DNA of 64,000 bases from Pirellulales bacterium. GTDB lineage: Bacteria > Planctomycetota > Planctomycetia > Pirellulales > PALSA-1355. The notes below the pieces were generated by a model. The model was not told the origin of the DNA. It saw only the letters and a list, made by a program, of their open reading frames with translations, and did no database searches. The position numbers and the translations under genes were made by a program. Location of the stretch: assembly GCA_022844125.1 (NCBI GenBank), contig JALHMI010000001.1:248001-312000 (forward strand), read 5' to 3'. Below are positions 1-64,000 of this stretch, one piece after another. The first letter of the stretch is position 1. Every line of letters starts with the position of its first letter.

Positions 1-145
1 GACGCGCTCACGGCGCGCGAAGTCTGCACGCTGGGAAGGCTTCCTTCCGCAACTAGCATGGACGGCGTTTGAGGGACGAGTTCGCCTGACGGCGTTCGTC
101 GGACATCGCCGCCTCTTGGCCGGTCGCTGCAGGGAGAGTTCAGCC

Positions 146-1492
146 ATGGACCGCACGCGGAGCATTTGTGTTGCGTTGGTAGTCCTCATCCTGGGTTTCA
201 TGTCGGCAAGCCTCGCACGCTTGCAAGCGGCAGCGCCAACACCGCGTCGCTCGACGTCCGATGCCGAGCAGGTCTGGCCAATTGATCAGGAGCACGACTC
301 CGGCGGGCTGATCGAGTCGATCGAACAGCACAACAGGATCGTAACCCAGCAGGTCGAAGTTGAAACGGACATGGCGCTCCGTCATGCCAGGCAGATCATG
401 CGAAGTGATCCCACGGCAGTGAATGAAGAACTCAAGCTGTTGCTGGGGCACGTGCTCCGAACGCCGGAATTGCGGACCGAGGTTCGGGCAACCTTGCGAT
501 CGAAACTGGAAGCAGGTTTGCGGGAAGCATCGCGTTTCGGGGCCACAAAGGACATCCTCGACCGCGAGCAGCAAGAAGCGAGGGGCGCGGCTCTTGATCG
601 GCTGCGCATTAGCCAAAATCTGGATCGCAAGCAAGAGAAACTTAAACAACTCTTGGACCGGTTTGACTCCCTGATGGACGAACGGCGATACATCGCGGCC
701 GATGAAATCGGCGAAAGGGAAGTTGGCCGGCTCGCACCTGAGCTGCCCATCGCCCAGTCGGCGGCTCTCGTCGCCCACATGACTGGCGCCCGGCAGGCCG
801 ACCTGGCGCTGCGCCTCGCGCGGCAGAAGGCGGTAATCGACACCTTAGGGACTGTGGAAGTCGCGATGATGCCCATGCCGGACGATCAGCCAATCGTCTA
901 CCCGCTGGCCGACGAGTTTCAGGAACTGTCGACCCGACGTAGGCGGTACGCTTCAACCGATCTCAAACAACTGAGTCCGGCTGAAAAGAAACTCCGTGAG
1001 GCGTTGGAATCGCCCACCCAGATGGAATTCACCGAGACTCCGCTACAAGATGCAGTGGGCTATCTAAAGGACTTACATGGCGTCGAGATTCAACTCGACA
1101 CACGCGCCATGGAAGACGCCGGTGTGGGCACCGACACCCCGGTTTCCCGCGTACTCAACGGCGTCTCGCTGAAGTCCGCCCTACGGCTGCTGTTGGGCGG
1201 ATACGATCTAACGTTCATCGTGAAAGACGAAGTGCTACTGATAACGACTCAGGATAAAGCCGAGGCAGAGTTGGTAACCAAGGCCTACCCTGTCGCCGAC
1301 CTAGTGATTCCCGTTCGCTCGGGTCGAGGGATGGGTGGCGGAATGATGGGCGGGGGGATGATGGGTGGCATGGGCGGCGGTGGCATGGGCGGCGGTGGCA
1401 TGGGTGGTGGAATGATGGGTGGCAGGGGCGGCGGCATGGGCGGAGGCATGGGTGGCGGAATGGGCGGAGGCATGGGTGGCGGAATGTTCTAG
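146..1492 (+). CDS. Exported STN-like protein with Gly/Met-rich tail
   Basis: The ATG at 146 is preceded by AGGGAGAG at suitable spacing and opens directly into a signal peptide (MDRTRSICVALVVLILGF...), so I prefer it to the upstream TTG at 116. The protein is about 448 aa. The middle is charged and helical (roughly residues 50-230). Near residues 290-370 there is a segment resembling the secretin/TonB short N-terminal (STN) fold: a Phe-Thr-Glu-Thr-Pro-Leu-Gln-Asp-Ala pattern followed by a Val-Ser-Leu-Lys-Ser-Ala-Leu-Arg-Leu-Leu-Leu stretch, as seen in many planctomycete proteins. The last 50 or so residues are almost only Gly and Met in GGGM/GGMM repeats. Secretion is well supported. The function is unknown; protein or metal binding by the Met-rich tail would be a guess. 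Confidence 0.75.
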   Translation: MDRTRSICVALVVLILGFMSASLARLQAAAPTPRRSTSDAEQVWPIDQEHDSGGLIESIEQHNRIVTQQVEVETDMALRHARQIMRSDPTAVNEELKLLLGHVLRTPELRTEVRATLRSKLEAGLREASRFGATKDILDREQQEARGAALDRLRISQNLDRKQEKLKQLLDRFDSLMDERRYIAADEIGEREVGRLAPELPIAQSAALVAHMTGARQADLALRLARQKAVIDTLGTVEVAMMPMPDDQPIVYPLADEFQELSTRRRRYASTDLKQLSPAEKKLREALESPTQMEFTETPLQDAVGYLKDLHGVEIQLDTRAMEDAGVGTDTPVSRVLNGVSLKSALRLLLGGYDLTFIVKDEVLLITTQDKAEAELVTKAYPVADLVIPVRSGRGMGGGMMGGGMMGGMGGGGMGGGGMGGGMMGGRGGGMGGGMGGGMGGGMGGGMF

Positions 1493-1515
1493 AAAAACGC
1501 TCGCGGCGACGACTC

Positions 1516-1545
1516 CTGCCAGCCCGCACTCGCCGCTGGTAGAAT
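1516..1545 (+). promoter_or_regulatory. Candidate promoter for mtnA, possibly leaderless
   Basis: A TAGAAT hexamer at 1540-1545 lies 6 bases before the mtnA ATG, with CTGCCA at 1516-1521 about 18 bases upstream. If it is used as a -10 box, transcription would start at or very near the start codon. The match to TTGACA is only partial, so this is tentative. Confidence 0.35.
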
Positions 1546-1551
1546 TCCCGC

Positions 1552-2619
1552 ATGAACCCATCAACAGCACCCGCGACTCTCGCCTGGATCGGTGACTCAT
1601 GCGGTTATCTCGAACTCATCGATCAGACACTGCTCCCTGGCGAGCTTACGCACTTGGCTTGTCGCGACGTTGAAACTGTCTGGGAGGCGATCAAATCGCT
1701 GCGCGTGCGCGGAGCGCCGGCGATCGGAGTGGCGGCGGCCTATGGCGTCTGCGTGGGGGTCCAGCCTGCACTCGACGCCGATGAAGCTGCCTTCTTCGCC
1801 CGGCTGAATGAAGTCTGCGACTACCTGGCCACCAGCCGGCCCACTGCGGTCAACCTGTTTTGGGCGCTCGATCGGATGCGCACGAAGGGGCTGAGCTTGC
1901 GCGGATCGCTGCTGCCGCGTGAAGTTGCAGCGGGATTATTGGTTGAGGCCCAAAAGATCGAGGCCGAAGACCGGCTAATGTGCCGAGCAATCGGCCGGCA
2001 TGGAGCAGCGTTGCTCCAGGACGGGCAGGGCGTCCTCACGCACTGCAATGCCGGCGGCCTGGCGACGAGCGACTATGGCACTGCCCTGGCCGTGTTCTTC
2101 GCAGCGCACGAAGGCGGCAAACGGCTCCACGTTTATGCTGATGAGACTCGGCCGCTCTTGCAAGGCGCTCGCCTCACCGCCTGGGAACTCCAGCAGCGCG
2201 GGATTGAGGTCACCCTGATTTGTGACTCGATGGCCGCCCAGGTGATGCGCGAAGGACGCGTTTCTGCCGTCGTAACCGGAGCAGACCGGATTGCAGCCAA
2301 TGGCGACGCGGCCAATAAGATCGGCACGTATGGCGTGGCACTGCTGGCGGCCGCGCACGACATTCCGTTTTACGTCGCCGCGCCAACCAGTACGTTCGAC
2401 ATGTCAATCGCCGACGGCGGCCAGATTCCCATCGAGCAGCGCGACCCTCGAGAGATTACGCACGGGTTTGGGAGATCGACAGCTCCCGAGGGAGTGCAAG
2501 TCTATAATCCAGCCTTCGACGTGACGCCTGCCAGGCTGATCAAGGCGATCATTTGCGAGCATGGAGTCATTGAGCCCGTAACTCGGGAGGCGATTGCCGC
2601 GGTCGTCCAGCAGGAGTAG
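1552..2619 (+). CDS. mtnA: S-methyl-5-thioribose-1-phosphate isomerase
   Basis: This enzyme converts methylthioribose-1-phosphate to methylthioribulose-1-phosphate in the cytoplasmic methionine salvage pathway. It belongs to the eIF2B alpha/beta/delta-like fold. The 355-aa length is typical. Visible family motifs are RGAPAIGVAAAYG near residue 53, the catalytic-Cys motif LTHCNAGGLAT near residue 162, and the catalytic-Asp region VTGADRIAANGDAANKIGTY near residue 240. The reading frame is intact and the ATG at 1552 directly follows a TAGAAT box. No other salvage gene is adjacent, so it appears to be a stand-alone gene here. eIF2B-like paralogues are the only serious alternative, and the full motif set argues against them. 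Confidence 0.95.
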   Translation: MNPSTAPATLAWIGDSCGYLELIDQTLLPGELTHLACRDVETVWEAIKSLRVRGAPAIGVAAAYGVCVGVQPALDADEAAFFARLNEVCDYLATSRPTAVNLFWALDRMRTKGLSLRGSLLPREVAAGLLVEAQKIEAEDRLMCRAIGRHGAALLQDGQGVLTHCNAGGLATSDYGTALAVFFAAHEGGKRLHVYADETRPLLQGARLTAWELQQRGIEVTLICDSMAAQVMREGRVSAVVTGADRIAANGDAANKIGTYGVALLAAAHDIPFYVAAPTSTFDMSIADGGQIPIEQRDPREITHGFGRSTAPEGVQVYNPAFDVTPARLIKAIICEHGVIEPVTREAIAAVVQQE

Positions 2620-2703
2620 TACCAACCAGTACGCTTTCCAGCGGCGGTTGTCGTGCAATAATTGATAAGCAATGGCTTATCTCACGCACCTGGAACTCAC
2701 CGC

Positions 2704-3501
2704 ATGGCACTGGAACCTGACGACCTGGACGCTCTCCGCGACGCGGTCAGCACGCTTGAGAACCCCGGCCTGGCGGTGCAAATCACAAACGTGCTGAGCC
2801 GTCCGGTTGAGTACGGACTGAGCATCCTGCCGCGCGACGTGCAACAGCGGATCAGCGACACGACGGATGCCGCCTTGCGCGCGGCGGTCCGGCTGGCTGC
2901 TTCAACAATGAGCAACGAGCGGGGGATTCGGCCATCGAGCCGGTTTCACAAGGCGATGGCCACGCTCAGTGGCGCGGTCGGCGGCGCATTCGGCTTACCG
3001 GCACTCGCAATCGAGCTGCCTGTCTCGACGACGCTGATCCTCCGCTCCGTTGCCGACATCGCGCGAGGGCAGGGCGAGGACATTCGCTCGATCGACACCC
3101 AACTCGCCTGCATCGAGGTGTTTGCCATCGGTAGCCAGGCGCCCAGCGATGACGCCTCGGAAATGGGCTACTACGCCACGCGCGCGATGCTGGCACGTTC
3201 GGTGACCGAGGCGGCCCGCTATGTTGCCGAGAAGGGACTCGTCGAAGAGGGCGCGCCTGCGCTGGTGGCATTGCTGGCTAAGATCGCGGCCCGATTTAAG
3301 ATTCCGGTGGGAGCCAAGTTTGCAGCCCAATCGGTGCCGGCAATCGGCGCGGCCGGCGGTGCGGCGATCAACCTGGTCTTCATCAACCATTTCCAGGACA
3401 TGGCTCGCGGCCACTTCACCGTCCGCCGCCTGGAGCGCAAGTACGGCGCCGCAGTGATTCGCGACGAATACGAGCGTCTAAAACTAGCGGCTGACAACTA
3501 G
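2704..3501 (+). CDS. EcsC-family protein
   Basis: The protein is about 265 aa starting at the ATG at 2704 (MALEPDDLDALRDAV); an in-frame TTG at 2662 would add 14 residues that do not look conserved. It shows the EcsC pattern: an N-terminal helical part, a Gly/Ala-rich hydrophobic hairpin around residues 85-120 (SGAVGGAFGLPALAIELPVS), and a second Gly/Ala-rich segment near residues 215-235 (SVPAIGAAGGAAINLVFINH) followed by a charged C-terminal helix. Members are membrane-associated proteins without an agreed biochemical role; the name comes from the Bacillus ecs operon. It lies 84 bases after mtnA on the same strand and could be co-transcribed with it, although a functional link is not evident. 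Confidence 0.8.
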   Translation: MALEPDDLDALRDAVSTLENPGLAVQITNVLSRPVEYGLSILPRDVQQRISDTTDAALRAAVRLAASTMSNERGIRPSSRFHKAMATLSGAVGGAFGLPALAIELPVSTTLILRSVADIARGQGEDIRSIDTQLACIEVFAIGSQAPSDDASEMGYYATRAMLARSVTEAARYVAEKGLVEEGAPALVALLAKIAARFKIPVGAKFAAQSVPAIGAAGGAAINLVFINHFQDMARGHFTVRRLERKYGAAVIRDEYERLKLAADN

Positions 3502-4285
3502 CACTCACACACCGCGTCGCGACTGTCTCGGTGATTGAGCGCGACACCGGCGATCCGGCACGCCGCAGCATCAACTTCTACAGTGGCGGAATCATCCATG
3601 GACTGCAATTCGCCGACTCGCAGAAACGACGCGAGCCGACGGCATACTCTGGCCGCTCAACGGGCGTGGATTTGGCGCTCGAGCGACTGAGCACACGGCC
3701 GACCGCCCGAGTGGGCGTCGTGGGACTCGGGATCGGCACGATGGCCACTTACGCTCGGCCAGGCCAATACTACCGGTTCTATGAGATCAATGATGACGTG
3801 TTGAAGTTTGCGGAAACATACTATACCTACTTCGACGCTTGCCGCGGCAAGCGTGAAGTGAAGCTGGGTGATGCGCGTTTGTCGCTCGAGAGCGAGTCGC
3901 CGCAACGGTTCGATCTCCTGGTGCTCGACGCCTTCAGTCGTGATGCGATACCCGTCCATTTGCTGACCGTCGAAGCGTTTGAAATCTATCACCGGCACCT
4001 GCAACCGGACGCCTGCGTGGCGATTAACATCTCCAATCGCTATCTCGACCTGTCGCCAGTTGCGGCTGGGCTCGCCGATCGCTTTGGCTATCGGATGCGC
4101 GGGTCTGTTCGCCGGCAGCGCCCGAACTAGGGCAGTTTCCGGCCGATTGGGTCGTGCTCTCGCCCGCGCCAGAAGGCACGACAGTGCTGGAAGTTAAAAC
4201 CTCCGATCGACCTGCCCGCCAATCGCCTCAACGGACAATTCTCTGGACCGACGACTTCAGCGACCTGTTCGAGATCCTGAAGTAG
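3502..4285 (+). pseudogene. Remnant of a spermidine-synthase-like (fused MFS/SAM) gene
   Basis: The frame open from 3501 to 4130 encodes the C-terminal methyltransferase-like part of a spermidine synthase-like protein: a SINFYSGGIIHGLQF segment, the SAM-binding GVVGLGIGTMATYARPGQ, and LLVLDAFSRDAIPVHLLT. Two defects are visible. The expected N-terminal half is missing: the frame begins in mid-domain right after the EcsC stop, and fused family members normally carry many membrane helices first. In addition, the real C-terminus continues in another frame from about 4103 (PADWVVLSPAPEG ... WTDDFSDLFEILK, stop at 4283-4285). One extra base near 4100-4103 explains this break. A sequencing error could account for the frameshift but not for the missing 5' half. 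Confidence 0.75.
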
Positions 4286-4308
4286 GCACTGACCCGTAAA
4301 TGCCCCGA

Positions 4309-5121
4309 TCAAGGGTTCGATCCCGCAGGAAGAACTTCCAGCTTGACCAGTAGTGGCCTGTGGTCCGAAGCAACGGGTTCGTCGAGTACCTTGACGTCGA
4401 CAACACGCCACCGCGACGCGGGACGAAAGAGTACGTAGTCGATCTGCCGGCGTGGGCTGTTTGCGGGCGAAGTAAGCAAAGAGTCGCCTTCAGGAACGTT
4501 CCACTCCGCACGCAGAATCTTCAGCACTTCGCTTTCCGGAACTGTGTTCAAGTCACCGGCCAGGATCGACAATCGGTTCGGCTCTGCGGCAGCAAGCTTG
4601 TTGATAGTTTCGGCCGATTCAAGCCGAGAGCGATCGAGCGGGCGATGATCGAGATGCGTCGCCAGAAGGACCAGCGGCTCGCCGCCGTCTAATTCAACTT
4701 CCACCTCGAGCACACCGCGCGGCTCGCCCGGCGTGGGCATCGGCAAGCGGTAGTTCTGGCGGCGACGGATGGGCCGTTGCGAAAGCACGGCATTGCCGTA
4801 GTCGCCGCCGTCAAACTGATAGTTGCCTCCGAATGCGACGTGCATGCCTGTCCGTCGGGCGAGTTCTGCTGACTGATCGACTGTACCCGTGCGCGGAAGG
4901 TTCTTGTCGACCTCCTGAAGTGCCACCAGATCTGGCTCGGCGCCGCGAATGATCGCGCTGATTCGCTCGAGGTCCAACCTTCCGTCCGTACCCTCGCCGT
5001 GATGAATATTGTAGGACAATACTTGCAATGTCACTGGTTGCGCCGGCTCATACGCATGCAGCGAACGAGGTGAGCCGCAAGCAATGGCGATCGCCAGGAG
5101 AACTCGCGTGTGCCAACTCAT
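4309..5121 (-). CDS. Exported endonuclease/exonuclease/phosphatase-family protein
   Basis: The start at 5121 gives an ATGA overlap with the stop of the upstream Dabb gene, implying translational coupling; an in-frame TTG at 5133 is less likely. The 270-aa product starts with a signal peptide (MSWHTRVLLAIAIACGS). The EEP fold is visible in order: VLSYNIHHGEG, DLVALQEVDKN (the metal-binding Glu), LATHLDHRP, LAGDLNTVPES and the terminal VASDHRPLLVKLE with the catalytic Asp-His pair. These motifs are those of Mg-dependent phosphodiesterases such as the exonuclease III/DNase I/sphingomyelinase superfamily. Export suggests an extracytoplasmic substrate, possibly a phospholipid, inositol phosphate or nucleic acid; the exact substrate cannot be told from sequence. 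Confidence 0.88.
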   Translation of the reverse strand: MSWHTRVLLAIAIACGSPRSLHAYEPAQPVTLQVLSYNIHHGEGTDGRLDLERISAIIRGAEPDLVALQEVDKNLPRTGTVDQSAELARRTGMHVAFGGNYQFDGGDYGNAVLSQRPIRRRQNYRLPMPTPGEPRGVLEVEVELDGGEPLVLLATHLDHRPLDRSRLESAETINKLAAAEPNRLSILAGDLNTVPESEVLKILRAEWNVPEGDSLLTSPANSPRRQIDYVLFRPASRWRVVDVKVLDEPVASDHRPLLVKLEVLPAGSNP

Positions 5122-5522
5122 TCGGCGGCCCAATAATCGAACACAACCACTTTCTCGCGACGATTCTTGACCACGTCGACGTAGGCCAGATGTGCCGGAT
5201 GCTTCAGATACGCGTCGCGCCCCACCTCGTCGCGAAAGCTCACCACGAAGACATGCGTCAGTCCCTCACTTTTACCCTCGGGACTGACGTTTGTGCCGTG
5301 CTCGAAACCGATGATCGTATCGATCTGCGAGGGCAGGGCGGCAAACGTATCGATCACTTCCTGTAGGTCGGCTGCCGGCAGACCGTCCTTAAACTTGTAG
5401 AGGACGATGTGCCTGAGCACCTTATGATCCTCCGTGTTTTCTCCCTGGGCGGCTTTCGAGACGAACAGTGCTCCCGCTGCAATCACCAGTAACAACAACC
5501 CAAAGCTCAGCGCGCGTCGCAT
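5118..5522 (-). CDS. Exported Dabb (stress-responsive alpha/beta barrel) protein
   Basis: The chosen start at 5522 has AGGAG upstream and begins a signal peptide (MRRALSFGLLLLVIAAGALF); the longer frame from 5549 has no ribosome site. The mature part is a single Dabb domain: VLRHIVLYKFKDGLPAADLQ at the beginning, the GFEHGTNVSPEG loop, THVFVVSFRDEVGRDAYL, and HPAHLAYVDVVK at the end. Domains of this dimeric alpha/beta barrel type are often small stress proteins or polyketide-cyclase-like enzymes. Secreted single-domain versions next to enzymes are frequent in planctomycetes, but their role is not established. It is coupled by a 4-base overlap to the following EEP-family gene. Confidence 0.85.
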   Translation of the reverse strand: MRRALSFGLLLLVIAAGALFVSKAAQGENTEDHKVLRHIVLYKFKDGLPAADLQEVIDTFAALPSQIDTIIGFEHGTNVSPEGKSEGLTHVFVVSFRDEVGRDAYLKHPAHLAYVDVVKNRREKVVVFDYWAAE

Positions 5523-5564
5523 GTTGGTCAACTCCTGATTGCGTCTCATTCTCGATATGGCGAA

Positions 5565-6974
5565 CTACCACGCCACGTCCGGTTTCTCCACGTCGCTCTC
5601 CATCTTGCCGGGCAGCCGCCACACCTTCGTTCCGTCGCGATCGGTGAAAAACAGCGACGACTCCGACGGCCGGTGCGTGTCGCCGTTGGCCCAGAGGGCG
5701 TAAAATTGCGGGTGCGCTGCGAGTGGCTGTCGAGCGTACGAATGATTCAAGCTCTCGTCGTGAGTCAGCGATTTCAGTTTCCGCCAATTTGCGCCGCGAT
5801 CTCCGCTGGTCCACATCTCCATTTGGCCACCAGTACCAAACGGCTGCGCGCCGGGCGCCGTGGGTGCAATCAGCCGCCACAGGCCGCTTTCCTGGTAGAG
5901 CGAGCCGAAATCGTAGTTGTGATCCGATGTAGTCACGTCCCGATGTTCCCAGGTCTTTCCGCTCCACTCGGCGATCCGCCAAGAACGCGGATCGTTTGCC
6001 GGACCGGGCTCATAACCGCCGCTGGTCAGGTAGAGGATCAGCGGATGACCGGCGGCGTCAAACTGCAACTGCTTGAGATAAACCAGCTTCTCGTCGGCTT
6101 CAAAGTCATGCACGAGAGCCGCATTCAGCGGACTTACGAGCGGCAGCTCGAGCGGGTCGCCCTCGGCGTTGGTCCAAGTTTGGCCACCGTCGGCCGATTG
6201 CATGTAGTACAAGTTCGTACGCGAATTTAGTCCGCCTTTGACCGGATGGTAATTAAACGCCGTGGCGACTTGCTTGCCGTCCGACCAGCTTACCTGGTAG
6301 TGCCCTTGAGCGATGCGTGCCAGCGGCTTGGGTTCGCTCCACTCACGTCCGTCGCGGCTCGTGGTGAGATACATCTCGCGCTGACCTTTCACATAGCGAG
6401 TGTGCATCAGCGCCAGGCTTCCATCGTCCATCGACCACGGTTGGCCGTAGGAGAAGTTCGTCGTGGCCATGAGTTCGAAACGGTCGATCGCATGTGGCTC
6501 GACACTCCGATGTACGTACGAAGGGCGACCTGCGCCGTGGGAGTTCGAGAAAATCCATAGGTGCCCGGAACGATCCATGGCGAGAGTCGGATTGTCGTGG
6601 GCGTCGTCCGTCTTCTTGTCGAGCAGAATTCGCGGGCGAGGTACCGCCCCAGTTGCGTGATCGAAGTAGGAAACCATGTGCAAGCAAGTACGCTTTCCGC
6701 TGGACGGCGATCCGCCATAGACGAAAAACGTCTTGTTCACCGCGGGAGCATGGATCGCGATGGGCAAATGCTGCTGCGGGTAGGTGGCCATACCACCAGA
6801 ATACTTGTAAACGTATGCGTCGCCGGTCTTCTGATTGGCGTACCACAGGCCGCGATAGCCGTCCTCTTCGGCGAGCACGAAAGGCTGTTCGGCGACAATG
6901 ATATTCGCAGTAACCAGCGTGAGGAAGAGGCCCGTCAATGCCAGCCTGCTGAAATCGGTTCTTCGATACACCAC
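5565..6974 (-). CDS. Exported BNR_4-family (sialidase-like propeller) protein
   Basis: The GTG at 6974 has a strong GAGGAGG 9 bases upstream and leads into a signal sequence (RLALTGLFLTLVTANIIVA), so I prefer it to the longer frame reaching 7145. The product is about 469 aa. It opens with EEDGYRGLWYANQ and continues through repeated propeller-like strands such as DRSGHLWIFSNSHG, YLTTSRDGREWSEPK and YYMQSADGGQTWTNAEG; the last contains an Asp-box (S-x-D-x-G-x-x-W). This fits the BNR repeat-containing BNR_4 family, which includes polysaccharide-degradation-associated proteins in planctomycetes and Bacteroidetes. It is probably periplasmic or extracellular and acts on carbohydrate. Catalytic residues are not assignable from sequence alone. 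Confidence 0.82.
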   Translation of the reverse strand: MVYRRTDFSRLALTGLFLTLVTANIIVAEQPFVLAEEDGYRGLWYANQKTGDAYVYKYSGGMATYPQQHLPIAIHAPAVNKTFFVYGGSPSSGKRTCLHMVSYFDHATGAVPRPRILLDKKTDDAHDNPTLAMDRSGHLWIFSNSHGAGRPSYVHRSVEPHAIDRFELMATTNFSYGQPWSMDDGSLALMHTRYVKGQREMYLTTSRDGREWSEPKPLARIAQGHYQVSWSDGKQVATAFNYHPVKGGLNSRTNLYYMQSADGGQTWTNAEGDPLELPLVSPLNAALVHDFEADEKLVYLKQLQFDAAGHPLILYLTSGGYEPGPANDPRSWRIAEWSGKTWEHRDVTTSDHNYDFGSLYQESGLWRLIAPTAPGAQPFGTGGQMEMWTSGDRGANWRKLKSLTHDESLNHSYARQPLAAHPQFYALWANGDTHRPSESSLFFTDRDGTKVWRLPGKMESDVEKPDVAW

Positions 6975-7176
6975 GCCCGAAAGCCTCCTCGCCTGATCGC
7001 CATTTACACACTTCCGAGGATCTCCATGATACGTGCAGAAGCAACGTGAAACTACCGCTAGCAACCCACACCGTGGTGGGATAAACGTCCGCATGACTGG
7101 CGCATTCGGTCCAGAAATCACGCGGTCGTTTGCCGGGTCTCGCACGCTGAGCTAGCGTTTCGTAGGCGTGATTCAT

Positions 7177-7212
7177 GACAGGGCGGACAAGAGCGTGCCT
7201 GCCAGCCCTGTC
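7177..7212. repeat. Inverted repeat between divergent genes
   Basis: GACAGGGC at 7177-7184 is matched by GCCCTGTC at 7205-7212. It lies in the 270-base divergent intergenic region between the BNR_4 gene and the thioredoxin gene, 32 bases before the thioredoxin start. It could be an mRNA leader hairpin or an operator; nothing in the sequence decides between these. Confidence 0.4.
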
Positions 7213-7244
7213 CCCTGTTTTGTGGATTCCGAGGAACGTTCATC

Positions 7245-7619
7245 ATGCGACTGTTCGTCGTGTGTTTGCTGCTCGCGATGGCACCCATCGCCGCCGTGGT
7301 TGCCTACAAGCAACATGAAGCCGATCGTCCACGAGAGCTGGAGGTAAACTGGCACCCGCGCGGCGAGGTGTTGTTCTTCAACGCCAGCTGGTGCGGACCG
7401 TGCCAGCAGATGAAGCCGATAGTGACCGACCTCCGCCGCGAAGGGTATCGCCTGCGCGACATCGACGTTGACAGCCATCGCGACCTTGCGCAAAAGTATG
7501 GGATCAGCGCCGTTCCGACATTCGTATTCGTAGAGAACGGCAGCGAGGTCGAGCGCTTCTCTGGCGGCACCAGCCCGGACAATTTGCGCCGACTGTGCTC
7601 GGCACCCGCCTATCGCTAG
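7245..7619 (+). CDS. Membrane-anchored or exported thioredoxin-like protein
   Basis: The ATG at 7245 is preceded by GAGGAA. The 124-aa product starts with a hydrophobic segment (LFVVCLLLAMAPIAAVVAY) that acts as a signal anchor or signal peptide. A compact thioredoxin domain follows: EVLFFNASWCGPCQQMKP contains the redox-active WCGPC, and YGISAVPTFVFVENG contains the cis-proline. The domain is about 95 residues, close to the normal thioredoxin size. It probably performs dithiol-disulphide exchange outside the cytoplasm. No partner such as DsbD or a cytochrome maturation gene is adjacent. Confidence 0.9.
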   Translation: MRLFVVCLLLAMAPIAAVVAYKQHEADRPRELEVNWHPRGEVLFFNASWCGPCQQMKPIVTDLRREGYRLRDIDVDSHRDLAQKYGISAVPTFVFVENGSEVERFSGGTSPDNLRRLCSAPAYR

Positions 7620-7758
7620 CGGGCAACGGTTGCTAGCAGGACGCATCCGCTGAACGGGCTCGATTGGTCTGGACCTGCGAACTGCCACCTGCGACACTTC
7701 GCGCGCTTTTTCAGAAGGCCCTCAACCCTTCACCGCCAGTCGTGTGGACTCGTCAACC

Positions 7759-7983
7759 ATGGATCGGCACTTCGCGTGGGCTACCTCGCTGGCAATCGCT
7801 CTGATATTCGTGGCGCCGTTGGCCGGGTGCCAACAATTGCGCGAACACAAGTGGCGAGGCCACGGTTATGACAAGGATGTAAACTCGCTGACGGAGAACG
7901 TTCGTCCTCCTGCGGATGAACGGTCCATGACCGGCTACGACGAGCGTGCGCGCGATATCGAGCGCAATTTGGGGGTGCGCTGA
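7759..7983 (+). CDS. Small putative lipoprotein
   Basis: The product is about 74 aa if started at the ATG at 7759 (MDRHFAWATSLAIAL); an in-frame GTG at 7744 would add five residues. The N-terminus is a signal peptide ending in LAGC, a lipobox, so the mature protein would be an acylated peptide of about 50 residues. The mature part is polar (Lys/Arg/Glu/Asp-rich, with DERARDIERNLGV at the end). I recognise no family. The stop at 7981-7983 abuts the convergent stop of the acylase gene. No clear Shine-Dalgarno sequence is present. Confidence 0.6.
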   Translation: MDRHFAWATSLAIALIFVAPLAGCQQLREHKWRGHGYDKDVNSLTENVRPPADERSMTGYDERARDIERNLGVR

Positions 7984-10263
7984 CTAGTTGGCGGGCTTTG
8001 CGGCTGCCAGGGGTCGCTGGCCGGGATGATACACCAGCTTTGCCCCGGCCAACACGTCCGGCCAGTCAAACAGGTCTGGTTTCAGCTTCTTCTCCGAAAG
8101 CAACTTCGCTTGATCGAAGAAATGCGGTGAATCGGGCTCGCCGCTTTGGCCAAAATTCAGAACGCTGGCGCTGCGAACCTTTGGACCGAACTCATAGACT
8201 GCCATGTAGCTGGTCCCTACGAGCCCGTACCGCTTGTTCATCGCCACGACGAACGGGATGTTGATCGAAGGCGAGTAGTACTGCGTGAATACCACGCCGA
8301 GCGGTCCCGGCGCCGCCATCAACGGCAGACTCGGCTTCTTGTCGTCAAATGCGATCTCCGTCAGGTCGGACAAGAACGGTTGCCGCTGCACACGGAACAA
8401 GTCGGCCCACTTCACGCGCCAGTCGCCATGTCGCGACTGCAGTTTACGGGCCGCGGCAATCAGAGCCTCGAACTGGCGCACGGGCCGATCTACATACGCT
8501 GGCAGCAAGTTCTCAGCCGGGTAGTCCATGCCGTACATCTCCTCGTACCACGCTTCGCATAACGTCGCCTGCGTGCTCTCGGGAGTAACGATGTAATCCC
8601 AGTCGAGCAGATGCGAAAGGTAGGGCTCGACGCGAGCCGCCAGCCCGGGGTCTGTTTTGCGAAGCTCTTCCAGCTCGCGTTCGTAGCCGGGCAGAGCCTC
8701 CTGCGGCCAATAGAGCTTCGTGTCGTAGGCCAACACCTTCATGTCTTCGAACTTCACATTGTGCAGGGCACTTAGGATTTGCCGTGATCGCTTCGCCCGA
8801 CGCTTATCTTCGAGTGCGTCCTCGACCATGTACGTCGGAAAGTCAGTGGACTGCGGATTCCCAGTTTCGCAGGTCGTGAACGGGCTGGAGTTACAGTTCT
8901 GCACATAACCGTCCGCCGGATTGACGAGCTGCGGTAGCTCCTTGACAGCGTGCAGCTCGCCCCACTCGGTGCGCGGATCGGCGCCGTCCACGGGCAGGCT
9001 CCAATTGAACTGCGGATCACGCCGCGGAATCAGCCCGTTGTACAGAAACATGATGTTGCCAGCCTTGTCGGCGTACAGCACGTTCATGATCGGAAACTGT
9101 TGCTGATCGAGCGCTCGGCGAAACTCTTCCAGGTTCTTGGCCCGTACGCATTCAAGTTGCTGCTTGAGCATGCGCACGCTGTCGAGCCCCGCGATTCTCG
9201 CGGCCAGGTAGTGCTGCTCGTCCTCCTTGACGACAATCGGTCCATGATGCGTCTTGCGGAGTTTAACAACGCGATTGACCAACCGATCGCCCTGCTTGAT
9301 GCGTATCGTCTCTGACCACTCGGTAGCCTCTCGATAGCCGTCGCCGTAACGATAGCGGAGCGGTTTAGCGGGATCGTCAAACGTCACCCGCCACACATCG
9401 GCGATGTCCGGTTCGTTGGTAGTGTACGTCCAACCCAGGTGCTCATTGTGACCAAGCGTGGGAACGCAATTGCCGTACATCGTAGCGCCGGCAAACGCCC
9501 ACCCTTCGTCGCTCTTGAGATGAGCCTCGTGCATTTGGGAAAAGCCAAACCACGGAAGATGCGGATTCACGAACAACATCGCATGGCCTGCGGCAGTTCG
9601 TTTCGGCGCAATGGCCCAGCCGTTCGAACCCGACATCGCCCAAATCTGGGCGTACGCGCGCGGCAGGTAGTTATTCGAGAGCCGGGTGTAGCGGAACGTC
9701 AATTCGAGAAACACCTGACGGCCGAAAGCCAGCACGTGCCAGGGCTCGAAATGCGTAATCAATCGTGGCCGCACTTCGGGATGTGTGGCCAGATAGTAAT
9801 TTAACCCCGTCACAAACGCCTGGCAGATCTCCTGATACTCCGGTTCAAGTTCCCGATAGCCGGCCCGAGAATTGGAGACCACCTCAAAGGCCCGGTTCAG
9901 CATGTCACTGTTGAGGCCGCGAGCGCCATGGACCTCGGAGTAGCGACCCAGCGCGAGGATGTAGGTGTCCTCGACCTGCCAGAAGTAGTCCTCGGCCTGG
10001 GCAAAAGCATAGCCGAACGCCACGTGACGATCGGTTTGGCCATGAATGTGCGGAACCCCCCAGGCGTCGCGATAGATGGTGACGCCTTCCGCCAGGCGAC
10101 AAGCACTATCGGTTTCCGCGGCGGTCATTTTCGCGGTTGGGTTGCCAATCGAACGCGCCACACCCACGGTCGCCTGCTCGTCGGCGAAAAGCAGATTCGC
10201 CATTGCCAACCACACTGCAGCGCAGAGCACGCCAACGTTAGTTCTAAGTCGAGATCCCGACAT
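7984..10263 (-). CDS. Penicillin acylase-family (Ntn-hydrolase) protein
   Basis: The start at 10263 is fixed by a strong AGGAGGGAG just upstream; a longer frame to 10290 lacks one. The 759-aa product has a signal peptide, then the alpha-chain region beginning VTIYRDAWGVPHIHGQTD. The autoproteolytic Ser is near residue 213 in MSGSNGWAIAP, and the large beta chain contains family landmarks such as GHNEHLGWTYTTNEPD. Members are periplasmic Ntn hydrolases that self-cleave and hydrolyse amides; known substrates include penicillin, glutaryl-cephalosporin and N-acyl-homoserine lactones (PvdQ/QuiP type). This one might be a quorum-quenching or lipopeptide acylase, but the acyl specificity cannot be read from sequence. 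Confidence 0.9.
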   Translation of the reverse strand: MSGSRLRTNVGVLCAAVWLAMANLLFADEQATVGVARSIGNPTAKMTAAETDSACRLAEGVTIYRDAWGVPHIHGQTDRHVAFGYAFAQAEDYFWQVEDTYILALGRYSEVHGARGLNSDMLNRAFEVVSNSRAGYRELEPEYQEICQAFVTGLNYYLATHPEVRPRLITHFEPWHVLAFGRQVFLELTFRYTRLSNNYLPRAYAQIWAMSGSNGWAIAPKRTAAGHAMLFVNPHLPWFGFSQMHEAHLKSDEGWAFAGATMYGNCVPTLGHNEHLGWTYTTNEPDIADVWRVTFDDPAKPLRYRYGDGYREATEWSETIRIKQGDRLVNRVVKLRKTHHGPIVVKEDEQHYLAARIAGLDSVRMLKQQLECVRAKNLEEFRRALDQQQFPIMNVLYADKAGNIMFLYNGLIPRRDPQFNWSLPVDGADPRTEWGELHAVKELPQLVNPADGYVQNCNSSPFTTCETGNPQSTDFPTYMVEDALEDKRRAKRSRQILSALHNVKFEDMKVLAYDTKLYWPQEALPGYERELEELRKTDPGLAARVEPYLSHLLDWDYIVTPESTQATLCEAWYEEMYGMDYPAENLLPAYVDRPVRQFEALIAAARKLQSRHGDWRVKWADLFRVQRQPFLSDLTEIAFDDKKPSLPLMAAPGPLGVVFTQYYSPSINIPFVVAMNKRYGLVGTSYMAVYEFGPKVRSASVLNFGQSGEPDSPHFFDQAKLLSEKKLKPDLFDWPDVLAGAKLVYHPGQRPLAAAKPAN

Positions 10264-10361
10264 GCTCACTCCCTCCTGGATGGCCCGCAATCGACGGGTC
10301 CTACCCTTCGCGCAACTGCCGTCATCAATAGCCGATGAAACGCGCCGGGTCGAGACCTCTG

Positions 10362-11246
10362 TCAGCCCCCCTGCGAAAGTGGCCCATACAGTTCTGGCCG
10401 TCGGAAGCGATACAAATACTCTGGCTCACCACGCGCGGCCGTCAAAGTCGCGGCCTCCAAATCGGCACAAATCAGGCCGCACTCTCCGCCGGGAGTATTC
10501 CACTCCGCCAGCATCTCGCCACGCGGCGAAACGATCATGCCTCCACCGGGAAACCGCTGCTCGACTCCCGCCCAGCTCACACGCCCCACATAGTTGCAGG
10601 CAATCACGAACACGCCGTTTTCCATCGCTCGCGCGCGGATCGCTCCGCTAGCCCAGGCTGCCCAACCCGCAGGCGTCGCCGGAGGCGGATCGGCCGCAAA
10701 CGGCATGAGCACGATTTCCACGTTCTGCACGGCCAGGAGCCGAGTCGACTCGGGTAACAGCGTGTCAAAACAGATGTTTGCGCCGATGCGTCCCAGACGG
10801 GTTTCGGCCACGACGGGCGGAGTGCCGCCATTGTAAAACGGCATCTCGAACATGGGGATATGCAACTTGCGCCAGTGGCCAACGATCCCCTCGGCACCTA
10901 CCAGCAGCTGACAGTTGTAGAGAAGATTGCCGGCATCCTCAAGGAGCCCAACGCTGAGCAGTAAATCATGTCGCGCGGCAATAGCCGCCAGCTTGCGCGT
11001 GGCCGGACAGTCGAGCGGTACCGCCAAGCGACGCGCATCGGCAAGCGCTTGCCGTAACCAGGTTTCGTGCTCGGCTGGCGGATGGTTGGGAATGAATCCC
11101 GTGAGAGAAAGTTCCGGAAACAAGACAAGCTGAGCGCCTGCCTGGGCTGCGTGTGAAGTCCACTGGTCGATCTTCTCCAGATTAGCCGAAAGCTCTCCGG
11201 GCCGCGTATCAACGGCCACGGCACAGGCGCGTACTCGCTCGATCAT
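10362..11246 (-). CDS. Carbon-nitrogen hydrolase (nitrilase superfamily)
   Basis: The 294-aa product from the ATG at 11246 (MIERVRACAVAVDTRPGEL) matches the size and N-terminus of nitrilase-superfamily amidases; the longer frame to 11435 has an unlikely N-terminus. The catalytic triad is visible: Glu in LVLFPELSLTG, Lys in GHWRKLHIP, and Cys in GANICFDTLLPES. No membrane segment is present, so it is cytoplasmic. Plausible substrates are omega-amides or N-carbamoyl compounds. It is transcribed in the same direction as, and 98 bases upstream of, the acylase gene. The two could form an amide-utilisation pair, but this is inference from position. Confidence 0.88.
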   Translation of the reverse strand: MIERVRACAVAVDTRPGELSANLEKIDQWTSHAAQAGAQLVLFPELSLTGFIPNHPPAEHETWLRQALADARRLAVPLDCPATRKLAAIAARHDLLLSVGLLEDAGNLLYNCQLLVGAEGIVGHWRKLHIPMFEMPFYNGGTPPVVAETRLGRIGANICFDTLLPESTRLLAVQNVEIVLMPFAADPPPATPAGWAAWASGAIRARAMENGVFVIACNYVGRVSWAGVEQRFPGGGMIVSPRGEMLAEWNTPGGECGLICADLEAATLTAARGEPEYLYRFRRPELYGPLSQGG

Positions 11247-11446
11247 GGGCGCAACCGCAATAACTTCCCGGCGAATCCGTGAAGGTTCAAGTGTGACACG
11301 ATACTGTAGTTCGGACAGGGCTCCTCCGATTCTACCACTAATAGGGCCCGTTCCGCACGTCGTCGCAGCTTCCAACATGTGGTAAGCTGGAGTTAAGGCT
11401 CTGAAAGGCCCGTTCGCTTCGCCCCCGCAATTCATGCGAGATACTC

Positions 11447-11752
11447 ATGGAAAATCAAGGCAAAACCTTTACCGGCGCGACGGAAGTCATCGACGGAAAT
11501 CAATACAACGAATGCAGTTTCCACAACTGCCGCCTGATTTATCGCGGTGGTGAAATGCCGCGCATCAGCGGCTGCCATTTTGAGAATTGCCAATGGCAGT
11601 TTGAGGAAGCGGCCGAGCGAACGCTGATCTTCATGCGTCAGCTCTATCACGGCATGGGCACCGGCGGCGCACAGTTGATCGAGGCCACATTGGCCCAGCT
11701 TCGCCAACCGCTTGCGCCTCCAGCCGAAGGCGCGCAGCCGGCTAACAACTAA
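11447..11752 (+). CDS. Conserved-looking small protein with Cys/Asn repeats
   Basis: This is a 101-aa protein with no signal peptide. The N-terminal half reads like two or three turns of a right-handed beta-helix: EVIDGNQYNECSFHNCRLIYRG and MPRISGCHFENCQWQFEEA, with spaced Asn/Cys/Phe positions reminiscent of pentapeptide-repeat coils. The C-terminal half has a helix and a Pro-rich end. I recall similar short proteins in other bacteria but no functional name, so I leave it unassigned. It is divergent from the nitrilase gene, separated by 200 bases. Confidence 0.65.
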   Translation: MENQGKTFTGATEVIDGNQYNECSFHNCRLIYRGGEMPRISGCHFENCQWQFEEAAERTLIFMRQLYHGMGTGGAQLIEATLAQLRQPLAPPAEGAQPANN

Positions 11753-11780
11753 CTGGTTTAACGCGATTCCACGCGGACGG

Positions 11781-13616
11781 TTAGAGTGTCTCCAGAAACG
11801 CGATCAGGTCGGCTCGCTCCCGGTCTGTGAGTTCGCGCGTACCGGAAACCTTTGCCGGACTGTGTAGATCGGTGAGCAGTTCGTCAAGCGATCGCGCTCG
11901 CCCGTGATGCAAGTAACCGGTGCGATTCGCGATGCCCAGCAGCGTGGGCGTATTGTATCCCTCGAAGTTGTCGTATTCAGAGCCCAGTCCGACGTCGTGA
12001 ATCTCACCGTCGGTATAGCTGGGCGCGATGTGGCAGCTTGCACAGTTGGCAACTTGGCCCGTAAAAATGTCGCGGCCGCGTTCTACGGCCTCAGTATCGG
12101 CTGGGGGACGCGCGCCTCGATCTCCTTCGAGTGTCTTCAGATAGGCCACAAGCTCCAGGACTTCATCATCTGAAGGCCGGGGCCCTTGCATGGTCTCGAT
12201 CAGGCTGCGATGCACGGCCTCCGGCAGGCTCTTCTGCCAGCCATGCCAGAACCAGGGCCCCGTATGCTGGATGTTTCGCAGTGTGAGCACCATTTTGAAG
12301 GTGTTGTCGGACATGTCGTTCCGAGTGTCGATCGTCACGGCGTTGGTGTGCCCTTCGTAGTGGCAACTGTGGCAGCTATACCAACCGTCAGTGCTGCGAT
12401 GGGCATCGAAGAAAATCGCTTCACCGCGGCGCGCCAGGGACGGTTCAACCTCTCCGCCAAGTATTAGTTCGCGTTCGACTTTGCGTTCCGCAACATCGAC
12501 CACCTGGACTTTATTTGTCAGGTAATTGGCCACCAGCACATGCTCGCCGCTGGGATCAAAGCGGACCGCCATCGGTCGTCCACCGAGCGGAATTCGGATG
12601 AAACTCTCGGTATCCGCGGCAAGCTCCGGCTTGATGTGATCGCCCGGACCATCTGGGCGCAGATCCAGCGCTGCGATGCGGAGCAAGACGAGTTCGTGAG
12701 TGCCCGACGCGGTAAGGGCTGCCCACTGGCCATCGGGACTGAGCGCCATGCCGTGCGGATCCGCGACAGCCTTGCCGCGTGGGTCAATCGCAATTGCTTC
12801 GCGCCGGGCGACCTTGTCCAACCTCACCCGTGCAAGGCGATTTCCCAGCACCCAACCTTCCTGGATGTTGCGCTTGGTGATGGGCCGATCGGCATAGACC
12901 ATCCAGGGGAAGTAGGCGTACTGTCCGTCGCTGGATGCCGCGAGGTGGCCAATGTTCAGACCGACGAACCTCGTTTGGAACGCCGTTTCCTGCCGTGCGG
13001 TGTCGACGACCCAGATGCCGCCATCGCCGCTGCAACCCACGGCCAGGCGAGAGCCATCCGGCGTCAGGCACAGGTAGCGGGGCCACTTGCCCACGGGAAT
13101 GCGTGCGACGACCTCGCGCGCAGCCAGTTCGACCACGGCTACTTGGTTTGCCCCTTCGAGCGCGACGTAGGCCAGCTTTCCATCTGGCGATGCGGCAACG
13201 CCATGCGGTTGGTATCCGAGCAACACGGCGCCAGCCGGAATCAATCGCTCGCCGCTTCGTGCGAGGACGACCAGTTCGCCGCCCTGGGTAGTCGTGACGA
13301 GCGCATACCGCTCGTCCGGAGTGAATGCAACCGCCGCCGGCCGCCGTGAAACGGCGACTTCGTCCAATATCGCGCCATCGGACACTCGGAGCAGGGAGAC
13401 GCTATCTGACGTCTGATTGGCGGTAAGGGCCAGCGCTCCATCGGCCGAAAGGACCAGGTCAACGGGCGAGCGATCGCCGCCGATCTTGCTGGGGGTCGAT
13501 GCTGACGCCGTTTCATGATCTCGGTCTGGCGAAATGGCCAGACCAAGCTGCCAGACTCCCTGCAGGGCGAAAGTCATCGCCAAACCCAGAACAATTTGCC
13601 GCCGGTGGTTCATCAT
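11781..13616 (-). CDS. Exported beta-propeller dihaem cytochrome c protein
   Basis: Two adjacent ATGs (13616 and 13613) follow GGAGG; either is possible. The 611-aa product has a signal peptide, then a YVTN/YncE-like seven-bladed propeller over about residues 45-390, with repeats such as VDLVLSADGALALTANQTSDSVSLL, here quoted in part, and HGVAASPDGKLAYV. A C-terminal cytochrome c part carries two CXXCH haem sites: CHSCH near residue 414 and CASCH near residue 522. The layout resembles the dihaem peroxidase/MauG-like C-terminal half fused to a propeller, common in planctomycetes. It probably works in periplasmic electron transfer or oxidation of an unknown substrate. Confidence 0.85.
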   Translation of the reverse strand: MMNHRRQIVLGLAMTFALQGVWQLGLAISPDRDHETASASTPSKIGGDRSPVDLVLSADGALALTANQTSDSVSLLRVSDGAILDEVAVSRRPAAVAFTPDERYALVTTTQGGELVVLARSGERLIPAGAVLLGYQPHGVAASPDGKLAYVALEGANQVAVVELAAREVVARIPVGKWPRYLCLTPDGSRLAVGCSGDGGIWVVDTARQETAFQTRFVGLNIGHLAASSDGQYAYFPWMVYADRPITKRNIQEGWVLGNRLARVRLDKVARREAIAIDPRGKAVADPHGMALSPDGQWAALTASGTHELVLLRIAALDLRPDGPGDHIKPELAADTESFIRIPLGGRPMAVRFDPSGEHVLVANYLTNKVQVVDVAERKVERELILGGEVEPSLARRGEAIFFDAHRSTDGWYSCHSCHYEGHTNAVTIDTRNDMSDNTFKMVLTLRNIQHTGPWFWHGWQKSLPEAVHRSLIETMQGPRPSDDEVLELVAYLKTLEGDRGARPPADTEAVERGRDIFTGQVANCASCHIAPSYTDGEIHDVGLGSEYDNFEGYNTPTLLGIANRTGYLHHGRARSLDELLTDLHSPAKVSGTRELTDRERADLIAFLETL

Positions 13617-13740
13617 CAGCCTCCGCTATTGCGAGCCGCGGCCAGGGGGGTATTCTCGTGCGGCCAATTATCGCCGCTGGCGCCAGATGGGGCAATCGCG
13701 CCCTTGAGAGACAGACAAACCTGCCGGCCTTCACCCCCTG

Positions 13741-13779
13741 AAAAAAATCGAGGCCGCCAGCCGGCAGTCTTACGGCGGG
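13741..13779 (-). terminator. Candidate intrinsic terminator of the Calx-beta gene
   Basis: Reading the minus strand after the stop at 13817, CCGCC (13778-13774) pairs with GGCGG (13758-13754), followed by CCTCGA and a run of seven T (13747-13741). A second 8-bp inverted repeat, CTGCCGGC/GCCGGCAG at 13721-13728 and 13760-13767, spans the same T-run. The fold is modest but correctly placed. Confidence 0.45.
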
Positions 13780-13816
13780 CAGCCCCGAATGGGTCACATG
13801 GATGGCGACACAAACC

Positions 13817-16800
13817 TTATGAGAGCAACGCTTCGAGCAGCCACTCGGCATCTTCCGAGAAGGCGTCTTCCGAAGCCCCGTCCTCATTGTCATCATTGGC
13901 AACCAGCGGATCGGCCTCGGGTGCAGCGGCCATCGGAATGGCAAACCGGTTGAAACCAGTCGACCCACCGCCCGAAGAGCCCGAATTCGAGCCGTTCGCT
14001 GACAAACCGCCGCTCGAGCCGCCGGTGCTCGAAGAGTTGGGTAAGTTCACGGCGCTCGGCGTAGAGTACTCGATCACCACATTCGGGTTCGAACCAGTAA
14101 TCTTGAGGAAGTAAGTATCCCCCAGAGTTCCGTTGTAGAACAGGACCGAACCGGTAGCCGAGGGGGCCGAGAGGGCGACTTCCTCCATCCGGTTGTTGTA
14201 GAGCTTCATAAACACCGAACCGCCGGCGGCGTTGTACAGGGCGTCAATCTGTCGGAGTCCGTCCCAGGCGCCATCGAACGAAACCCACACGTCGCCTGTC
14301 CGTAAGTCGAGAACAGTGCCCGGCGCGTCGATCGTGGGCATGAATCCGCCGCCTACGACAGCCGAGGCGAACAGCGCCCTGCGGTTGAGGAACACCGAGA
14401 GGAACTCGCTACGAATTCCGCGTTCGCCGAATTGATAACCAGACTCGGCCTCGCTGGGCGAGAGCACGATACCCGTGAACTCATCGTTCAGCGCAGACTC
14501 CACACCAAACCGCGTATCGCGGCCGTCATTGTAGAAGCCAGGCTGGGTTTGCTTGAGCGAGTACGTGCCGGGAATTAGTCCGACGAATGTAAAGGATCCG
14601 TCGGCGCCAGTGAGCAGGCTTTGACTTACGCCGCTCTGCGTATTGGTGGCGGTGACAATCGAACCCTGGATGCCCGTTTCATTGGCGTCCTTGAGGCCGT
14701 TGTTGTTCATATCGACGTAGACATAGCCCGAGATGCCGGCGGGCGGAACATCGATGATCGTGCCAGTGCCCTGCGCAGTTCCAAGTGTCGAGTTGAGCGG
14801 GTTGCTGAGCACGAGCTGGAATGTTTCGTTGGTTTCCAGCACGATGTCGCCCGAAGTCGGCACGGTCACACTTTGCTGCGTCACGCCAGGTGCGAACGTC
14901 AGCGTACCTGAAACTGGCGTGTAGTCGACGCCCGAGGTAGCAGTGCCGCTGCTCGAGGTGGAGTAGGCCACGGTAACCGTCTTGCCGCTAGGCGCTGAGA
15001 GGCTGACGTTAAACACGACATCCTGACCTTCGTCCGCCGATCCACTCGACACCGAAACGCTCACCGGAACATCGTCATCGATGATTGTGCCGGTACCGGC
15101 CGCAGCCGAGAGTTCGGCGCCCGTCGGATTGCTCAGTACGAGCGAGAACGTTTCGTCCGGCTCGTCGAGAGTGTCGTTGGTGATCTGGACAGTCACGAGT
15201 TGCACGGTGGTACCGGGAACAAACGTGAGTGTTCCGCTAGTAGCGGTGAAATCCTGACCGGCGGTCGCCGTGCCATTCTGGGTGCTGAACACCACAGTGG
15301 CTGTCTCATTGCTAGGCAGAAAGCGGGTCACGGTGAAGACCATCGTACCTGCGTTTTCATTCACCTGAGCATCGGCCACCGTGATCACGTTGGAGCCGAT
15401 GTTCACTTCGCGATCCTGGACCGTAATCTGCGACGAGGGCACGGGCGCCGCATTGGGCGATCCGTACAGCAACGTGAAGTGATCTTCGTCCAGATCGGCT
15501 TCGTCCACCGAGCCATCAAAGTTCACCAGGCCGACGTCGGTCGCGCGGAACAGAACCTTATAGAGCAGCAGTTCGGTATTGGCCGGGACCGGTGGTCCAG
15601 CGATTCTTCCGAACGCGCCAAAGTCGTTCAACAGGCCCGGTTCAAAATCCGAGAACGTAAAGGTGGCACTGTAGAACGTGCCGAACATCAGCGTGCTCGG
15701 GTCGACATCCAGCAAGGCTTCGTCGTAAGTGACGTCGAGGAATGCCTGAGCCACGCCGGTTGCGTTACCCTGTACGTCCTGAACGTAAACCTCGAGGAAG
15801 AATTCGTCGCCCACATCCAATTGCTGATTGAGCGGAATCTCGTTATCAAGTGTGTCTCTGAGGGCCAGCCGATAGGATACGCTGCTGCCATCGTCATTGA
15901 CGATCGTGCCGGTGCCCAGGCTGTTAAAGATGGGTACGCCCGTGGCTTCCGAGAGCTTGACGCGGAAAGTCTCGTTGGGTTCGACGTCCGTGTCGCCATT
16001 GACGAGTACTGCCACCAATTGTGAAGTACTCCCAGGGGCAAAGGTCACGGTGCCCACTGTCTGCTGGTAGTCACCATCGGAGATCGTGGCCGTAAGATCT
16101 TCCGTGCCATACACCACTGTGACGGTGTCTTGCGACGGTCGCGAGAGCGAAACCGTGAACACGGCGTTGCTCGTGCCGCCGTTGCCTTCGACGACGACCG
16201 CGTCGGAGATCGAAAGTCCCTGCGTAATAATCGTGCCCACGGCCAAATCGTCGCCAATAATCACGCCCGGCGGAGTGACGCTCGACAGGTTCAAGAAGAA
16301 CGACTGATCGGGCTTAGGTCCGCTGCTGCTGAGGATGGTGACTGTGACGGTTTGGCTGCGAGGTCCGTCGGGCAAGAATAGCAGATTGCCGGTCGCCTGC
16401 AGATAGTCGACGCCGGCGGTTGCCGTGCCGTTGCTGGTCGCATAGCCAACCGACACCGGCTGAGTCGCCAGCCCGCTCAATGTCACCGTGAACACGGCCG
16501 TGGTCGGATTTGCGCCGGCCGCGACGCTCACGTCGTTCTGGACGCTGATTGTCGCCGGTCCGTCATCGTCGACAATCGTCAGGGTAGCGGAGTCGGAACT
16601 TGTGGAGCCCGAGATCGCGTTGACGTTGAGTGTGAAAGATTCGTTCGCTTCGGTCATCTCGTCACCCAGCACCTGGACCGTCACCAGCTTCGTGGTTTCG
16701 CCCGGCGCGAAGGTGAGCGTGCCGCTCACGGCGTTGTAGTCACCATTGGCGACCTTAGCTGTACCATCTTGCGTTGCGTATGTGACGAGGACCTGTTCGG

Positions 16801-18439
16801 CGGATATTTCCGAGAGGCTCACCGTGAAGACGTAGTCTTCTGAACCCGAATTGCCTTCGTCTGCCTGAATGTCCGGACCGACAGACACTTCGACACCCGT
16901 CAGCGCCGGGTTGATCACGATCACGGCCTGACCGGTGGCGATCTCGGCGTTGAACGAGGGAGAGCTCAAATTGACGAAGAATTGTTCGACCGCTTCGACG
17001 GTCGTGTCGCCGAGGATCGTGACCGGAACGACTTGCGTCAGCGGCGCGCCAGGGTTGAAGGTCAGCGTGCCGCTGGTGGCGGTGTAGTCTGAACCCGCCG
17101 CGGCCGAATCGTTGGCCATCGAGTACAGCACGGTGACCGCGCCCGCGGGCGGCGATGCCAGCGTTACGGTGAAAGAGGCTTGCGTGGTGCTGCCAGCGAC
17201 GGCGTCGACCTGGCTGCCGGTGATCGAGAGCGATCCGAGGATGTCGTCATTCAGGATTGTCCCCAAACCGCTTGCGTCAGCCAGATCGGTGTTAGCGCTG
17301 TTGCCCGATAGGTTGACGGTAAAAGTCTCGTTAGATTCGACGTTCTGGTCGCCCTTGACGGTGACACTGATCACGGCGGTGGTTTGACCAGGTGCGAAGG
17401 TCAGGGTGCCGCTGGTGGCCGTGTAGTCGCCGGGGGCAACCGCGGTACCATTGCTGGTGGCAAACGCAACGGTAGCCTGCTCAGCCAGTGCTTCCGACAG
17501 CGTGACCGTGAACAGGAATGCGTTGTCGGCGTTTGTTTCCGATTGAGTAACGTCCGAGATCGAGAACTGGGGCACGCTTGTGCCGATGATCTCGAGCGTG
17601 TCGCCCACAAATACGACATTCTCCGGCGGCAGAGGCGTCGTTGCGGTATAGACGCCATTAACGTGATCCAGATCGGTGGTGTCCAACGTGGGCGTGAACG
17701 TCTGAACGCCGGCGGCCGTCGCGGTCAGCACGACGCTAAACAGGAACTGCGGGGCGTTGCCTGGCCCCGTCAGATTGCCCGAGCCGGCAAAGCCGATCAC
17801 CCGCCCCTGTGCAAGGGTGAAGTCGGACGACAGGTTGAAGAACGAGCCAACCTCGGGAGTTTGTGAAGTATTGATCGACGACAAACTTGAATTGAAGAAG
17901 ATGTCCGTGGCGGCCGAGTTCACCCCGCGGAAATTCGGATTCGTCGGAGCCGGATCGCGAATATCTTGAACGATCGTCTGCAGCTTAAACTGCTGACCGA
18001 CGGAGATTTGCGTGATCTCGTTGCCACTCAAGTCTGTCACGACGGTGCTGATCCGCAGGATCGGTTCGGCCAAGAGCTGATTGATTACCGCCAACGCATC
18101 CGCCGTATTCACCCGGCCATCACCCGTGACATCCACGTACGACGGACGCGGCGCGCCTGCCAGCGAAGACAACGGCGTGGCCTGGTCGACCGAAAGTCCC
18201 CGCGCGCCATTCCGCAACAGATCGTTGAACACCGCGAGCAGGTCGCTGGTGTTCAACCGCTGGTCGAAGTTGACGTCCGCCGGATAGAGCGTGTTGTGCC
18301 AGCCCGAGACGATGTCGCCGGCCAACATTTCGCGACGTTCCAGCAGTTCAAGCGTTCCCGTGCGACGACCCAGGCTCAAACGGCGCGTGGCGGCAGGTCG
18401 GCGGGTTGAAGTCGCGCGGCGACGGCGGTTCAGTTTCAT
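13817..18439 (-). CDS. Giant secreted Calx-beta/dockerin protein
   Basis: The 1540-aa product starts with an Arg-rich leader and a LEPR-XLL-type motif (LELLERREMLAGD), the export signature of very large planctomycete exoproteins. A dockerin-like pair follows at about residues 53-125 (DVNFDQRLNTSDLLAVFNDL and DVTGDGRVNTADALAVINQL), with Ca-binding Asp/Asn positions intact. Next comes a cohesin-like beta domain. Seven Calx-beta repeats can be counted (typical signature SGTLTFAPG... then NETFxVxLS ... GTIxNDD), with a second cohesin-like domain between the fifth and sixth. An SdrD-B-like domain (GYVYVDMNNNGLKDANETG) sits near residue 1232. The C-terminus is Ser/Gly-rich then acidic. The role is probably cell-surface adhesion or matrix scaffold, stabilised by calcium. 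Confidence 0.88.
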   Translation of the reverse strand: MKLNRRRRATSTRRPAATRRLSLGRRTGTLELLERREMLAGDIVSGWHNTLYPADVNFDQRLNTSDLLAVFNDLLRNGARGLSVDQATPLSSLAGAPRPSYVDVTGDGRVNTADALAVINQLLAEPILRISTVVTDLSGNEITQISVGQQFKLQTIVQDIRDPAPTNPNFRGVNSAATDIFFNSSLSSINTSQTPEVGSFFNLSSDFTLAQGRVIGFAGSGNLTGPGNAPQFLFSVVLTATAAGVQTFTPTLDTTDLDHVNGVYTATTPLPPENVVFVGDTLEIIGTSVPQFSISDVTQSETNADNAFLFTVTLSEALAEQATVAFATSNGTAVAPGDYTATSGTLTFAPGQTTAVISVTVKGDQNVESNETFTVNLSGNSANTDLADASGLGTILNDDILGSLSITGSQVDAVAGSTTQASFTVTLASPPAGAVTVLYSMANDSAAAGSDYTATSGTLTFNPGAPLTQVVPVTILGDTTVEAVEQFFVNLSSPSFNAEIATGQAVIVINPALTGVEVSVGPDIQADEGNSGSEDYVFTVSLSEISAEQVLVTYATQDGTAKVANGDYNAVSGTLTFAPGETTKLVTVQVLGDEMTEANESFTLNVNAISGSTSSDSATLTIVDDDGPATISVQNDVSVAAGANPTTAVFTVTLSGLATQPVSVGYATSNGTATAGVDYLQATGNLLFLPDGPRSQTVTVTILSSSGPKPDQSFFLNLSSVTPPGVIIGDDLAVGTIITQGLSISDAVVVEGNGGTSNAVFTVSLSRPSQDTVTVVYGTEDLTATISDGDYQQTVGTVTFAPGSTSQLVAVLVNGDTDVEPNETFRVKLSEATGVPIFNSLGTGTIVNDDGSSVSYRLALRDTLDNEIPLNQQLDVGDEFFLEVYVQDVQGNATGVAQAFLDVTYDEALLDVDPSTLMFGTFYSATFTFSDFEPGLLNDFGAFGRIAGPPVPANTELLLYKVLFRATDVGLVNFDGSVDEADLDEDHFTLLYGSPNAAPVPSSQITVQDREVNIGSNVITVADAQVNENAGTMVFTVTRFLPSNETATVVFSTQNGTATAGQDFTATSGTLTFVPGTTVQLVTVQITNDTLDEPDETFSLVLSNPTGAELSAAAGTGTIIDDDVPVSVSVSSGSADEGQDVVFNVSLSAPSGKTVTVAYSTSSSGTATSGVDYTPVSGTLTFAPGVTQQSVTVPTSGDIVLETNETFQLVLSNPLNSTLGTAQGTGTIIDVPPAGISGYVYVDMNNNGLKDANETGIQGSIVTATNTQSGVSQSLLTGADGSFTFVGLIPGTYSLKQTQPGFYNDGRDTRFGVESALNDEFTGIVLSPSEAESGYQFGERGIRSEFLSVFLNRRALFASAVVGGGFMPTIDAPGTVLDLRTGDVWVSFDGAWDGLRQIDALYNAAGGSVFMKLYNNRMEEVALSAPSATGSVLFYNGTLGDTYFLKITGSNPNVVIEYSTPSAVNLPNSSSTGGSSGGLSANGSNSGSSGGGSTGFNRFAIPMAAAPEADPLVANDDNEDGASEDAFSEDAEWLLEALLS

Positions 18440-18553
18440 GGTTGCCTTCTCTAAGTGTCAGCCAGATCGGTGCGGCACAAGATCGCTGCCGCAACGGTTC
18501 TCACTATTCCAATTCGCTCGAAACTCTCGTCAAATTCTTCACTCGAAACTTCA

Positions 18554-21500
18554 TCACACGGTAATTCGGGTTTCCAGTTCGTCATCGAGATCTCCCAGAA
18601 TGCCATCCAGATCGGCATCCCAGGAATCAGATCCGTCGACGTCCACAAACTGCGGCATCTCTTCGTACATCACCCGGTCAACCGAACGCGAACTCAAGCT
18701 GCCACCAGCATCGGACGCCGCCACCGCGGGGACTGCAACGGGCTCGTCGGCCGGCGCCGACTTCTGCTGGTTTGCAGCCAGGCCAATCGAAACCGCGTTG
18801 GCATCGCCCATATCTGGCAAGGCAGCCAGCGGAGCGGCCTCGGGACTCGATTCGTCGGCCATCGCTGCCAGAGGCGCGGGACTAGGCGGACTCAAGATGT
18901 AATTGATCACCGCCAGCAAGTCCGAGGTGTTCAATCGCCCGTCGCCCGTAGGATCAAGGTACGGCGGCGGAGTAGCTACCAGGGGCAACTGGCCACCCTG
19001 ATTCAACAGAATCCGGTTGATAAGTAGCAGCAGATCCGAGCCGTTGACCCGACCATCGTCGTTGACGTCGACCGGGTTTTCCGGGTTCTGCCACGGGCTA
19101 GCGATTGTATCCGTCAGGTTGACGACAAACTTCGCGACGCCATCCGTCGTATTGTTTTGTAGAGCATTGCCCGCGATGTCCTTGATCGCATTCGCGCCCG
19201 TGTTGATCAAGGTGATTTCATAAATGCCGTTGATCCACAGCCCCTGGGCGGGAATGAGCCGTGCGATCCGGCTGTTCGTGTCGTACGACAGCAGGTAATC
19301 CAACCCCGCAACAAGTGGCGCGGTGACTCCGTTGACCGTGCGGGTCACGACGAAGCTGGCGGGCAGTACGGTGGTAGCATCGATGCCGACACCCCCATCC
19401 AGCAACTGGATCGAGAAGTCGGTGAGCAGTGCGTTGAGCAACGTGACCTGGTTCGCGGCCGTGTTGCGATCGTTGCCCGCGGCATCGTTGTCGACGGGAT
19501 TGATGAGCTGCGCCGTTGGCCCGAGGAAGTCGGCTCGCTCCAGAGCACCGCGATCCTTGAACGCATTGCCACCCACACCGGCGGGCGGCGCGACGGTAGG
19601 ATCGTCCACGCGCTGCTGACCGAGCAGATCGCCTGGCGGCGCCAGAATCGGTGAAGGCGCGAATCCCACCGGCGAGATAACGTTGAGCAGTTCTGCCCGA
19701 TCCAGCAGCGAGTCGATGCTGCTGTCGATGGCCTTGCTCTTAGCGTCGAGATAGAAGTTGCCGGCCTCTTCATTCACGAACAGCGGATCGTTGGCCCCCA
19801 GGGCGATCGCCAGCGTTTCGCTTCCTCCGGCCAGGTTCTTTCGATTGTTCTGGTAGACGTTGGCACTTACGACGGCCCCGCTCGCGGCCGAAGCGGCGTC
19901 GACGTAGATCGCGGCCCCTATCCCGCCGAAGGCGCTGATCTGTGGCACTTCCGTAATATTCGCAATCACGTTGTTAAGAATCGACGGACTCGACGTGTTA
20001 CTCGCCGCGATGCCAATTCGGGCTTGATAGACCGTGTTGTTGACCACCCGTACGAACGGCACGAACAGCTCGATGTCGCGCCTGAAAATCGGATTGCCAT
20101 CTCGATAGAAGAACCGGTCATCAGATTCTCGCGTGTTGTACGTAAAGTCGGCATTCGGATCGCCGCCGACTTGAATGCCTGTGCGTCCGCTGTCGATAAC
20201 CAGGTTATTCTTGAGCGTGACGCCGGGCACCCATCCGCGCGAGTTGACAGCGGGCAATAGTCCCGTTGCACCCGCGTTGCCTGCCACGCCGATCGGGAAC
20301 AGGCCCCACGCAGTTCCTGCGAAGCCCGTCTCGTCAATCTGGTTCAACTTCGGCACGACTTGAATGCCTACGCCGAACGAATGGCTGACCGTGGCGTTCT
20401 GCACGATGGTCTGGCCTGGCGGAATAGCACTGGCCTGCGGCCGGGTGTCACCGACACCGTCATACTTGATGATTCCCGGAGCACCAGGGAAGTCCGAAAC
20501 GACTTGCAAGGCGTCGAACAGGTCGACGCGGGCGCCGTTGTTGGCGGCTCGGGCGCGGACCTTGAAGCTGCGGCTTGTGACAGCGCCATTAATGGCATTG
20601 GCAATCGCCTGGGCAACTTGGGCCTCACTCGTCATGCCCCCGATCGAGATCAAAACACTGTTGGCAATGCTCTGGCTCGCATTCGTATCGAACTCAAAGG
20701 TCAGCTTCAGCAAGCCGTCGTCGATCTGGAAGCTAACGCCATCCAATCCAGTCGACGGAGTTGGCGCTACCAGAGTGAAACCTTGAGCAAGGCGATCGTT
20801 GACGTCAAAGGTCGCCGCGAGATCGAACCCATTTGAGCCAACCGCCGTGTAGCGATCCGCAGGACGGATCTGAAGTTGGTAAGCGCCGGTCACGATTTGC
20901 GACGGCAGGAAAGACGGCTTCGGAACAGGTACGAATCCTTGGGTCGCTTCGGCATTCGTTACCATTTCGCCGCGCGAAGCAAAGCCGACGATGAAGTCGT
21001 CCAGATAGACGCCTTCAAAGAACTCGCTCGAGCGATCTCGGCTGCGCGAGTTGAAGTTGCCGTTTTCGTCGCCCGTGTACTGGACGGTCGAGAACCTGAA
21101 CGGCCCTGCATCGGTCACTGTGTGGGTGCCGAAGAATCGCAGTTCTCCGCCGACGACTTTCGCCGTGGTGAACGCATTGGGGTCATCCAAGGCCGGATCC
21201 ATGAACGTCAGGTCGAGTGCGGCGGCAATCTTGCGAGCGACCTGTTCGGCCGTGTCGTTATCACTGATTTGGATATCATTCGGAGCGGATGGCGCGCTCT
21301 TGACCAGTCGATAGGTCGCGCTTGTCGGACCACCGGGGCTGTTTCCAGCGACGGTAAACTGCGAATTGTTTGGAATACGGCTGCCTGGAATGGTGCTAAG
21401 TACGCGGCCGAGTTGTCCGACGTCAGATCCCATCGATCCGGCGGTCGAGAACTGAAGGCGAAGCCGGATGTTCTTTTGGCCGGCGAAATCGCCCAAATCG

Positions 21501-24500
21501 ACGCGGGCTTGCCGCCACACGACTTCATCCGAGCCTTCGAGCGTAGTGCTGTCCCAGAGACTTTGCACTTTCTGCTTCGCAGCGAGGGAGCCCCCACCCG
21601 TGTACGCTCCGCCGCTGGGCGTGTTGAATGAGGGGCTCTCGCTACTGCCTGGGACAACGTTACTGGTTGCCAGCAAGCTCCAGCCGACGCCGTCCGTTGA
21701 TGCGTAAACGCGGAAGGCATCGGTGGCCGAACTCGACGAAGTGCGAGTCGAGTTGTTGTCCGGCGTATCGAGAAAGTAGTTGAAGTACAGTGTCGGCTTG
21801 TCGTAAGCGCTGTAGCCTTCGAGACTGAACCCGTCCGAAGTGATGCTGCCATAGGTGCCACCGGGAACCGCGTAGCTGTCCTGCAAGGCGGTGTTGCTGC
21901 CAATGGCCCCGCCGAGCGGCTGATTGCCGGTCACGCCAAAGTAGTAGCTGGTGCCACCATTGGTCGTCTGTGCGATGATTTCGCGGTTTATCGCACCGTG
22001 GTACGCGGACTCGATGCCGTGGCCGGCGTCGGCGGCTCGGTTCGATGTCGCGCCCCACAGGTTGTAGTCGAAAGGTGAAAGCGCGATGCCTTGAACGTTC
22101 TGCAAGCCGGTGTCGAGCGTTGCCGATCCGTTGACGAACACGCCCCGCATGTTGCCGTTGGTGTCGAAGGCGTACATCCGGCCCTCGGTATCCATCGCGA
22201 ACAGCATGTTGGCGTAAGCGCCCCCTTCGACGTTCTGTGGACCTGCGACCAGCGTCGTGATCGTTCGGCCGCCGACCGCGATTTGCTTCGGTGGAAAACC
22301 GGTGTCAATGTTGACCTCGTCCGTGGCGTCACTGACATTCCAATTGTTCGACAGCCGGAACAGACGACCATTGCCGGTGATGGTGTACATTTCGCCGCCG
22401 ACAATTGCCATGCCCACCATCTGGTCAACGGCGAGATTCGCGCCGCCGATCGTCAAAATGCCCAAAGGAACGAAGTTAGTCAACGCCCTGGGATTAGCGG
22501 AATCTGCATCCCATGGCCCGCCGTCCGAAAGGTGCAATACCTCGCCGGTATCCGGATCGAGTTCGACGAGGATATTCTGCATGAGACCCACGATACCTGG
22601 CGGGGTCGTTCGCTGAGCCATCGCGAACAACTTGCGTTGCCCGGAATTCTGCGACTGAAAGAACGTCATCGCCGTGTATCGCAGCGGCGAGTCCGTCTGT
22701 TGCGTAGGCCAGGGCTGCCCTTCCTCCTTTTCGCCGTTGATGACCGACAGTTGGGTACCATCGTCTAACAGTTCCGTCCCATCGACTAGTGAATCGATCA
22801 AGTTTCCCGTCGCGGTGTTGATGCGCGCATAGTTGCCGGACGTGTCATTCGAGTTCCCAAACTCCAAGGTCATGAGTTGACCGTCGTTGCGCATCGCAAT
22901 CTGACTCTCGCCCTGGACCGTCAAACCGACGCCACCAGTGGTCATCAGTTGCCCCGTGAACGGGTTCACGGTCACCAGGCTCTGGCTGCCGTTTCGAATC
23001 TGGTTGACGAACATTACCACGTCGCCCAAGTGGTAGTCGTCGACGTAGTTCGGTAGACCGCCTCCAAACAATTGCCCGGAAGGTCCCGCGGTGGTGATGC
23101 CGCTACCGCTGGAACCGACGCGATCGTCGATGATTCGCCTGGTCGAGTCCACTGGCTCCAATCGCACCAGCGGATTGAACGGCACCAGCGGATCGCTGCT
23201 ACCTTCCAAGAAGCTCGCCATGAGCTGATCTGGAAGTAACGCGTTCGAAGTGATCGAGACGTAGTAAACGACTTCGCTCGAAAGTTCGTCGCCAACTGGG
23301 CCTCCCCCCGGCAGTACCACGGAACCCAGGGTCGGATCAAGTACGCCGTAAGATCCGTGCCGGAGATTGGTCGTGTCGTTGCCAATTCCGCCTACGTTCG
23401 GGCGCGGCAGCGAATCTGCAATCTCACCGTCACGGGCAATCATGATCAAGGTGCCGGTCGAGTCGTACAGCGACAAAGTGGTGTCGGGGCGGCCCAGACC
23501 ATCCGCAAAGTTGACCTGCAGCATCGCGGCGAAATAAGTCTGGATATCGCCAAACGCCTGCACTTGTTCGAAGTTCACGTTGAACTTGTACCAATCCGCA
23601 CCGGTGGTCAGGTTGCCCGCGACTTCGATCGTGCTGTTGTCCGACTCAAGCAGGTTCCCGAGATCTTGGGCATTCGCAAACTCGTGATTGCCATCGACGA
23701 ACAGGCCATTTTCGTCGATCGTCTGGATCGTCGTTTGCTTCGTGTTCGATACCAGAGCCGACTGTTGCGGTTTGCCGATGATCTCGATGCCGTTGTTCGC
23801 ATAACGAATGTCCGCGTAGCGGATCGCGGAACCGGCGAACTGATCGATCTCCTGCAACCGCACTTGCAACACGTAGCTGCCTTTGGTGATTCCGCCCGTC
23901 AGATTATTCAAGTCGGCGCTGTTCGATCGCACCCGAACGTAGTACGTATTCACGCTGCCGGCGGCCCCGGTCAACCGAACCCGCATGCCGGCGTCCTTCT
24001 CGTTAGTCGAGTAGAAGTCGGGGCTCGCGAAAGCACTGCTCAACTCGGCGCCTGATTTCAACCGTTTCGCCGATCCGACAAGCAGCGACGGATTGCTGTC
24101 CTCCGCCAGCGAGTCGTTGCTGCGGGCAACGACGGCGCCGTTGGCATCGACCAGTTCCACCACGGAGTCAAGCGCGGTGGCGGTGCGATCGATGTCGAAC
24201 CAGACCATGGTCCCGGCGGTGGCTCGGAAACTGTAGACGTCGACGTCGGCTCCGCCGGGACTGTTCGTGGCCTGGCTCAAATTGCCATAGATCTCGAAAC
24301 CGAGCCGGACGTTGTCGTTGGCGCTGAGCAGATCCTTGGCCAGTTCGCCGATGGATTGCGCAGTGTTGGGCGATCGGTTCGCATCACCGCTCGAGGTAAA
24401 GCCTTGCTCAGTTTCGTTGACGATCTCGACGTTCGTATCGTTGCTATACATGTCAAGCCGGACGCTGCCCCAGTCGCCGGCACGAACGACGTCTTGCGCT

Positions 24501-27500
24501 GGGCCGATTACCGGGCCACCAGCGACGCGTCCCAAAATCGCGACTTCGCCGGTCACCGAATCGACCGCCCACGGCACGAAGCGGTTGAACCCACTGGGAC
24601 CTTCGAAGGTAGTGCGGTACGGAGTACCGATGTTCAGGTCACCTTCACTGATTTGCGCGGCGGTAAAGCCGTCGATACTGGCGGCGGTGGCGGACATGAC
24701 GTTACCGCCCCCCGCGCGAAGCGCGAAATCGGCCAGGAAGTCGTATTGGATCGCCGAGCTATCCTGCGCCATGACCAACAGACCGCCGCCCTTGTTGTCC
24801 ACGTAGTTGATTAGACTCGCTTTGACATCGTTTAGGCTGGCGAGGTGGAAGTCAGACACGCCGCCCCACCACTTGGTGCCCTGTTGTTCCTGGGCACGCC
24901 CGACAGGAAGCGAATAGCCCGGTCCATCATCGTCGATCGCGAACGGAGAATTACCGTGCGAGGGAATGAAGATAGCCGCATATTGGCCGTTGGCTGCAGC
25001 ACTAATGCCGCCAGCGATTTCCGGGCCATTGTCGGCAAAGGTAACCTGCAGGCCAAGCTGCCCCGCGGCCCAGCGAATCGCCTCAGCGCTATAGGGAACA
25101 CCCAAATCAGACCCATCTGGAGCCGTCTCCCAGCCGATCACCAGAATGCTGTTCGGCTTGTTGACGACTCGGGAGTTCTCAAATACGTACCTGAGCTCGT
25201 CTCGAAGTGTGTCCCAGCCGTCGAGGCCTGCCGATGATCGGCCGTGAACATCGCGGGCCGTGGTATCCAACATGATCGGTCCCGTGGTCGCGCTATTTGC
25301 TGGAACCGGGGCGATCACGCCCTTGGTGTTGCGGGTGTCTTTCTGCGGCTGTCCCTGCGGAGTCAGCCCAGCGCCGACGGTATCGTCCTTAAGCGAAGTG
25401 ATGACAACTGGGCGTCCCGCGGTGCCCACGATCTGCAAGCTGCCGCCCAGGCGATCGCGGATGTCGAGAGCCTCGCCGCCCGCCACGAGATCGACATTGG
25501 TGCCCAACATTTTGACGACCAGGCTCTCGGTCGGGCTGCTCTGCAGACGCAGGGTACCGCTGAGCGACTGCTGATTGCCGGTCGTAACCGAGTCGCGCAC
25601 AACGTGTACGATGTCGGTATCATCCCAGATCGAATTGGTGGTGATCAGTCCGCCGCGCACGACCATGCCGTTGATCGAGTTGTCGCCGACCAGATTGTTG
25701 CGAATGAGCGGACCGGTGTTCTTGGGGAAGGAGCCGGCCAGACCGATTGCGCCGCGACTGCGTCCCCAATCGTCAACCAGCGTTGCGTTGAGCGAATTGA
25801 CATTGACGCTGACGGCGGCTCCGCCCAGATTGCCTTCGAAGATGTTGTTCAAAATGACCGGTTGGGCACCGCGAATATAGATCACCGCGGCGTCCGAACT
25901 GCCGCGACCGTTTCGGTCACCACCGCCGGCCAGTCGGTTCGCCTGGAACGTCGAGTTCGCGACGCGGACCTGGGCCTGGTGGATCTCGATCGGATCCATG
26001 GAGCTCAAGAAACCCTCGAATCGCACGTCGCCGCCGGCGAAGGCGACCAACGTATAATCTAAACTGGCCATCGAGGTAGGGCCAAACAAGAAACCGCCCC
26101 AATCACCCGCGGTCGGTCCCACCACGTCAGGTTGCGAAGGATTACCATTGTTGCTCGTATCCGAGCTGCCGCTGCGTCCATAGCGGTCATCGTACAGCGA
26201 AGTGAAAATGATCGGCCGATTGAGCGTACCCTCGGCGATCAAGGTGCCACCGACTTCCGTTTCGAAACGACCGCCCGCAAGCTTGAAAACCGTGCCCGGA
26301 TCGATCATCAGGCTGCCGCTGGGGCGTGACTGCGGACTGCCGACAGAGCCCGTCATTCCGCCGGGATTGCCGTTGATCACCAAGGTTTCGGTGAGAATGT
26401 GCACGATGTCGGTGTTGGCAATTCGGCCAGTGACCGTCAACTCGTCCAGCACGCGACCGGTTTGGGAACTGGTCTCGATCGCGATGAACAGGCCGTTGAG
26501 TGAGTTCTGGGTGAGCCTGTTGCCATAAATCTTGGGACCGACGCGGGTGTAGTCCGCGTAGTAAGCAGCCCCCTGGAACTGGCTCTCTTCGAAGCTGTTG
26601 GGGGTGGCCGACATGGCGGCATCAGCGCTATCGATTACCGTGTTGAAGGTGAGCGTCGGCCTGGCGGTCTCCATGTGGATGGGCCGATAGACGTCGGTCT
26701 CGCCGTTGACGGTTACAGCACCACCGCCGTAGCTGATGCGAGCCATGTTGACATAGTTGAGGAACACGCCGTTGGCTTCGAGATCTGAGTCGTTGCGGAA
26801 GACGATACCGCCCCAGTTGCCCTTGGTCACGCCAGGGAGATTAGGCACCGGAGCGCCAATCGTATTGTCGTAGTAAGAGGTGAAGTACACCTGATTCGTG
26901 GGCGTGCCAAGCACCTGCAGTGCGCCTTGCGAGCGGTCGATGCTCGTGGGATCGACCGACCCGGCGTTGACGTTCGCCCCCCGCAGCTTCAGGATTGCGC
27001 CGGCATCAACCATGACCGTGACGCCGCGCGGAATTTCAAAACGCGTGCCGTCGGAAAGAGCTCCGCCAATGGCGTCGAAGCCGATGTTGTATGCAGCGTT
27101 GTCGCCGACCGTGGCCAGGTTTCCGTCAGCGCCGCCATTGCCCACGACGCGCACGATCGTCCCCACGGGTGCTGCCGCCAGGGCATCACTGATCCGGGTG
27201 TAAGGATTCGTGATCTCGCCGAGCGGGCCTGTTCCGCCGGTTGACGCCTTGTCGACGTACCGGGTTGGGGCCACCTTGAACCAAAAGTTATTCACGCCGC
27301 CTGCGACGCCATCGTTATCGCCGTCCAGGCGATTATCCGACAGGTCGCGAATGCCGTCCGCAGCGGCCGTCGTGGTTGTGAAGCTCATCCGGAGTTGGAA
27401 GTCTCCAACCGTGGTTCCGCCGGCGCCGCTCTTGGCGACTCGCGGATCGAAATCCGTGTTTCCCGTGCTGGTCACAGCGACGTAGTAGGTACCTTCGCTC

Positions 27501-29245
27501 AGATCGAGCTGCAGGAACGAATCCTTGCCGAAGTAGTCGTCGTTGCGGGCGATGATGTTTCCGGCCACGTCGTAGAGGGTGATCACGCTATCGAGTGTGC
27601 TGTCTGCCGCTGCCACACCAACGGCGCGCATCCGCTCGGCAATCGTTTCGATATTCAGCCGCCCGGCCGTGGCGAGCGAGAATTTGTAGACGTTGATGTC
27701 GTTGCCCAGCGTCGGCCAGAGGTACCTGCCGTACAGAATGTCGAAGTCGCCGGGAAGGACGCCGTCGCTGATGCCGCTACCCTGGATGGCCGGGGCTTCG
27801 TAGTTGTGTCCCAGGCCGAGCAAGTGGCCGATCTCGTGCATTGTCGTGCGGAAGAAAGCACCGCGAGTTTCGCTGGCGCCCCAATTGACGATCGAGTTCA
27901 TGATCGCGAGGTTGCCGCCGGCAACACCGCCAACTTCGAGATTGTCGACTAACACGCGCGGATCGCCGACGGCGATCGTAAAGCCTTGGCTGGCGGTTTC
28001 AACGAACTGCACGCCAAGGTAGTAACCGTAGTACTCGAAGACTTCGCGGACTCGGTCCTTCTGAGCTTCGGTGATCAGGTTGAACTGCGGAATGCCGTTC
28101 AGCGTGCCGAACTGCGACTGGAAGTTATAGGCCTTGACCTGGACCGCATTGGTGTTGGGACCTCCGTTGACGTGCGCGCTATTCGCGCCATCCGGCGCGT
28201 AGTTCTCGCGCTCGCCCGGCTCCAGGGGCGACCCTGGCCAGACGGCGCTGGTGGCGACGCTGCCGATCGTGCTGGTGATGGCCACGGTCTTGGTGCCGAG
28301 ACCACTCGTGAAGGGATTGTTCAATTGGGCCGCGGAGGCGAACGCATCGCCTGCCGTCCCCGGTGAGAGATTCGTGAAACTGTTGGCCAGGGCTTCGCCC
28401 GTGCCGATGCGGAGGCGATAGGTGCCAGTGGCGGTGAGCGCGTCGGTGGCGAAGGTCAATGTCGCCTTGCCCGTGGTAGAGTCGTACGTCACCGACTGCG
28501 GATTGAAGCGAACGTCGTCCAGCGTGCTGGCCGTGGGATTGGCCGTATTTACATCGCTCGTGCGGATGAGCTGGTAGTTGGCCGGATTCTGAGCCGACGC
28601 CTGATGGAGCGGATCGTTGACGTTGAAATACACCTCGATCTTGTTCTGATTCTCAAGCGAGAGCTTGCCCTGCGCATCGCGCGTGATCGGCTGCGGGACG
28701 ATGGCCACCACCTGCGGCGCCAGGTCGAGCTCGAAATTGCGCGTCAGGTTGGTGCCGCCCTGAAACGCTTTGCCAGCGGTATCCTCCAAACGATTGGCGC
28801 CGCTGCCAACAATGATCATCTGATAGTTCGCATCCGGCAGGTTCTCGTTGAACCGCACGACAACTTCATTCGGGAAGTTGGGGTTATCGACGCCGATATA
28901 GCCGGGCGTAATGGCGACGTCGTTGCCATTGCCCCAGGTCGTGTCTGAACTGCGGAGGAACTGGATCGAGGCGTTGCTGACCGTTGTTGCGTCGATGGGG
29001 GCGCTGAAGCGCAGCAGGATTTCGCGCGGGGCCTGCGACAGAATCGTAGCGTCGTTGATGACGATGCCCGTTGCCGGAATGGCCGCGAGGAGCTGCGGAC
29101 CGTCGATCGCCATTAGCAGGCGCTCTTCGAACGGCTCCAGGCCCAGGCTGCGCTTCGCTTTACGCGGGGCTCGGGTCGAAAGAACCTTGCGTGACTTCCA
29201 CTGCTCGAGTGCGCGCCGACCCGAAATACTCTGCCAGATCGCCAT
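18554..29245 (-). CDS. 3563-aa secreted multidomain protein with zincin motif and dockerin
   Basis: One uninterrupted frame of 10.7 kb. The N-terminus has a basic segment plus a LEPR-XLL-like motif (LGLEPFEERLLMAID). A Big/SwmB-like domain is followed by a metalloprotease-like segment with HEIGHLLGLGH at residues 470-480, the HExxHxxGxxH zinc site of metzincins. Further on are pre-peptidase C-type (DVUA0089-like) domains (INVYKFSLATAGRLNIET; YVAVTSTGN), right-handed beta-helix sections (GNLGGAAVSVNVNS; VVNNTVYQARIGIAASNTSS), and a long propeller-like central part. A dockerin pair lies near residues 3390-3450 (DVNDDGRVNGSDLLLLINRI; DPTGDGRLNTSDLLAVINYI), and the tail is acidic. It is probably surface-exposed. 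Whether the protease is active is unknown. Confidence 0.88.
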   Translation of the reverse strand: MAIWQSISGRRALEQWKSRKVLSTRAPRKAKRSLGLEPFEERLLMAIDGPQLLAAIPATGIVINDATILSQAPREILLRFSAPIDATTVSNASIQFLRSSDTTWGNGNDVAITPGYIGVDNPNFPNEVVVRFNENLPDANYQMIIVGSGANRLEDTAGKAFQGGTNLTRNFELDLAPQVVAIVPQPITRDAQGKLSLENQNKIEVYFNVNDPLHQASAQNPANYQLIRTSDVNTANPTASTLDDVRFNPQSVTYDSTTGKATLTFATDALTATGTYRLRIGTGEALANSFTNLSPGTAGDAFASAAQLNNPFTSGLGTKTVAITSTIGSVATSAVWPGSPLEPGERENYAPDGANSAHVNGGPNTNAVQVKAYNFQSQFGTLNGIPQFNLITEAQKDRVREVFEYYGYYLGVQFVETASQGFTIAVGDPRVLVDNLEVGGVAGGNLAIMNSIVNWGASETRGAFFRTTMHEIGHLLGLGHNYEAPAIQGSGISDGVLPGDFDILYGRYLWPTLGNDINVYKFSLATAGRLNIETIAERMRAVGVAAADSTLDSVITLYDVAGNIIARNDDYFGKDSFLQLDLSEGTYYVAVTSTGNTDFDPRVAKSGAGGTTVGDFQLRMSFTTTTAAADGIRDLSDNRLDGDNDGVAGGVNNFWFKVAPTRYVDKASTGGTGPLGEITNPYTRISDALAAAPVGTIVRVVGNGGADGNLATVGDNAAYNIGFDAIGGALSDGTRFEIPRGVTVMVDAGAILKLRGANVNAGSVDPTSIDRSQGALQVLGTPTNQVYFTSYYDNTIGAPVPNLPGVTKGNWGGIVFRNDSDLEANGVFLNYVNMARISYGGGAVTVNGETDVYRPIHMETARPTLTFNTVIDSADAAMSATPNSFEESQFQGAAYYADYTRVGPKIYGNRLTQNSLNGLFIAIETSSQTGRVLDELTVTGRIANTDIVHILTETLVINGNPGGMTGSVGSPQSRPSGSLMIDPGTVFKLAGGRFETEVGGTLIAEGTLNRPIIFTSLYDDRYGRSGSSDTSNNGNPSQPDVVGPTAGDWGGFLFGPTSMASLDYTLVAFAGGDVRFEGFLSSMDPIEIHQAQVRVANSTFQANRLAGGGDRNGRGSSDAAVIYIRGAQPVILNNIFEGNLGGAAVSVNVNSLNATLVDDWGRSRGAIGLAGSFPKNTGPLIRNNLVGDNSINGMVVRGGLITTNSIWDDTDIVHVVRDSVTTGNQQSLSGTLRLQSSPTESLVVKMLGTNVDLVAGGEALDIRDRLGGSLQIVGTAGRPVVITSLKDDTVGAGLTPQGQPQKDTRNTKGVIAPVPANSATTGPIMLDTTARDVHGRSSAGLDGWDTLRDELRYVFENSRVVNKPNSILVIGWETAPDGSDLGVPYSAEAIRWAAGQLGLQVTFADNGPEIAGGISAAANGQYAAIFIPSHGNSPFAIDDDGPGYSLPVGRAQEQQGTKWWGGVSDFHLASLNDVKASLINYVDNKGGGLLVMAQDSSAIQYDFLADFALRAGGGNVMSATAASIDGFTAAQISEGDLNIGTPYRTTFEGPSGFNRFVPWAVDSVTGEVAILGRVAGGPVIGPAQDVVRAGDWGSVRLDMYSNDTNVEIVNETEQGFTSSGDANRSPNTAQSIGELAKDLLSANDNVRLGFEIYGNLSQATNSPGGADVDVYSFRATAGTMVWFDIDRTATALDSVVELVDANGAVVARSNDSLAEDSNPSLLVGSAKRLKSGAELSSAFASPDFYSTNEKDAGMRVRLTGAAGSVNTYYVRVRSNSADLNNLTGGITKGSYVLQVRLQEIDQFAGSAIRYADIRYANNGIEIIGKPQQSALVSNTKQTTIQTIDENGLFVDGNHEFANAQDLGNLLESDNSTIEVAGNLTTGADWYKFNVNFEQVQAFGDIQTYFAAMLQVNFADGLGRPDTTLSLYDSTGTLIMIARDGEIADSLPRPNVGGIGNDTTNLRHGSYGVLDPTLGSVVLPGGGPVGDELSSEVVYYVSITSNALLPDQLMASFLEGSSDPLVPFNPLVRLEPVDSTRRIIDDRVGSSGSGITTAGPSGQLFGGGLPNYVDDYHLGDVVMFVNQIRNGSQSLVTVNPFTGQLMTTGGVGLTVQGESQIAMRNDGQLMTLEFGNSNDTSGNYARINTATGNLIDSLVDGTELLDDGTQLSVINGEKEEGQPWPTQQTDSPLRYTAMTFFQSQNSGQRKLFAMAQRTTPPGIVGLMQNILVELDPDTGEVLHLSDGGPWDADSANPRALTNFVPLGILTIGGANLAVDQMVGMAIVGGEMYTITGNGRLFRLSNNWNVSDATDEVNIDTGFPPKQIAVGGRTITTLVAGPQNVEGGAYANMLFAMDTEGRMYAFDTNGNMRGVFVNGSATLDTGLQNVQGIALSPFDYNLWGATSNRAADAGHGIESAYHGAINREIIAQTTNGGTSYYFGVTGNQPLGGAIGSNTALQDSYAVPGGTYGSITSDGFSLEGYSAYDKPTLYFNYFLDTPDNNSTRTSSSSATDAFRVYASTDGVGWSLLATSNVVPGSSESPSFNTPSGGAYTGGGSLAAKQKVQSLWDSTTLEGSDEVVWRQARVDLGDFAGQKNIRLRLQFSTAGSMGSDVGQLGRVLSTIPGSRIPNNSQFTVAGNSPGGPTSATYRLVKSAPSAPNDIQISDNDTAEQVARKIAAALDLTFMDPALDDPNAFTTAKVVGGELRFFGTHTVTDAGPFRFSTVQYTGDENGNFNSRSRDRSSEFFEGVYLDDFIVGFASRGEMVTNAEATQGFVPVPKPSFLPSQIVTGAYQLQIRPADRYTAVGSNGFDLAATFDVNDRLAQGFTLVAPTPSTGLDGVSFQIDDGLLKLTFEFDTNASQSIANSVLISIGGMTSEAQVAQAIANAINGAVTSRSFKVRARAANNGARVDLFDALQVVSDFPGAPGIIKYDGVGDTRPQASAIPPGQTIVQNATVSHSFGVGIQVVPKLNQIDETGFAGTAWGLFPIGVAGNAGATGLLPAVNSRGWVPGVTLKNNLVIDSGRTGIQVGGDPNADFTYNTRESDDRFFYRDGNPIFRRDIELFVPFVRVVNNTVYQARIGIAASNTSSPSILNNVIANITEVPQISAFGGIGAAIYVDAASAASGAVVSANVYQNNRKNLAGGSETLAIALGANDPLFVNEEAGNFYLDAKSKAIDSSIDSLLDRAELLNVISPVGFAPSPILAPPGDLLGQQRVDDPTVAPPAGVGGNAFKDRGALERADFLGPTAQLINPVDNDAAGNDRNTAANQVTLLNALLTDFSIQLLDGGVGIDATTVLPASFVVTRTVNGVTAPLVAGLDYLLSYDTNSRIARLIPAQGLWINGIYEITLINTGANAIKDIAGNALQNNTTDGVAKFVVNLTDTIASPWQNPENPVDVNDDGRVNGSDLLLLINRILLNQGGQLPLVATPPPYLDPTGDGRLNTSDLLAVINYILSPPSPAPLAAMADESSPEAAPLAALPDMGDANAVSIGLAANQQKSAPADEPVAVPAVAASDAGGSLSSRSVDRVMYEEMPQFVDVDGSDSWDADLDGILGDLDDELETRITV

Positions 29246-29900
29246 GGATAGCTTTCCTGGTGCTTTACGAAACCTGTTCTCTGAAAAGTTCCGATAGAGG
29301 GGGAGTAGAGATTATGCTTGCCGGTAAGTGGCGAGACAACCCAAATACCCCACTTTATCTATATCAACACCCGACTTCGTCACTGCGCTTGTTTCTTGAA
29401 CCAACAGACGCGCCGGAGCGCGCAGGAAGGCGAACCAGGGGGAGTGCGTATGCATCGAGCGGAAGGACGCTGCCTGTTCCTGGGGCATCGTCCGAGGTGT
29501 CAACCTCTCCATATGCGCACATGCCCTATAACGATTCAAGTCCCGCCCGGCGATTTCTCCGAAAAACTTCGGAAAAATTATCCATCCGGCACAGCGTGAC
29601 AGGGTGAAAGATGCTGGTCGGTGCGCGCCGCGATAATGCGGCGTCGAGCCGTGGTTCTGGCTCACGCGCAGTGCCTCGAAGTGCCGCCAAGCCAAACTCG
29701 CCTGGTCGCGAGTTCCTTGCCCCATGCCTGTCCGTGCGGCTCCGACCTCTTTCCTCTCTGTTCGCGCAGTTCCGTGGTGGCGCTTGCGTTACTTTCGGAC
29801 CGCCCCCGAACAATTATTCCCGGGCCAGCCGTCACAACGCGTACAGCTTAAACACCGTTCGCGTGTTCGACGGACCGAGTGGGAACGGAACAATGTACTA
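29246..29900. other. Non-coding interval upstream of the giant gene
   Basis: This 655-base interval lies between the start of the 3563-aa gene and the end of the DUF2063 gene, both on the minus strand. Short frames exist on both strands, but none has a ribosome site, signal peptide or recognisable motif. A small inverted repeat, TCCGAA/TTCGGA, sits at 29558-29573. The promoter of the giant gene is presumably here, but I cannot place it. Confidence 0.5.
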
Positions 29901-30818
29901 TTAAGCCAGAGCGGCGAAAAAGCCGCCTGCCATCCAGCCGGCAAACCAGGTGCCCAGCTTCTCTTCGAGCTCGTTTACGGGCGCAACGGCCGATGCCGCG
30001 GCAATTGCGGTCGGTAATGTCTCACCCTGAGCCAATGCCATGAGCAGCAGGTACTGCGGTTCGTCCAATTCGAACCTTTCGACCACAAAGTCTCGCCGAC
30101 AGATGGCCAGCCAGTGATGCTCAGCCACGGGAGTAACCGGCGTGAGTTCATCCTTCCGATCGCCCCAGTAGCCGCTCACGTCATGTCCGAACGCCAGCAG
30201 TCGCAGGCAGGGCGCCGGCGCCAGGCGAATCTTCTGCCAACCCTCCGGATCGAGCCCAGCCAGCCTGGCCGGATCGAGTGAGCCCGTCTGCTCCGTCCCG
30301 GGACCGTCATAGACTTCGTACAGGGCCCGTTCGAGCGAGGCCAGCTCGATGACGAATTCCGGCCACTTGTCGCCAGAACCTTCCGGAGTTTCTCGGGCGT
30401 GCAGCCGCGACTCCGCGAGAAATGCCGGAAAACGTCGGCCCAGTTCGCAGAGCGTGTAACTCGCGGAAGGGTAGTTTTGCAGGTAGCCGAACGAGAGCGC
30501 CCCGAACAGCTCCTCGCCGACGGCATACCGCGTGACCGCAAACTCCTCGTCCAGGCACTCCATCAGCCGGGCATGATAGGCGTTCACATAAATCTCGAGT
30601 CGATTCGCGCTTGAAAGTGCTCGCGAGGGCAGGATCACCTCGGGAAGTCGGTCCAGCGTGATCTCAATCTCACGCCGGGCGGCCGGAGATTCGACTCCCT
30701 CGCTCACTCCGCCGGGGTGCATCAGGATACTTTGCATCCAGCGCTGTACCTGTGCCAGCCGCGGCTCGGGCGGCTTGCTCGGATCGATGGATTCAAGGGC
30801 ATCTGGGTCGTTAGTCAC
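29901..30818 (-). CDS. DUF2063 partner protein of a bufferin/HvfC-type RiPP system
   Basis: I start this at the GTG at 30818, which has GGAG six bases upstream and lies 13 bases after the stop of the DUF692 gene; a TTG at 30851 would overlap that gene. The 305-aa product has the DUF2063 (BufC/HvfC, sometimes labelled putative DNA-binding) N-terminal domain: RLAQVQRWMQSILMHPGG, then SSANRLEIYVNAYHARLMEC, FAVTRYAVGEELFGALSFGY and SYTLCELGRRFPAFLAE. A second, winged-helix-like C-terminal part follows. In characterised systems this protein binds the peptide precursor and works with the DUF692 enzyme. The family's presence directly after DUF692 is the standard arrangement. Confidence 0.88.
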   Translation of the reverse strand: MTNDPDALESIDPSKPPEPRLAQVQRWMQSILMHPGGVSEGVESPAARREIEITLDRLPEVILPSRALSSANRLEIYVNAYHARLMECLDEEFAVTRYAVGEELFGALSFGYLQNYPSASYTLCELGRRFPAFLAESRLHARETPEGSGDKWPEFVIELASLERALYEVYDGPGTEQTGSLDPARLAGLDPEGWQKIRLAPAPCLRLLAFGHDVSGYWGDRKDELTPVTPVAEHHWLAICRRDFVVERFELDEPQYLLLMALAQGETLPTAIAAASAVAPVNELEEKLGTWFAGWMAGGFFAALA

Positions 30819-30831
30819 TCTGCGCTCCGCA

Positions 30832-31767
30832 CTAACGAATCTCGGGCACAATGTAAGAGATCGGATTCGAAACGCCCGCGGCTACCGGTTCGTCATCCGC
30901 GGCCGGGGCGGGCCTGACCAGCGGCACTTCGTTGACCGCGCCACCCATATACTGGCGGGCCTTGAGCACCTCGGCATGCACCACGGGAAACTCCGGGATT
31001 TTGGCGTCCCATTCCAGCAGAGTCGACGCGCCGCCGGTCCGCTGGTGGGCCAGCCGATAAAGCTCCCAGACCGGGTCGATCACGTGGTTGTCATGCGTGT
31101 CGATAATGTGTGTGCGGCAGTCGGTGTGACCGGCCAGGTGAAATTGCACCACCCGGTGATGCGGCACGCGCTCGACATACTCGCGAGGATCAAAATCATG
31201 GTTCACGCTCGAAACGTACACGTTATTCACGTCGAGCAGCAGCCCGCAATTCGTGGCCGCGGCCAACTGACTAAGAAACTCCCATTCGGTGAGCGTGGAA
31301 CCCGCAAACGTTACGTACGAACTAGGGTTTTCCAGAACCAGCGGTCGTTCCAGAAAATCCTGCACGACGTTAACCCGCGTAATCACATGTTCCAGCGAGT
31401 CCTCGTGGAGCGGCAGCGGCAGCAGGTCATGCGCGTTCAAACCAAGCACGCCCGTCCAGCACAAATGATCCGAAATCCAGCGGGGGTTGATTTCGTCAGC
31501 GAGCCGCCGGAGCTTCTTCAGGTACTCGAAATTCAAGGGGTCCGTGCTGCCGATCGAGAGCGACACACCGTGCATGACGACGGGATAGCGTTCGGCGATC
31601 GCTTCCAGGACATAGCGAGCGCGGCCGCGAGAATCCATGAAGTTCTCGGAAATCACCTCGAACCAGTCGACTTCCGGCTCGTGCGCCAGGATGTAGGGAA
31701 AATGGACCGAGCGTAGTCCGACCCCCAAACCCAGATTCTCCATGCCCAATCGGGCGCCTGTGGCCAT
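30832..31767 (-). CDS. DUF692 multinuclear iron oxidase (MNIO), BufB/HvfB type
   Basis: The ATG at 31767 has GGAG six bases upstream; the frame could extend to 31809 without support. The 311-aa product is a TIM-barrel DUF692 protein. Candidate metal-ligand positions along the barrel are all present: WFEVISENFMD, PVVMHGVSLSIGS, RWISDHLCW, LVLENPSSYVTF, GLLLDVNNVYVSS, VVQFHLAGHTD, IIDTHDNHV and STLLEWD. Family members are iron-dependent oxidases that modify Cys residues of ribosomally made peptides, for example to oxazolone/thioamide (MbnB, HvfB) or thiooxazole (bufferins) groups. The gene lies between a Cys-rich secreted peptide gene and the DUF2063 gene, so the substrate is almost certainly the upstream peptide. 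Confidence 0.92.
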   Translation of the reverse strand: MATGARLGMENLGLGVGLRSVHFPYILAHEPEVDWFEVISENFMDSRGRARYVLEAIAERYPVVMHGVSLSIGSTDPLNFEYLKKLRRLADEINPRWISDHLCWTGVLGLNAHDLLPLPLHEDSLEHVITRVNVVQDFLERPLVLENPSSYVTFAGSTLTEWEFLSQLAAATNCGLLLDVNNVYVSSVNHDFDPREYVERVPHHRVVQFHLAGHTDCRTHIIDTHDNHVIDPVWELYRLAHQRTGGASTLLEWDAKIPEFPVVHAEVLKARQYMGGAVNEVPLVRPAPAADDEPVAAGVSNPISYIVPEIR

Positions 31768-31792
31768 CGTAAACTCCGTGTCCAGCCTCGAC

Positions 31793-31841
31793 AAAAAGAA
31801 ACACGGCACGAGCAGAACGTGGATGTTCCACTCGTGCCGTG
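31793..31841 (-). terminator. Terminator-like hairpin between RiPP precursor and enzyme genes
   Basis: On the minus strand CACGGCACGAG (31841-31831) pairs perfectly with CTCGTGCCGTG (31812-31802), with an internal GTGGA/TCCAC stem, followed immediately by TTTCTTTTT (31801-31793). It lies in the 104-base gap between the precursor stop and the DUF692 start. A leaky intrinsic terminator here would allow more precursor transcript than enzyme transcript, as is usual in RiPP operons. Confidence 0.75.
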
Positions 31842-31871
31842 AATTGTACCGTGAAGCTGAAGCGGAGTCGC

Positions 31872-32321
31872 TTAGGACTTCTTGGCGGGAGCGGGGCCAA
31901 CTTCTTTGCCTTCGGCCTTCATAAGTTCTTCAAAACGCTTGCGAGCCTTCTTCCAGGCGCCACTTGAAAGCGGCACCGCGCACTCGCCCTTGCCTTTACA
32001 CTCATTCTCGCCGGGCTTCGCGCCGCAGCCGCCCTGGCCGCGACACTCGTTCTTGTAGTGGCACAGGTGTGCCTTGGCGGTGGCGCAGGCACCCTGTCCG
32101 GCACAGGCATTATCTTTCGTGCTACCCAACCCCTTGCACATGTTGATGCCGCGGCAGATGTGCGGCTCGCCCAGGATGGGGTTTTTCTTCTTGTCTTTCT
32201 GGGGTGGTTTCGCATCTTCAGCCTGCGCTGATGAGCCGAGCGAAGCCCCCGCCAGCAGTCCGCCCACGGCGGCCGCCGTCAGACGCTGAAAGTCACGCCG
32301 ATTGAGTCCCGAGTTTTCCAT
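31872..32321 (-). CDS. Tat-exported Cys-rich peptide, bufferin-like RiPP precursor
   Basis: The ATG at 32321 is preceded by AGGA at 8 bases. The 149-aa product starts with a twin-arginine signal (LNRRDFQRLTAAAVGGLLAG, likely cleavage after SSAQA). The mature peptide is short, basic and Cys-rich, with nine Cys arranged as five CX5C units: CRGINMC, CAGQGAC, CHYKNEC and CRGQGGC (sharing one Cys), and CKGKGEC. The repeated C-x-G-x-G/N pattern resembles bufferin (BufA2-type) core peptides, which chelate copper or other metals after Cys modification. It is the first gene of an operon with the DUF692 and DUF2063 genes. Lys-rich spacers and a Lys/Ala-rich C-terminus complete it. Tat export implies that the modified or metal-loaded form folds in the cytoplasm. 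Confidence 0.8.
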   Translation of the reverse strand: MENSGLNRRDFQRLTAAAVGGLLAGASLGSSAQAEDAKPPQKDKKKNPILGEPHICRGINMCKGLGSTKDNACAGQGACATAKAHLCHYKNECRGQGGCGAKPGENECKGKGECAVPLSSGAWKKARKRFEELMKAEGKEVGPAPAKKS

Positions 32322-32477
32322 CGCCAAGTCCTGTAGTTGAAGTTCAAGTTGAAGATTTGACGCTGCGAGCCCTAGCAAATCCTGCGCGAGCGCCCCACAT
32401 TAACGTACCACTCGATCCGCCCTCACGCCAACGACCTCTCCGCACATGGCGTGCCTAAGTTGATTGGAACGCAAGAT

Positions 32478-32640
32478 TTACAGCTCATTTACGTCCGGTT
32501 GTGCGACCGACACCTTGGCGATCTGGTCGTGCATTTGCTGGAGGTACGCCCGGCTGTAAGCGTCGGTTTTCAATCTGCCTGACGTGAGAAGGCCCGCACA
32601 TCGGTCAGGGCGGGTCGCAAAAATGGACGTACTCTCCGCG
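32478..32640 (-). pseudogene. Possible C-terminal remnant of a degraded gene
   Basis: On the minus strand a frame without a plausible start ends at 32478 with protein-like composition (LKTDAYSRAYLQQMHDQIAK then VSVAQPDVNEL). It lies in the roughly 350-base gap between the precursor gene and the DUF1552 gene. The segment reminds me of the end of large planctomycete zinc-dependent metalloproteases, but that is only an impression. It may be the tail of a deleted gene. Confidence 0.25.
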
Positions 32641-32675
32641 ATGCTAGCCGCTACACGGCGATGACATGCCAGGCG

Positions 32676-33992
32676 CTAGACGAGATGGTCCAATCGACCG
32701 GTGGCATCGCCCAGTTCATTCACCGAAGACTCCATTCGGTCGAGCATCGAGAGAAAGAGATTATTGAGCGGCGTTTCTTTTTCCAGCTTCACGTGCCGGC
32801 CACTCTTGATGGTATCGCCACCGCGTCCGGCGACCAGAATCGGCAAATCGTCGTGATTGTGGCGGTTGCCGTCACCGATGCCGCTGCCGTAAAGCACCAT
32901 CGAATTGTCGAGCAGAGTCCGCTCTCCTTCCTGAATGCCGTTGAGCTTTTCCAGGAAGTACGCCAGTTGCTTGACGTGGAACAGATTGATCTCGCGAATC
33001 TTCATCTGCTTCGCTTCGTCGCCGCCGTGGTGCGACAGATCGTGATGCCCGTCCGGTACGTCGATGAATGAATAGGAACGGTTACTGCCCTCGTTGGCCA
33101 CGACGAACGTTCCCACGCGAGTCAGGTCGGCCTGCAGTGCCAGCGCCATAACGTCGTACATCAAGCGAATGTGCTGCTGGTAGTCGTCGGGGATACCATC
33201 CGGCTTCGGGTAGTCTGGTAGCGGCTGCGCTGGCAATTTCGTGGCGGCCGCGATCTGTTTTTCCAGTTCGCGGACCGATGTGAGATACTCCTCCAGCTTG
33301 CGTTGATCGCCCAGGCCCAGCTTCTGCTTCAAGTCTTTGGCATCACCCAACACCGCGTCGAGCACGCTCGCACGGTACTTTTCGGTTGGCTTCCCCTGCG
33401 AGAACAACCGCTCAAACGCCAGTTTCGGGTCGATCTCTTTGGCCTGCGGCGTGGTTTCCGTGCGCCACGAGATGTTCGTCGAGTACGAGCAACTGTAGCC
33501 AGAATCGCAATTGCCGGCTTGCGCGCCGCGATCGCACCCGAGTTCGAGCGAGGGGAACTTAGTGCGTTGTCCCACGCGACGGGCGGCCACCTGGTCGACG
33601 GAGACGCCCGTCCGAATGTCGGCGCCATGTGTCTTGCGGGGTTGCGTGCCGGTGAGAAACGCCGCCAGTGCGCGGGCGTGGTCGCCCGGTCCGTCGCCGT
33701 TGGCGCGGGCATGGTGCTGTGCGAGACCCGTGAGCACGAGCAGCCGATCCTTGACCGCCGCGAGTGGCTGCATGATATAGGGCAGTTCCCAATTATCGCC
33801 TTCGGCCGCGGGCGTCCAGTCCGGCATGTGCTTGCCGTTGGGCACGTAGACAAACACCATCCGCGTTGGCACACCCTTCTTCTCGCCGGCCAGCGCCAAG
33901 GCAGGCTTCATCGCATCCAATAGCGGTAGCGCCACGGCTGTCCCCAAACCTTTGAGGACTGTGCGCCGCGAAATGTGCGAACTCTTCGTCAT
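32676..33992 (-). CDS. DUF1552 protein
   Basis: This 438-aa protein has a twin-arginine-like start (HISRRTVLKGLGTAVALPLL), followed by family landmarks MVFVYVPNGKHMPDWTP, LVLTGLAQHHARANGDGPG, FLTGTQPRKTHGADIRTGVS and GHHDLSHHGGDEAKQMKI. DUF1552 proteins are planctomycete/verrucomicrobial exported proteins with an alkaline-phosphatase/sulfatase-like (DUF1501-related) appearance. They are nearly always encoded next to a DUF1592-type cytochrome protein. The ATG overlaps the upstream stop by four bases (ATGA), so the two are translationally coupled. A role in periplasmic carbon degradation has been suggested from co-occurrence, but none has been shown. Confidence 0.93.
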   Translation of the reverse strand: MTKSSHISRRTVLKGLGTAVALPLLDAMKPALALAGEKKGVPTRMVFVYVPNGKHMPDWTPAAEGDNWELPYIMQPLAAVKDRLLVLTGLAQHHARANGDGPGDHARALAAFLTGTQPRKTHGADIRTGVSVDQVAARRVGQRTKFPSLELGCDRGAQAGNCDSGYSCSYSTNISWRTETTPQAKEIDPKLAFERLFSQGKPTEKYRASVLDAVLGDAKDLKQKLGLGDQRKLEEYLTSVRELEKQIAAATKLPAQPLPDYPKPDGIPDDYQQHIRLMYDVMALALQADLTRVGTFVVANEGSNRSYSFIDVPDGHHDLSHHGGDEAKQMKIREINLFHVKQLAYFLEKLNGIQEGERTLLDNSMVLYGSGIGDGNRHNHDDLPILVAGRGGDTIKSGRHVKLEKETPLNNLFLSMLDRMESSVNELGDATGRLDHLV

Positions 33993-36271
33993 GGTTCACC
34001 CCTTATCGCGCGCCGCTTCTGAAACGCATCGCTCTCGACAATTGCGAGTACCAAGCTCGAAAACTTGTAGTCCTGCTCTTTCGCTGCCCGGGCGATGTCG
34101 TCCACCGTGCAACGATCACTATACTCGATCCCCCGGCCGAGGGCATAAGTCAGCAGTTTCTCGGCCAGGCAGTTCACAAAATCACCTTGCCGAGCCAGCA
34201 GAATCTGCTTGAGCTCACCAGGACCGTCAAACTTCTCGCCTCCAGGAAGTTCGCCCGAGGCGTCGATTTCGTGCGGACCATCCATGTGACGCCAGCCGCC
34301 GATGCCGTCGAAGTTCTCCAGACCAAAGCCAAGCGGATCCATGCGATTATGACAAACCGCGCAGTTTGGATTCACGCGGTGCTGCTCCATCCTTTCGCGC
34401 AACGTGCCCGAAACGGCCGCATCCGCCTCTTCCAGCTCCGGCACATCGGGCGGCGGAGGCGGAGGTGGCGTGCCGAACAAGTTCTCCAGCACCCATTTGC
34501 CGCGTTTCACGGGCGACGTGCGCGTCGGGTTCGACGTGACCGTGAGAACGCTGGCCTGCGTGAGCACGCCGCCGCGCTGAGCCGGGTCGAGCGAGACCTT
34601 ACGAAACTCCTTGCCCTTTACGTCGAGCATGCCATAGTGCACGGCCAACCGTTCGTCGACGAACGTGTAGTCTGCCTTCAGGAAGTCGAGCACGCTGCGG
34701 TCTTCGCGCATGATCTCGGCAAAGAACAGTTCCGTCTCGCGCTGCATCGAGCGTCTGAGCTGCTCGTCAAAGTTGGGATACTTCTCGCGATCGGGCGCGG
34801 CGACTTTCAGATTCCTGAGCTGCAGCCACTGACCAGCAAAGTTCTCGACCAGAGCGTCGGCTTTCTCATCGGCCAACATCCGTCGCACTTGCTTTTCGAG
34901 GTTGCCGTCGGTGCGCAGCGTGCCGGCTTTCGCCAACTCGAACAACTCGTCGTCCGGCATGCTGCTCCAGAGGAAATAACTTAGCCGTGTGGCCACCTCG
35001 AAGTCGTTCAGCGTGCGAATCTCAGACTCGCCGGGCCGAGGATCCAACTCAACCCGAAATAAGAAATGCGGTGAGCAGAGAATTGCTTGCAGCCCGAGGC
35101 TGACCGCGGAACCGAAGTTCTCGCCATCACGGTCGGCAAGTTCCACCAATTTCATCACGCGGTCCAGTTCCGCGTCTTCGACCGGTCGGCGGTAGGCCCG
35201 CCACATCAGATCGTGCAGGATCTCGCGCGCCGCAGCAAGTCGCGTGTCTGGCGTATATACTTTCGCCAGGATTCGTTGCACGGTATCAGGGTAAGGACCA
35301 GTGACTTCGAGGTCACGCAGATAGAGATTGCGATCCTGTGGTGGGTCAACCTCGTCGTCGTAGAAGTCATTTAGAAACTGGATCGAGACGGTGCGGCGGC
35401 CGCCTTTACCATCGAACCAAGCCTCGTAGGTCTCGGACTTCTCGCTCGTCGCTTTAACCTCGAACTCACGGATAAGATCCTTGTCCAGGTACACAGCCAT
35501 GCGCACCGGATCAGCGCCCACCTGATCGCCCCAGGCCCGTACACGCAGCAGATACTGTGCCTTGCCATGCATCCTCAACTGGGTGCGGACTTCGACGGAT
35601 TCATTTGTGATGATCCGCACGCCTTCGTTCAGAAGTTCGCCGCCGTTGACCTCGTTCGTGATCAGGTTCACCTGCTGGCCGCCGAGCACTCGGGACGTGA
35701 TGTTCTCGGCCGCGGCCAAATATTTTTCGAGCAGGATCGGCGGCATCGAGAGCACGTCGCCGATATTGTCGAACCCGTAGCCAACGTCGTCCGAGGGAAA
35801 ATCGTCCGCCGGCCGGAAGTCGACGCCCAGCAAATCGCGAATCGTGTTGTTGTACTCGTTGCGGTTCAATCGGCGGATGGTTACGCGGCCCGGATCGCGC
35901 GGCCCGTCGCCGCAGCCGGTCTTGGTCAGCTCCGCATCGATCCACCCGGTGAGCTTCGCCCTGTCGCCATCCACCAGCGGCTCTTCACCCTCGGGCGGCA
36001 TTTCTCCAGAATGTAGTTTCTGAGCGATTTTGTCCCACTGTTCGCGATCGCTGGCGACGTCCAGGGTCTTGAACAGGGCGTCGAATGCCATGCCACCAGT
36101 CGGTTCTTCGCCCGTATGGCAGGCCGTACAGTGTGCTTTGAAGAGCGGGGCGAGTGAATCGGCGAATTGCTTCTTTGCCTCGGCTGCGACCTCATCTCCG
36201 CATGCCAAGCCTGGCCAGCCAAGAACGGCAGCTAGAGTCAGGCTCGCGAGTACGGTTGGGCGTCGAGGCAT
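33989..36271 (-). CDS. DUF1592-family cytochrome c protein (DUF1587/1595/1592/1588/1585)
   Basis: The 760-aa product has a signal peptide and, near residue 48, a CXXCH haem site (CTACHTG) in a planctomycete-type cytochrome domain. Then, in order: DUF1587 (RLNRNEYNNTIRDLLGVDFR), a carbohydrate-binding-like beta section, DUF1595 (MWRAYRRPVEDAELDRVM), DUF1592 (FEVATRLSYFLWSSMPDDEL), DUF1588 (RGGVLTQASVLTVTSNPTRT, then VLENLFGTPPPPPPP) and DUF1585 (LAEKLLTYALGRGIEYSD). A second Cys pair lies in NCAVCHNRMDPLG, another CXXCH. This architecture is characteristic of Planctomycetota. It is the first gene of a two-gene operon with the DUF1552 gene and is likely periplasmic. Its function is unknown. Confidence 0.93.
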   Translation of the reverse strand: MPRRPTVLASLTLAAVLGWPGLACGDEVAAEAKKQFADSLAPLFKAHCTACHTGEEPTGGMAFDALFKTLDVASDREQWDKIAQKLHSGEMPPEGEEPLVDGDRAKLTGWIDAELTKTGCGDGPRDPGRVTIRRLNRNEYNNTIRDLLGVDFRPADDFPSDDVGYGFDNIGDVLSMPPILLEKYLAAAENITSRVLGGQQVNLITNEVNGGELLNEGVRIITNESVEVRTQLRMHGKAQYLLRVRAWGDQVGADPVRMAVYLDKDLIREFEVKATSEKSETYEAWFDGKGGRRTVSIQFLNDFYDDEVDPPQDRNLYLRDLEVTGPYPDTVQRILAKVYTPDTRLAAAREILHDLMWRAYRRPVEDAELDRVMKLVELADRDGENFGSAVSLGLQAILCSPHFLFRVELDPRPGESEIRTLNDFEVATRLSYFLWSSMPDDELFELAKAGTLRTDGNLEKQVRRMLADEKADALVENFAGQWLQLRNLKVAAPDREKYPNFDEQLRRSMQRETELFFAEIMREDRSVLDFLKADYTFVDERLAVHYGMLDVKGKEFRKVSLDPAQRGGVLTQASVLTVTSNPTRTSPVKRGKWVLENLFGTPPPPPPPDVPELEEADAAVSGTLRERMEQHRVNPNCAVCHNRMDPLGFGLENFDGIGGWRHMDGPHEIDASGELPGGEKFDGPGELKQILLARQGDFVNCLAEKLLTYALGRGIEYSDRCTVDDIARAAKEQDYKFSSLVLAIVESDAFQKRRAIRGEP

Positions 36272-36413
36272 TGGGAGCGCTCGGATTGCGGCGTGCTGGA
36301 GTTAACTCACTTGCGAAACTATCGCAGACCCGGTGCAGGGCAGGGGGCAGGCAACGTGGCGGGGACCAATACGAGCGACTTGGCAAGTCAGTCAACACTG
36401 GCCGTCCCACTAT

Positions 36414-36435
36414 CATATCAAACCCGCCTGATATG
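36414..36435. repeat. Operator-like palindrome
   Basis: CATATCA (36414-36420) and TGATATG (36429-36435) form a perfect 7-bp inverted repeat with an 8-base spacer. It lies 143 bases upstream of the DUF1592 start and about 100 bases beyond the end of the photolyase gene. It is AT-rich in a GC-rich surrounding, as a repressor site would be, but no regulator is adjacent. Confidence 0.35.
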
Positions 36436-36533
36436 ACCAATGTTTTGCAGGTTCCCGCGGAATGCTGGCATTCCTTGCCACAGGTCAAGTTCGACGAACC
36501 CAGGATCGCGGCGTGCAATGCCCGCTGCGGTAA

Positions 36534-38006
36534 CTATCCGCCATACCTCTCCAGGTATCCCTCGACAGGCAGTTTTCGGGCGGTGTTCTCGGAGCTCATG
36601 TAGCGGATTTTGCCGAAGATCTTTCGCTCAGGTCCCCAGGGGCGATCGTAACGCCCCAGGCACCAGAAAATACCGCTGTAAGAATTCGGATCGCGCCCAT
36701 CAACAGCGTACTTATTGTTGAGCTCGATCATCACGGCCAGGGCCTCGCGCGGCGAGGGCGTCCACTCCAGGATCTTTTTGCCCCACAGCATCCGCAGATA
36801 GTTGTGCATGCGCCCTTCGCGCACCAGCTGCCGCTGGGCGGCATTCCAGAGCTTGTCGTACGTCTCAGCGCGCTCGAGCTGACGGAGCGTGTAATGGTGC
36901 GAGCGTTTGTCGCGGGCATGTTTCTCGAGTGTCAGGCGGGCCCAATCGGGCAGCGACTCGTACTTGTCGTAGTCGTCGCGGTGAGCGCACATGTTGTAGC
37001 CCAGCTCGCGCCAGGTGATGAGTTCGTCGAGAAACGATTCGGCTGCCGGAGTCATGCCCCACCAGCCCTCGCGCTTGCCGGTGGCCTTGGCGGCGAGTTT
37101 CTTTGGCCCCCAGCCTTCGCGCTCGGCAAGCTTGTGAAATATCTCGTGCGTGGCGATGTGCCCAAAGTGCAGGTACGGCGACAGCCCGCTGGCCACGTCG
37201 GCCTCGGGATCATTGCGATCCTCGCCATAGCGAGCCAGATTGCGGTCCAGGAATCGCTTGAGCGTTTTGCCGGCAGCGACTGGCCCCCCGCGAAAGGAGG
37301 CGGGACCGACACGATGATCTATCGGCAGGTCGGACAAACCTCCGTCGGCCAATAGCCGTTCGAGTTTGGCCGCCGGCCAATTGTTCGTAATCGCTCGCGG
37401 AACCGTGGCCTTCGGCAATACAACGCGAGCTAATGGATTGGCTTTAGGACTAACCTCCAGATGCTCCGGCAGGTTCTTTTGCAGGAACCGCCGGAACTGA
37501 TAGGCGCTCGTAAAGACTTGCTCGGTAGCGTGCAGCGGCCAAAGACCATTGGAGTCGACGATCTCGACGCGAACGGTCAGACGCCGCGCGGCCGCCGTGA
37601 CCATTCGCGGCAAAAAAAACGCGGGAAACTCATCCGTCACAATCACGCAGGCACGTTCTGCAAGCGCCGCGAGCAACCCCTTGTCGGCATCGGGCGTCGG
37701 TTCCACATACGGATAATAGACGACCGTTGTGTCAGCGAGAGCCTCGCGATTGTCGAGCATGCCCTCGATGATGAACCGATGCAGCCGATCGCTGGCCCAA
37801 AGGTAACCAACTCGCAGCGGCTCGAATACGATCAGGGGTTTGCCGAGTTGCTTCGCCCAGTCGGCGGCACGCTCGAAGGCGAAGTTCCAACGCGTGCGTC
37901 GCGCGGCGATCATCCAGTACAGGATGTATTGCCCCTCCGTGCACACGGCGGCTTCATTCATAACGCGCACGCGAGCTGAACTGGTTTCTATTTCCACAGC
38001 ACTCAT
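36534..38006 (-). CDS. phr: Class II CPD photolyase
   Basis: The 490-aa product repairs cyclobutane pyrimidine dimers using FAD and blue/near-UV light. The N-terminal alpha/beta antenna domain starts near residue 28 (YILYWMIAARRTRWNFAFER). The C-terminal FAD domain has class II signatures: SGLSPYLHFGHIATHEIFHK, LDELITWRELGYNMCAHRDD, AAQRQLVREGRMHNYLRMLW, and SYSGIFWCLGRYDRPWGPER. The Asn-Tyr-Leu-Arg-Met-Leu-Trp-Gly-Lys-Lys run and the following Trp-rich segment are typical of class II rather than class I enzymes. Length is as expected. The first Met has no strong ribosome site, and the Met at residue 16 is an alternative. The gene stands alone. Confidence 0.93.
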   Translation of the reverse strand: MSAVEIETSSARVRVMNEAAVCTEGQYILYWMIAARRTRWNFAFERAADWAKQLGKPLIVFEPLRVGYLWASDRLHRFIIEGMLDNREALADTTVVYYPYVEPTPDADKGLLAALAERACVIVTDEFPAFFLPRMVTAAARRLTVRVEIVDSNGLWPLHATEQVFTSAYQFRRFLQKNLPEHLEVSPKANPLARVVLPKATVPRAITNNWPAAKLERLLADGGLSDLPIDHRVGPASFRGGPVAAGKTLKRFLDRNLARYGEDRNDPEADVASGLSPYLHFGHIATHEIFHKLAEREGWGPKKLAAKATGKREGWWGMTPAAESFLDELITWRELGYNMCAHRDDYDKYESLPDWARLTLEKHARDKRSHHYTLRQLERAETYDKLWNAAQRQLVREGRMHNYLRMLWGKKILEWTPSPREALAVMIELNNKYAVDGRDPNSYSGIFWCLGRYDRPWGPERKIFGKIRYMSSENTARKLPVEGYLERYGG

Positions 38007-38051
38007 GTTGAGAAGAGTTGAACCCCGGAAGAAACAGATACTCAGAATAAA

Positions 38052-38951
38052 TCAGGCGAGCACATGCCCGAGCGCCGTCTGCAGTTCTGGGTACTGAAAC
38101 GCATAGCCAGTCGCTGTGAGCCTCGCGGACCTGACGCGCTGACTTCCAAGCAGCAGCTCTTCACCCATTTGGCCGAAGGCGAGTTTGGCCGCGAAGGCGG
38201 GCATGGGGAAGATCGTCGGCCGCGAAAGCACGCGTCCCAGCGTCTTGGTGAATTCGGCATTTGTCACCGGGTGCGGCGCCACGACATTCACTGGTCCCGA
38301 AAGATCCGCATGATTCACGCTGTACAAGATCGAGCCGACGACGTCGTCGATTGCGACCCAACTCATGTACTGTCGGCCAGAGCCAATGACGCCGCCAAGC
38401 CCAAGCTTAAACGGCAAAAGCATCTTCGCCAGCGCGCCGCCGTCCTTGCTGAGAATGACTCCGAACCTCGTCATCACGACGCGCACGCCTGCCTCGCGCG
38501 CCGGTTCAGTTGCCGCCTCCCAATCGCGGCAAACGCTCGACAGAAAGTCACCGCTGCCGGAACTGCTCGTCTCGTCGAGCCATTCATCGCCGCGATTACC
38601 GTAGTAGCCGATGGCCGAAGCGTTCACTAAGACCCTGGGCCGAGGCTCGACCGAGGCGAGGACCTTGGAAATGGTCATCGTGGTGTCGATCCGGCTATTA
38701 CGGATGGCCACCTTGCGATTCTCATTCCAGCGGCCGGCGGCAATGCTTTCGCCCGCCAGGTTGATCGCCGCTTCGCAACCGGCCAGTGCGGCCGGGTCGA
38801 TCTTGCCTGCCTGGGGATCCCAGATCGCGGCCCCGGGCCCCGTCTGCTTGTGGTCGCGAACCAGCCGGATTACCTCGTGTCCTTGACTTTTGAGAGCCGG
38901 CACGAGTCGCGCGCCGACCAGTCCAGATGCACCGCTGACAATGATCTTCAT
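38052..38951 (-). CDS. TIGR01777-family epimerase (SDR39U1/YfcH-like)
   Basis: A 299-aa extended short-chain dehydrogenase-like protein. The NAD(P)-binding start MKIIVSGASGLVGARLVPAL is complete. Family markers follow: GCEAAINLAGESIAAGRWNE, RVLVNASAIGYYGNRGDEWL (here the usual catalytic Tyr is followed by YG), LSSVCRDWEAATEPAREAG, VVMTRFGVILSKDGGALAKM, and the C-terminal DUF1731-like tail (GEELLLGSQRVRSARLTATG, FQYPELQTALGHVL). The family is widespread, and a link to cell division or sugar metabolism is unproven. It follows the photolyase gene's 5' side on the same strand, 46 bases from it, so the two may be co-transcribed (epimerase then photolyase). Confidence 0.9.
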   Translation of the reverse strand: MKIIVSGASGLVGARLVPALKSQGHEVIRLVRDHKQTGPGAAIWDPQAGKIDPAALAGCEAAINLAGESIAAGRWNENRKVAIRNSRIDTTMTISKVLASVEPRPRVLVNASAIGYYGNRGDEWLDETSSSGSGDFLSSVCRDWEAATEPAREAGVRVVMTRFGVILSKDGGALAKMLLPFKLGLGGVIGSGRQYMSWVAIDDVVGSILYSVNHADLSGPVNVVAPHPVTNAEFTKTLGRVLSRPTIFPMPAFAAKLAFGQMGEELLLGSQRVRSARLTATGYAFQYPELQTALGHVLA

Positions 38952-39173
38952 GTCCGACGTCCCCTGATTTTCATCGATTCGCCAACCACAACGCTGCGCG
39001 CCGGAAGTGTAGCTCTTCGCCGTGCGGCCGAACAGATACTCAAATCCGGTACCTCCAACAGCGGTTGTCCCCGGCGGCCCGAGGTGCGATATTCGGCGAC
39101 ATCTGAACCGGCGTCTTAGGGCATAACCGCTAGTAGACGCCGCCCCTTAACCAACGGAGTTCGAGAACGAGCC

Positions 39174-40268
39174 ATGTGCGCCCGAGTCTATAACTTTTCG
39201 GCCGGTCCGGCCGTGCTTCCCGTCAGAGTTTTGGAACAAGCCCAGGCCGCGGTCATGGAACTGCCCGGCGCCGGCGCCTCGATCCTCGAAATCAGCCACC
39301 GCAGCAAACCGTTCGCCGCCGTCCACGAGGAAGCCAAGGCCCTGCTTCGCGAACTGCTCGAAATTCCGTCCGGCTATTCGATCTTGTTCCTGCAAGGGGG
39401 ATCCAGTCTGCAGTTCACGATGCTGCCGATGAACCTGCTCGGCGAAAAGCAGACGGCTGACTATATCCTTACCGGAACGTGGGGCAAGAAGGCTTTTGAC
39501 GAAGCGCAGCGACTGGGGAGCGCGCACGTCGCCTGGAACGGCAAGTCCGATAACTATTCGCACTTACCTGCAGCGCAAGATCTGGATCACTCGTCGAATG
39601 CAGCCTATCTGCACTACACCGACAACGAAACGATCCAGGGCGTCGAGTTCCAATCGGTACCCGAAGCAGGCTCGATTCCGTTGGTGTGCGATACCTCGTC
39701 GAACTTTCTCTCCCGCCCGATCAACGTTGGCCGCTACGGCATCGTGTATGCCTGCGCGCAGAAGAACGCCGGCATCGCGGGCGTCACCGCGGTGATCATT
39801 CGCGACGACCTGCTCGAGCGCGTACCCAAGAACTTGCCGCCAATGCTCGATTACAAGTTGCAGGCCGAGAACGATTCGCTCTACAACACGCCGCCCGTGT
39901 TTGGAATCTACGTGCTGATGCTGATCTGCAAGTGGCTGAAGAACGAGGTAGGCGGCCTGGACGCCATGGCTCGCTTGAATCAAGAAAAGGCCAGGCTACT
40001 GTACGACGTGCTGGATGCGCACAGCGACTTCTATCGCGGTCACGCGCGCAAGGACAGCCGTTCGATGATGAACGTTACCTGGCGAATGCCGTCGGAAGAA
40101 CTGGAGGCCGAGTTCCTCACGGCGGCGAAGGACCGCAACTTGATCGATCTAAAGGGACACCGCAGCGTCGGCGGAATTCGGGCGAGCATCTACAACGCGA
40201 TGCCGCAGGCCGGTGTGGAAGCGCTCCGCGAACTGATGTTGGAGTTTCACAAGCAGCACGCGAAGTAA
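39174..40268 (+). CDS. serC: Phosphoserine aminotransferase
   Basis: The 364-aa product converts 3-phosphohydroxypyruvate and glutamate to phosphoserine and 2-oxoglutarate in serine biosynthesis (and acts analogously in pyridoxine biosynthesis). Class V aminotransferase features are clear: N-terminal RVYNFSAGPAVLPVRVLEQA, GASILEISHRSKPF, the cofactor loop LFLQGGSSLQFTMLPMNLL, CDTSSNFLSRPINVGRYG, and the PLP lysine in YACAQKNAGIAGVT. The C-terminus IDLKGHRSVGGIRASIYNAM binds the substrate phosphate. ACGGAG upstream gives a reasonable ribosome site. It is a single gene; serA and serB are not in the window. Confidence 0.97.
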   Translation: MCARVYNFSAGPAVLPVRVLEQAQAAVMELPGAGASILEISHRSKPFAAVHEEAKALLRELLEIPSGYSILFLQGGSSLQFTMLPMNLLGEKQTADYILTGTWGKKAFDEAQRLGSAHVAWNGKSDNYSHLPAAQDLDHSSNAAYLHYTDNETIQGVEFQSVPEAGSIPLVCDTSSNFLSRPINVGRYGIVYACAQKNAGIAGVTAVIIRDDLLERVPKNLPPMLDYKLQAENDSLYNTPPVFGIYVLMLICKWLKNEVGGLDAMARLNQEKARLLYDVLDAHSDFYRGHARKDSRSMMNVTWRMPSEELEAEFLTAAKDRNLIDLKGHRSVGGIRASIYNAMPQAGVEALRELMLEFHKQHAK

Positions 40269-40440
40269 ACGCGAAACCAGCGAGAGCAACGTACGGCGGG
40301 CTTTTCCTCTCGGCAGTTTCTTCCGCTCGAAAGATATCCGTCCGACAATCGCCCTGGGCCGCTGGCATGCGCCCGCGCATTCCAGTATCTTGCGAGGTGC
40401 TTCCTGCCGCCTGCACCCCGCCTTTTGCTGGAGTCGCCTG

Positions 40441-40758
40441 TTGACTCACATCGTAGAAGACACGCTCGTTCGCCGCGCTCGGCGTGAAGCCGCGCTCGCG
40501 CTTGCGATTTGGCTCGTGGCCTGCGTATACTCGGTCACATTCTGCTACCTGAACGGCTATGAGCGAACGGTCGACTCGCTCACGTTCGTGCTGTGGTTTC
40601 CGGATTGGGTGTTCTGGGGCATCGTCGTCCCCTGGTCAATCTGCATTCTGCTTTCGCTGCCGTTCGCCTATCGCCTGATGGGAGATGAACCCCTGGGCGA
40701 AGCGGTCGATTCGGAAGAGCCGCCAGCCTCGGACGAACACGAGGTGCAGCATGCCTGA
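40441..40758 (+). CDS. YhdT-like (DUF997) small membrane protein
   Basis: I start at the TTG at 40441, seven bases after a GGAG, giving about 105 aa. Two membrane helices are evident: AALALAIWLVACVYSVTFCY and VFWGIVVPWSICILLSLPF; the loop between contains the LWFPDW segment typical of DUF997. In enterobacteria the same small protein (YhdT) precedes panF, a sodium:solute symporter, and here too it directly precedes and overlaps an SSS-family transporter by 8 bases. It probably acts as an accessory or assembly subunit of that transporter, by analogy with other small SSS partners; this has not been shown. Confidence 0.78.
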   Translation: MTHIVEDTLVRRARREAALALAIWLVACVYSVTFCYLNGYERTVDSLTFVLWFPDWVFWGIVVPWSICILLSLPFAYRLMGDEPLGEAVDSEEPPASDEHEVQHA

Positions 40759-42385
40759 AACGGTCACTCAGCTTTCCGTCGGTTACGGTCCCATCATCAT
40801 GCTGCTGGCGATGATGGGTTTCTCGGTCTGGCTCGGCACGCAGGCTCAGAAGGCCGTCGAACGCGGCGGTTTCATGCAGGGTTACTTTCTGGGTAACCGC
40901 GGACTGGGGGCCTGGGCTCTCGCACTCACCGCCACCGTCCAGAGCGGCGGAACTTTCATGGGCTTTCCTTCCCTCGTCTACACACACGGCTGGATCGTCG
41001 CTCTGTGGATCGGCAGCTATATGGTCGTGCCAATCACCGGCTTCGCCGTGCTGGGAAAACGCTTCGCCCAGCTCTCGCGGCGTACCGGAGCAATCACGGT
41101 ACCCGATCTTTTCGATGCGCGTTACGGCGACCAGCGAGTGGGGCTGGTCGCGTCTCTGGCGATCCTGGGCTTCCTCACGTTCCTGATGATCGCTCAGTTC
41201 AAGGCCGGCGCACTGGTGATGAAGCTCACTTGGCCTGGGACCGAAACGATGGCGCTGATTGAGACTGCAACTGCCGATGCAGCCCAACACGCCTACGACA
41301 CCCGTTATTTGATTGGTCTCGGCGTGTTCGCCCTCACCGTCGTGGGCTACACCCTCATTGGCGGTTTTCTGGCGTCCGTTTGGACCGACATGTTCCAGAG
41401 CGTGTTGATGCTGATTGGGGTCGTGCTGCTGTTCGTGCTGATCGTGCCTTACGTCAGCCGCGACGGCATGGATCAACCCACGCTCAAGGCCGTCGCCGCC
41501 ACAGGCGATGCGTACGCCTTTGGGCCAGGTTTCTCGACAACGGGGCTCGCGTTCTTGCCGCTCGGGGCGGCCGTGTCGTTTTTCTTTACGTGGCCGATCG
41601 GTGGCGTCGGCACCCCGGCCGGCATGGTACGCCTGATGGCTTGCAAGGACACTCCCACCATTCGCCGCTCGATCGTGCTGTTGTCCTTCTACAACGGTTT
41701 GATCTACTTGCCGCTGATCGTGATCTGCATCTGCGGCCGAGCGCTGATGCCCGGCGGCTTTGCGCCCGATGAGATCGTGCCGCGGCTGGCGATCTGGGCT
41801 GCGCCCGACGTTCCCGGGGGTTCGCTGGTCAGCGGTTTGATCCTGGCGGCACCGTTCGGCGCGGTGATGGCCACGGTCAGCACGTTCCTGGTAGTGATCG
41901 CTTCGGGCGTGGTTCGCGATATTTACCAGCGATTCCTGCGACCTCACGCGGAATCCAACGAAATCCGCTGGGTCACTTACGGCGTGATGGTGCTGCTCGG
42001 AGTGATCGGCGTAGTAGCGAATATCAACCCCGTGCAGTTTCTACAGAAGCTCGTGGTTTTTAGCACCAGCGCGACCGCGTCAACGTTTGTCGCGCCCGCG
42101 CTGATGCTCGCCTACTGGCGTAGAGCAACGGCCGCCGGATCACTGGCGGGTATGCTGGGCGGCGCTACGATGGTGCTCAGTCTCTTTACCGCCGGACCGC
42201 TTGTCGAAGGCAAACCGATGTTCGAGCCTTATCAATTGCTAGGGCTCGACCCGATCGTCTGGGGCTTGGCGGTCTCCAGCGCGCTTTCGGTATCAGTCAG
42301 TCTGATCACCTCGCCCCCGCCCGACGAGTTGGTCGCGAAGCTCTTCGATGCACCGCCAAGTGTCCGCGCAGCAACGCAATCCTGA
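40751..42385 (+). CDS. Sodium:solute symporter (SSS/PanF-like)
   Basis: The ATG at 40751 follows GAGGTG and overlaps the end of the YhdT-like gene; 544 aa. The sequence is hydrophobic throughout with about 13 predicted helices. SSS hallmarks are GNRGLGAWALALTATVQSGG near the first helices, YTHGWIVALWIGSYM, RTGAITVPDLFDARYG, VVGYTLIGGFLASVWTDMFQ and PFGAVMATVSTFLVVIASGV with the Na-site-like Ser/Thr pair. The preceding YhdT-like gene points to the PanF (pantothenate) branch, but substrate specificity within SSS cannot be settled by eye. An MFS gene follows 37 bases downstream in the same direction. Confidence 0.9.
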   Translation: MPETVTQLSVGYGPIIMLLAMMGFSVWLGTQAQKAVERGGFMQGYFLGNRGLGAWALALTATVQSGGTFMGFPSLVYTHGWIVALWIGSYMVVPITGFAVLGKRFAQLSRRTGAITVPDLFDARYGDQRVGLVASLAILGFLTFLMIAQFKAGALVMKLTWPGTETMALIETATADAAQHAYDTRYLIGLGVFALTVVGYTLIGGFLASVWTDMFQSVLMLIGVVLLFVLIVPYVSRDGMDQPTLKAVAATGDAYAFGPGFSTTGLAFLPLGAAVSFFFTWPIGGVGTPAGMVRLMACKDTPTIRRSIVLLSFYNGLIYLPLIVICICGRALMPGGFAPDEIVPRLAIWAAPDVPGGSLVSGLILAAPFGAVMATVSTFLVVIASGVVRDIYQRFLRPHAESNEIRWVTYGVMVLLGVIGVVANINPVQFLQKLVVFSTSATASTFVAPALMLAYWRRATAAGSLAGMLGGATMVLSLFTAGPLVEGKPMFEPYQLLGLDPIVWGLAVSSALSVSVSLITSPPPDELVAKLFDAPPSVRAATQS

Positions 42386-42422
42386 ATCCCCGGCAAGCAG
42401 AAACCAGGCAGAGGCACGACTG

Positions 42423-43838
42423 ATGACCGACGGCGAAACCGTTCACGATCCGATGGAGAATCAGGTGACGCGCGGCGCGCAGATCATGACACTGATCGCA
42501 GCGTTCCTGGGCTGGATGTTCGATGGCCTTGAGATGGGCCTGTTTCCGCTCGTGGCCAGGCCGGCTTTGCGCGAGCTAATGGGCGCACAGGCCGATACGG
42601 AGATCGGCACCTGGATGGGCTGGATCACGGCCGGCTTTCTGGTTGGAGCGGCGGCGGGCGGCATCCTCTTCGGCTGGCTTGGTGATCGCATCGGCCGGGT
42701 CCGTGCCATGGTCTGGAGCGTGCTTTGCTATGCAATCTTTTCAGGACTATGCGGATTCGCCGAGACACCGCTACAGCTGGCCGGGCTCCGCTTTCTGGCC
42801 GCGCTGGGCATGGGCGGCGAATGGTCGCTTGGCGTCGCGCTCGTGATGGAGGTCTGGCCCGCGAAGAATCGTCCCGTGCTGGCTGGACTCATCGGCGGGG
42901 CATCGAACGTCGGCTTTTTGCTCATTGCGATCGTTGGCCTGGGACTGTCGCAGTTCATCGTTGGCGCCGAAGACTTTCTGCGCTCAACCGGTATGTCCGA
43001 AGCTTGGGTCACCAAGCTGATCGGAGCAGATCAAAGCGGCTGGCGGCTCTTGATGTTCATCGGGGCCACTCCAGCGCTGCTCACGGTGTTCGTGCGAATG
43101 TTCGTTCCCGAGTCCAAGCTCTGGGAACACGCCGCCGCCAATGCGCCGAAAGCACGCGTGGCGGATATCTTCGCGCCGGGCATCGCCAAGAAAACGATCC
43201 TTGGTACCTGTCTGGCCGGCATGGCCCTGATCGGAACCTGGGCTTCCATTCAATGGGTGACGCCGTGGGCGAACAAGCTTGCCAGCGGCACCGACAGTGC
43301 CGCGACCGCCTCGAGCACGACGCAAATCAGCCTGGCAATCGGCGCGATCATCGGCACGATGGCAGCGGCGCTCTTCGCCGAGTGGTTCAGCCGCCGCAAG
43401 TCGTACTTTTTGCTATGCCTCGCTTCGCTCCTGGTCTGTGCCTACTTGTTCCGCACGCCATTGCACTTTCCTATGACCGCCGCGTGGTTTGAAAGCGTCG
43501 ATCCCAATCACTATTTCTTCGGTGGCGAACGGGCTTTCGATTGGCATTTCGTCTTGGTCGCGGGACTAGCCGGCTGCGTGACTGCCAGCTTCTACGGTTG
43601 GTTGCCGCTCTATCTACCGGAGCTGTTTCCCACGCGGATCCGCGCCACGGGGCAGGGCTTCGCCTTCAACTTTGGCCGCGTGCTGGCAGCTGTCGGCGCG
43701 CTCCAGGGTGGACAACTGCTCAATTACTTCAAGGAAGACTATGCCCGGATGTGCGGCATCATGAGCCTGGTGTACCTGGCCGGTATGGTGCTGATCTGGT
43801 TCTGCCCGGAAACTAAGGGCAAACCGCTGCCTGAGTGA
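42423..43838 (+). CDS. MFS transporter
   Basis: About 471 aa from the ATG at 42423; a longer frame from 42348 overlaps the symporter gene. Twelve helices are expected. Motif A (GWLGDRIGRVRAM) lies between helices 2 and 3, and the first helix carries an Asp (FLGWMFDGLEMGLFPL) as in aromatic-acid:H+ and sialic-acid/sugar-acid type symporters. The late GWLPLYLPELFPTRIRATGQ segment is the PELFPTxxR signature of that group. An extended loop near residues 185-215 (FIVGAEDFLRSTGMSEAWVT) is a small insertion. It is probably in the same transcription unit as the YhdT/SSS pair, giving a three-gene uptake cluster with an unknown common substrate. Confidence 0.88.
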   Translation: MTDGETVHDPMENQVTRGAQIMTLIAAFLGWMFDGLEMGLFPLVARPALRELMGAQADTEIGTWMGWITAGFLVGAAAGGILFGWLGDRIGRVRAMVWSVLCYAIFSGLCGFAETPLQLAGLRFLAALGMGGEWSLGVALVMEVWPAKNRPVLAGLIGGASNVGFLLIAIVGLGLSQFIVGAEDFLRSTGMSEAWVTKLIGADQSGWRLLMFIGATPALLTVFVRMFVPESKLWEHAAANAPKARVADIFAPGIAKKTILGTCLAGMALIGTWASIQWVTPWANKLASGTDSAATASSTTQISLAIGAIIGTMAAALFAEWFSRRKSYFLLCLASLLVCAYLFRTPLHFPMTAAWFESVDPNHYFFGGERAFDWHFVLVAGLAGCVTASFYGWLPLYLPELFPTRIRATGQGFAFNFGRVLAAVGALQGGQLLNYFKEDYARMCGIMSLVYLAGMVLIWFCPETKGKPLPE

Positions 43839-43959
43839 AGCTTGCCAGCAGCAGGATCACGCAAAACACGAACCTCCCTCGCGTTGGGACCTTCGTTTTC
43901 GCACGCTAAGCCGTTACAGAATTGCAAGTTACGCGGACGTCTAACGTCTTCAACTCATC

Positions 43960-43988
43960 TTTACCCTCCGGCCCATGCCAAGTAGAAT
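43960..43988 (+). promoter_or_regulatory. Candidate promoter of the RND exporter gene
   Basis: TTTACC (43960-43965) and TAGAAT (43983-43988) are separated by 17 bases, a good sigma-70-type arrangement, in the 207-base gap before the exporter. A further AAGGAGG at about 44015-44021 lies 25 bases before the ATG, so the leader would be about 50 bases. Confidence 0.45.
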
Positions 43989-44045
43989 CCCGGCCCTCTG
44001 GCGTGCGGGTGGCAAGGAGGTCTGCTCGCAAGTGCGCTCGACTAG

Positions 44046-46826
44046 ATGACTCAACCTGGGGAGGCGACTCTGGTGTCCAAGGATGGATCCCCGAGCGGCG
44101 AGCTGTTTCTGGCTCGACCGTTCGTGCTGGGGACACGGCTGATCCTCGCCTTTCCGATCACGACGCTGGCCATCATGCTCGGCCTCGCGGCGGCGGCCTG
44201 TTATCTCACAGCCACGCAGCTCGGCTATCAGACCAGCCGCATGGACCTGCTCGACCCCAACAGCAACTACAACCAACTCTGGACGGCCTACATTGAGGAG
44301 TTCGGCGAAGAGGACGACGCAGTGGTCGTCGTCGAAGGGGCCGGCCGCGATCAGGTCGTCCCCGTGCTCGAAGAAATTTCGGGCCTGCTCTCCCGCGACG
44401 ACCGGCTGTTTCATGCCGTGTTGCACGAAGTCGACCTCGGCAAGATTCGCTCGAAGGGTTTGCACTACCTTGCACCCGACGAGCTGCGCGCGCTCGGCGG
44501 GTTTCTCGATGAGCTCCAACCAATCCTCGCTGGCAACTGGACGCCGCTGAATGTCAGCCACATGGCCGGTGGATTGCTGCATCAGCTCGAAGCGGCCGGC
44601 ACCGACGCGGCGCGCAAGCAATATGCCCGTGAAAAGATCGCGCGTTTGGCAGACAGCCTGGGCGCGGCGCTTGGTCAACCGCGGCGTTATCAGTCTCCCT
44701 GGCCGGAGATGCCGTCCTCGTTCGCGATGTTGAGCGAGCTGAACAGTGAATATCTGTTGACCAAGCAGGGGCAGCTCGGCTTTGTGCTTTTGCGGCTCGC
44801 TCGGGGCGACGATCGCTTCGATCATTGCACGGAAGCCACGACCGCGCTTCGCGCGCTGATTGCCCAGGTCAGAACCCGTCACCCCGACGTGAAGGTTGGC
44901 CTCACGGGTCTGCCGGTGATGGAAAACGATGAGATGCTGTCGAGCCAGACCTCGATGTTCTGGGCCAGCCTGGTTTCCATGGTGGGTGTGGGGCTCTTGT
45001 TCGTGGCTGGCTTTGGCGGCGCGCGTCACGCGCTCTTGGCCAATGCGATTCTCCTCGTGGGGATGGCGCTCGCCTTCGGCTTTGCCACGCTCACGATCGG
45101 GCACTTGAACATTCTCAGCGTCACGTTTACCGTCACGCTGATCGGCATCGGAATCGACTTTGGCGTGTACTACATCGCGCTGTATCTACAACGCCGCGGG
45201 GATAAACTGGATTGCCAGGCGGCGTTGTTGGAGACTGCGCGGATCGGCGGCCCTGCGATCACCACGGGCGCAATCACAACTGCGATTGCCTTTTTTGCCG
45301 CGGGACTCACGAGTTTCAAAGGTGTCGCTGAGCTCGGCATTATCGCCGGAGGCGGTATTCTGCTGTGCGCAGTCGCAATGCTGGTGATGCTGCCGGCCTG
45401 CATTGGCCTCATCGACCGCAGCGGCTGGGGGGTCCGAATGCCCAAACCGCTGGGGGTTCATCGGTGGATAGCCCCACTGCATCGCGTACCGCGGCTGACG
45501 CTGGCAGTAAGCCTGGCTGCCACGGTCTTCCTGGCAGTCGGACTCAGCCAACTGTGGTACGACAACAATCTGCTCAACATGCAGGCGGAAGGACTCGAGA
45601 GCGTTGAACTCGAACGCAAGCTGCTTGCCGAGTGCAATCAAAGCGTCTGGTACGCTCTCTCGATGGCCGACAGCCGCGACGAACTACTCGCCTTGAAAAA
45701 GAAGTATCTGCAGCTCCCGTCAGTCGAGCGAACCGAAGAGATCGTGTCCTATCTGCCAGTCAGCGACACGGCCAAACAAGCCTCGATCGAACAAATCGGC
45801 CGGCGATTGGCCGCGCTGCCGGAACGCCCACCGGTTATTCCTGTCGACACACCGGAAACGCTGGGGCAGGTTCTGGGGCAAATGCAAAACGCGCTCCTGG
45901 TTGGTCGCGAGGACGAACGCAGCGTGCGGCAGCTTGAAATCGTGCGCGATCTACTCCGGCGACTTCCAACGGCTGACTGCTATGCATTGCTCACGCGCTT
46001 TCAACAGGAAATGGCGGGCGATCTGTTGAGCCGCCTGCACATTCTCAAGAGCATTTCGAATCCCGCCCCCCCGGCATTGACGGATCTGCCTGCCAGCTTG
46101 GTCAACCGTTTCGTCGGCCAGCACGGCAAGCACTTGCTCAAGATCTACGGCCGCGGAGACATCTGGGATACAGCCGCGTTGCGTCGCTTTGTTAACGATG
46201 TCCGTAGCGTCGACCCGCATGCGACCGGCAATCCGATGCAAGCGCACGAGGCATCGCTCGAGATGATGCGCAGCTATCAGGAGGCGGCCATCTACGCGCT
46301 GCTCGTGATCATGGCCGTGTTAGTGATCGACTTCAAAAGCCTCCGCATGGCGGGACTGGCCGCCGTCCCGCTGGGCATCGGCATTTTGCAGATGTTCGGG
46401 CTGCTCGGTTGGCTCAATATTCCCCTCAATCCGGCCAACCTGATCGCGCTGCCGCTGATCATGGGACTTGGCGTCGACTACGGCGTGCACATTCTGCACG
46501 AGTTTCGCGAAACCGAAGGGCCCTATCGCATGTCAGCCGGCACAGCCGTCGCGGTGCTTGTCGATGCGCTGACCACGCTCGTCGGCTACGGCTCGCTGAT
46601 GATCGCCACACATCAGGGGTTGCAAAGTCTGGGACGCGTGCTCACGTTGGGCGTTACCTGCTGTCTGTTCACGTCGCTTGTGATGCTCCCCGCGGCACTT
46701 GCCTGGTTCACGCGCAATCGCAAGGCGCCGACGCGAGTAGAGCCGCGCGTGCTAGTCGAGCCCCGGGCGGCCGTGTCGTTTGCCGATATTGAACTGCCGG
46801 AAGAGGAACTGCGACGAGCGGCGTGA
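44046..46826 (+). CDS. MMPL/RND-family exporter, HpnN-like
   Basis: A 926-aa protein with two repeats of the RND fold. One helix at about 35-55 (LILAFPITTLAIMLGLAAAA) is followed by a large periplasmic loop (YQTSRMDLLDPNSNYNQLW), five helices from about 300 to 450 including the conserved IGIGIDFGVYYIALYLQRRG, and a second single helix near 480. A second periplasmic loop and a final five-helix block follow, with LIMGLGVDYGVHILHEFRE and MIATHQGLQSLGRVLTLGVT. The Asp residues inside helices 4 and 10 (IDFG, VDYG) are the proton-relay positions. This sequence style is that of HpnN, which moves hopanoids to the outer membrane in other bacteria. No hopanoid gene is in the window, so lipid transport is inferred. 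Confidence 0.85.
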   Translation: MTQPGEATLVSKDGSPSGELFLARPFVLGTRLILAFPITTLAIMLGLAAAACYLTATQLGYQTSRMDLLDPNSNYNQLWTAYIEEFGEEDDAVVVVEGAGRDQVVPVLEEISGLLSRDDRLFHAVLHEVDLGKIRSKGLHYLAPDELRALGGFLDELQPILAGNWTPLNVSHMAGGLLHQLEAAGTDAARKQYAREKIARLADSLGAALGQPRRYQSPWPEMPSSFAMLSELNSEYLLTKQGQLGFVLLRLARGDDRFDHCTEATTALRALIAQVRTRHPDVKVGLTGLPVMENDEMLSSQTSMFWASLVSMVGVGLLFVAGFGGARHALLANAILLVGMALAFGFATLTIGHLNILSVTFTVTLIGIGIDFGVYYIALYLQRRGDKLDCQAALLETARIGGPAITTGAITTAIAFFAAGLTSFKGVAELGIIAGGGILLCAVAMLVMLPACIGLIDRSGWGVRMPKPLGVHRWIAPLHRVPRLTLAVSLAATVFLAVGLSQLWYDNNLLNMQAEGLESVELERKLLAECNQSVWYALSMADSRDELLALKKKYLQLPSVERTEEIVSYLPVSDTAKQASIEQIGRRLAALPERPPVIPVDTPETLGQVLGQMQNALLVGREDERSVRQLEIVRDLLRRLPTADCYALLTRFQQEMAGDLLSRLHILKSISNPAPPALTDLPASLVNRFVGQHGKHLLKIYGRGDIWDTAALRRFVNDVRSVDPHATGNPMQAHEASLEMMRSYQEAAIYALLVIMAVLVIDFKSLRMAGLAAVPLGIGILQMFGLLGWLNIPLNPANLIALPLIMGLGVDYGVHILHEFRETEGPYRMSAGTAVAVLVDALTTLVGYGSLMIATHQGLQSLGRVLTLGVTCCLFTSLVMLPAALAWFTRNRKAPTRVEPRVLVEPRAAVSFADIELPEEELRRAA

Positions 46827-46844
46827 CCGTGACTCCCGGACTGC

Positions 46845-47582
46845 TCAATCCGCGGTCTGTTTGGCCTTCTCGGCGGCTTTGCGCTCACGGTAGTCAGCCA
46901 GTACGGCCACCGGATCCTCTTCAAAAAGATCCTTGCAACCACCGCAGCAGACGAAGTACGTCTTGCCGTCGTGCTCGACTTCGATCGTCCCCAGGCCGCC
47001 GGTCACAACGCACTCCGGACCGCTGGTGGCCAGCTTAGCGAAGGAGCTTCCCTTGCGAGTGGACCCGACTTCGGCCATTCGTGCGAAGGAGTCTGGGCTC
47101 AATCGTCGCTCGTAAAGCACTAACATCCGATCGCCTCCAGCCACCAGGCGAATCGTGATTCGCGCGGGCAGCCCTTCCGGAGATTCCGCCGCGGTTGCCA
47201 CCAGCTCGCTGTCCTTCAGCTCGCCACGGTAATGGACGGCGGGAGTCTCGGGCGATTGTGCATCAAATGCATCAACGACAAGTGTTGCGTCCGTCGCGTC
47301 TGGCCGCAACTCAAGCCGCTCGAAGTACTTGCCCGGCCGCAGTAAAGCAACCAGTGCAGCGTGGTCCTCCGCAAACTTCCAAGTCCACTCGGCGGTCTCA
47401 CTCCAGGCGCCCTGGTTCGAACCGCGTTTCGGCAAACCGACGCCGCGCCACTCGCCCACATAGGCCTGTAGCGAGGCCAGCACCTGTTTGTCATGCTCGA
47501 GCTGTTTCGGTTCGGTGGCAGTCGACGTCAACGACCAGACAGCGCCAGTGACGCACAGTAATGCAGCAACAACCCGTTTCAT
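46845..47582 (-). CDS. Exported protein with YHS-like metal-binding C-terminus
   Basis: I take the second of two adjacent ATGs (47582), six bases after GGAG; 245 aa. A signal peptide (MKRVVAALLCVTGAVWSLTS) precedes a beta-rich domain of about 120 residues that looks like a lipocalin-type or DUF1579-like barrel (LQAYVGEWRGVGLPKRG; EWTWKFAEDHAALVALLRPG). The C-terminal section SGPECVVTGGLGTIEVEHDG, then KTYFVCCGGCKDLFEEDP, resembles a YHS domain, with the Cys-Cys-Gly-Gly-Cys cluster likely to bind metal. The gene is convergent with the RND exporter, 18 bases apart. Function unknown; periplasmic metal binding is plausible. Confidence 0.7.
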   Translation of the reverse strand: MKRVVAALLCVTGAVWSLTSTATEPKQLEHDKQVLASLQAYVGEWRGVGLPKRGSNQGAWSETAEWTWKFAEDHAALVALLRPGKYFERLELRPDATDATLVVDAFDAQSPETPAVHYRGELKDSELVATAAESPEGLPARITIRLVAGGDRMLVLYERRLSPDSFARMAEVGSTRKGSSFAKLATSGPECVVTGGLGTIEVEHDGKTYFVCCGGCKDLFEEDPVAVLADYRERKAAEKAKQTAD

Positions 47583-47761
47583 CATTCTCTCCGTCCGCAC
47601 GCGAGCCCCAGTCAGACACGCGATTATAAACCCCGCAGCAGGAGAAACCGACCGCGCGATCAACTCAGGCGACGAACCGGCCCTTTCCCCCCCGCGTTAC
47701 TCCCTTTAAACTGGCAAATTCGCCGCACTTGGCAAGCCTACGCCGCAGCACGAGCCGTGCC

Positions 47762-48601
47762 ATGATTCAGAACATGCCCGTCAAGACGCTGGTCCACAAG
47801 GACCTGACGATCGAGGGTTACTCGCGCGCGGCGGTGCAGACTTATTGGCGCGTTCCAGAACTGAAGATCGGCTTCGACCTGGGGGCGCAGCCCTGGGCAT
47901 TCATGTCGACCGCCACTTGGTTTGTGTCACACGCACACCTGGATCATATCGCCTCGTTGCCAGTGTATGTTGCGCGGCGACGGATGATGAAGATGGAACC
48001 GCCGACAATCTACCTGCCTGCCGGGGCGGTCGAACCTGTCGAACGAATCCTCAAACTCTTCACGCGACTCGATCGGGGACGCATGCCCTGCACGCTCGTG
48101 CCAATCGAACCCGGCATGGAGATCGAGCTTTCGCGAGAACACGTTGTCACCGTCTCGGCCACCAAGCACACTATTCCCTCGATGGGATTCGTGGTCTGGG
48201 AGCGGCGTCGCAAGCTCAGGTCCGAGTACCAGGACCTTTCCGGCCCGCAGATTCGCGATCTGCGCCTGGGCGGCACTGACGTCACCGAAGAGCGCCGCGT
48301 ACCGCGATTTGCCTACCTGGGCGACAGCGCACCGGAAGGTCTCGACAATTGCCCTGCGATGTTCGAGGCTCACGTACTGGTTATGGAGATTACGTTCGTC
48401 GCGCCCTCGCACCGCAAAGACAAGATCCACAAGTTCGGGCACATCCACCTGGACGATGTCGTCGAGCGGCGGGCAAAGTTCCAGAATGAGTTGATCATCG
48501 CCAGCCACTTCAGCACCCGCTATAGCAGCAAGCGAATTCGCGACGTCGTGGGCCGGGTCGTGCCCGACATGCTCGATGGCCGGCTGCAGTTGTGGCTGTA
48601 A
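47762..48601 (+). CDS. RNase Z-like metallo-beta-lactamase-fold hydrolase
   Basis: The product is 279 aa from the ATG at 47762 (another Met at 47774). It opens with VKTLVHKDLTIEGYSRAAVQ and contains the metal-binding SHAHLDHIASLPVYVARRR (HxHxDH), a later KHTIPSMGFVVWERR, FAYLGDSAPEGL (metal Asp), VMEITFVA, and FGHIHLDDVV plus ASHFSTRYSSKRI at the end, matching an RNase Z-type architecture without the flexible arm. Bacterial RNase Z processes tRNA 3' ends. Shorter relatives, often plant- or planctomycete-like, may have other nuclease or esterase activities, so I hold the exact substrate open. Confidence 0.82.
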   Translation: MIQNMPVKTLVHKDLTIEGYSRAAVQTYWRVPELKIGFDLGAQPWAFMSTATWFVSHAHLDHIASLPVYVARRRMMKMEPPTIYLPAGAVEPVERILKLFTRLDRGRMPCTLVPIEPGMEIELSREHVVTVSATKHTIPSMGFVVWERRRKLRSEYQDLSGPQIRDLRLGGTDVTEERRVPRFAYLGDSAPEGLDNCPAMFEAHVLVMEITFVAPSHRKDKIHKFGHIHLDDVVERRAKFQNELIIASHFSTRYSSKRIRDVVGRVVPDMLDGRLQLWL

Positions 48602-48624
48602 ACCACAAACGACATTGCAGTTCG

Positions 48625-48653
48625 CTGCCCGTGAGCGCGAAGCAGCGTAGAAT
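48625..48653 (+). promoter_or_regulatory. Candidate promoter for hemW, possibly leaderless
   Basis: TAGAAT at 48648-48653 lies 9 bases before the ATG at 48663, with CTGCCC at 48625-48630 17 bases upstream. The spacing copies that seen before mtnA and would give an mRNA with almost no leader. No Shine-Dalgarno sequence is present in the gap. Confidence 0.35.
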
Positions 48654-48662
48654 TGGTTGCCA

Positions 48663-49805
48663 ATGAGTGCCGCGCAGCCAAACCCCCGCTCTGCTTACAT
48701 CCACGTGCCCTTCTGCCGGCATCGCTGTGGATACTGTAACTTCACACTCGTCGCCGGCCGCGATGATTTGATCTCGGACTACCTGCGTGCGATTGAAGTC
48801 GAGCTCTCCTGGCTGCAGACGCCGCGCGAGGTCGACACACTCTTCTTCGGCGGCGGAACCCCCACACACCTGCCGCTTGCTGACCTCGAGAAACTGCTGG
48901 TCTTCGCGCGGCGCTGGTTTCCGTTGGCCATCGGCGGCGAGTTGAGCATGGAAGCCAATCCGGTAGACTTGCGCGATGAGAAGCTTTCGCTACTGGCCGA
49001 GTACGGCGTCAATCGGATCAGTCTCGGCGGTCAATCGTTCGACGCGCAAAAGCTCGCGTTGCTCGAACGCGACCATGACGCCGGAGCGCTCGCCCGCGCG
49101 GTCCAAGCCAGCCGCCGCTACGTGCGCTCCGTATCACTGGACCTGATCTTTGGCACGCCCGGCGAATCGCTCAGCGGCTGGCAACAGGATCTGATCGCCG
49201 CACTCGAGCTGCGGCCGCAGCATGTCTCGACCTATGGCCTCACCTTTGAGCGCGGCACCAATTACTGGAGCCGACTGCTCTCGGGCGAACTCTCGCGCCT
49301 TGACGAAGAAGTCGAACGCGCCATGTACGCGCTGGCCATCGACACGCTCACCGGGGCAGGCTACCACCACTATGAAGTGTCAAACTTCGCTCAGTCCGGC
49401 CATCGTTGCCGGCACAACGAAGCCTATTGGGCCGGCGAAAGCTACTATGCCGCCGGCCCGGGCGCTGCCCGCTATGTCGAGGGCCGCCGCGAGATGAACC
49501 ACCGCAGCACGACGACCTACCTGAAGCGTGTCCTCGCCGGCGAGTCGCCGGTTGCCGAAAGTGAGACACTGTCGCCGGAAGACCGCGCTCGCGAGCTCCT
49601 AGTCTTCGGCCTGCGGCGAATCGCCGGCATCGAGCGGGACCCATTCGCCGCTCGTACTGGGTACAGCGTCGACGACCTTGTCGGGCCGCAACTGTCAGAC
49701 ATGGTCGCTCACGGTCTGATGATCGACGACGGCCGGCGAGTGGCTCTGTCACGCGAAGGGCTGTTCGTCAGCGATGCCATTTGGCCGCGTTTCTTACGTC
49801 GTTAG
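48663..49805 (+). CDS. hemW: Radical SAM HemW-like protein
   Basis: The 380-aa product begins at the ATG at 48663. The radical SAM cluster site is CRHRCGYCNF (CX3CX2C) near residue 19, after YIHVPFC. HemN/HemW-family markers follow: TLFFGGGTPTHLPLADLEKL, LSMEANPVDL, GVNRISLGGQSFDAQKLALL, VSLDLIFGTPGESLSGWQQD, STYGLTFERGTNYW, and HHYEVSNFAQSGHRCRHNEA YW. Proteins with this architecture were long called oxygen-independent coproporphyrinogen oxidases, but the CX3CX2C cluster without a fourth Cys is typical of HemW, a haem chaperone. The 3' end overlaps the convergent DUF3754 gene by 12 bases. Confidence 0.9.
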   Translation: MSAAQPNPRSAYIHVPFCRHRCGYCNFTLVAGRDDLISDYLRAIEVELSWLQTPREVDTLFFGGGTPTHLPLADLEKLLVFARRWFPLAIGGELSMEANPVDLRDEKLSLLAEYGVNRISLGGQSFDAQKLALLERDHDAGALARAVQASRRYVRSVSLDLIFGTPGESLSGWQQDLIAALELRPQHVSTYGLTFERGTNYWSRLLSGELSRLDEEVERAMYALAIDTLTGAGYHHYEVSNFAQSGHRCRHNEAYWAGESYYAAGPGAARYVEGRREMNHRSTTTYLKRVLAGESPVAESETLSPEDRARELLVFGLRRIAGIERDPFAARTGYSVDDLVGPQLSDMVAHGLMIDDGRRVALSREGLFVSDAIWPRFLRR

Positions 49806-51092
49806 CCGACGATTGTCAGCTTTCACGTGCTGCTTCGACCAGGCCTCCGGCAATTCGCGCCAATGTTCGGCAAGCAAGCGAATTGATTCTTCGATTGGGA
49901 CTGCTTGCCACAACTCTCCTGTCTGTTGCGCCAACCGGAATTGCACGAGTTTGCCCAGCGCGTCGGTAATCTCGAAGTCGACCGACTGTTCTGCTTCTCT
50001 CTCCAGCCAGGCTTCGATCCGCGAGTCCAATGCCGCGGCGGTGAGTCCTTCTGCCGGAGTATCGTGCCAGAGAAAGAAATATGCCAGCATCACCTCGCGA
50101 TTCTCCTGCTCTGTCGCTTCGTCGAGCAACCGATGAATCACGCCTGCGTTGTTATCAATGTTCTGATAGTACAAGCTTTGCGTCAGGTTGAGCTGATACT
50201 TCTGCCGGGTGTTCAAGTAGCCATAGAGTGAACGCACTCCGTAACCGACCGTGCCGCCAACCAGGCCCAGAAAAGCCAGCGTCGATCCAAAAGCCATCGC
50301 GATGCCCAAGAATAACTTGTAGATCACGATCCCGATGCCTGACATCATGGGCAGAGCGACCCGCGCACGATCGAACGGCGACATCTTCACCTGCGAACCC
50401 GGCAGGAGCATGTCGAGGTCGAGCTTCGGAATGTCCTTGAAGAGTTTCAAGTACACGTCGTCCGTGTCGAGCACCTTTGAGTACTTCTGTTCTCCCTTCA
50501 AATGGAAGATGAGCACGAGCCGCTGGTAGATCGGCACGTCGATCGCCTCGCTGCGGAACCGATTCCGCCAGGCGCGGCGATAGCGCGTGCCCATCCTGTC
50601 TCCGCGGTAGTAAAGCTCCAGCCGATCGAACAGCGTGAAGTCTACCGTCAGGTGCAGGCCCCAGTGACTACGATCCTGGAGTGCCGCGTTGATTTCGGCT
50701 TCGGCCAGGCGGTGGAAATTTGCCCGGGCCAGCAGTCTCCCAAATCCTTCGAAAAGCTCCTCACGCCGCAAGTCGAGCTCTTGCTGCGAAAGTGCCGCGC
50801 CGACCCGAGTGTCGGAATCCGGATCGAACGGGGCGTAAGCGTCCTTAAGCTCATCGAGGGTCGCTTCCAGGTGGCAATGCACCAGAGCGTGCAACAGCCG
50901 ACATAAGTGCTGAAAATTCGCCGCGTCGTCGACTTTAAGCCCTGGATAGCGGGCGAGCGTCTCGCCAAGATCGCGCTTGCGCAACGGAATGAACGCTTCG
51001 GGTCGCGCGGCACGGGCTGCGCGCATCTGCGAACCGTCAGGCCCAGTCGAGCCAGGATCTTCCGTCGGACCAGGATTTTCTAAGGTCGCCAT
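49794..51092 (-). CDS. DUF3754 (TMEM143-like) membrane protein
   Basis: The 432-aa product starts at the Met at 51092 (MATLENPGPTEDPG); an upstream extension to 51173 lacks support. Cytoplasmic N-terminal helices (EAFIPLRKRDLGETLARYPG; FQHLCRLLHALVHCHLEATL) lead to a conserved beta-rich section (DLELYYRGDRMGTRYRRAW reads as FDRLELYYRGDRMG). Two membrane helices near residues 265-315 follow (MMSGIGIVIYKLFLGIAMAF; STLAFLGLVGGTVGYGVRSL), then the NTRQKYQLNLTQSLYYQNID motif. This set is that of DUF3754, related to mitochondrial TMEM143. The function is unknown. It is convergent with hemW, with a 12-base overlap. Confidence 0.8.
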   Translation of the reverse strand: MATLENPGPTEDPGSTGPDGSQMRAARAARPEAFIPLRKRDLGETLARYPGLKVDDAANFQHLCRLLHALVHCHLEATLDELKDAYAPFDPDSDTRVGAALSQQELDLRREELFEGFGRLLARANFHRLAEAEINAALQDRSHWGLHLTVDFTLFDRLELYYRGDRMGTRYRRAWRNRFRSEAIDVPIYQRLVLIFHLKGEQKYSKVLDTDDVYLKLFKDIPKLDLDMLLPGSQVKMSPFDRARVALPMMSGIGIVIYKLFLGIAMAFGSTLAFLGLVGGTVGYGVRSLYGYLNTRQKYQLNLTQSLYYQNIDNNAGVIHRLLDEATEQENREVMLAYFFLWHDTPAEGLTAAALDSRIEAWLEREAEQSVDFEITDALGKLVQFRLAQQTGELWQAVPIEESIRLLAEHWRELPEAWSKQHVKADNRRLTT

Positions 51093-51286
51093 CGGCGAGG
51101 GGCCCTTAAACTCTGGGGGCTGTGGCGATTGTAGCTCTCGGGCCAGTGCCAGAATACCGCGAACCGCGACCAAAACACGCGCAAAACGAAGCGGCCTCGT
51201 CTATGATGGAGCCGTGAGGGAGCACCACACCGATCACGGTCACGATGGCCTCGCGTTCTGTTATCGCACCAGAGGCAACGAGTCTC

Positions 51287-52021
51287 ATGTCGCGCGGCTT
51301 CCGCTCTCACCCCTATCGATTCGCGCTTCTCGCCCTCACCGGGCTCGTGCTCTGCACGTCGCTCTTCGCCCAAGATGTTGCCGAGAACAATGACGGTGAA
51401 ACTCCAGGCCCGCGCAGCTACATGGGGCGCGAGATTGCGCAAACCATGCATTACGCCGGCGCTCCCTGGCTGATGCGCGAATCGCGACAGCGCGAAGAGG
51501 ACTGCGAAACGCTGCTTGCCGCCCTGAAAGTACAGCCCGGGCAAATCGTTTGCGATATGGGCTGCGGCAACGGGTTCTACACACTGCCGCTGGCCAAGCA
51601 AGTTGGCGAAGGCGGCAAAGTGCTGGCCGTCGACATCCAGCCCGAGATGCTGCACTTACTCGACGAGCGAGCCAAGGTTGAAGGCATAGAAAACATTGAA
51701 CTCATCACCGGCACGCAGACCGATCCGCAACTTGCGCCGGGCAGCGTGGACCTGATCTTGCTGGTGGACGTGTATCACGAATTTTCGCATCCGCGACAGA
51801 TGTTGGAAGCCATGCATAAGGCGCTGAAGCCGAACGGTCGGATCGCCCTGGCAGAGTTCCGACTTGAGGATCGCAACGTGCCGATCAAGCGGCTCCACAA
51901 GATGAGCAAGAAGCAAATCCTGCGTGAATATGAGGCTAGTGGGTTTCGTCTGGTCGAGGAGTTCGACAAGCTGCCGTGGCAGCATTTGATGTTTTTTTCG
52001 AGGTCCGATAGCGGCCAATAA
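51287..52021 (+). CDS. Exported SAM-dependent methyltransferase
   Basis: The start at 51287 (MSRGFRSHPYRFALLALTGL) gives a signal-peptide-like N-terminus; 244 aa. The remainder is a class I methyltransferase: GQIVCDMGCGNGFYTLPLAK (motif I), VLAVDIQPEMLHLLDERA (motif II with acidic ribose-binding residue), VDLILLVDVYHEFSHPRQML (motif IV region), and LKPNGRIALAEFRLEDRNVP. An upstream Met at 51245 would add 14 residues. SAM enzymes behind a signal peptide are unusual because SAM is cytoplasmic. Either the hydrophobic segment is an anchor with the domain facing inside, or the true start is downstream. Similar proteins are common in planctomycetes; the substrate is unknown. Confidence 0.8.
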   Translation: MSRGFRSHPYRFALLALTGLVLCTSLFAQDVAENNDGETPGPRSYMGREIAQTMHYAGAPWLMRESRQREEDCETLLAALKVQPGQIVCDMGCGNGFYTLPLAKQVGEGGKVLAVDIQPEMLHLLDERAKVEGIENIELITGTQTDPQLAPGSVDLILLVDVYHEFSHPRQMLEAMHKALKPNGRIALAEFRLEDRNVPIKRLHKMSKKQILREYEASGFRLVEEFDKLPWQHLMFFSRSDSGQ

Positions 52022-52360
52022 GCTGGCATCTTAAAGCACCTAACTCGTGTTCCACGGAAGGCTTAAAGTCGGTACAGTACGGGCCGAACGGCAGGGGACG
52101 GGGAATAAGTTCGCTAGTTCCTGCAGAAATCATGCGAGTGTATGCAATCGACTGGCGCTGAAGTTGCAACACCCCACAGCCCTAACTAGAATAAATCGCG
52201 TGCAGGGGACTGACTCACCGCTAAGTCATTTACGGGCCAAGAGTTGCTAATGAAGAGGACTAAGTTGCATCAGCTGATCGCTCGGGCGTCACGTTGATCA
52301 ACTAAAAAGCGGATCGATTGCTGCGGGCAAGCGCATCGATCGCAAAGGTGTTGTCACGAC
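52022..52360 (+). other. Intergenic stretch before the sigma-54 activator
   Basis: No protein frame with a ribosome site is present. The stretch contains AGGGGACGGGG and AGGGGACTGAC fragments about 105 bases apart and an AT-richer part near 52300. No -24/-12 promoter or known RNA element was recognised. Confidence 0.4.
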
Positions 52361-53389
52361 ATGTCTAATCATTCGTCGATATTCCCCAGTATCGACTCGG
52401 CCGGCCGCTCACACGCGCGGGCCGACTGGGTTCTCGGTCAGAACCTTGCCGTGCGGCAAATCGCCCGCCACGCAGAGCGTGCTGCGCAAGCGGACTGCAC
52501 CGTCTTAATCTCTGGCGAAACCGGCACCGGCAAAGAGCTGTGGGGCCGAGTTGTTCACGACCGTGGTCCTCGCGCCGGAAAACCGTACATTCCCGTCAAC
52601 TGCGCCGCGCTCACGATCACCCTCGCCGAGAGCCAACTCTTCGGTCATGAGAAGGGCGCATTCACCGGCGCCGCGGGCCGTTCGCTGGGTGTGTTCCGCG
52701 CGGCCGAAGGCGGCACCGTGTTTCTCGACGAAGTCGGCGAGATGCCGCTCGAACTGCAACCCAAGCTCCTCCGCGTCTTGCAGCAGCGCGAAGTGACGCC
52801 CGTCGGTTCTTCGCATCCCGAACCGATCAACGTGCAAGTCGTCGCGGCGACGAATCGCAATCTCGAAGAAGAAGTTGCCGAAGGTCGTTTCCGCGAAGAT
52901 CTTTACTATCGACTCAACATGGTCGAGCTGCGCGTCCCCGCGCTGCGCGATCGCGTGGAAGACATTCCCGAGTTCATCGAATTCTTCTCGCGACAGTTCG
53001 CCGAGCGTTACAACCGTCCGCTGTGGCAGCCCGATGCCGACACGCTGAAGCGTTTCTGTGAGTTCCCCTGGCCGGGCAACGTGCGACAACTGTCGCATAT
53101 TATTGAACAGTCGTATGTGCTCGACTGTGCTCCGCTGCTGCCGCATGCCGAACCGCAGCAGCGCGGCGACTCGACGCTGCCGTTCATGGACCTGAACCGG
53201 CTGCGGAACGCGGCCGTTTCGCAGGCTCTGGAAACGACCCGGGGGCATAAAGGCCGGGCGGCCAAGCTGCTGGGCGTGCATGCCAACACGCTCACCCGTC
53301 TCCTCGCCCAGATGGAAACCGAGCAACCAGGCTCGTCGACCTCCTGGCGCAAAGGGAGCAATCCCCGCCGGCCGGCGAAGCCGCGGTAA
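52361..53389 (+). CDS. Sigma-54-dependent activator without sensor domain
   Basis: The 342-aa product is an AAA+ bacterial enhancer-binding protein with almost nothing before the ATPase domain. Residues 25-250 show GETGTGKEL (Walker A), ESQLFGHEKGAFTGAAG containing the sigma-54-contacting GAFTGA loop, GGTVFLDEVGEMPLELQPKL (Walker B), the R-finger region FREDLYYRLNMVELRVPALR, and FPWPGNVRQLSHIIEQ. A Fis-type helix-turn-helix lies near residues 290-315 (ETTRGHKGRAAKLLGVHANT). Lacking a receiver, GAF or PAS domain, it is probably controlled by expression level or a partner. Targets cannot be seen: no -24/-12 promoter was found near the toxin genes. The C-terminal codons are part of a tandem repeat. 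Confidence 0.93.
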   Translation: MSNHSSIFPSIDSAGRSHARADWVLGQNLAVRQIARHAERAAQADCTVLISGETGTGKELWGRVVHDRGPRAGKPYIPVNCAALTITLAESQLFGHEKGAFTGAAGRSLGVFRAAEGGTVFLDEVGEMPLELQPKLLRVLQQREVTPVGSSHPEPINVQVVAATNRNLEEEVAEGRFREDLYYRLNMVELRVPALRDRVEDIPEFIEFFSRQFAERYNRPLWQPDADTLKRFCEFPWPGNVRQLSHIIEQSYVLDCAPLLPHAEPQQRGDSTLPFMDLNRLRNAAVSQALETTRGHKGRAAKLLGVHANTLTRLLAQMETEQPGSSTSWRKGSNPRRPAKPR

Positions 53390-53478
53390 CTCTGCCGGCA
53401 AAGCCGCGGTAACTCTGCCGGCAAAGCCGCGGTAACTCGGCCGGCAAAGCCGCGGTAAGGCTGCCGGCGCAGCCGGGG
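53371..53478 (+). repeat. 23-bp tandem repeat at the 3' end of the activator gene
   Basis: About 4.6 units of 23 bases (GCCGGCAAAGCCGCGGTAAC plus three variable bases) begin at 53371, 53394, 53417, 53440 and 53463. The last is partial and diverged. The first unit contains the gene's own last codons and the TAA stop (53387-53389), so each later unit copies the end of the gene including the stop. Differences are single substitutions (GCGAAG, GGCGCAG). The array looks like replication slippage. Confidence 0.85.
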
Positions 53479-53516
53479 CGATCTCGCAGACACAGCCGGC
53501 TCGGGCCTGACCTCAT

Positions 53517-53545
53517 CGCCGCCCTCTGGCGGCGGCTCCAATTTT
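53517..53545 (+). terminator. Candidate terminator of the sigma-54 activator gene
   Basis: CGCCGCC (53517-53523), loop CTCT, GGCGGCG (53528-53534) make a 7-bp GC hairpin followed a few bases later by ATTTTC. It lies 128 bases past the stop, beyond the tandem repeat. The T-run is short. Confidence 0.4.
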
Positions 53546-53695
53546 CAAAGAGCTTGCGGCTGCGCGAGTCTTGCTGAGCGAGCCCGAGTTTTTCCGTGGT
53601 CCGTTTTCAGCGCAGAGCAACTTCCCTTTTGCTACCTCGCTGAACTCCGAATCACTGAAAACTTCTCCCGGCTTTGTCCTGCGCTTCGATTTTTC

Positions 53696-53749
53696 GCGCG
53701 TGTGCGCTTAACTTTTCGTGAAAATGATGTTTCGGGCGCACACACGCGC
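53696..53749. repeat. Long inverted repeat
   Basis: GCGCGTGTGCGC (53696-53707) faces GCGCACACACGCGC (53736-53749), one GT step different, across a 28-base loop that itself contains ACTTTTCGTGAAAAT-like dyad symmetry. The result is a nested cruciform-capable structure in otherwise non-coding DNA. Confidence 0.6.
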
Positions 53750-54204
53750 CTCGCGAGCGTTGTTTCGAGCTCCGTCTGAGCTGCGAAGTTTCTCCAGTTA
53801 TCCAAGTTCGCAAACATCGTCGTGCTCATCGCTTGGCCAGTACACATTCATCTGAACGTACCATAAACGAAATGCTGGCCTGATTTCTAGACTCGGTGGA
53901 CACGTGGGCGGTGTGCGCGGTGCGCAGCGAGGCGCGATGAGTGGTAACGACTTACTAAACGAGCCAGCCACACTCGCGGGCAAGGGCGTTTCGGAATGCG
54001 ATTTTTTCTCATGCGGCTTTGTCGTTCAGGCTTACGATTGGCGAGCCTGGCCCGCCCACCCGCGCACCTTAGTCGCACTGCTGGCCACATCTCAAGTCGC
54101 GGTCGACGCTACCACGTAGTGGCTGTTTTCTGTCCTTGAAGTCTGGCCGGCCGCGCTGATACGCTGCGCATGATGCGTTTGAAACTGTTTTCGAGGAATG
54201 CAGA

Positions 54205-54240
54205 AGAGAACCACAGGTGAACACAGATCGACACGGATAA
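54205..54240 (-). repeat. Dispersed CTGTGTTC-type repeat, inverted copy
   Basis: The stretch AACCACAGGTGAACACAGAT with the following CGACACGGATAA is the inverse, imperfect copy of the element at 54357-54392 and 56363-56398 (CTGTGTTCATTCGTGTCCAT then CTGTGGTTC). Such elements are common in environmental planctomycete-type genomes. Inverted and direct copies flank the first cassette leader. Confidence 0.65.
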
Positions 54241-54356
54241 CGAGGAGAGCGGCGTGATTCCGCCGCGTACCTTCCTTCGTCGTGCCGGCAGTGTCGTCGT
54301 GTTCCAACCGCGTTGCATTCGCCCGTTGAGATTCGCCTGCCCATGAACACCTTGCG

Positions 54357-54858
54357 TATCTGTGTTCATTCGTGTCCATCTGTGGTTCAATCTTTTCGTA
54401 ACTTCAACTAGTTCGCTGACCACTTAACAACCAACTCCCAGGGTATTGATTGGGGCCTCGCTCACCGATGGAGCGGGGTATTCGATTGGGCCCGTTGCCT
54501 GAGTTGCCGCTTCGGCGGTGCTTCTGGCAGCGGGCCCTTTTTTTGTGCGCTCACAGAAGCGCAGTTCGAGGCACGCATGATCGAAGCCTACATGAACGCA
54601 ACGCTGGACGTGCTGCGGCTCGCCGGGCAGATGTTTCTGCAGCGGATCGACTACGAGCTGCGCCGGTTTGGGGAAGACCTGCTCGACTTCATCAACGATC
54701 TGGACCGCCACCCGCGCCGCGACTGGCGCGAGCGGTTCGACGCCTTCCTGGCCGACCAAACCGCCCGCGGCCGCGAGATTACGCCCGAGAGTCGCCGGGA
54801 GTTGATCATCTATCTGGAGATGTGGGATCGGAATGTCTACGGCGGGCCGCCGCGCGAG
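54357..54858 (+). repeat. Direct repeat copy 1: leader plus toxin N-terminal module
   Basis: About 500 bases nearly identical to 56363-56861. It starts in a CTGTGTTC-type element, includes the hairpin leader and the ribosome site, and ends after codon 94 of the toxin gene (GGPPRE). Identity stops abruptly there. Differences are mainly in one hairpin loop, the T-run length and scattered codon-third-position changes. Confidence 0.92.
54456..54544 (+). promoter_or_regulatory. Structured leader with terminator-like hairpin, cassette 1
   Basis: Hairpin 1: CCTCGCTC (54456-54463), loop ACCGATG, GAGCGGGG (54471-54478). Hairpin 2: GGGCCCGTTGCC (54488-54499) with GGCAGCGGGCCC (54526-54537), enclosing CCGC-TTCG-GCGG, then seven T (54538-54544). 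The T-run is 32 bases before the toxin ATG. The geometry is that of an intrinsic terminator or attenuator inside the toxin leader. No known riboswitch or T-box motif is present. Confidence 0.75.
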
Positions 54859-55686
54859 AAACCCAAGAACAGCTCAAAACCGGGTGGCATTTGGAATCCA
54901 TTGAATTGGCCGCGGGCCATCTATACGGGCGATGCCAACAGTCCAGACGCTGACTATGTGGCGGCAATGCGTGGAATGGGTGGGTATTACCTGGAGAATG
55001 CGGGAAGTACGCACCAGCAACTGCAAATCATCAACAACCTGGACCCGACGTATCTGTCATCGGCCGTTGATGGAATTCTGACGGCGGCCGAAGGAGAAGA
55101 GCTGAGTGCTATCGTGATGGAGAACCAGAGCGATGCTCTGGGGGCAATTCAGACAGCGACCGAGGCGCTCGGTCAACTTCGCGATCTCAAGAATGCAGCA
55201 AAGGCTCTCAAAGACACGAGAGGCTTCACGAGGTTTGCAGATGAAGCACATCATCCGCGTCGGGCTCGCAGCCTCAAGAGCAGTACGAAGAGCAGCAAGC
55301 GTCGCTCGACAGCCAAGTCACACCCCAGCGTCCGATTCAAGAAGTGGCGGCGTGGAGAGGCAATTGACAAGCCGATGCCTGATGGTTCACCACCAAGCTG
55401 GAAGACAGTACAGTCACGGTACTGGAAGAATCGGTATGAACTATCAAAGGCCAGCGACGAGTTTACTCCCAGACAGTTGGCTGAGATGCGTAAGGGAAAT
55501 GCTCCACGCGATTTCAATCCGCGCACCAAGCAATGGGAACGCCGCGAGCTACATCACGTTGATCCACAGCGGCACAGCCCGGATAATAGCCCAGCGAATA
55601 TTCGAGAACTTAGGCCTGACTGGCACGGCGAAGTGGATCCATTTCGGCAAGTACCGGGCGTTGAACCAATTAGAGGCATTCGCTGA
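54577..55686 (+). CDS. Polymorphic toxin with LHH-type HNH nuclease-like C-terminus
   Basis: The ATG at 54577 has GAGG five bases upstream; 369 aa. Residues 1-94 form a helical, charged module without a signal peptide (MIEAYMNATLDVLRLAGQMF ... NVYGGPPRE), nearly identical to that of the second toxin. Residues 95-225 are a unique linker. The C-terminal part (about 240-369) is basic and ends in a nuclease-like module: WKTVQSRYWKNRYELSKAS, PRDFNPRTKQWERRELHHVD (Leu325-His-His), SPDNSPANIRELRPDWHGEV. This matches the LHH/WHH/HNH-endonuclease-VII class of toxins in Rhs/CDI-type systems. The stop overlaps the next start by one base (TGATG). Target DNA or RNA is inferred from the fold. Confidence 0.82.
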   Translation: MIEAYMNATLDVLRLAGQMFLQRIDYELRRFGEDLLDFINDLDRHPRRDWRERFDAFLADQTARGREITPESRRELIIYLEMWDRNVYGGPPREKPKNSSKPGGIWNPLNWPRAIYTGDANSPDADYVAAMRGMGGYYLENAGSTHQQLQIINNLDPTYLSSAVDGILTAAEGEELSAIVMENQSDALGAIQTATEALGQLRDLKNAAKALKDTRGFTRFADEAHHPRRARSLKSSTKSSKRRSTAKSHPSVRFKKWRRGEAIDKPMPDGSPPSWKTVQSRYWKNRYELSKASDEFTPRQLAEMRKGNAPRDFNPRTKQWERRELHHVDPQRHSPDNSPANIRELRPDWHGEVDPFRQVPGVEPIRGIR

Positions 55687-56165
55687 TGGCATACGAATTC
55701 TTTCACGAAGTTGAAGCAGTCGACTTGCAATCCGTGAGCGAGAGGCGGACTTCCGAGCTGGTACGGGTGCTTGAGAAGCATGGCTTCACACTCCACGAGG
55801 ATGTGTTTAGTTTCGATCGCAAGTGCTCCACTCCTCCCTGGCAGCATGATTCCGTGATTGAGTTGGAGGTTTTGCACAACGACCAAGAGGTTTATGACTT
55901 TGAAGAAGGCCTGTGGAGTACTCTCCGACTGAAGTACCTGTTCGCCTCGTTGCCGTTTGAGTTTGTCGATCAGTTCATCGAGGTTGCTTATGCACTGAGT
56001 CAGGAACTCGGGACCTCTCTCATGTTTCGAGGGAGAAACATCGACCGAGGTGAATTGAAGGCACACTTCGAGCGCTACCGCGATGAAGTACTTAGCATGA
56101 CTGGTGACGACGTTGGCTCTGAAGGATTGGCAATCCTGATTCATGCCACCTATCCTCGCCGTTAA
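55686..56165 (+). CDS. Putative immunity protein for the LHH toxin
   Basis: 159 aa, acidic overall, no signal peptide, starting in the TGATG overlap with the toxin stop, so the two are translationally coupled. The sequence (VDLQSVSERRTSELVRVLEK; IELEVLHNDQEVYDFEEGLW; LPFEFVDQFIEVAYALSQEL) does not bring a named family to mind. It has no similarity to the second immunity candidate. Size, acidity, coupling and position after a nuclease-like toxin are the grounds for the call. An unrelated small gene is possible but less likely. Confidence 0.7.
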   Translation: MAYEFFHEVEAVDLQSVSERRTSELVRVLEKHGFTLHEDVFSFDRKCSTPPWQHDSVIELEVLHNDQEVYDFEEGLWSTLRLKYLFASLPFEFVDQFIEVAYALSQELGTSLMFRGRNIDRGELKAHFERYRDEVLSMTGDDVGSEGLAILIHATYPRR

Positions 56166-56362
56166 GATCACCGACCAAGGAAGTTGGCAAAGGGAAGAGA
56201 TAGGTTTTCTGAAAAGGCTAACCCTCATGCGCATTGATTTTTTCGTTGGTGTGACGTTTCGTCTGTAAACAGCTCTCAAGGAATTCGCGTGTCAGCAACT
56301 CTTTTTTCCATCGTGCCACCAGTGACGTCGTGGTCTTGGTCGCATCTGCCTCCTTCGTTTCT

Positions 56363-56861
56363 TATCTGTGTTCATTCGTGTCCATCTGTGGTTCAATCTT
56401 TTCGTAACTTCAACTAGTTCGCTGACCACTTAACAACCAACTCCCAGGGTATTGATTGGGGCCTCGCTCATTGGGAGCGGGGTATTCGATTGGGCCCGTT
56501 GCCTGAGTTGCCGCTTCGGCGGTGCTTCTGGCAGCGGGCCCTTTTTTGTGCGCCCATAGAAGCGCAGTTCGAGGCACGCATGATCGAAGCCTACATGAAT
56601 GCAACGCTGGACGTGCTGCGGCTCGCCGGGCAGATGTTCCTGCAGCGGATCGACTACGAGCTGCGCCGCTTTGGCGAAGACCTGCTCGACTTCATCAACG
56701 ATCTCGACCGCCACCCGCGTCGCGACTGGCGCGAGCGGTTCGACGCCTTCCTGGCCGACCAGACCGCGCGCGGCCGCGAAATCACCCCCGAGAGCCGCAA
56801 GGAGTTGATCGTCTATCTGGAGATGTGGGAGCGGAATGTCTACGGCGGGCCGCCGCGCGAG
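56363..56861 (+). repeat. Direct repeat copy 2: leader plus toxin N-terminal module
   Basis: Second copy of the roughly 500-base unit at 54357-54858, offset by about 2.0 kb. Identity runs from the CTGTGTTC-type element through the leader to codon 94 of the second toxin gene. The 5' boundary inside a dispersed repeat suggests duplication or recombination through that element. Confidence 0.92.
56462..56547 (+). promoter_or_regulatory. Structured leader with terminator-like hairpin, cassette 2
   Basis: The same two hairpins as in cassette 1: CCTCGCTC (56462-56469), loop ATTGG, GAGCGGGG (56475-56482); GGGCCCGTTGCC (56492-56503) with GGCAGCGGGCCC (56530-56541), the UUCG-capped inner stem, and six T (56542-56547). 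Both stems are intact while the first loop differs in sequence and length. Confidence 0.75.
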
Positions 56862-57696
56862 CCGGACCTACTGCTTCCCATCGTCATCTCGCGTGACGAG
56901 TTTAACCAAGGGACCGAAGATGCGGCAGCGGCAAGGCTTTGGGAGGAAACTGAAAAAGAGCATGCGCGGCTGGAAGCGGAGCAGCGCAGAAGAGAGTTTG
57001 TCGAGATACTCGCGAAGATGGAGGACGTCGGGGCGCGGCCGGATCCCACGATGGTGGACAAATTTGGCGAGTATCTGATTGATTCAGGCGAACAGGTTCT
57101 TCTAGGCGAATATACCGACGAGGTTACCGCTCTGGGGACTGTTGTTCAAATCGGAGCTGCACTGTCCGGAAGTTGATTTGCCCGCGGACCTACGCGACCT
57201 GTCTGCGAACGTCGTGAACTGGGAGAACTCGTGGTCCCACGTCGGCCAGACGGCTCTCAACGCGGTTGCGCTCTTGCCGCTAGTCGGGCTTATCAAGTAC
57301 TTGGATGAGGCGGCGGCGGTTGCCAAGAACACTGACGAGGCGGTCGATGTCGCCAAGGCAAAGTATGCGCTAGGACCGTATGCAGAGATGCAGGGACTAT
57401 CGCCCGGCCTCGAAGCTCACCACGTGGGCCAGCAAGCAGCGATGAAACGACTTGTGCCAGGGTATAATCCTGCAACGGCGCCTGCGATACTCATTCCTAA
57501 AGTTGGGCATACAGCTCGCGGGTCATCGAAAACACTTTCGCGAAGTCACCGAGAATTTGAAACAGCGAGAGATCTAATCGCCAGAGATATTCGCGAACTG
57601 CGACGAGTCTATCCGGATATACCCAACTCACAACTTCAATACCTCATCGAACTCAATAAGCTTCTTTATCCCGCCGTTAGGAAAGGCGCACAATGA
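56580..57696 (+). pseudogene. Second polymorphic toxin (EAHH-type C-terminus), frameshifted
   Basis: The ATG at 56580 starts the same N-terminal module as the first toxin (residues 1-94). A unique helical linker (DAAAARLWEETEKEHARLEA) follows, and the frame stops at 57176 after GTVVQIGAALSGS. In the +1 frame the protein continues from 57173 (VDLPADLRDLSANVVNWENS, then a hydrophobic NAVALLPLVGLIKYLDEAAA segment like a pre-toxin region). It ends with a nuclease-like domain: LSPGLEAHHVGQQAAMKRLV (EAHH at 57412-57423), PAILIPKVGHTARG and RDIRELRRVYPDIPNSQLQY. Removing one A from GGAAGTT at 57168-57174 restores a single frame of about 371 codons. Either a recent inactivation or a sequence error. 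Confidence 0.8.
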
Positions 57697-58052
57697 CCCC
57701 CGAGCACCTGATTGAGCACTTCCGATACTCGCTCTTGACCGAGAATATGCAGCACTATCGGAACCTATTTGCGGGCCCGCTTTCTCATGGGAGACCAGAT
57801 GCATATTGTCTTGGAATCCGGGAACTCTATGCTCGACTTAGCCCCGAGGATCAAGACGTGCTGTTCAGCATTTTACGCCAAACGATCATCGACACGGCTT
57901 CATCGATCTTTGCTGTGCTGGACGGAATCTCATACCTTCCCGGGCAGAAGGAAGACTTGGTGCTACGTCTTGGCGATACCGGTGAGCCGCTCAACGGCGA
58001 CTTGCAGGATCTCTTTCTCGCGGCGGAGGAAGAATCCGGAAGCTCTAATTGA
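57693..58052 (+). CDS. Putative immunity protein for the EAHH toxin
   Basis: 119 aa, acidic, no signal peptide; its ATG overlaps the toxin stop by four bases (ATGA). The sequence (IRELYARLSPEDQDVLFSIL; RQTIIDTASSIFAVLDGISY; GEPLNGDLQDLFLAAEEES) resembles small immunity-like proteins I have seen beside polymorphic toxins, with an INFA-type core and a terminal NGDLQDLF motif, but I cannot name the family. It has no similarity to the first immunity candidate. It is intact although the toxin is frameshifted. Confidence 0.72.
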   Translation: MTPEHLIEHFRYSLLTENMQHYRNLFAGPLSHGRPDAYCLGIRELYARLSPEDQDVLFSILRQTIIDTASSIFAVLDGISYLPGQKEDLVLRLGDTGEPLNGDLQDLFLAAEEESGSSN

Positions 58053-58156
58053 AGTGGCAACGGCCACGTATAAAGCCCCCGACGGTCGGAGCTATTTTCG
58101 AAGTGACCTCAAACGGTTTCGAGCGCCTAGCCCCATATCTCTGGATAAGATGCCGG

Positions 58157-59617
58157 TTACCTCGCTGGCAGCGTCACCTTGATCTCCCCCACGTCCAGCG
58201 CAGCAGGCGCCTCGCCTGCGGTTTCGGGCTCGACGGTGAACGCATGATAGGCGGCGATACTTTCCACGCCGGGAGCCATCACCCGAAGTTCGTAGCGGCC
58301 CGGCAGCAGGTGCGGAATCTCAAACGAGCCGTCGGCATCGGGCGCGAACAGCTCACGGAAGAACAAACGACCAATCTCGCTCTGCCGGAACACGCCATAG
58401 GCATCCCACATGGCATCGTCGCCACCGAAGCCGAAGGGCGGCGCGTCGGGTTGCATCCGCAATGATACCTTCTCCCACGAGTCGCGACCGGTGAGCCGGC
58501 CCTGAATGCTTCGCCCGCGACCGCCCAGGAGCACTTGTGTCGGCTCGCCCGACTTGACCTGCGGGTGGATTGTGAGCGCATTGAAATACACGGTCGTGGC
58601 GCCCAACTTGCCCTGGTTTTTGGGTTTCGTGGGCCGGCTGATCTGCGCGCGGCCCGGAAGAACCCGGTCGAAGACGAACCGCCCGTCGGCATGGCTGACG
58701 GTCTGAGCACGCTGCGCGATCTCGCCAGGGTAGCCGTACTCATTGCGATGGATCGAGAGGTGGATCGGCTCATTCGCTCCGACCTGGCTGTGCCACAGCA
58801 CCTGGCCTTCGATCCTGCCCCACGGCCGCAGCGGCAGCTCGACCTCCGCTGCCAGTTCGGTCCACGGCATTTCAAGCACGCCTGAATCGTGGACCACCAG
58901 CACCGCCGCGGCGGGATCGCTCTCGGGCGGAAGACGGAAGCGGCCGGCGTCGTCTGTCTTGATGAATGTCGGGTGGCGCCAACGATCGCTCGGCTGCTCG
59001 TTGAGGGGTGGATCCAGGCCGCGTAGCTTGCCGTCTTCAATCACGGCATCCTTTTGCGGCAATGCCACGGCCCCAACCGCGCCTGCTGCCGGCCGACCAT
59101 CGGGCTGCAGCAAACGATGCTCGCTACCAAGGTCTCTGACCAGCTTGAACTCCAGCAATCGCTTGCCGTCGCCCCGCTCGATCCAATCGCTGATGGCTGG
59201 CCGAAAGCCCTCGGCTTCGACGCGCAACTTCATCTTCTGGTAGGTCCGCTTGAGAGACCACGCGTAGACTCCGTCGCTGCCGATGTGCGTGGTATGCGGC
59301 TGCCAGTTGGTGGCTTCGACGCCGGTGCGCTTCAAAAATTGCTCGGAGGTGACGCTGCCGGAAGGGGTGCCTGCGAGGACAAAAAACTCGCGGACGGGCT
59401 TCCCCTCGGGATCGGAAACCGAGACGGTGAGCACGTCGGCAGTAAGAGGTTGTCCTCGAGGCGGGCCGGCCGCCTGCGCTGTGAGAAAGAACGTGTCGGA
59501 CACCATCACAATCGCTGCGAGGAGCAGCCCGGGAAGAAGTTTTTTAAGCTCACCGCGGATGTAAGAGATACTCCGCTTAGCGAGCGGCGCCGACCGAGTT
59601 CCCAGGTGGGTACTCAT
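58157..59617 (-). CDS. Exported carboxypeptidase regulatory-like domain protein
   Basis: The start at 59617 is fixed by AGGAGG six bases upstream; the frame remains open further to 60304 but without support. The 486-aa product has a hydrophobic signal region (LLPGLLLAAIVMVSDTFFLT), then several transthyretin-like beta-sandwich modules of the carboxypeptidase regulatory (CarboxypepD_reg) type: VLTVSVSDPEGKPVREFFVL, FIKTDDAGRFRLPPESDPAA, NEYGYPGEIAQRAQTVSHAD with GRFVFDRVLPGRAQI, and ADGSFEIPHLLPGRYELRVM. The repeated G-x-F-x-F/I-x-x-L-x-P-G-x-Y pattern is the hallmark. Such proteins are usually secreted, non-enzymatic binding modules in planctomycetes. Confidence 0.85.
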   Translation of the reverse strand: MSTHLGTRSAPLAKRSISYIRGELKKLLPGLLLAAIVMVSDTFFLTAQAAGPPRGQPLTADVLTVSVSDPEGKPVREFFVLAGTPSGSVTSEQFLKRTGVEATNWQPHTTHIGSDGVYAWSLKRTYQKMKLRVEAEGFRPAISDWIERGDGKRLLEFKLVRDLGSEHRLLQPDGRPAAGAVGAVALPQKDAVIEDGKLRGLDPPLNEQPSDRWRHPTFIKTDDAGRFRLPPESDPAAAVLVVHDSGVLEMPWTELAAEVELPLRPWGRIEGQVLWHSQVGANEPIHLSIHRNEYGYPGEIAQRAQTVSHADGRFVFDRVLPGRAQISRPTKPKNQGKLGATTVYFNALTIHPQVKSGEPTQVLLGGRGRSIQGRLTGRDSWEKVSLRMQPDAPPFGFGGDDAMWDAYGVFRQSEIGRLFFRELFAPDADGSFEIPHLLPGRYELRVMAPGVESIAAYHAFTVEPETAGEAPAALDVGEIKVTLPAR

Positions 59618-59869
59618 CGTGATCCTCCTGATATGCCGAAGTGAGTGTTCCTGAGCTGCCCAGGATACACAATAGATTGGGGGAACCGGTAGCAGATTGA
59701 ACTGGCGGCGAGATGAGTTAAGCGGGGTCGTTCCGCATCTGCCAGCAGCCACCACGCTGGCGAAACTTGCCAGCGGGCTAGCGCGTACCTTAGAACATGG
59801 GCCAGGCGAGCGTCCCCCCACCGCAAGCTCAAGCGAGTCATCTCCATTCATCTCACTGGGAGCTTCGTC

Positions 59870-60358
59870 ATGAAAGATCTGCTGCTCACGCTGTACGATT
59901 TTCAGCTCGGCTACATCAAGATGATTGCCAAGGATCTGGACGACGACGATCTGGGCAAGTCGCCGTTCCCGGGCGCGAATCCGCCGGTCTGGATTTTGGG
60001 TCACTTGGCCGTGTGCACGGACTACGCCGCGCGGCTCCTTGGAGAGCGACCGGCGTGCCCGAAGGAATGGCACAAGCAGTTTGCGCCGGGAACGAAGCCG
60101 GCGGAGGTCCCGCAGCCGTATCCCTCGAAGCGCGACCTGGTGGGAGCGATTATCAATGGCCACGAGCGCGTGGCCACGGCGCTCCACAACGCCGACATGG
60201 CGAAGCTCAACGAGCCGCATGCCGTCGAACTGCTCAAGGCCTCGAACCTGAAGACGAACGCGGACGTGCTGGCTCACTTGATGACCACGCACCCGGCGTT
60301 TCACGTGGCGCAGCTCTCGGCGTGCCGTCGCGGGAAGGGGCTGGGCCCGGTGATCTAG
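59870..60358 (+). CDS. DinB-like protein
   Basis: A 162-aa four-helix-bundle protein of the DinB/YfiT superfamily. It opens LLLTLYDFQLGYIKMIAKDL, followed by NPPVWILGHLAVCTDYAARL with the first metal-ligand His. The C-terminal HPAFHVAQLSACRRGKGLGP, whose second and third His are usual metal ligands, is present, so a metal site is likely. Known members include thiol-dependent transferases (bacillithiol, mycothiol) and proteins of unknown role. The ribosome site is weak. It converges with the membrane-protein gene at 60488, with a strong palindrome between them. Confidence 0.82.
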   Translation: MKDLLLTLYDFQLGYIKMIAKDLDDDDLGKSPFPGANPPVWILGHLAVCTDYAARLLGERPACPKEWHKQFAPGTKPAEVPQPYPSKRDLVGAIINGHERVATALHNADMAKLNEPHAVELLKASNLKTNADVLAHLMTTHPAFHVAQLSACRRGKGLGPVI

Positions 60359-60371
60359 CGGAAGAGAATTT

Positions 60372-60410
60372 CAACACAGAGGCGCAGAGAGACAGAGACG
60401 CGGAGAGAAA
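60372..60410 (+). repeat. CACAGAGGC-type dispersed repeat
   Basis: AACACAGAGGCGCAGAGAGA followed by CAGAGACGCGGAGAGA is a purine-rich repeat of the kind often scattered between genes in such genomes. One copy is seen here, directly after the DinB-like gene. Confidence 0.5.
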
Positions 60411-60439
60411 AGGGGTTGATAAGGGCGGCCGATGCCTGT

Positions 60440-60479
60440 GTGCCACAGGTGGCCGCGTTAGCGGCTCACCTGTGGGCAC
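60440..60479. terminator. Strong palindrome between convergent genes
   Basis: GTGCCACAGGTG (60440-60451) pairs with CACCTGTGGGCAC (60467-60479), one bulge, with an inner GCCGC-GTTA-GCGGC stem. It lies between the DinB-like gene and the convergent membrane-protein gene and could act as a bidirectional terminator or be a REP-like element. No T-run follows on either side. Confidence 0.55.
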
Positions 60480-60487
60480 TTCGGATG

Positions 60488-60907
60488 CTACGTCGCCAAC
60501 AGCGCGTAAAGCACGAGTACGCCGGCGGTCCAGAGGAGGCAGACGACGAGGCCTGCCATGCCGGCGACGGCCCACACGGCGGGCCAGCCGCGCGTCCAGT
60601 AATAGAACGGATCGAGATCCGGCGGCTTGGGGTACATGTACGCGATGCTCGACAGGCTCACCAAGATGCCGAGCCCCGCGGGGAACGCCCACCAGTGAAT
60701 GTCCGGCACGCCCAGCCGTTCGAACGCCCAGGCCAGCCCAAGGAACCAGGTCACGAGCCAGATCGAACCGAAGTGTACGGCCCGGATGTCGCGCAGGTGC
60801 GGCCGCAGGTTGTTCTTCGGCACCAGGTCGATGTAGGCCCAGAGGATTCCGGTCACCACGATGGCCACGATGTGAAACGCGACCAGGATCATGTACAGGG
60901 CGAGCAT
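60488..60907 (-). CDS. Small multi-pass membrane protein
   Basis: 139 aa with four predicted helices: MILVAFHIVAIVVTGILWAY, VHFGSIWLVTWFLGLAWAFE, WAFPAGLGILVSLSSIAYMY, and AVWAVAGMAGLVVCLLWTAG. The His in helix 1 and the VHFGSIWL segment resemble small haem-binding or DUF-type membrane proteins (CopD/DUF2269-like), but I cannot assign a family firmly. It is upstream of the SixA-like gene's 3' side; the two share orientation and lie 49 bases apart. Confidence 0.7.
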   Translation of the reverse strand: MLALYMILVAFHIVAIVVTGILWAYIDLVPKNNLRPHLRDIRAVHFGSIWLVTWFLGLAWAFERLGVPDIHWWAFPAGLGILVSLSSIAYMYPKPPDLDPFYYWTRGWPAVWAVAGMAGLVVCLLWTAGVLVLYALLAT

Positions 60908-60956
60908 TGGTGGCGGCCACTAAGTTCGGGTAGCGATGGCGTCAATCGAAGCAGAA

Positions 60957-61460
60957 TTAACCGGAGCGGCGACAACCCAGCTCCGCCGGCGCCAGGAAGT
61001 ATCGCAACTCACCGGCCCCGGTTGCAATCTCAGCTTCGAAATCGATGTGCGCGATCGCCCCTTTGCGGAACGAAAGGGCATGCGCTGGCGCGCCCAGCAG
61101 CGCGCTGGCTAGCCGGTCGACGTCGGGTGCGTGTCCGACCCAGGCGATGCGTTCGTGTGGCTGGCCATTCGACCACTCGACAAGCGCCGCCAGATCACTG
61201 CCCGGCTCGAGGGCCTCGAGTTCCACCAGCTCGGGCTTAGTCTCCTGCGAGGCGCACACGATGTCGGCCGTTTGCCGACAGCGCACCAGCGGGCTGGTGG
61301 CGACGACGTCGATCTCCAGCCCACGCTCGACGAGTCTCTTGACCGCTTTGCGAAATTGTTTCGCACCTTCGGGCGTGAGCGGGCGCAGCGCATCGTCTGG
61401 ATAGCGCGGATCGCCGTGCTGGCCGGCGTAAGCGTGGCGGATGATGAGGAGAGTGGACAT
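60957..61460 (-). CDS. SixA-like histidine phosphatase
   Basis: The 167-aa product belongs to the histidine phosphatase superfamily: STLLIIRHAYAGQHGDPRYP has the phospho-accepting RHA motif at the N-terminus, DALRPLTPEGAKQFRKAVKR follows, and ATSPLVRCRQTADIV contains the second conserved Arg. ERIAWVGHAPDVDRLASALL contains the C-terminal His. SixA dephosphorylates phosphohistidine, for example on phosphotransfer proteins such as ArcB or the PTSNtr components; the physiological target here is unknown. The length fits SixA rather than the larger phosphoglycerate mutase type. Confidence 0.88.
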   Translation of the reverse strand: MSTLLIIRHAYAGQHGDPRYPDDALRPLTPEGAKQFRKAVKRLVERGLEIDVVATSPLVRCRQTADIVCASQETKPELVELEALEPGSDLAALVEWSNGQPHERIAWVGHAPDVDRLASALLGAPAHALSFRKGAIAHIDFEAEIATGAGELRYFLAPAELGCRRSG

Positions 61461-61506
61461 AAGTTCTCAGTGTTCAGTTTTCAGTAGGAAAGCCGACACT
61501 CGGCAA

Positions 61507-62475
61507 CTACCTGTCGCGCCAGAGAACGGCGTCGGCGATGCCCAGCTGCTGGCGGGCCCCTTCGATGGCGTTCATGAAGCGGCGTGCGTCGCCCGGATAT
61601 CCGGCCGTGGGCGCGAGGTCGGGGACGCGCCCGCACCAGAAGTCGTTGAAGGAACGCATCGCCAGCTCGCGCAGGTATTTGGACGTCATCGAGGCGAGCG
61701 CGGTCGGCAGGAACGATTCGCCCCCCATGCGAAAGCGCACGTCGACGCGCGCGTGCTCGGGTCCAAAGTGATAGATGCTTTCGGCCATGCCTTCGCCGCG
61801 AACCTGGATCAGGTCGTCGGGAAATTGCATTTGCAGCAGGCGGCCATATTGATTGCGTCCACCGTGCTTGTCGCAAACCACGAGCACGGGCTCGCCCGCG
61901 CAGAGCTCAAGCGACTCTCCAAGCAGGGCGAGCGTGGTGCGTGAGAGGAGCTCAGACTTGTTGCCGTGTTCGAGCGAGCCCCGATTGAACTCATCGGGAA
62001 ATACGGCGCGGCTGCGAATGGACACCAGCCGCACGCCGGCGCGCTCCAGGCCGCGACGGGTGCGAGAGACCAGTTTAACGAGCTCCTCGGCATCGGCGGC
62101 GAGCGGCAGACGCAGGTCGTAGTTCACATGCCAGGGGAGGGCGTGCAGACCGTCGGCCGCGCGGGGGTCGAGCAGTTGCCAGACGTCGAGCCAATCGGCG
62201 GGGCAGCGATCCACCAGCGACAGGGCCGCCAGCACGCCACGTTCGAGCGCGGCGATGCCGACGGACGTGTTGTAAAGCTGCTTGGAGTCGGCGATCGCCA
62301 GCTTCGGCGAGCGTGTGCCGCGCCGCGGTGCCGTCTTGCAGACGATCGCGCGCAAGTGGCGATAAAGATCGGTCTGCCAATGGGCTTCGTCCACCCACCA
62401 GACCGTGGCGCTGATGACCAGCGGGCCCAGGTTGGGGGCGTAGCCGGCTTCGTCGGTGCCAATCAGATAGGGCAT
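61507..62475 (-). CDS. RNase HII-like protein, extended planctomycete version
   Basis: The start at 62475 has GAGGAGG upstream and produces the expected first residues MPYLIGTDEAGYAPNLGPLV. This mirrors the RNase H type 2 active-site start (D-E-x-G), and KLAIADSKQLYN matches the LxDSK motif. A later Asp in LVLVVCDKHGGRNQY could be the third acidic residue, and SMTSKYLRELAMRSFNDFW the C-terminal Ser-Lys-Tyr region. At 322 aa it is well over 100 residues longer than normal RnhB (about 200) because of insertions (roughly residues 40-170). It may remove ribonucleotides from DNA, or have diverged. Confidence 0.78.
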   Translation of the reverse strand: MPYLIGTDEAGYAPNLGPLVISATVWWVDEAHWQTDLYRHLRAIVCKTAPRRGTRSPKLAIADSKQLYNTSVGIAALERGVLAALSLVDRCPADWLDVWQLLDPRAADGLHALPWHVNYDLRLPLAADAEELVKLVSRTRRGLERAGVRLVSIRSRAVFPDEFNRGSLEHGNKSELLSRTTLALLGESLELCAGEPVLVVCDKHGGRNQYGRLLQMQFPDDLIQVRGEGMAESIYHFGPEHARVDVRFRMGGESFLPTALASMTSKYLRELAMRSFNDFWCGRVPDLAPTAGYPGDARRFMNAIEGARQQLGIADAVLWRDR

Positions 62476-62682
62476 GGTTCCTCCTCTTGCGTGCCGAGCG
62501 GGTCTGGTGTGGACACAATCTCGTATCGGCGGCACAAATCCGAGAGGCAGTATACCAGTCCTCGCGGGATTTTGGCAGTTTTGTGAGCGCGCCGTGTGGT
62601 CTGTTTTACCCGGTGCAGCCGGGACGGTCGGCGTGATAAAATGAAGGTCTCGAAATACCGATCACGACCGACGGGGGAGAGA

Positions 62683-63996
62683 ATGTCGTCAAGGCTTCGC
62701 ATCTGGGCGAGTTTGCTGTTTGTGCTGGGACTGGCGGCCATCGCGCGCGGCGACGCCATGGAGCGGATGAAGCCCGAGAGGTTGCGGGCGACGCATGAAC
62801 GGATCGAAGCGCTAAAGAACCAGCGGCGGGCCGTGGCGCTGACCAGCGGTTACGACGACGTGCGAACGCTGTTTCACGTGCACTCGGCTTTCTCGCACGA
62901 CAGCCGAGGGACGATCGACGAGATTGTGGCCGCGGCGAAAGAAGCGGGCGTCCGCGTCGTAATGTTTAACGAACATCCGGCGCCACATTACGACTTTGTC
63001 ACCGATGGCCATCGCGGCCTGAAGGACGGCGTGCTGCTGATGCCGGGGGCCGAGTCGGGTGGGTTTCTGGCCTACCCGCGGACGAGCATCAAGGATCAGA
63101 AGACCGACTCGCCGCAGGCGTTTGCCGACCTGGTGCGTTCGACCGGCGGGCAGATCTTTCTGTGCCATCTGGAAGAGCGGATGGATTGGGACATCGCGGG
63201 GCTGACGGGCTCGGAGATTTACAACACGCACGCCGACTTCAAGAGCGAGCCCAAGTTTCTGGCTGCGATGCGCTCGCCGCTGACGCTGCTGATGCTGATG
63301 GGCGCCGTCAAACAGTATCCGCAGGAAGTGTTCGGCGCGCTGCTCGACTATCCGGCCGATTACCTGGCGCGGTACGACCAGCTTACGCAGAAGACACGGC
63401 TGACCGGCGTCTCGGCAAACGACGCCCACCATAACCAGGCTTACAAGGCGACGGTGCTGGAAGACGGCAAAGTCCAGCTCGAAGATGGCCTGGGCGAGAA
63501 AGTGGCACTGCTCGATCCGGAAAAGATCGGGCCGCTCAAGCTGCTGACCAATGGGCGCAAGGCGGGAGACGTTATTCTGGACCTGGACCTCGATCCTTAT
63601 GTGCGCAGCTTCCGGCATGTGAGCACCCATCTGCTGATGCCCACCGTCGATGAGGAAAATGTGTGGCAAGCGATCGATGCCGGCCGGGCGTATGTGGCGT
63701 TCGATTGGCTGGCCGATCCGACCGGTTTTGTGTACCAGGCCCAGGCTGGCGACAAAACCTGGCCGATTGGCAGCGAGTTGAAAGCGGAGGAGGGGCTGCG
63801 CCTGCGGGCGGAAGCGCCGCTCGAAGGTCGTTTCAAACTCATTCGCGATGGCGAAGTGGTGGCCGATGAACGTGGCGCGAGCCTGGATTTCGCCGTCGAT
63901 AAGCCCGGTGTCTACCGAGTGGAAGTCTGGCTGGAGATTGCGGGCGAAGACCGGCCGTGGATCCTGACGAACCCGATTTACGTCCGCGGCGCCTGA
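62683..63996 (+). CDS. Exported PHP-domain protein
   Basis: The ATG at 62683 follows GGGGGAGAG and begins a signal peptide (MSSRLRIWASLLFVLGLAAI); 437 aa. The PHP (polymerase and histidinol phosphatase) fold is indicated by LFHVHSAFSHDSRGTIDEIV (HxHS), GVRVVMFNEHPAP, LLMPGAESGG, IFLCHLEERMDWDIAGLTG, and GVSANDAHHNQ (final metal-ligand Asp-His). The C-terminal 130 residues form a beta-rich domain (IGSELKAEEGLRLRAEAPLE; VDKPGVYRVEVWLEIAGEDR), common in exported planctomycete PHP proteins. It is probably a periplasmic metal-dependent phosphoesterase. The stop is at 63994-63996 and the frame is complete. Confidence 0.88.
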   Translation: MSSRLRIWASLLFVLGLAAIARGDAMERMKPERLRATHERIEALKNQRRAVALTSGYDDVRTLFHVHSAFSHDSRGTIDEIVAAAKEAGVRVVMFNEHPAPHYDFVTDGHRGLKDGVLLMPGAESGGFLAYPRTSIKDQKTDSPQAFADLVRSTGGQIFLCHLEERMDWDIAGLTGSEIYNTHADFKSEPKFLAAMRSPLTLLMLMGAVKQYPQEVFGALLDYPADYLARYDQLTQKTRLTGVSANDAHHNQAYKATVLEDGKVQLEDGLGEKVALLDPEKIGPLKLLTNGRKAGDVILDLDLDPYVRSFRHVSTHLLMPTVDEENVWQAIDAGRAYVAFDWLADPTGFVYQAQAGDKTWPIGSELKAEEGLRLRAEAPLEGRFKLIRDGEVVADERGASLDFAVDKPGVYRVEVWLEIAGEDRPWILTNPIYVRGA

Positions 63997-64000
63997 TGGC

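Follow-up and report, generated by a model that had tools for sequence, protein, structure and literature searches.

The window analysed here, a 64,000-nucleotide stretch of a Pirellulales genome, carries three genes on its minus strand that follow one another in the transcription order precursor (31872-32321), MNIO (DUF692) maturase and DUF2063 partner. This is the order given by the initial annotation, and the planctomycete origin which it had proposed for the operon is likewise supported. The features discussed below are the following:

31872-32321, minus strand: bufA-like precursor of 149 aa, with a Tat-type signal (NRRDFQRL, h-region, AQA cleavage site), nine Cys in five CX5C units and a C-terminal amphipathic helix (W123...R127..FE)
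32220-32321, minus strand: Tat-type signal peptide region, residues 1-34, with R8, R9 and F11 conserved and TatC in the genome
31802-31841, minus strand: 17-bp hairpin between bufA and bufB, then a U-rich tract (31801-31792)
30832-31767, minus strand: bufB, MNIO (DUF692) maturase (PF05114, 360 bits; NF050167 BufB, 359 bits, cut-off 310)
29901-30818, minus strand: bufC, DUF2063 partner (PME-type 1) with an RRE-like C-terminal domain (PF09836, 59 bits, cut-off 27.2)

The flanks of the operon contain no copper genes, no DoxX and no sigma or anti-sigma genes alongside. The upstream region (32676-36271) encodes a DUF1552 protein that carries a Tat-like signal (SRRTVLKGL), next to a DUF1587/1592/1588/1585 protein containing a cytochrome-type domain and a CBM60, the two being a typical planctomycete pair. 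Positions 18554-29245 encode a protein of 3563 aa that has a dockerin type I domain close to its C-terminus.

The bufB open reading frame extends over 30832-31809, with the ATG at 31767 (GGAG 6 nt upstream) as the likely start and the ATG at 31743 as an alternative. Its product aligns with the Histophilus MNIO 3BWW over HGVSLSIG, SDHL, EN, DVNN, HLAGH and DTH, regions which we take to include metal ligands. The start of bufC is either the GTG at 30818, with GGAG upstream, or the TTG at 30851. An AlphaFold model of BufC (pLDDT 89.7) gave TglI (8hi7, 8hci) and NGO1945 (3dee) as the sole significant PDB matches in Foldseek, and according to this model BufC is a PME-type 1 partner.

The initial annotation had matched the operon to bufferin and HvfABC clusters alike; the first half of that match stands, for bufferin 2 and the BufA2-like Cys-Lys group, while the second does not. 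The oxazolin and fontiphorin systems (HvfABC, FonABC; EGKCG group) share with the operon an MNIO with a PME-type 1 partner and a Cys-rich secreted precursor, but the HvfABC type was rejected because the HvfB and HvfC models score under their cut-offs (250.8 versus 360 and 40 versus 142, respectively) and the precursor lacks EGKCG repeats. Bufferin 1 (DUF2282) has the same enzyme pair and gene order; the window precursor, however, has no DUF2282 match and another Cys pattern, and sigma/anti-sigma genes are absent alongside. The likeness to bufferin 2 (BufA2/BufB/BufC, Buf_6/12Cys) comprises the bufABC order, a BufB above the cut-off, a DUF2063-RRE partner, Cx5Cx5C Cys-Lys motifs and a signal peptide on the precursor, whereas the differences are a Tat instead of a Sec signal, nine Cys, the C-terminal amphipathic helix, a precursor below the BufA2 cut-off and the absence of DoxX. 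Linkage to DoxX was also rare among relatives, being seen only in 2 of the best 80 and in 6 survey loci (one DoxX seed sequence). Judged by sequence, the operon is a bufferin-2-type cluster (BufA2/captophorin Cys-Lys, MNIO-PME1), and its enzyme and partner place it firmly among the bufferin-type clusters.

The precursor begins with MENSGLNRRDFQRLTAAAVGGLLAGASLGSSAQA, followed by the predicted cleavage site and EDA..., and all of its nine Cys lie after the signal. These nine are enough for the five CX5C units counted in the initial annotation, since one Cys serves two units (CHYKNECRGQGGC). Shuffling the mature part 200,000 times gave five CX5C pairs in 3 cases, and restricting the shuffles to the Cys-bearing span gave them in 154 of 200,000; the array is conserved, with exactly five pairs in 74 of the best 80 of 407 relatives. 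The BufA2 model (NF050166) matches the precursor with 23 bits and E 7e-5, and since this match is significant yet under the curated cut-off of 60, the precursor is a divergent BufA2 variant; all 13 precursors of the first alignment matched BufA2, the best with E 1.1e-16. Its nearest product class is the Cys-Lys captophorins, i.e., bufferin 2 (PMC13097082). Nine Cys, not the six or twelve of bufferin 2, are also found in 87 of 112 Tat precursors, and comparison with relatives having 11 and 12 Cys (L065, L086, L079) suggests that this array derives from a 12-Cys array (four Cx5Cx5C units) by the loss of three Cys. The subgroup of the precursor shares the C-terminal helix, in which W123, R127 and E131 are conserved. 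AlphaFold predicted helices at residues 8-32 and 120-136 and a low-confidence Cys core; the model of the whole precursor (mean pLDDT 55.7) was uninformative as to its fold.

The layout is not a one-off; it is common in Planctomycetota. The precursor was detected in 41 and BufB in 57 (52 above the cut-off) of 294 Planctomycetota genomes, and 407 stretches in the genome collection encode relatives of the precursor, the best 80 of which belong to Planctomycetota (69), Verrucomicrobiota (8), Acidobacteriota (1, a MAG) and unranked records (2). An MNIO gene lies directly downstream of the precursor in 53 of these best 80, and DUF2063 is present as well in 46. Of 20 precursor loci whose available flank lacks an MNIO, 19 lie in genomes that encode one elsewhere, and therefore modification in trans is possible. 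Several relatives are distant from any MNIO, as would be expected if the precursor were an unmodified metallothionein-like Cys-rich protein and the neighbouring MNIO acted on something else, but the frequent adjacency, the presence of MNIO in 19 of the 20 genomes checked and the significant similarity to BufA2 make such a protein very improbable.

Several other arrangements were observed among the relatives. In L137, which among named relatives is the closest to the window precursor (78%), the MNIO frame appears disrupted and DUF2063 was not detected; this speaks against the bufferin-2 reading, although L137 is a MAG contig. As in the window, a protein of DUF1552 type carrying a Tat-like RR signal is encoded upstream. 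L098 and L092 have a tandem pair of Tat-type precursor genes before a single MNIO gene, some of them with only 4-5 core Cys. In the planctomycete loci L105, L108 and L109, the precursors next to BufB have Sec-type signals and four spaced CAGxNxCKGLGGCKV repeats with AEKLxKLAKxAGV segments between them. Two genes directly preceding an MNIO gene, L221:109-2433 on plasmid pNC201 of Pseudoalteromonas sp. NC201 and L102:2466-4484 of planctomycete G045, encode large fusion proteins that lack an evident signal peptide, in which an N-terminal PF12902 ferritin-like domain is joined to a bufferin-like Cys tail at the C-terminus (e.g., CKGSNDCKAQGGCG...NKCNNLGGCAVP); a literature search for MNIO with ferritin-like proteins found no paper.

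The N-terminus of the precursor shows the features of a Tat substrate, i.e., a twin-arginine consensus ahead of a moderately hydrophobic h-region, conserved in homologues, and the genome that carries the operon also encodes TatC. The initial annotation had proposed a Tat signal in place of a plain Sec one, and this is supported at the level of sequence. R8 and R9 are invariant among 46 homologues, and F11 occurs in at least 90% of them. Outside the window, RRxF was called in 79 of the best 80 relatives, and the remaining one (L155) has RRDF ahead of an in-frame linker stop. The patterns used for the scan were taken from the Cys core, outside the signal, but the ranking was by the whole precursor, so the best-80 set leans towards signal-like relatives; a less biased, MNIO-driven survey showed RRx[FLM] in about 26 of 38 planctomycete loci with a recognised precursor (L096 doubtful). 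Among 112 Tat-type sequences, 73 have RRDF, 93 have K or R at the Tat lysine position (+5) and 67 (~60%) have a lipobox too. The curated Tat signal HMM (TIGR01409) gave weak matches in only 2 of 13 precursors, with the best E of 0.0041.

Some RR signals are able to use Sec. The RR motif of the same operon could be incidental and the precursor could leave via Sec like other bufferins, a reading favoured by other planctomycete bufferins whose RR-less Sec signals have a similar Gly/Ala-rich h-region, and by the published idea of leader recognition, which is about Sec signals (PMC12452194). We consider this fairly unlikely, as RRxF is retained in diverged homologues with unalignable linkers, the +5 position is K or R in most Tat-type sequences, and h-region hydrophobicity is lower in the Tat-type set (1.49) than in the Sec sets (1.72 and 1.84). 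The Sec comparison covered five plasmid-borne Pseudomonadota operons, RR-less planctomycete precursors and the literature; none of the five Pseudomonadota bufferin-2 precursors has RR.

In a tree of 125 MNIO sequences, a quick one with some long branches, the Tat label changes 5 times versus 24.8 times with shuffled labels, and one branch with 98% support contains 75 rows and zero Sec-labelled rows. The fact that the RR state follows the MNIO clade would also suit the retention of the RRxF stretch mainly as a leader recognised by BufBC, not for the translocase, and preliminary data indeed place the signal peptide within the BufBC recognition sequence (PMC12452194). Against this reading, which seems quite unlikely to us, the conserved letters match the general Tat consensus, including the K/R at +5, and many of the sequences have a correctly placed lipobox. 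The predicted Tat signal is the real novelty here: its distribution follows a clade in the MNIO tree, and related planctomycetes have it too. The lipobox of many Tat relatives recalls the RiPP-lipoproteins with MNIO (DybA, NedA), but the window precursor lacks a lipobox and has an AxA site instead, and those described have lipoprotein signals, with Tat unmentioned. A search for MNIO or DUF692 together with Tat in an incomplete literature collection returned nothing relevant.

The 104-nt gap between bufA and bufB (31768-31871) has a folding z of -8.5; the hairpin stem is followed by the U-rich tract UUUCUUUUUG, and in a larger fold the likely ribosome-binding site of bufB is paired as well. Stems with a score of at least 10 are present in this gap in 54 of 86 operons versus 11.5 expected, and those with a score of at least 12 in 36 versus 2.6. 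All five Pseudomonadota controls have such a hairpin, therefore it looks like a general bufAB feature, and the view of it as planctomycete-specific was dropped. The hairpin probably keeps the output of the precursor above that of the maturase.

We infer that the three-gene operon probably makes a Cys-rich peptide, modified to trap copper. The characterised MNIO-PME1 products contain thiooxazole and have a role linked to copper (PMC13097082, PMC12452194), whereas the mmr genes of Microbulbifer represent an MNIO-PME1 locus with no copper response, as no induction was observed (PMC12538549). The flanks without copper genes, and the links of known bufferin-type clusters to gold and MerC as well (PMC12452194), would fit a product directed at redox stress or at a metal other than copper (zinc, gold, mercury). 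This deserves to be taken seriously but is not the probable outcome, given that the characterised MNIO-PME1 products bind copper (PMC13097082, PMC12452194). The whole reading, i.e., a bufferin-2-type operon whose Cys-modified, copper-binding product is exported by Tat, has in our estimation a probability of about two in three.

According to this reading, the precursor would be made in the cytoplasm and bound by BufC, probably via the signal/leader region, and BufB would oxidise the nine Cys, or only some of them, so that they form copper-binding groups, 5-thiooxazoles being the likeliest. The modified product would then leave by the Tat pathway, not Sec, and we propose that modification can therefore finish before translocation. 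Release into the periplasm would in this genome be the work of signal peptidase I, while in many relatives the product would become a Tat lipoprotein, anchored via the lipobox; once exported, the product would chelate excess copper.

According to the main survey of these systems, there must be some mechanism that keeps the precursor from being exported prematurely, before modification; the survey describes Sec and lipoprotein signals only, and the terms 'Tat' and 'twin-arginine' are absent from its main text (PMC12452194). For MNIO lipoproteins, one paper argues that modification is so rapid that it can compete with export (PMC12636315). The use of Tat would resolve the question of premature export in a natural way. 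We tentatively suggest, while regarding it as rather doubtful, that in Planctomycetota and their relatives Tat serves as a timing and quality check, so that only the cytoplasmically modified, perhaps folded or metal-loaded, precursor is exported.

If such a checkpoint is true, it would explain how signal-bearing MNIO precursors avoid premature export. A clade with Tat signals makes the timing of export versus modification directly testable. Few RiPPs are as widespread as bufferins, and the operon described here would extend copper-trapping RiPPs to planctomycetes, probably in both soluble and lipid-anchored forms.
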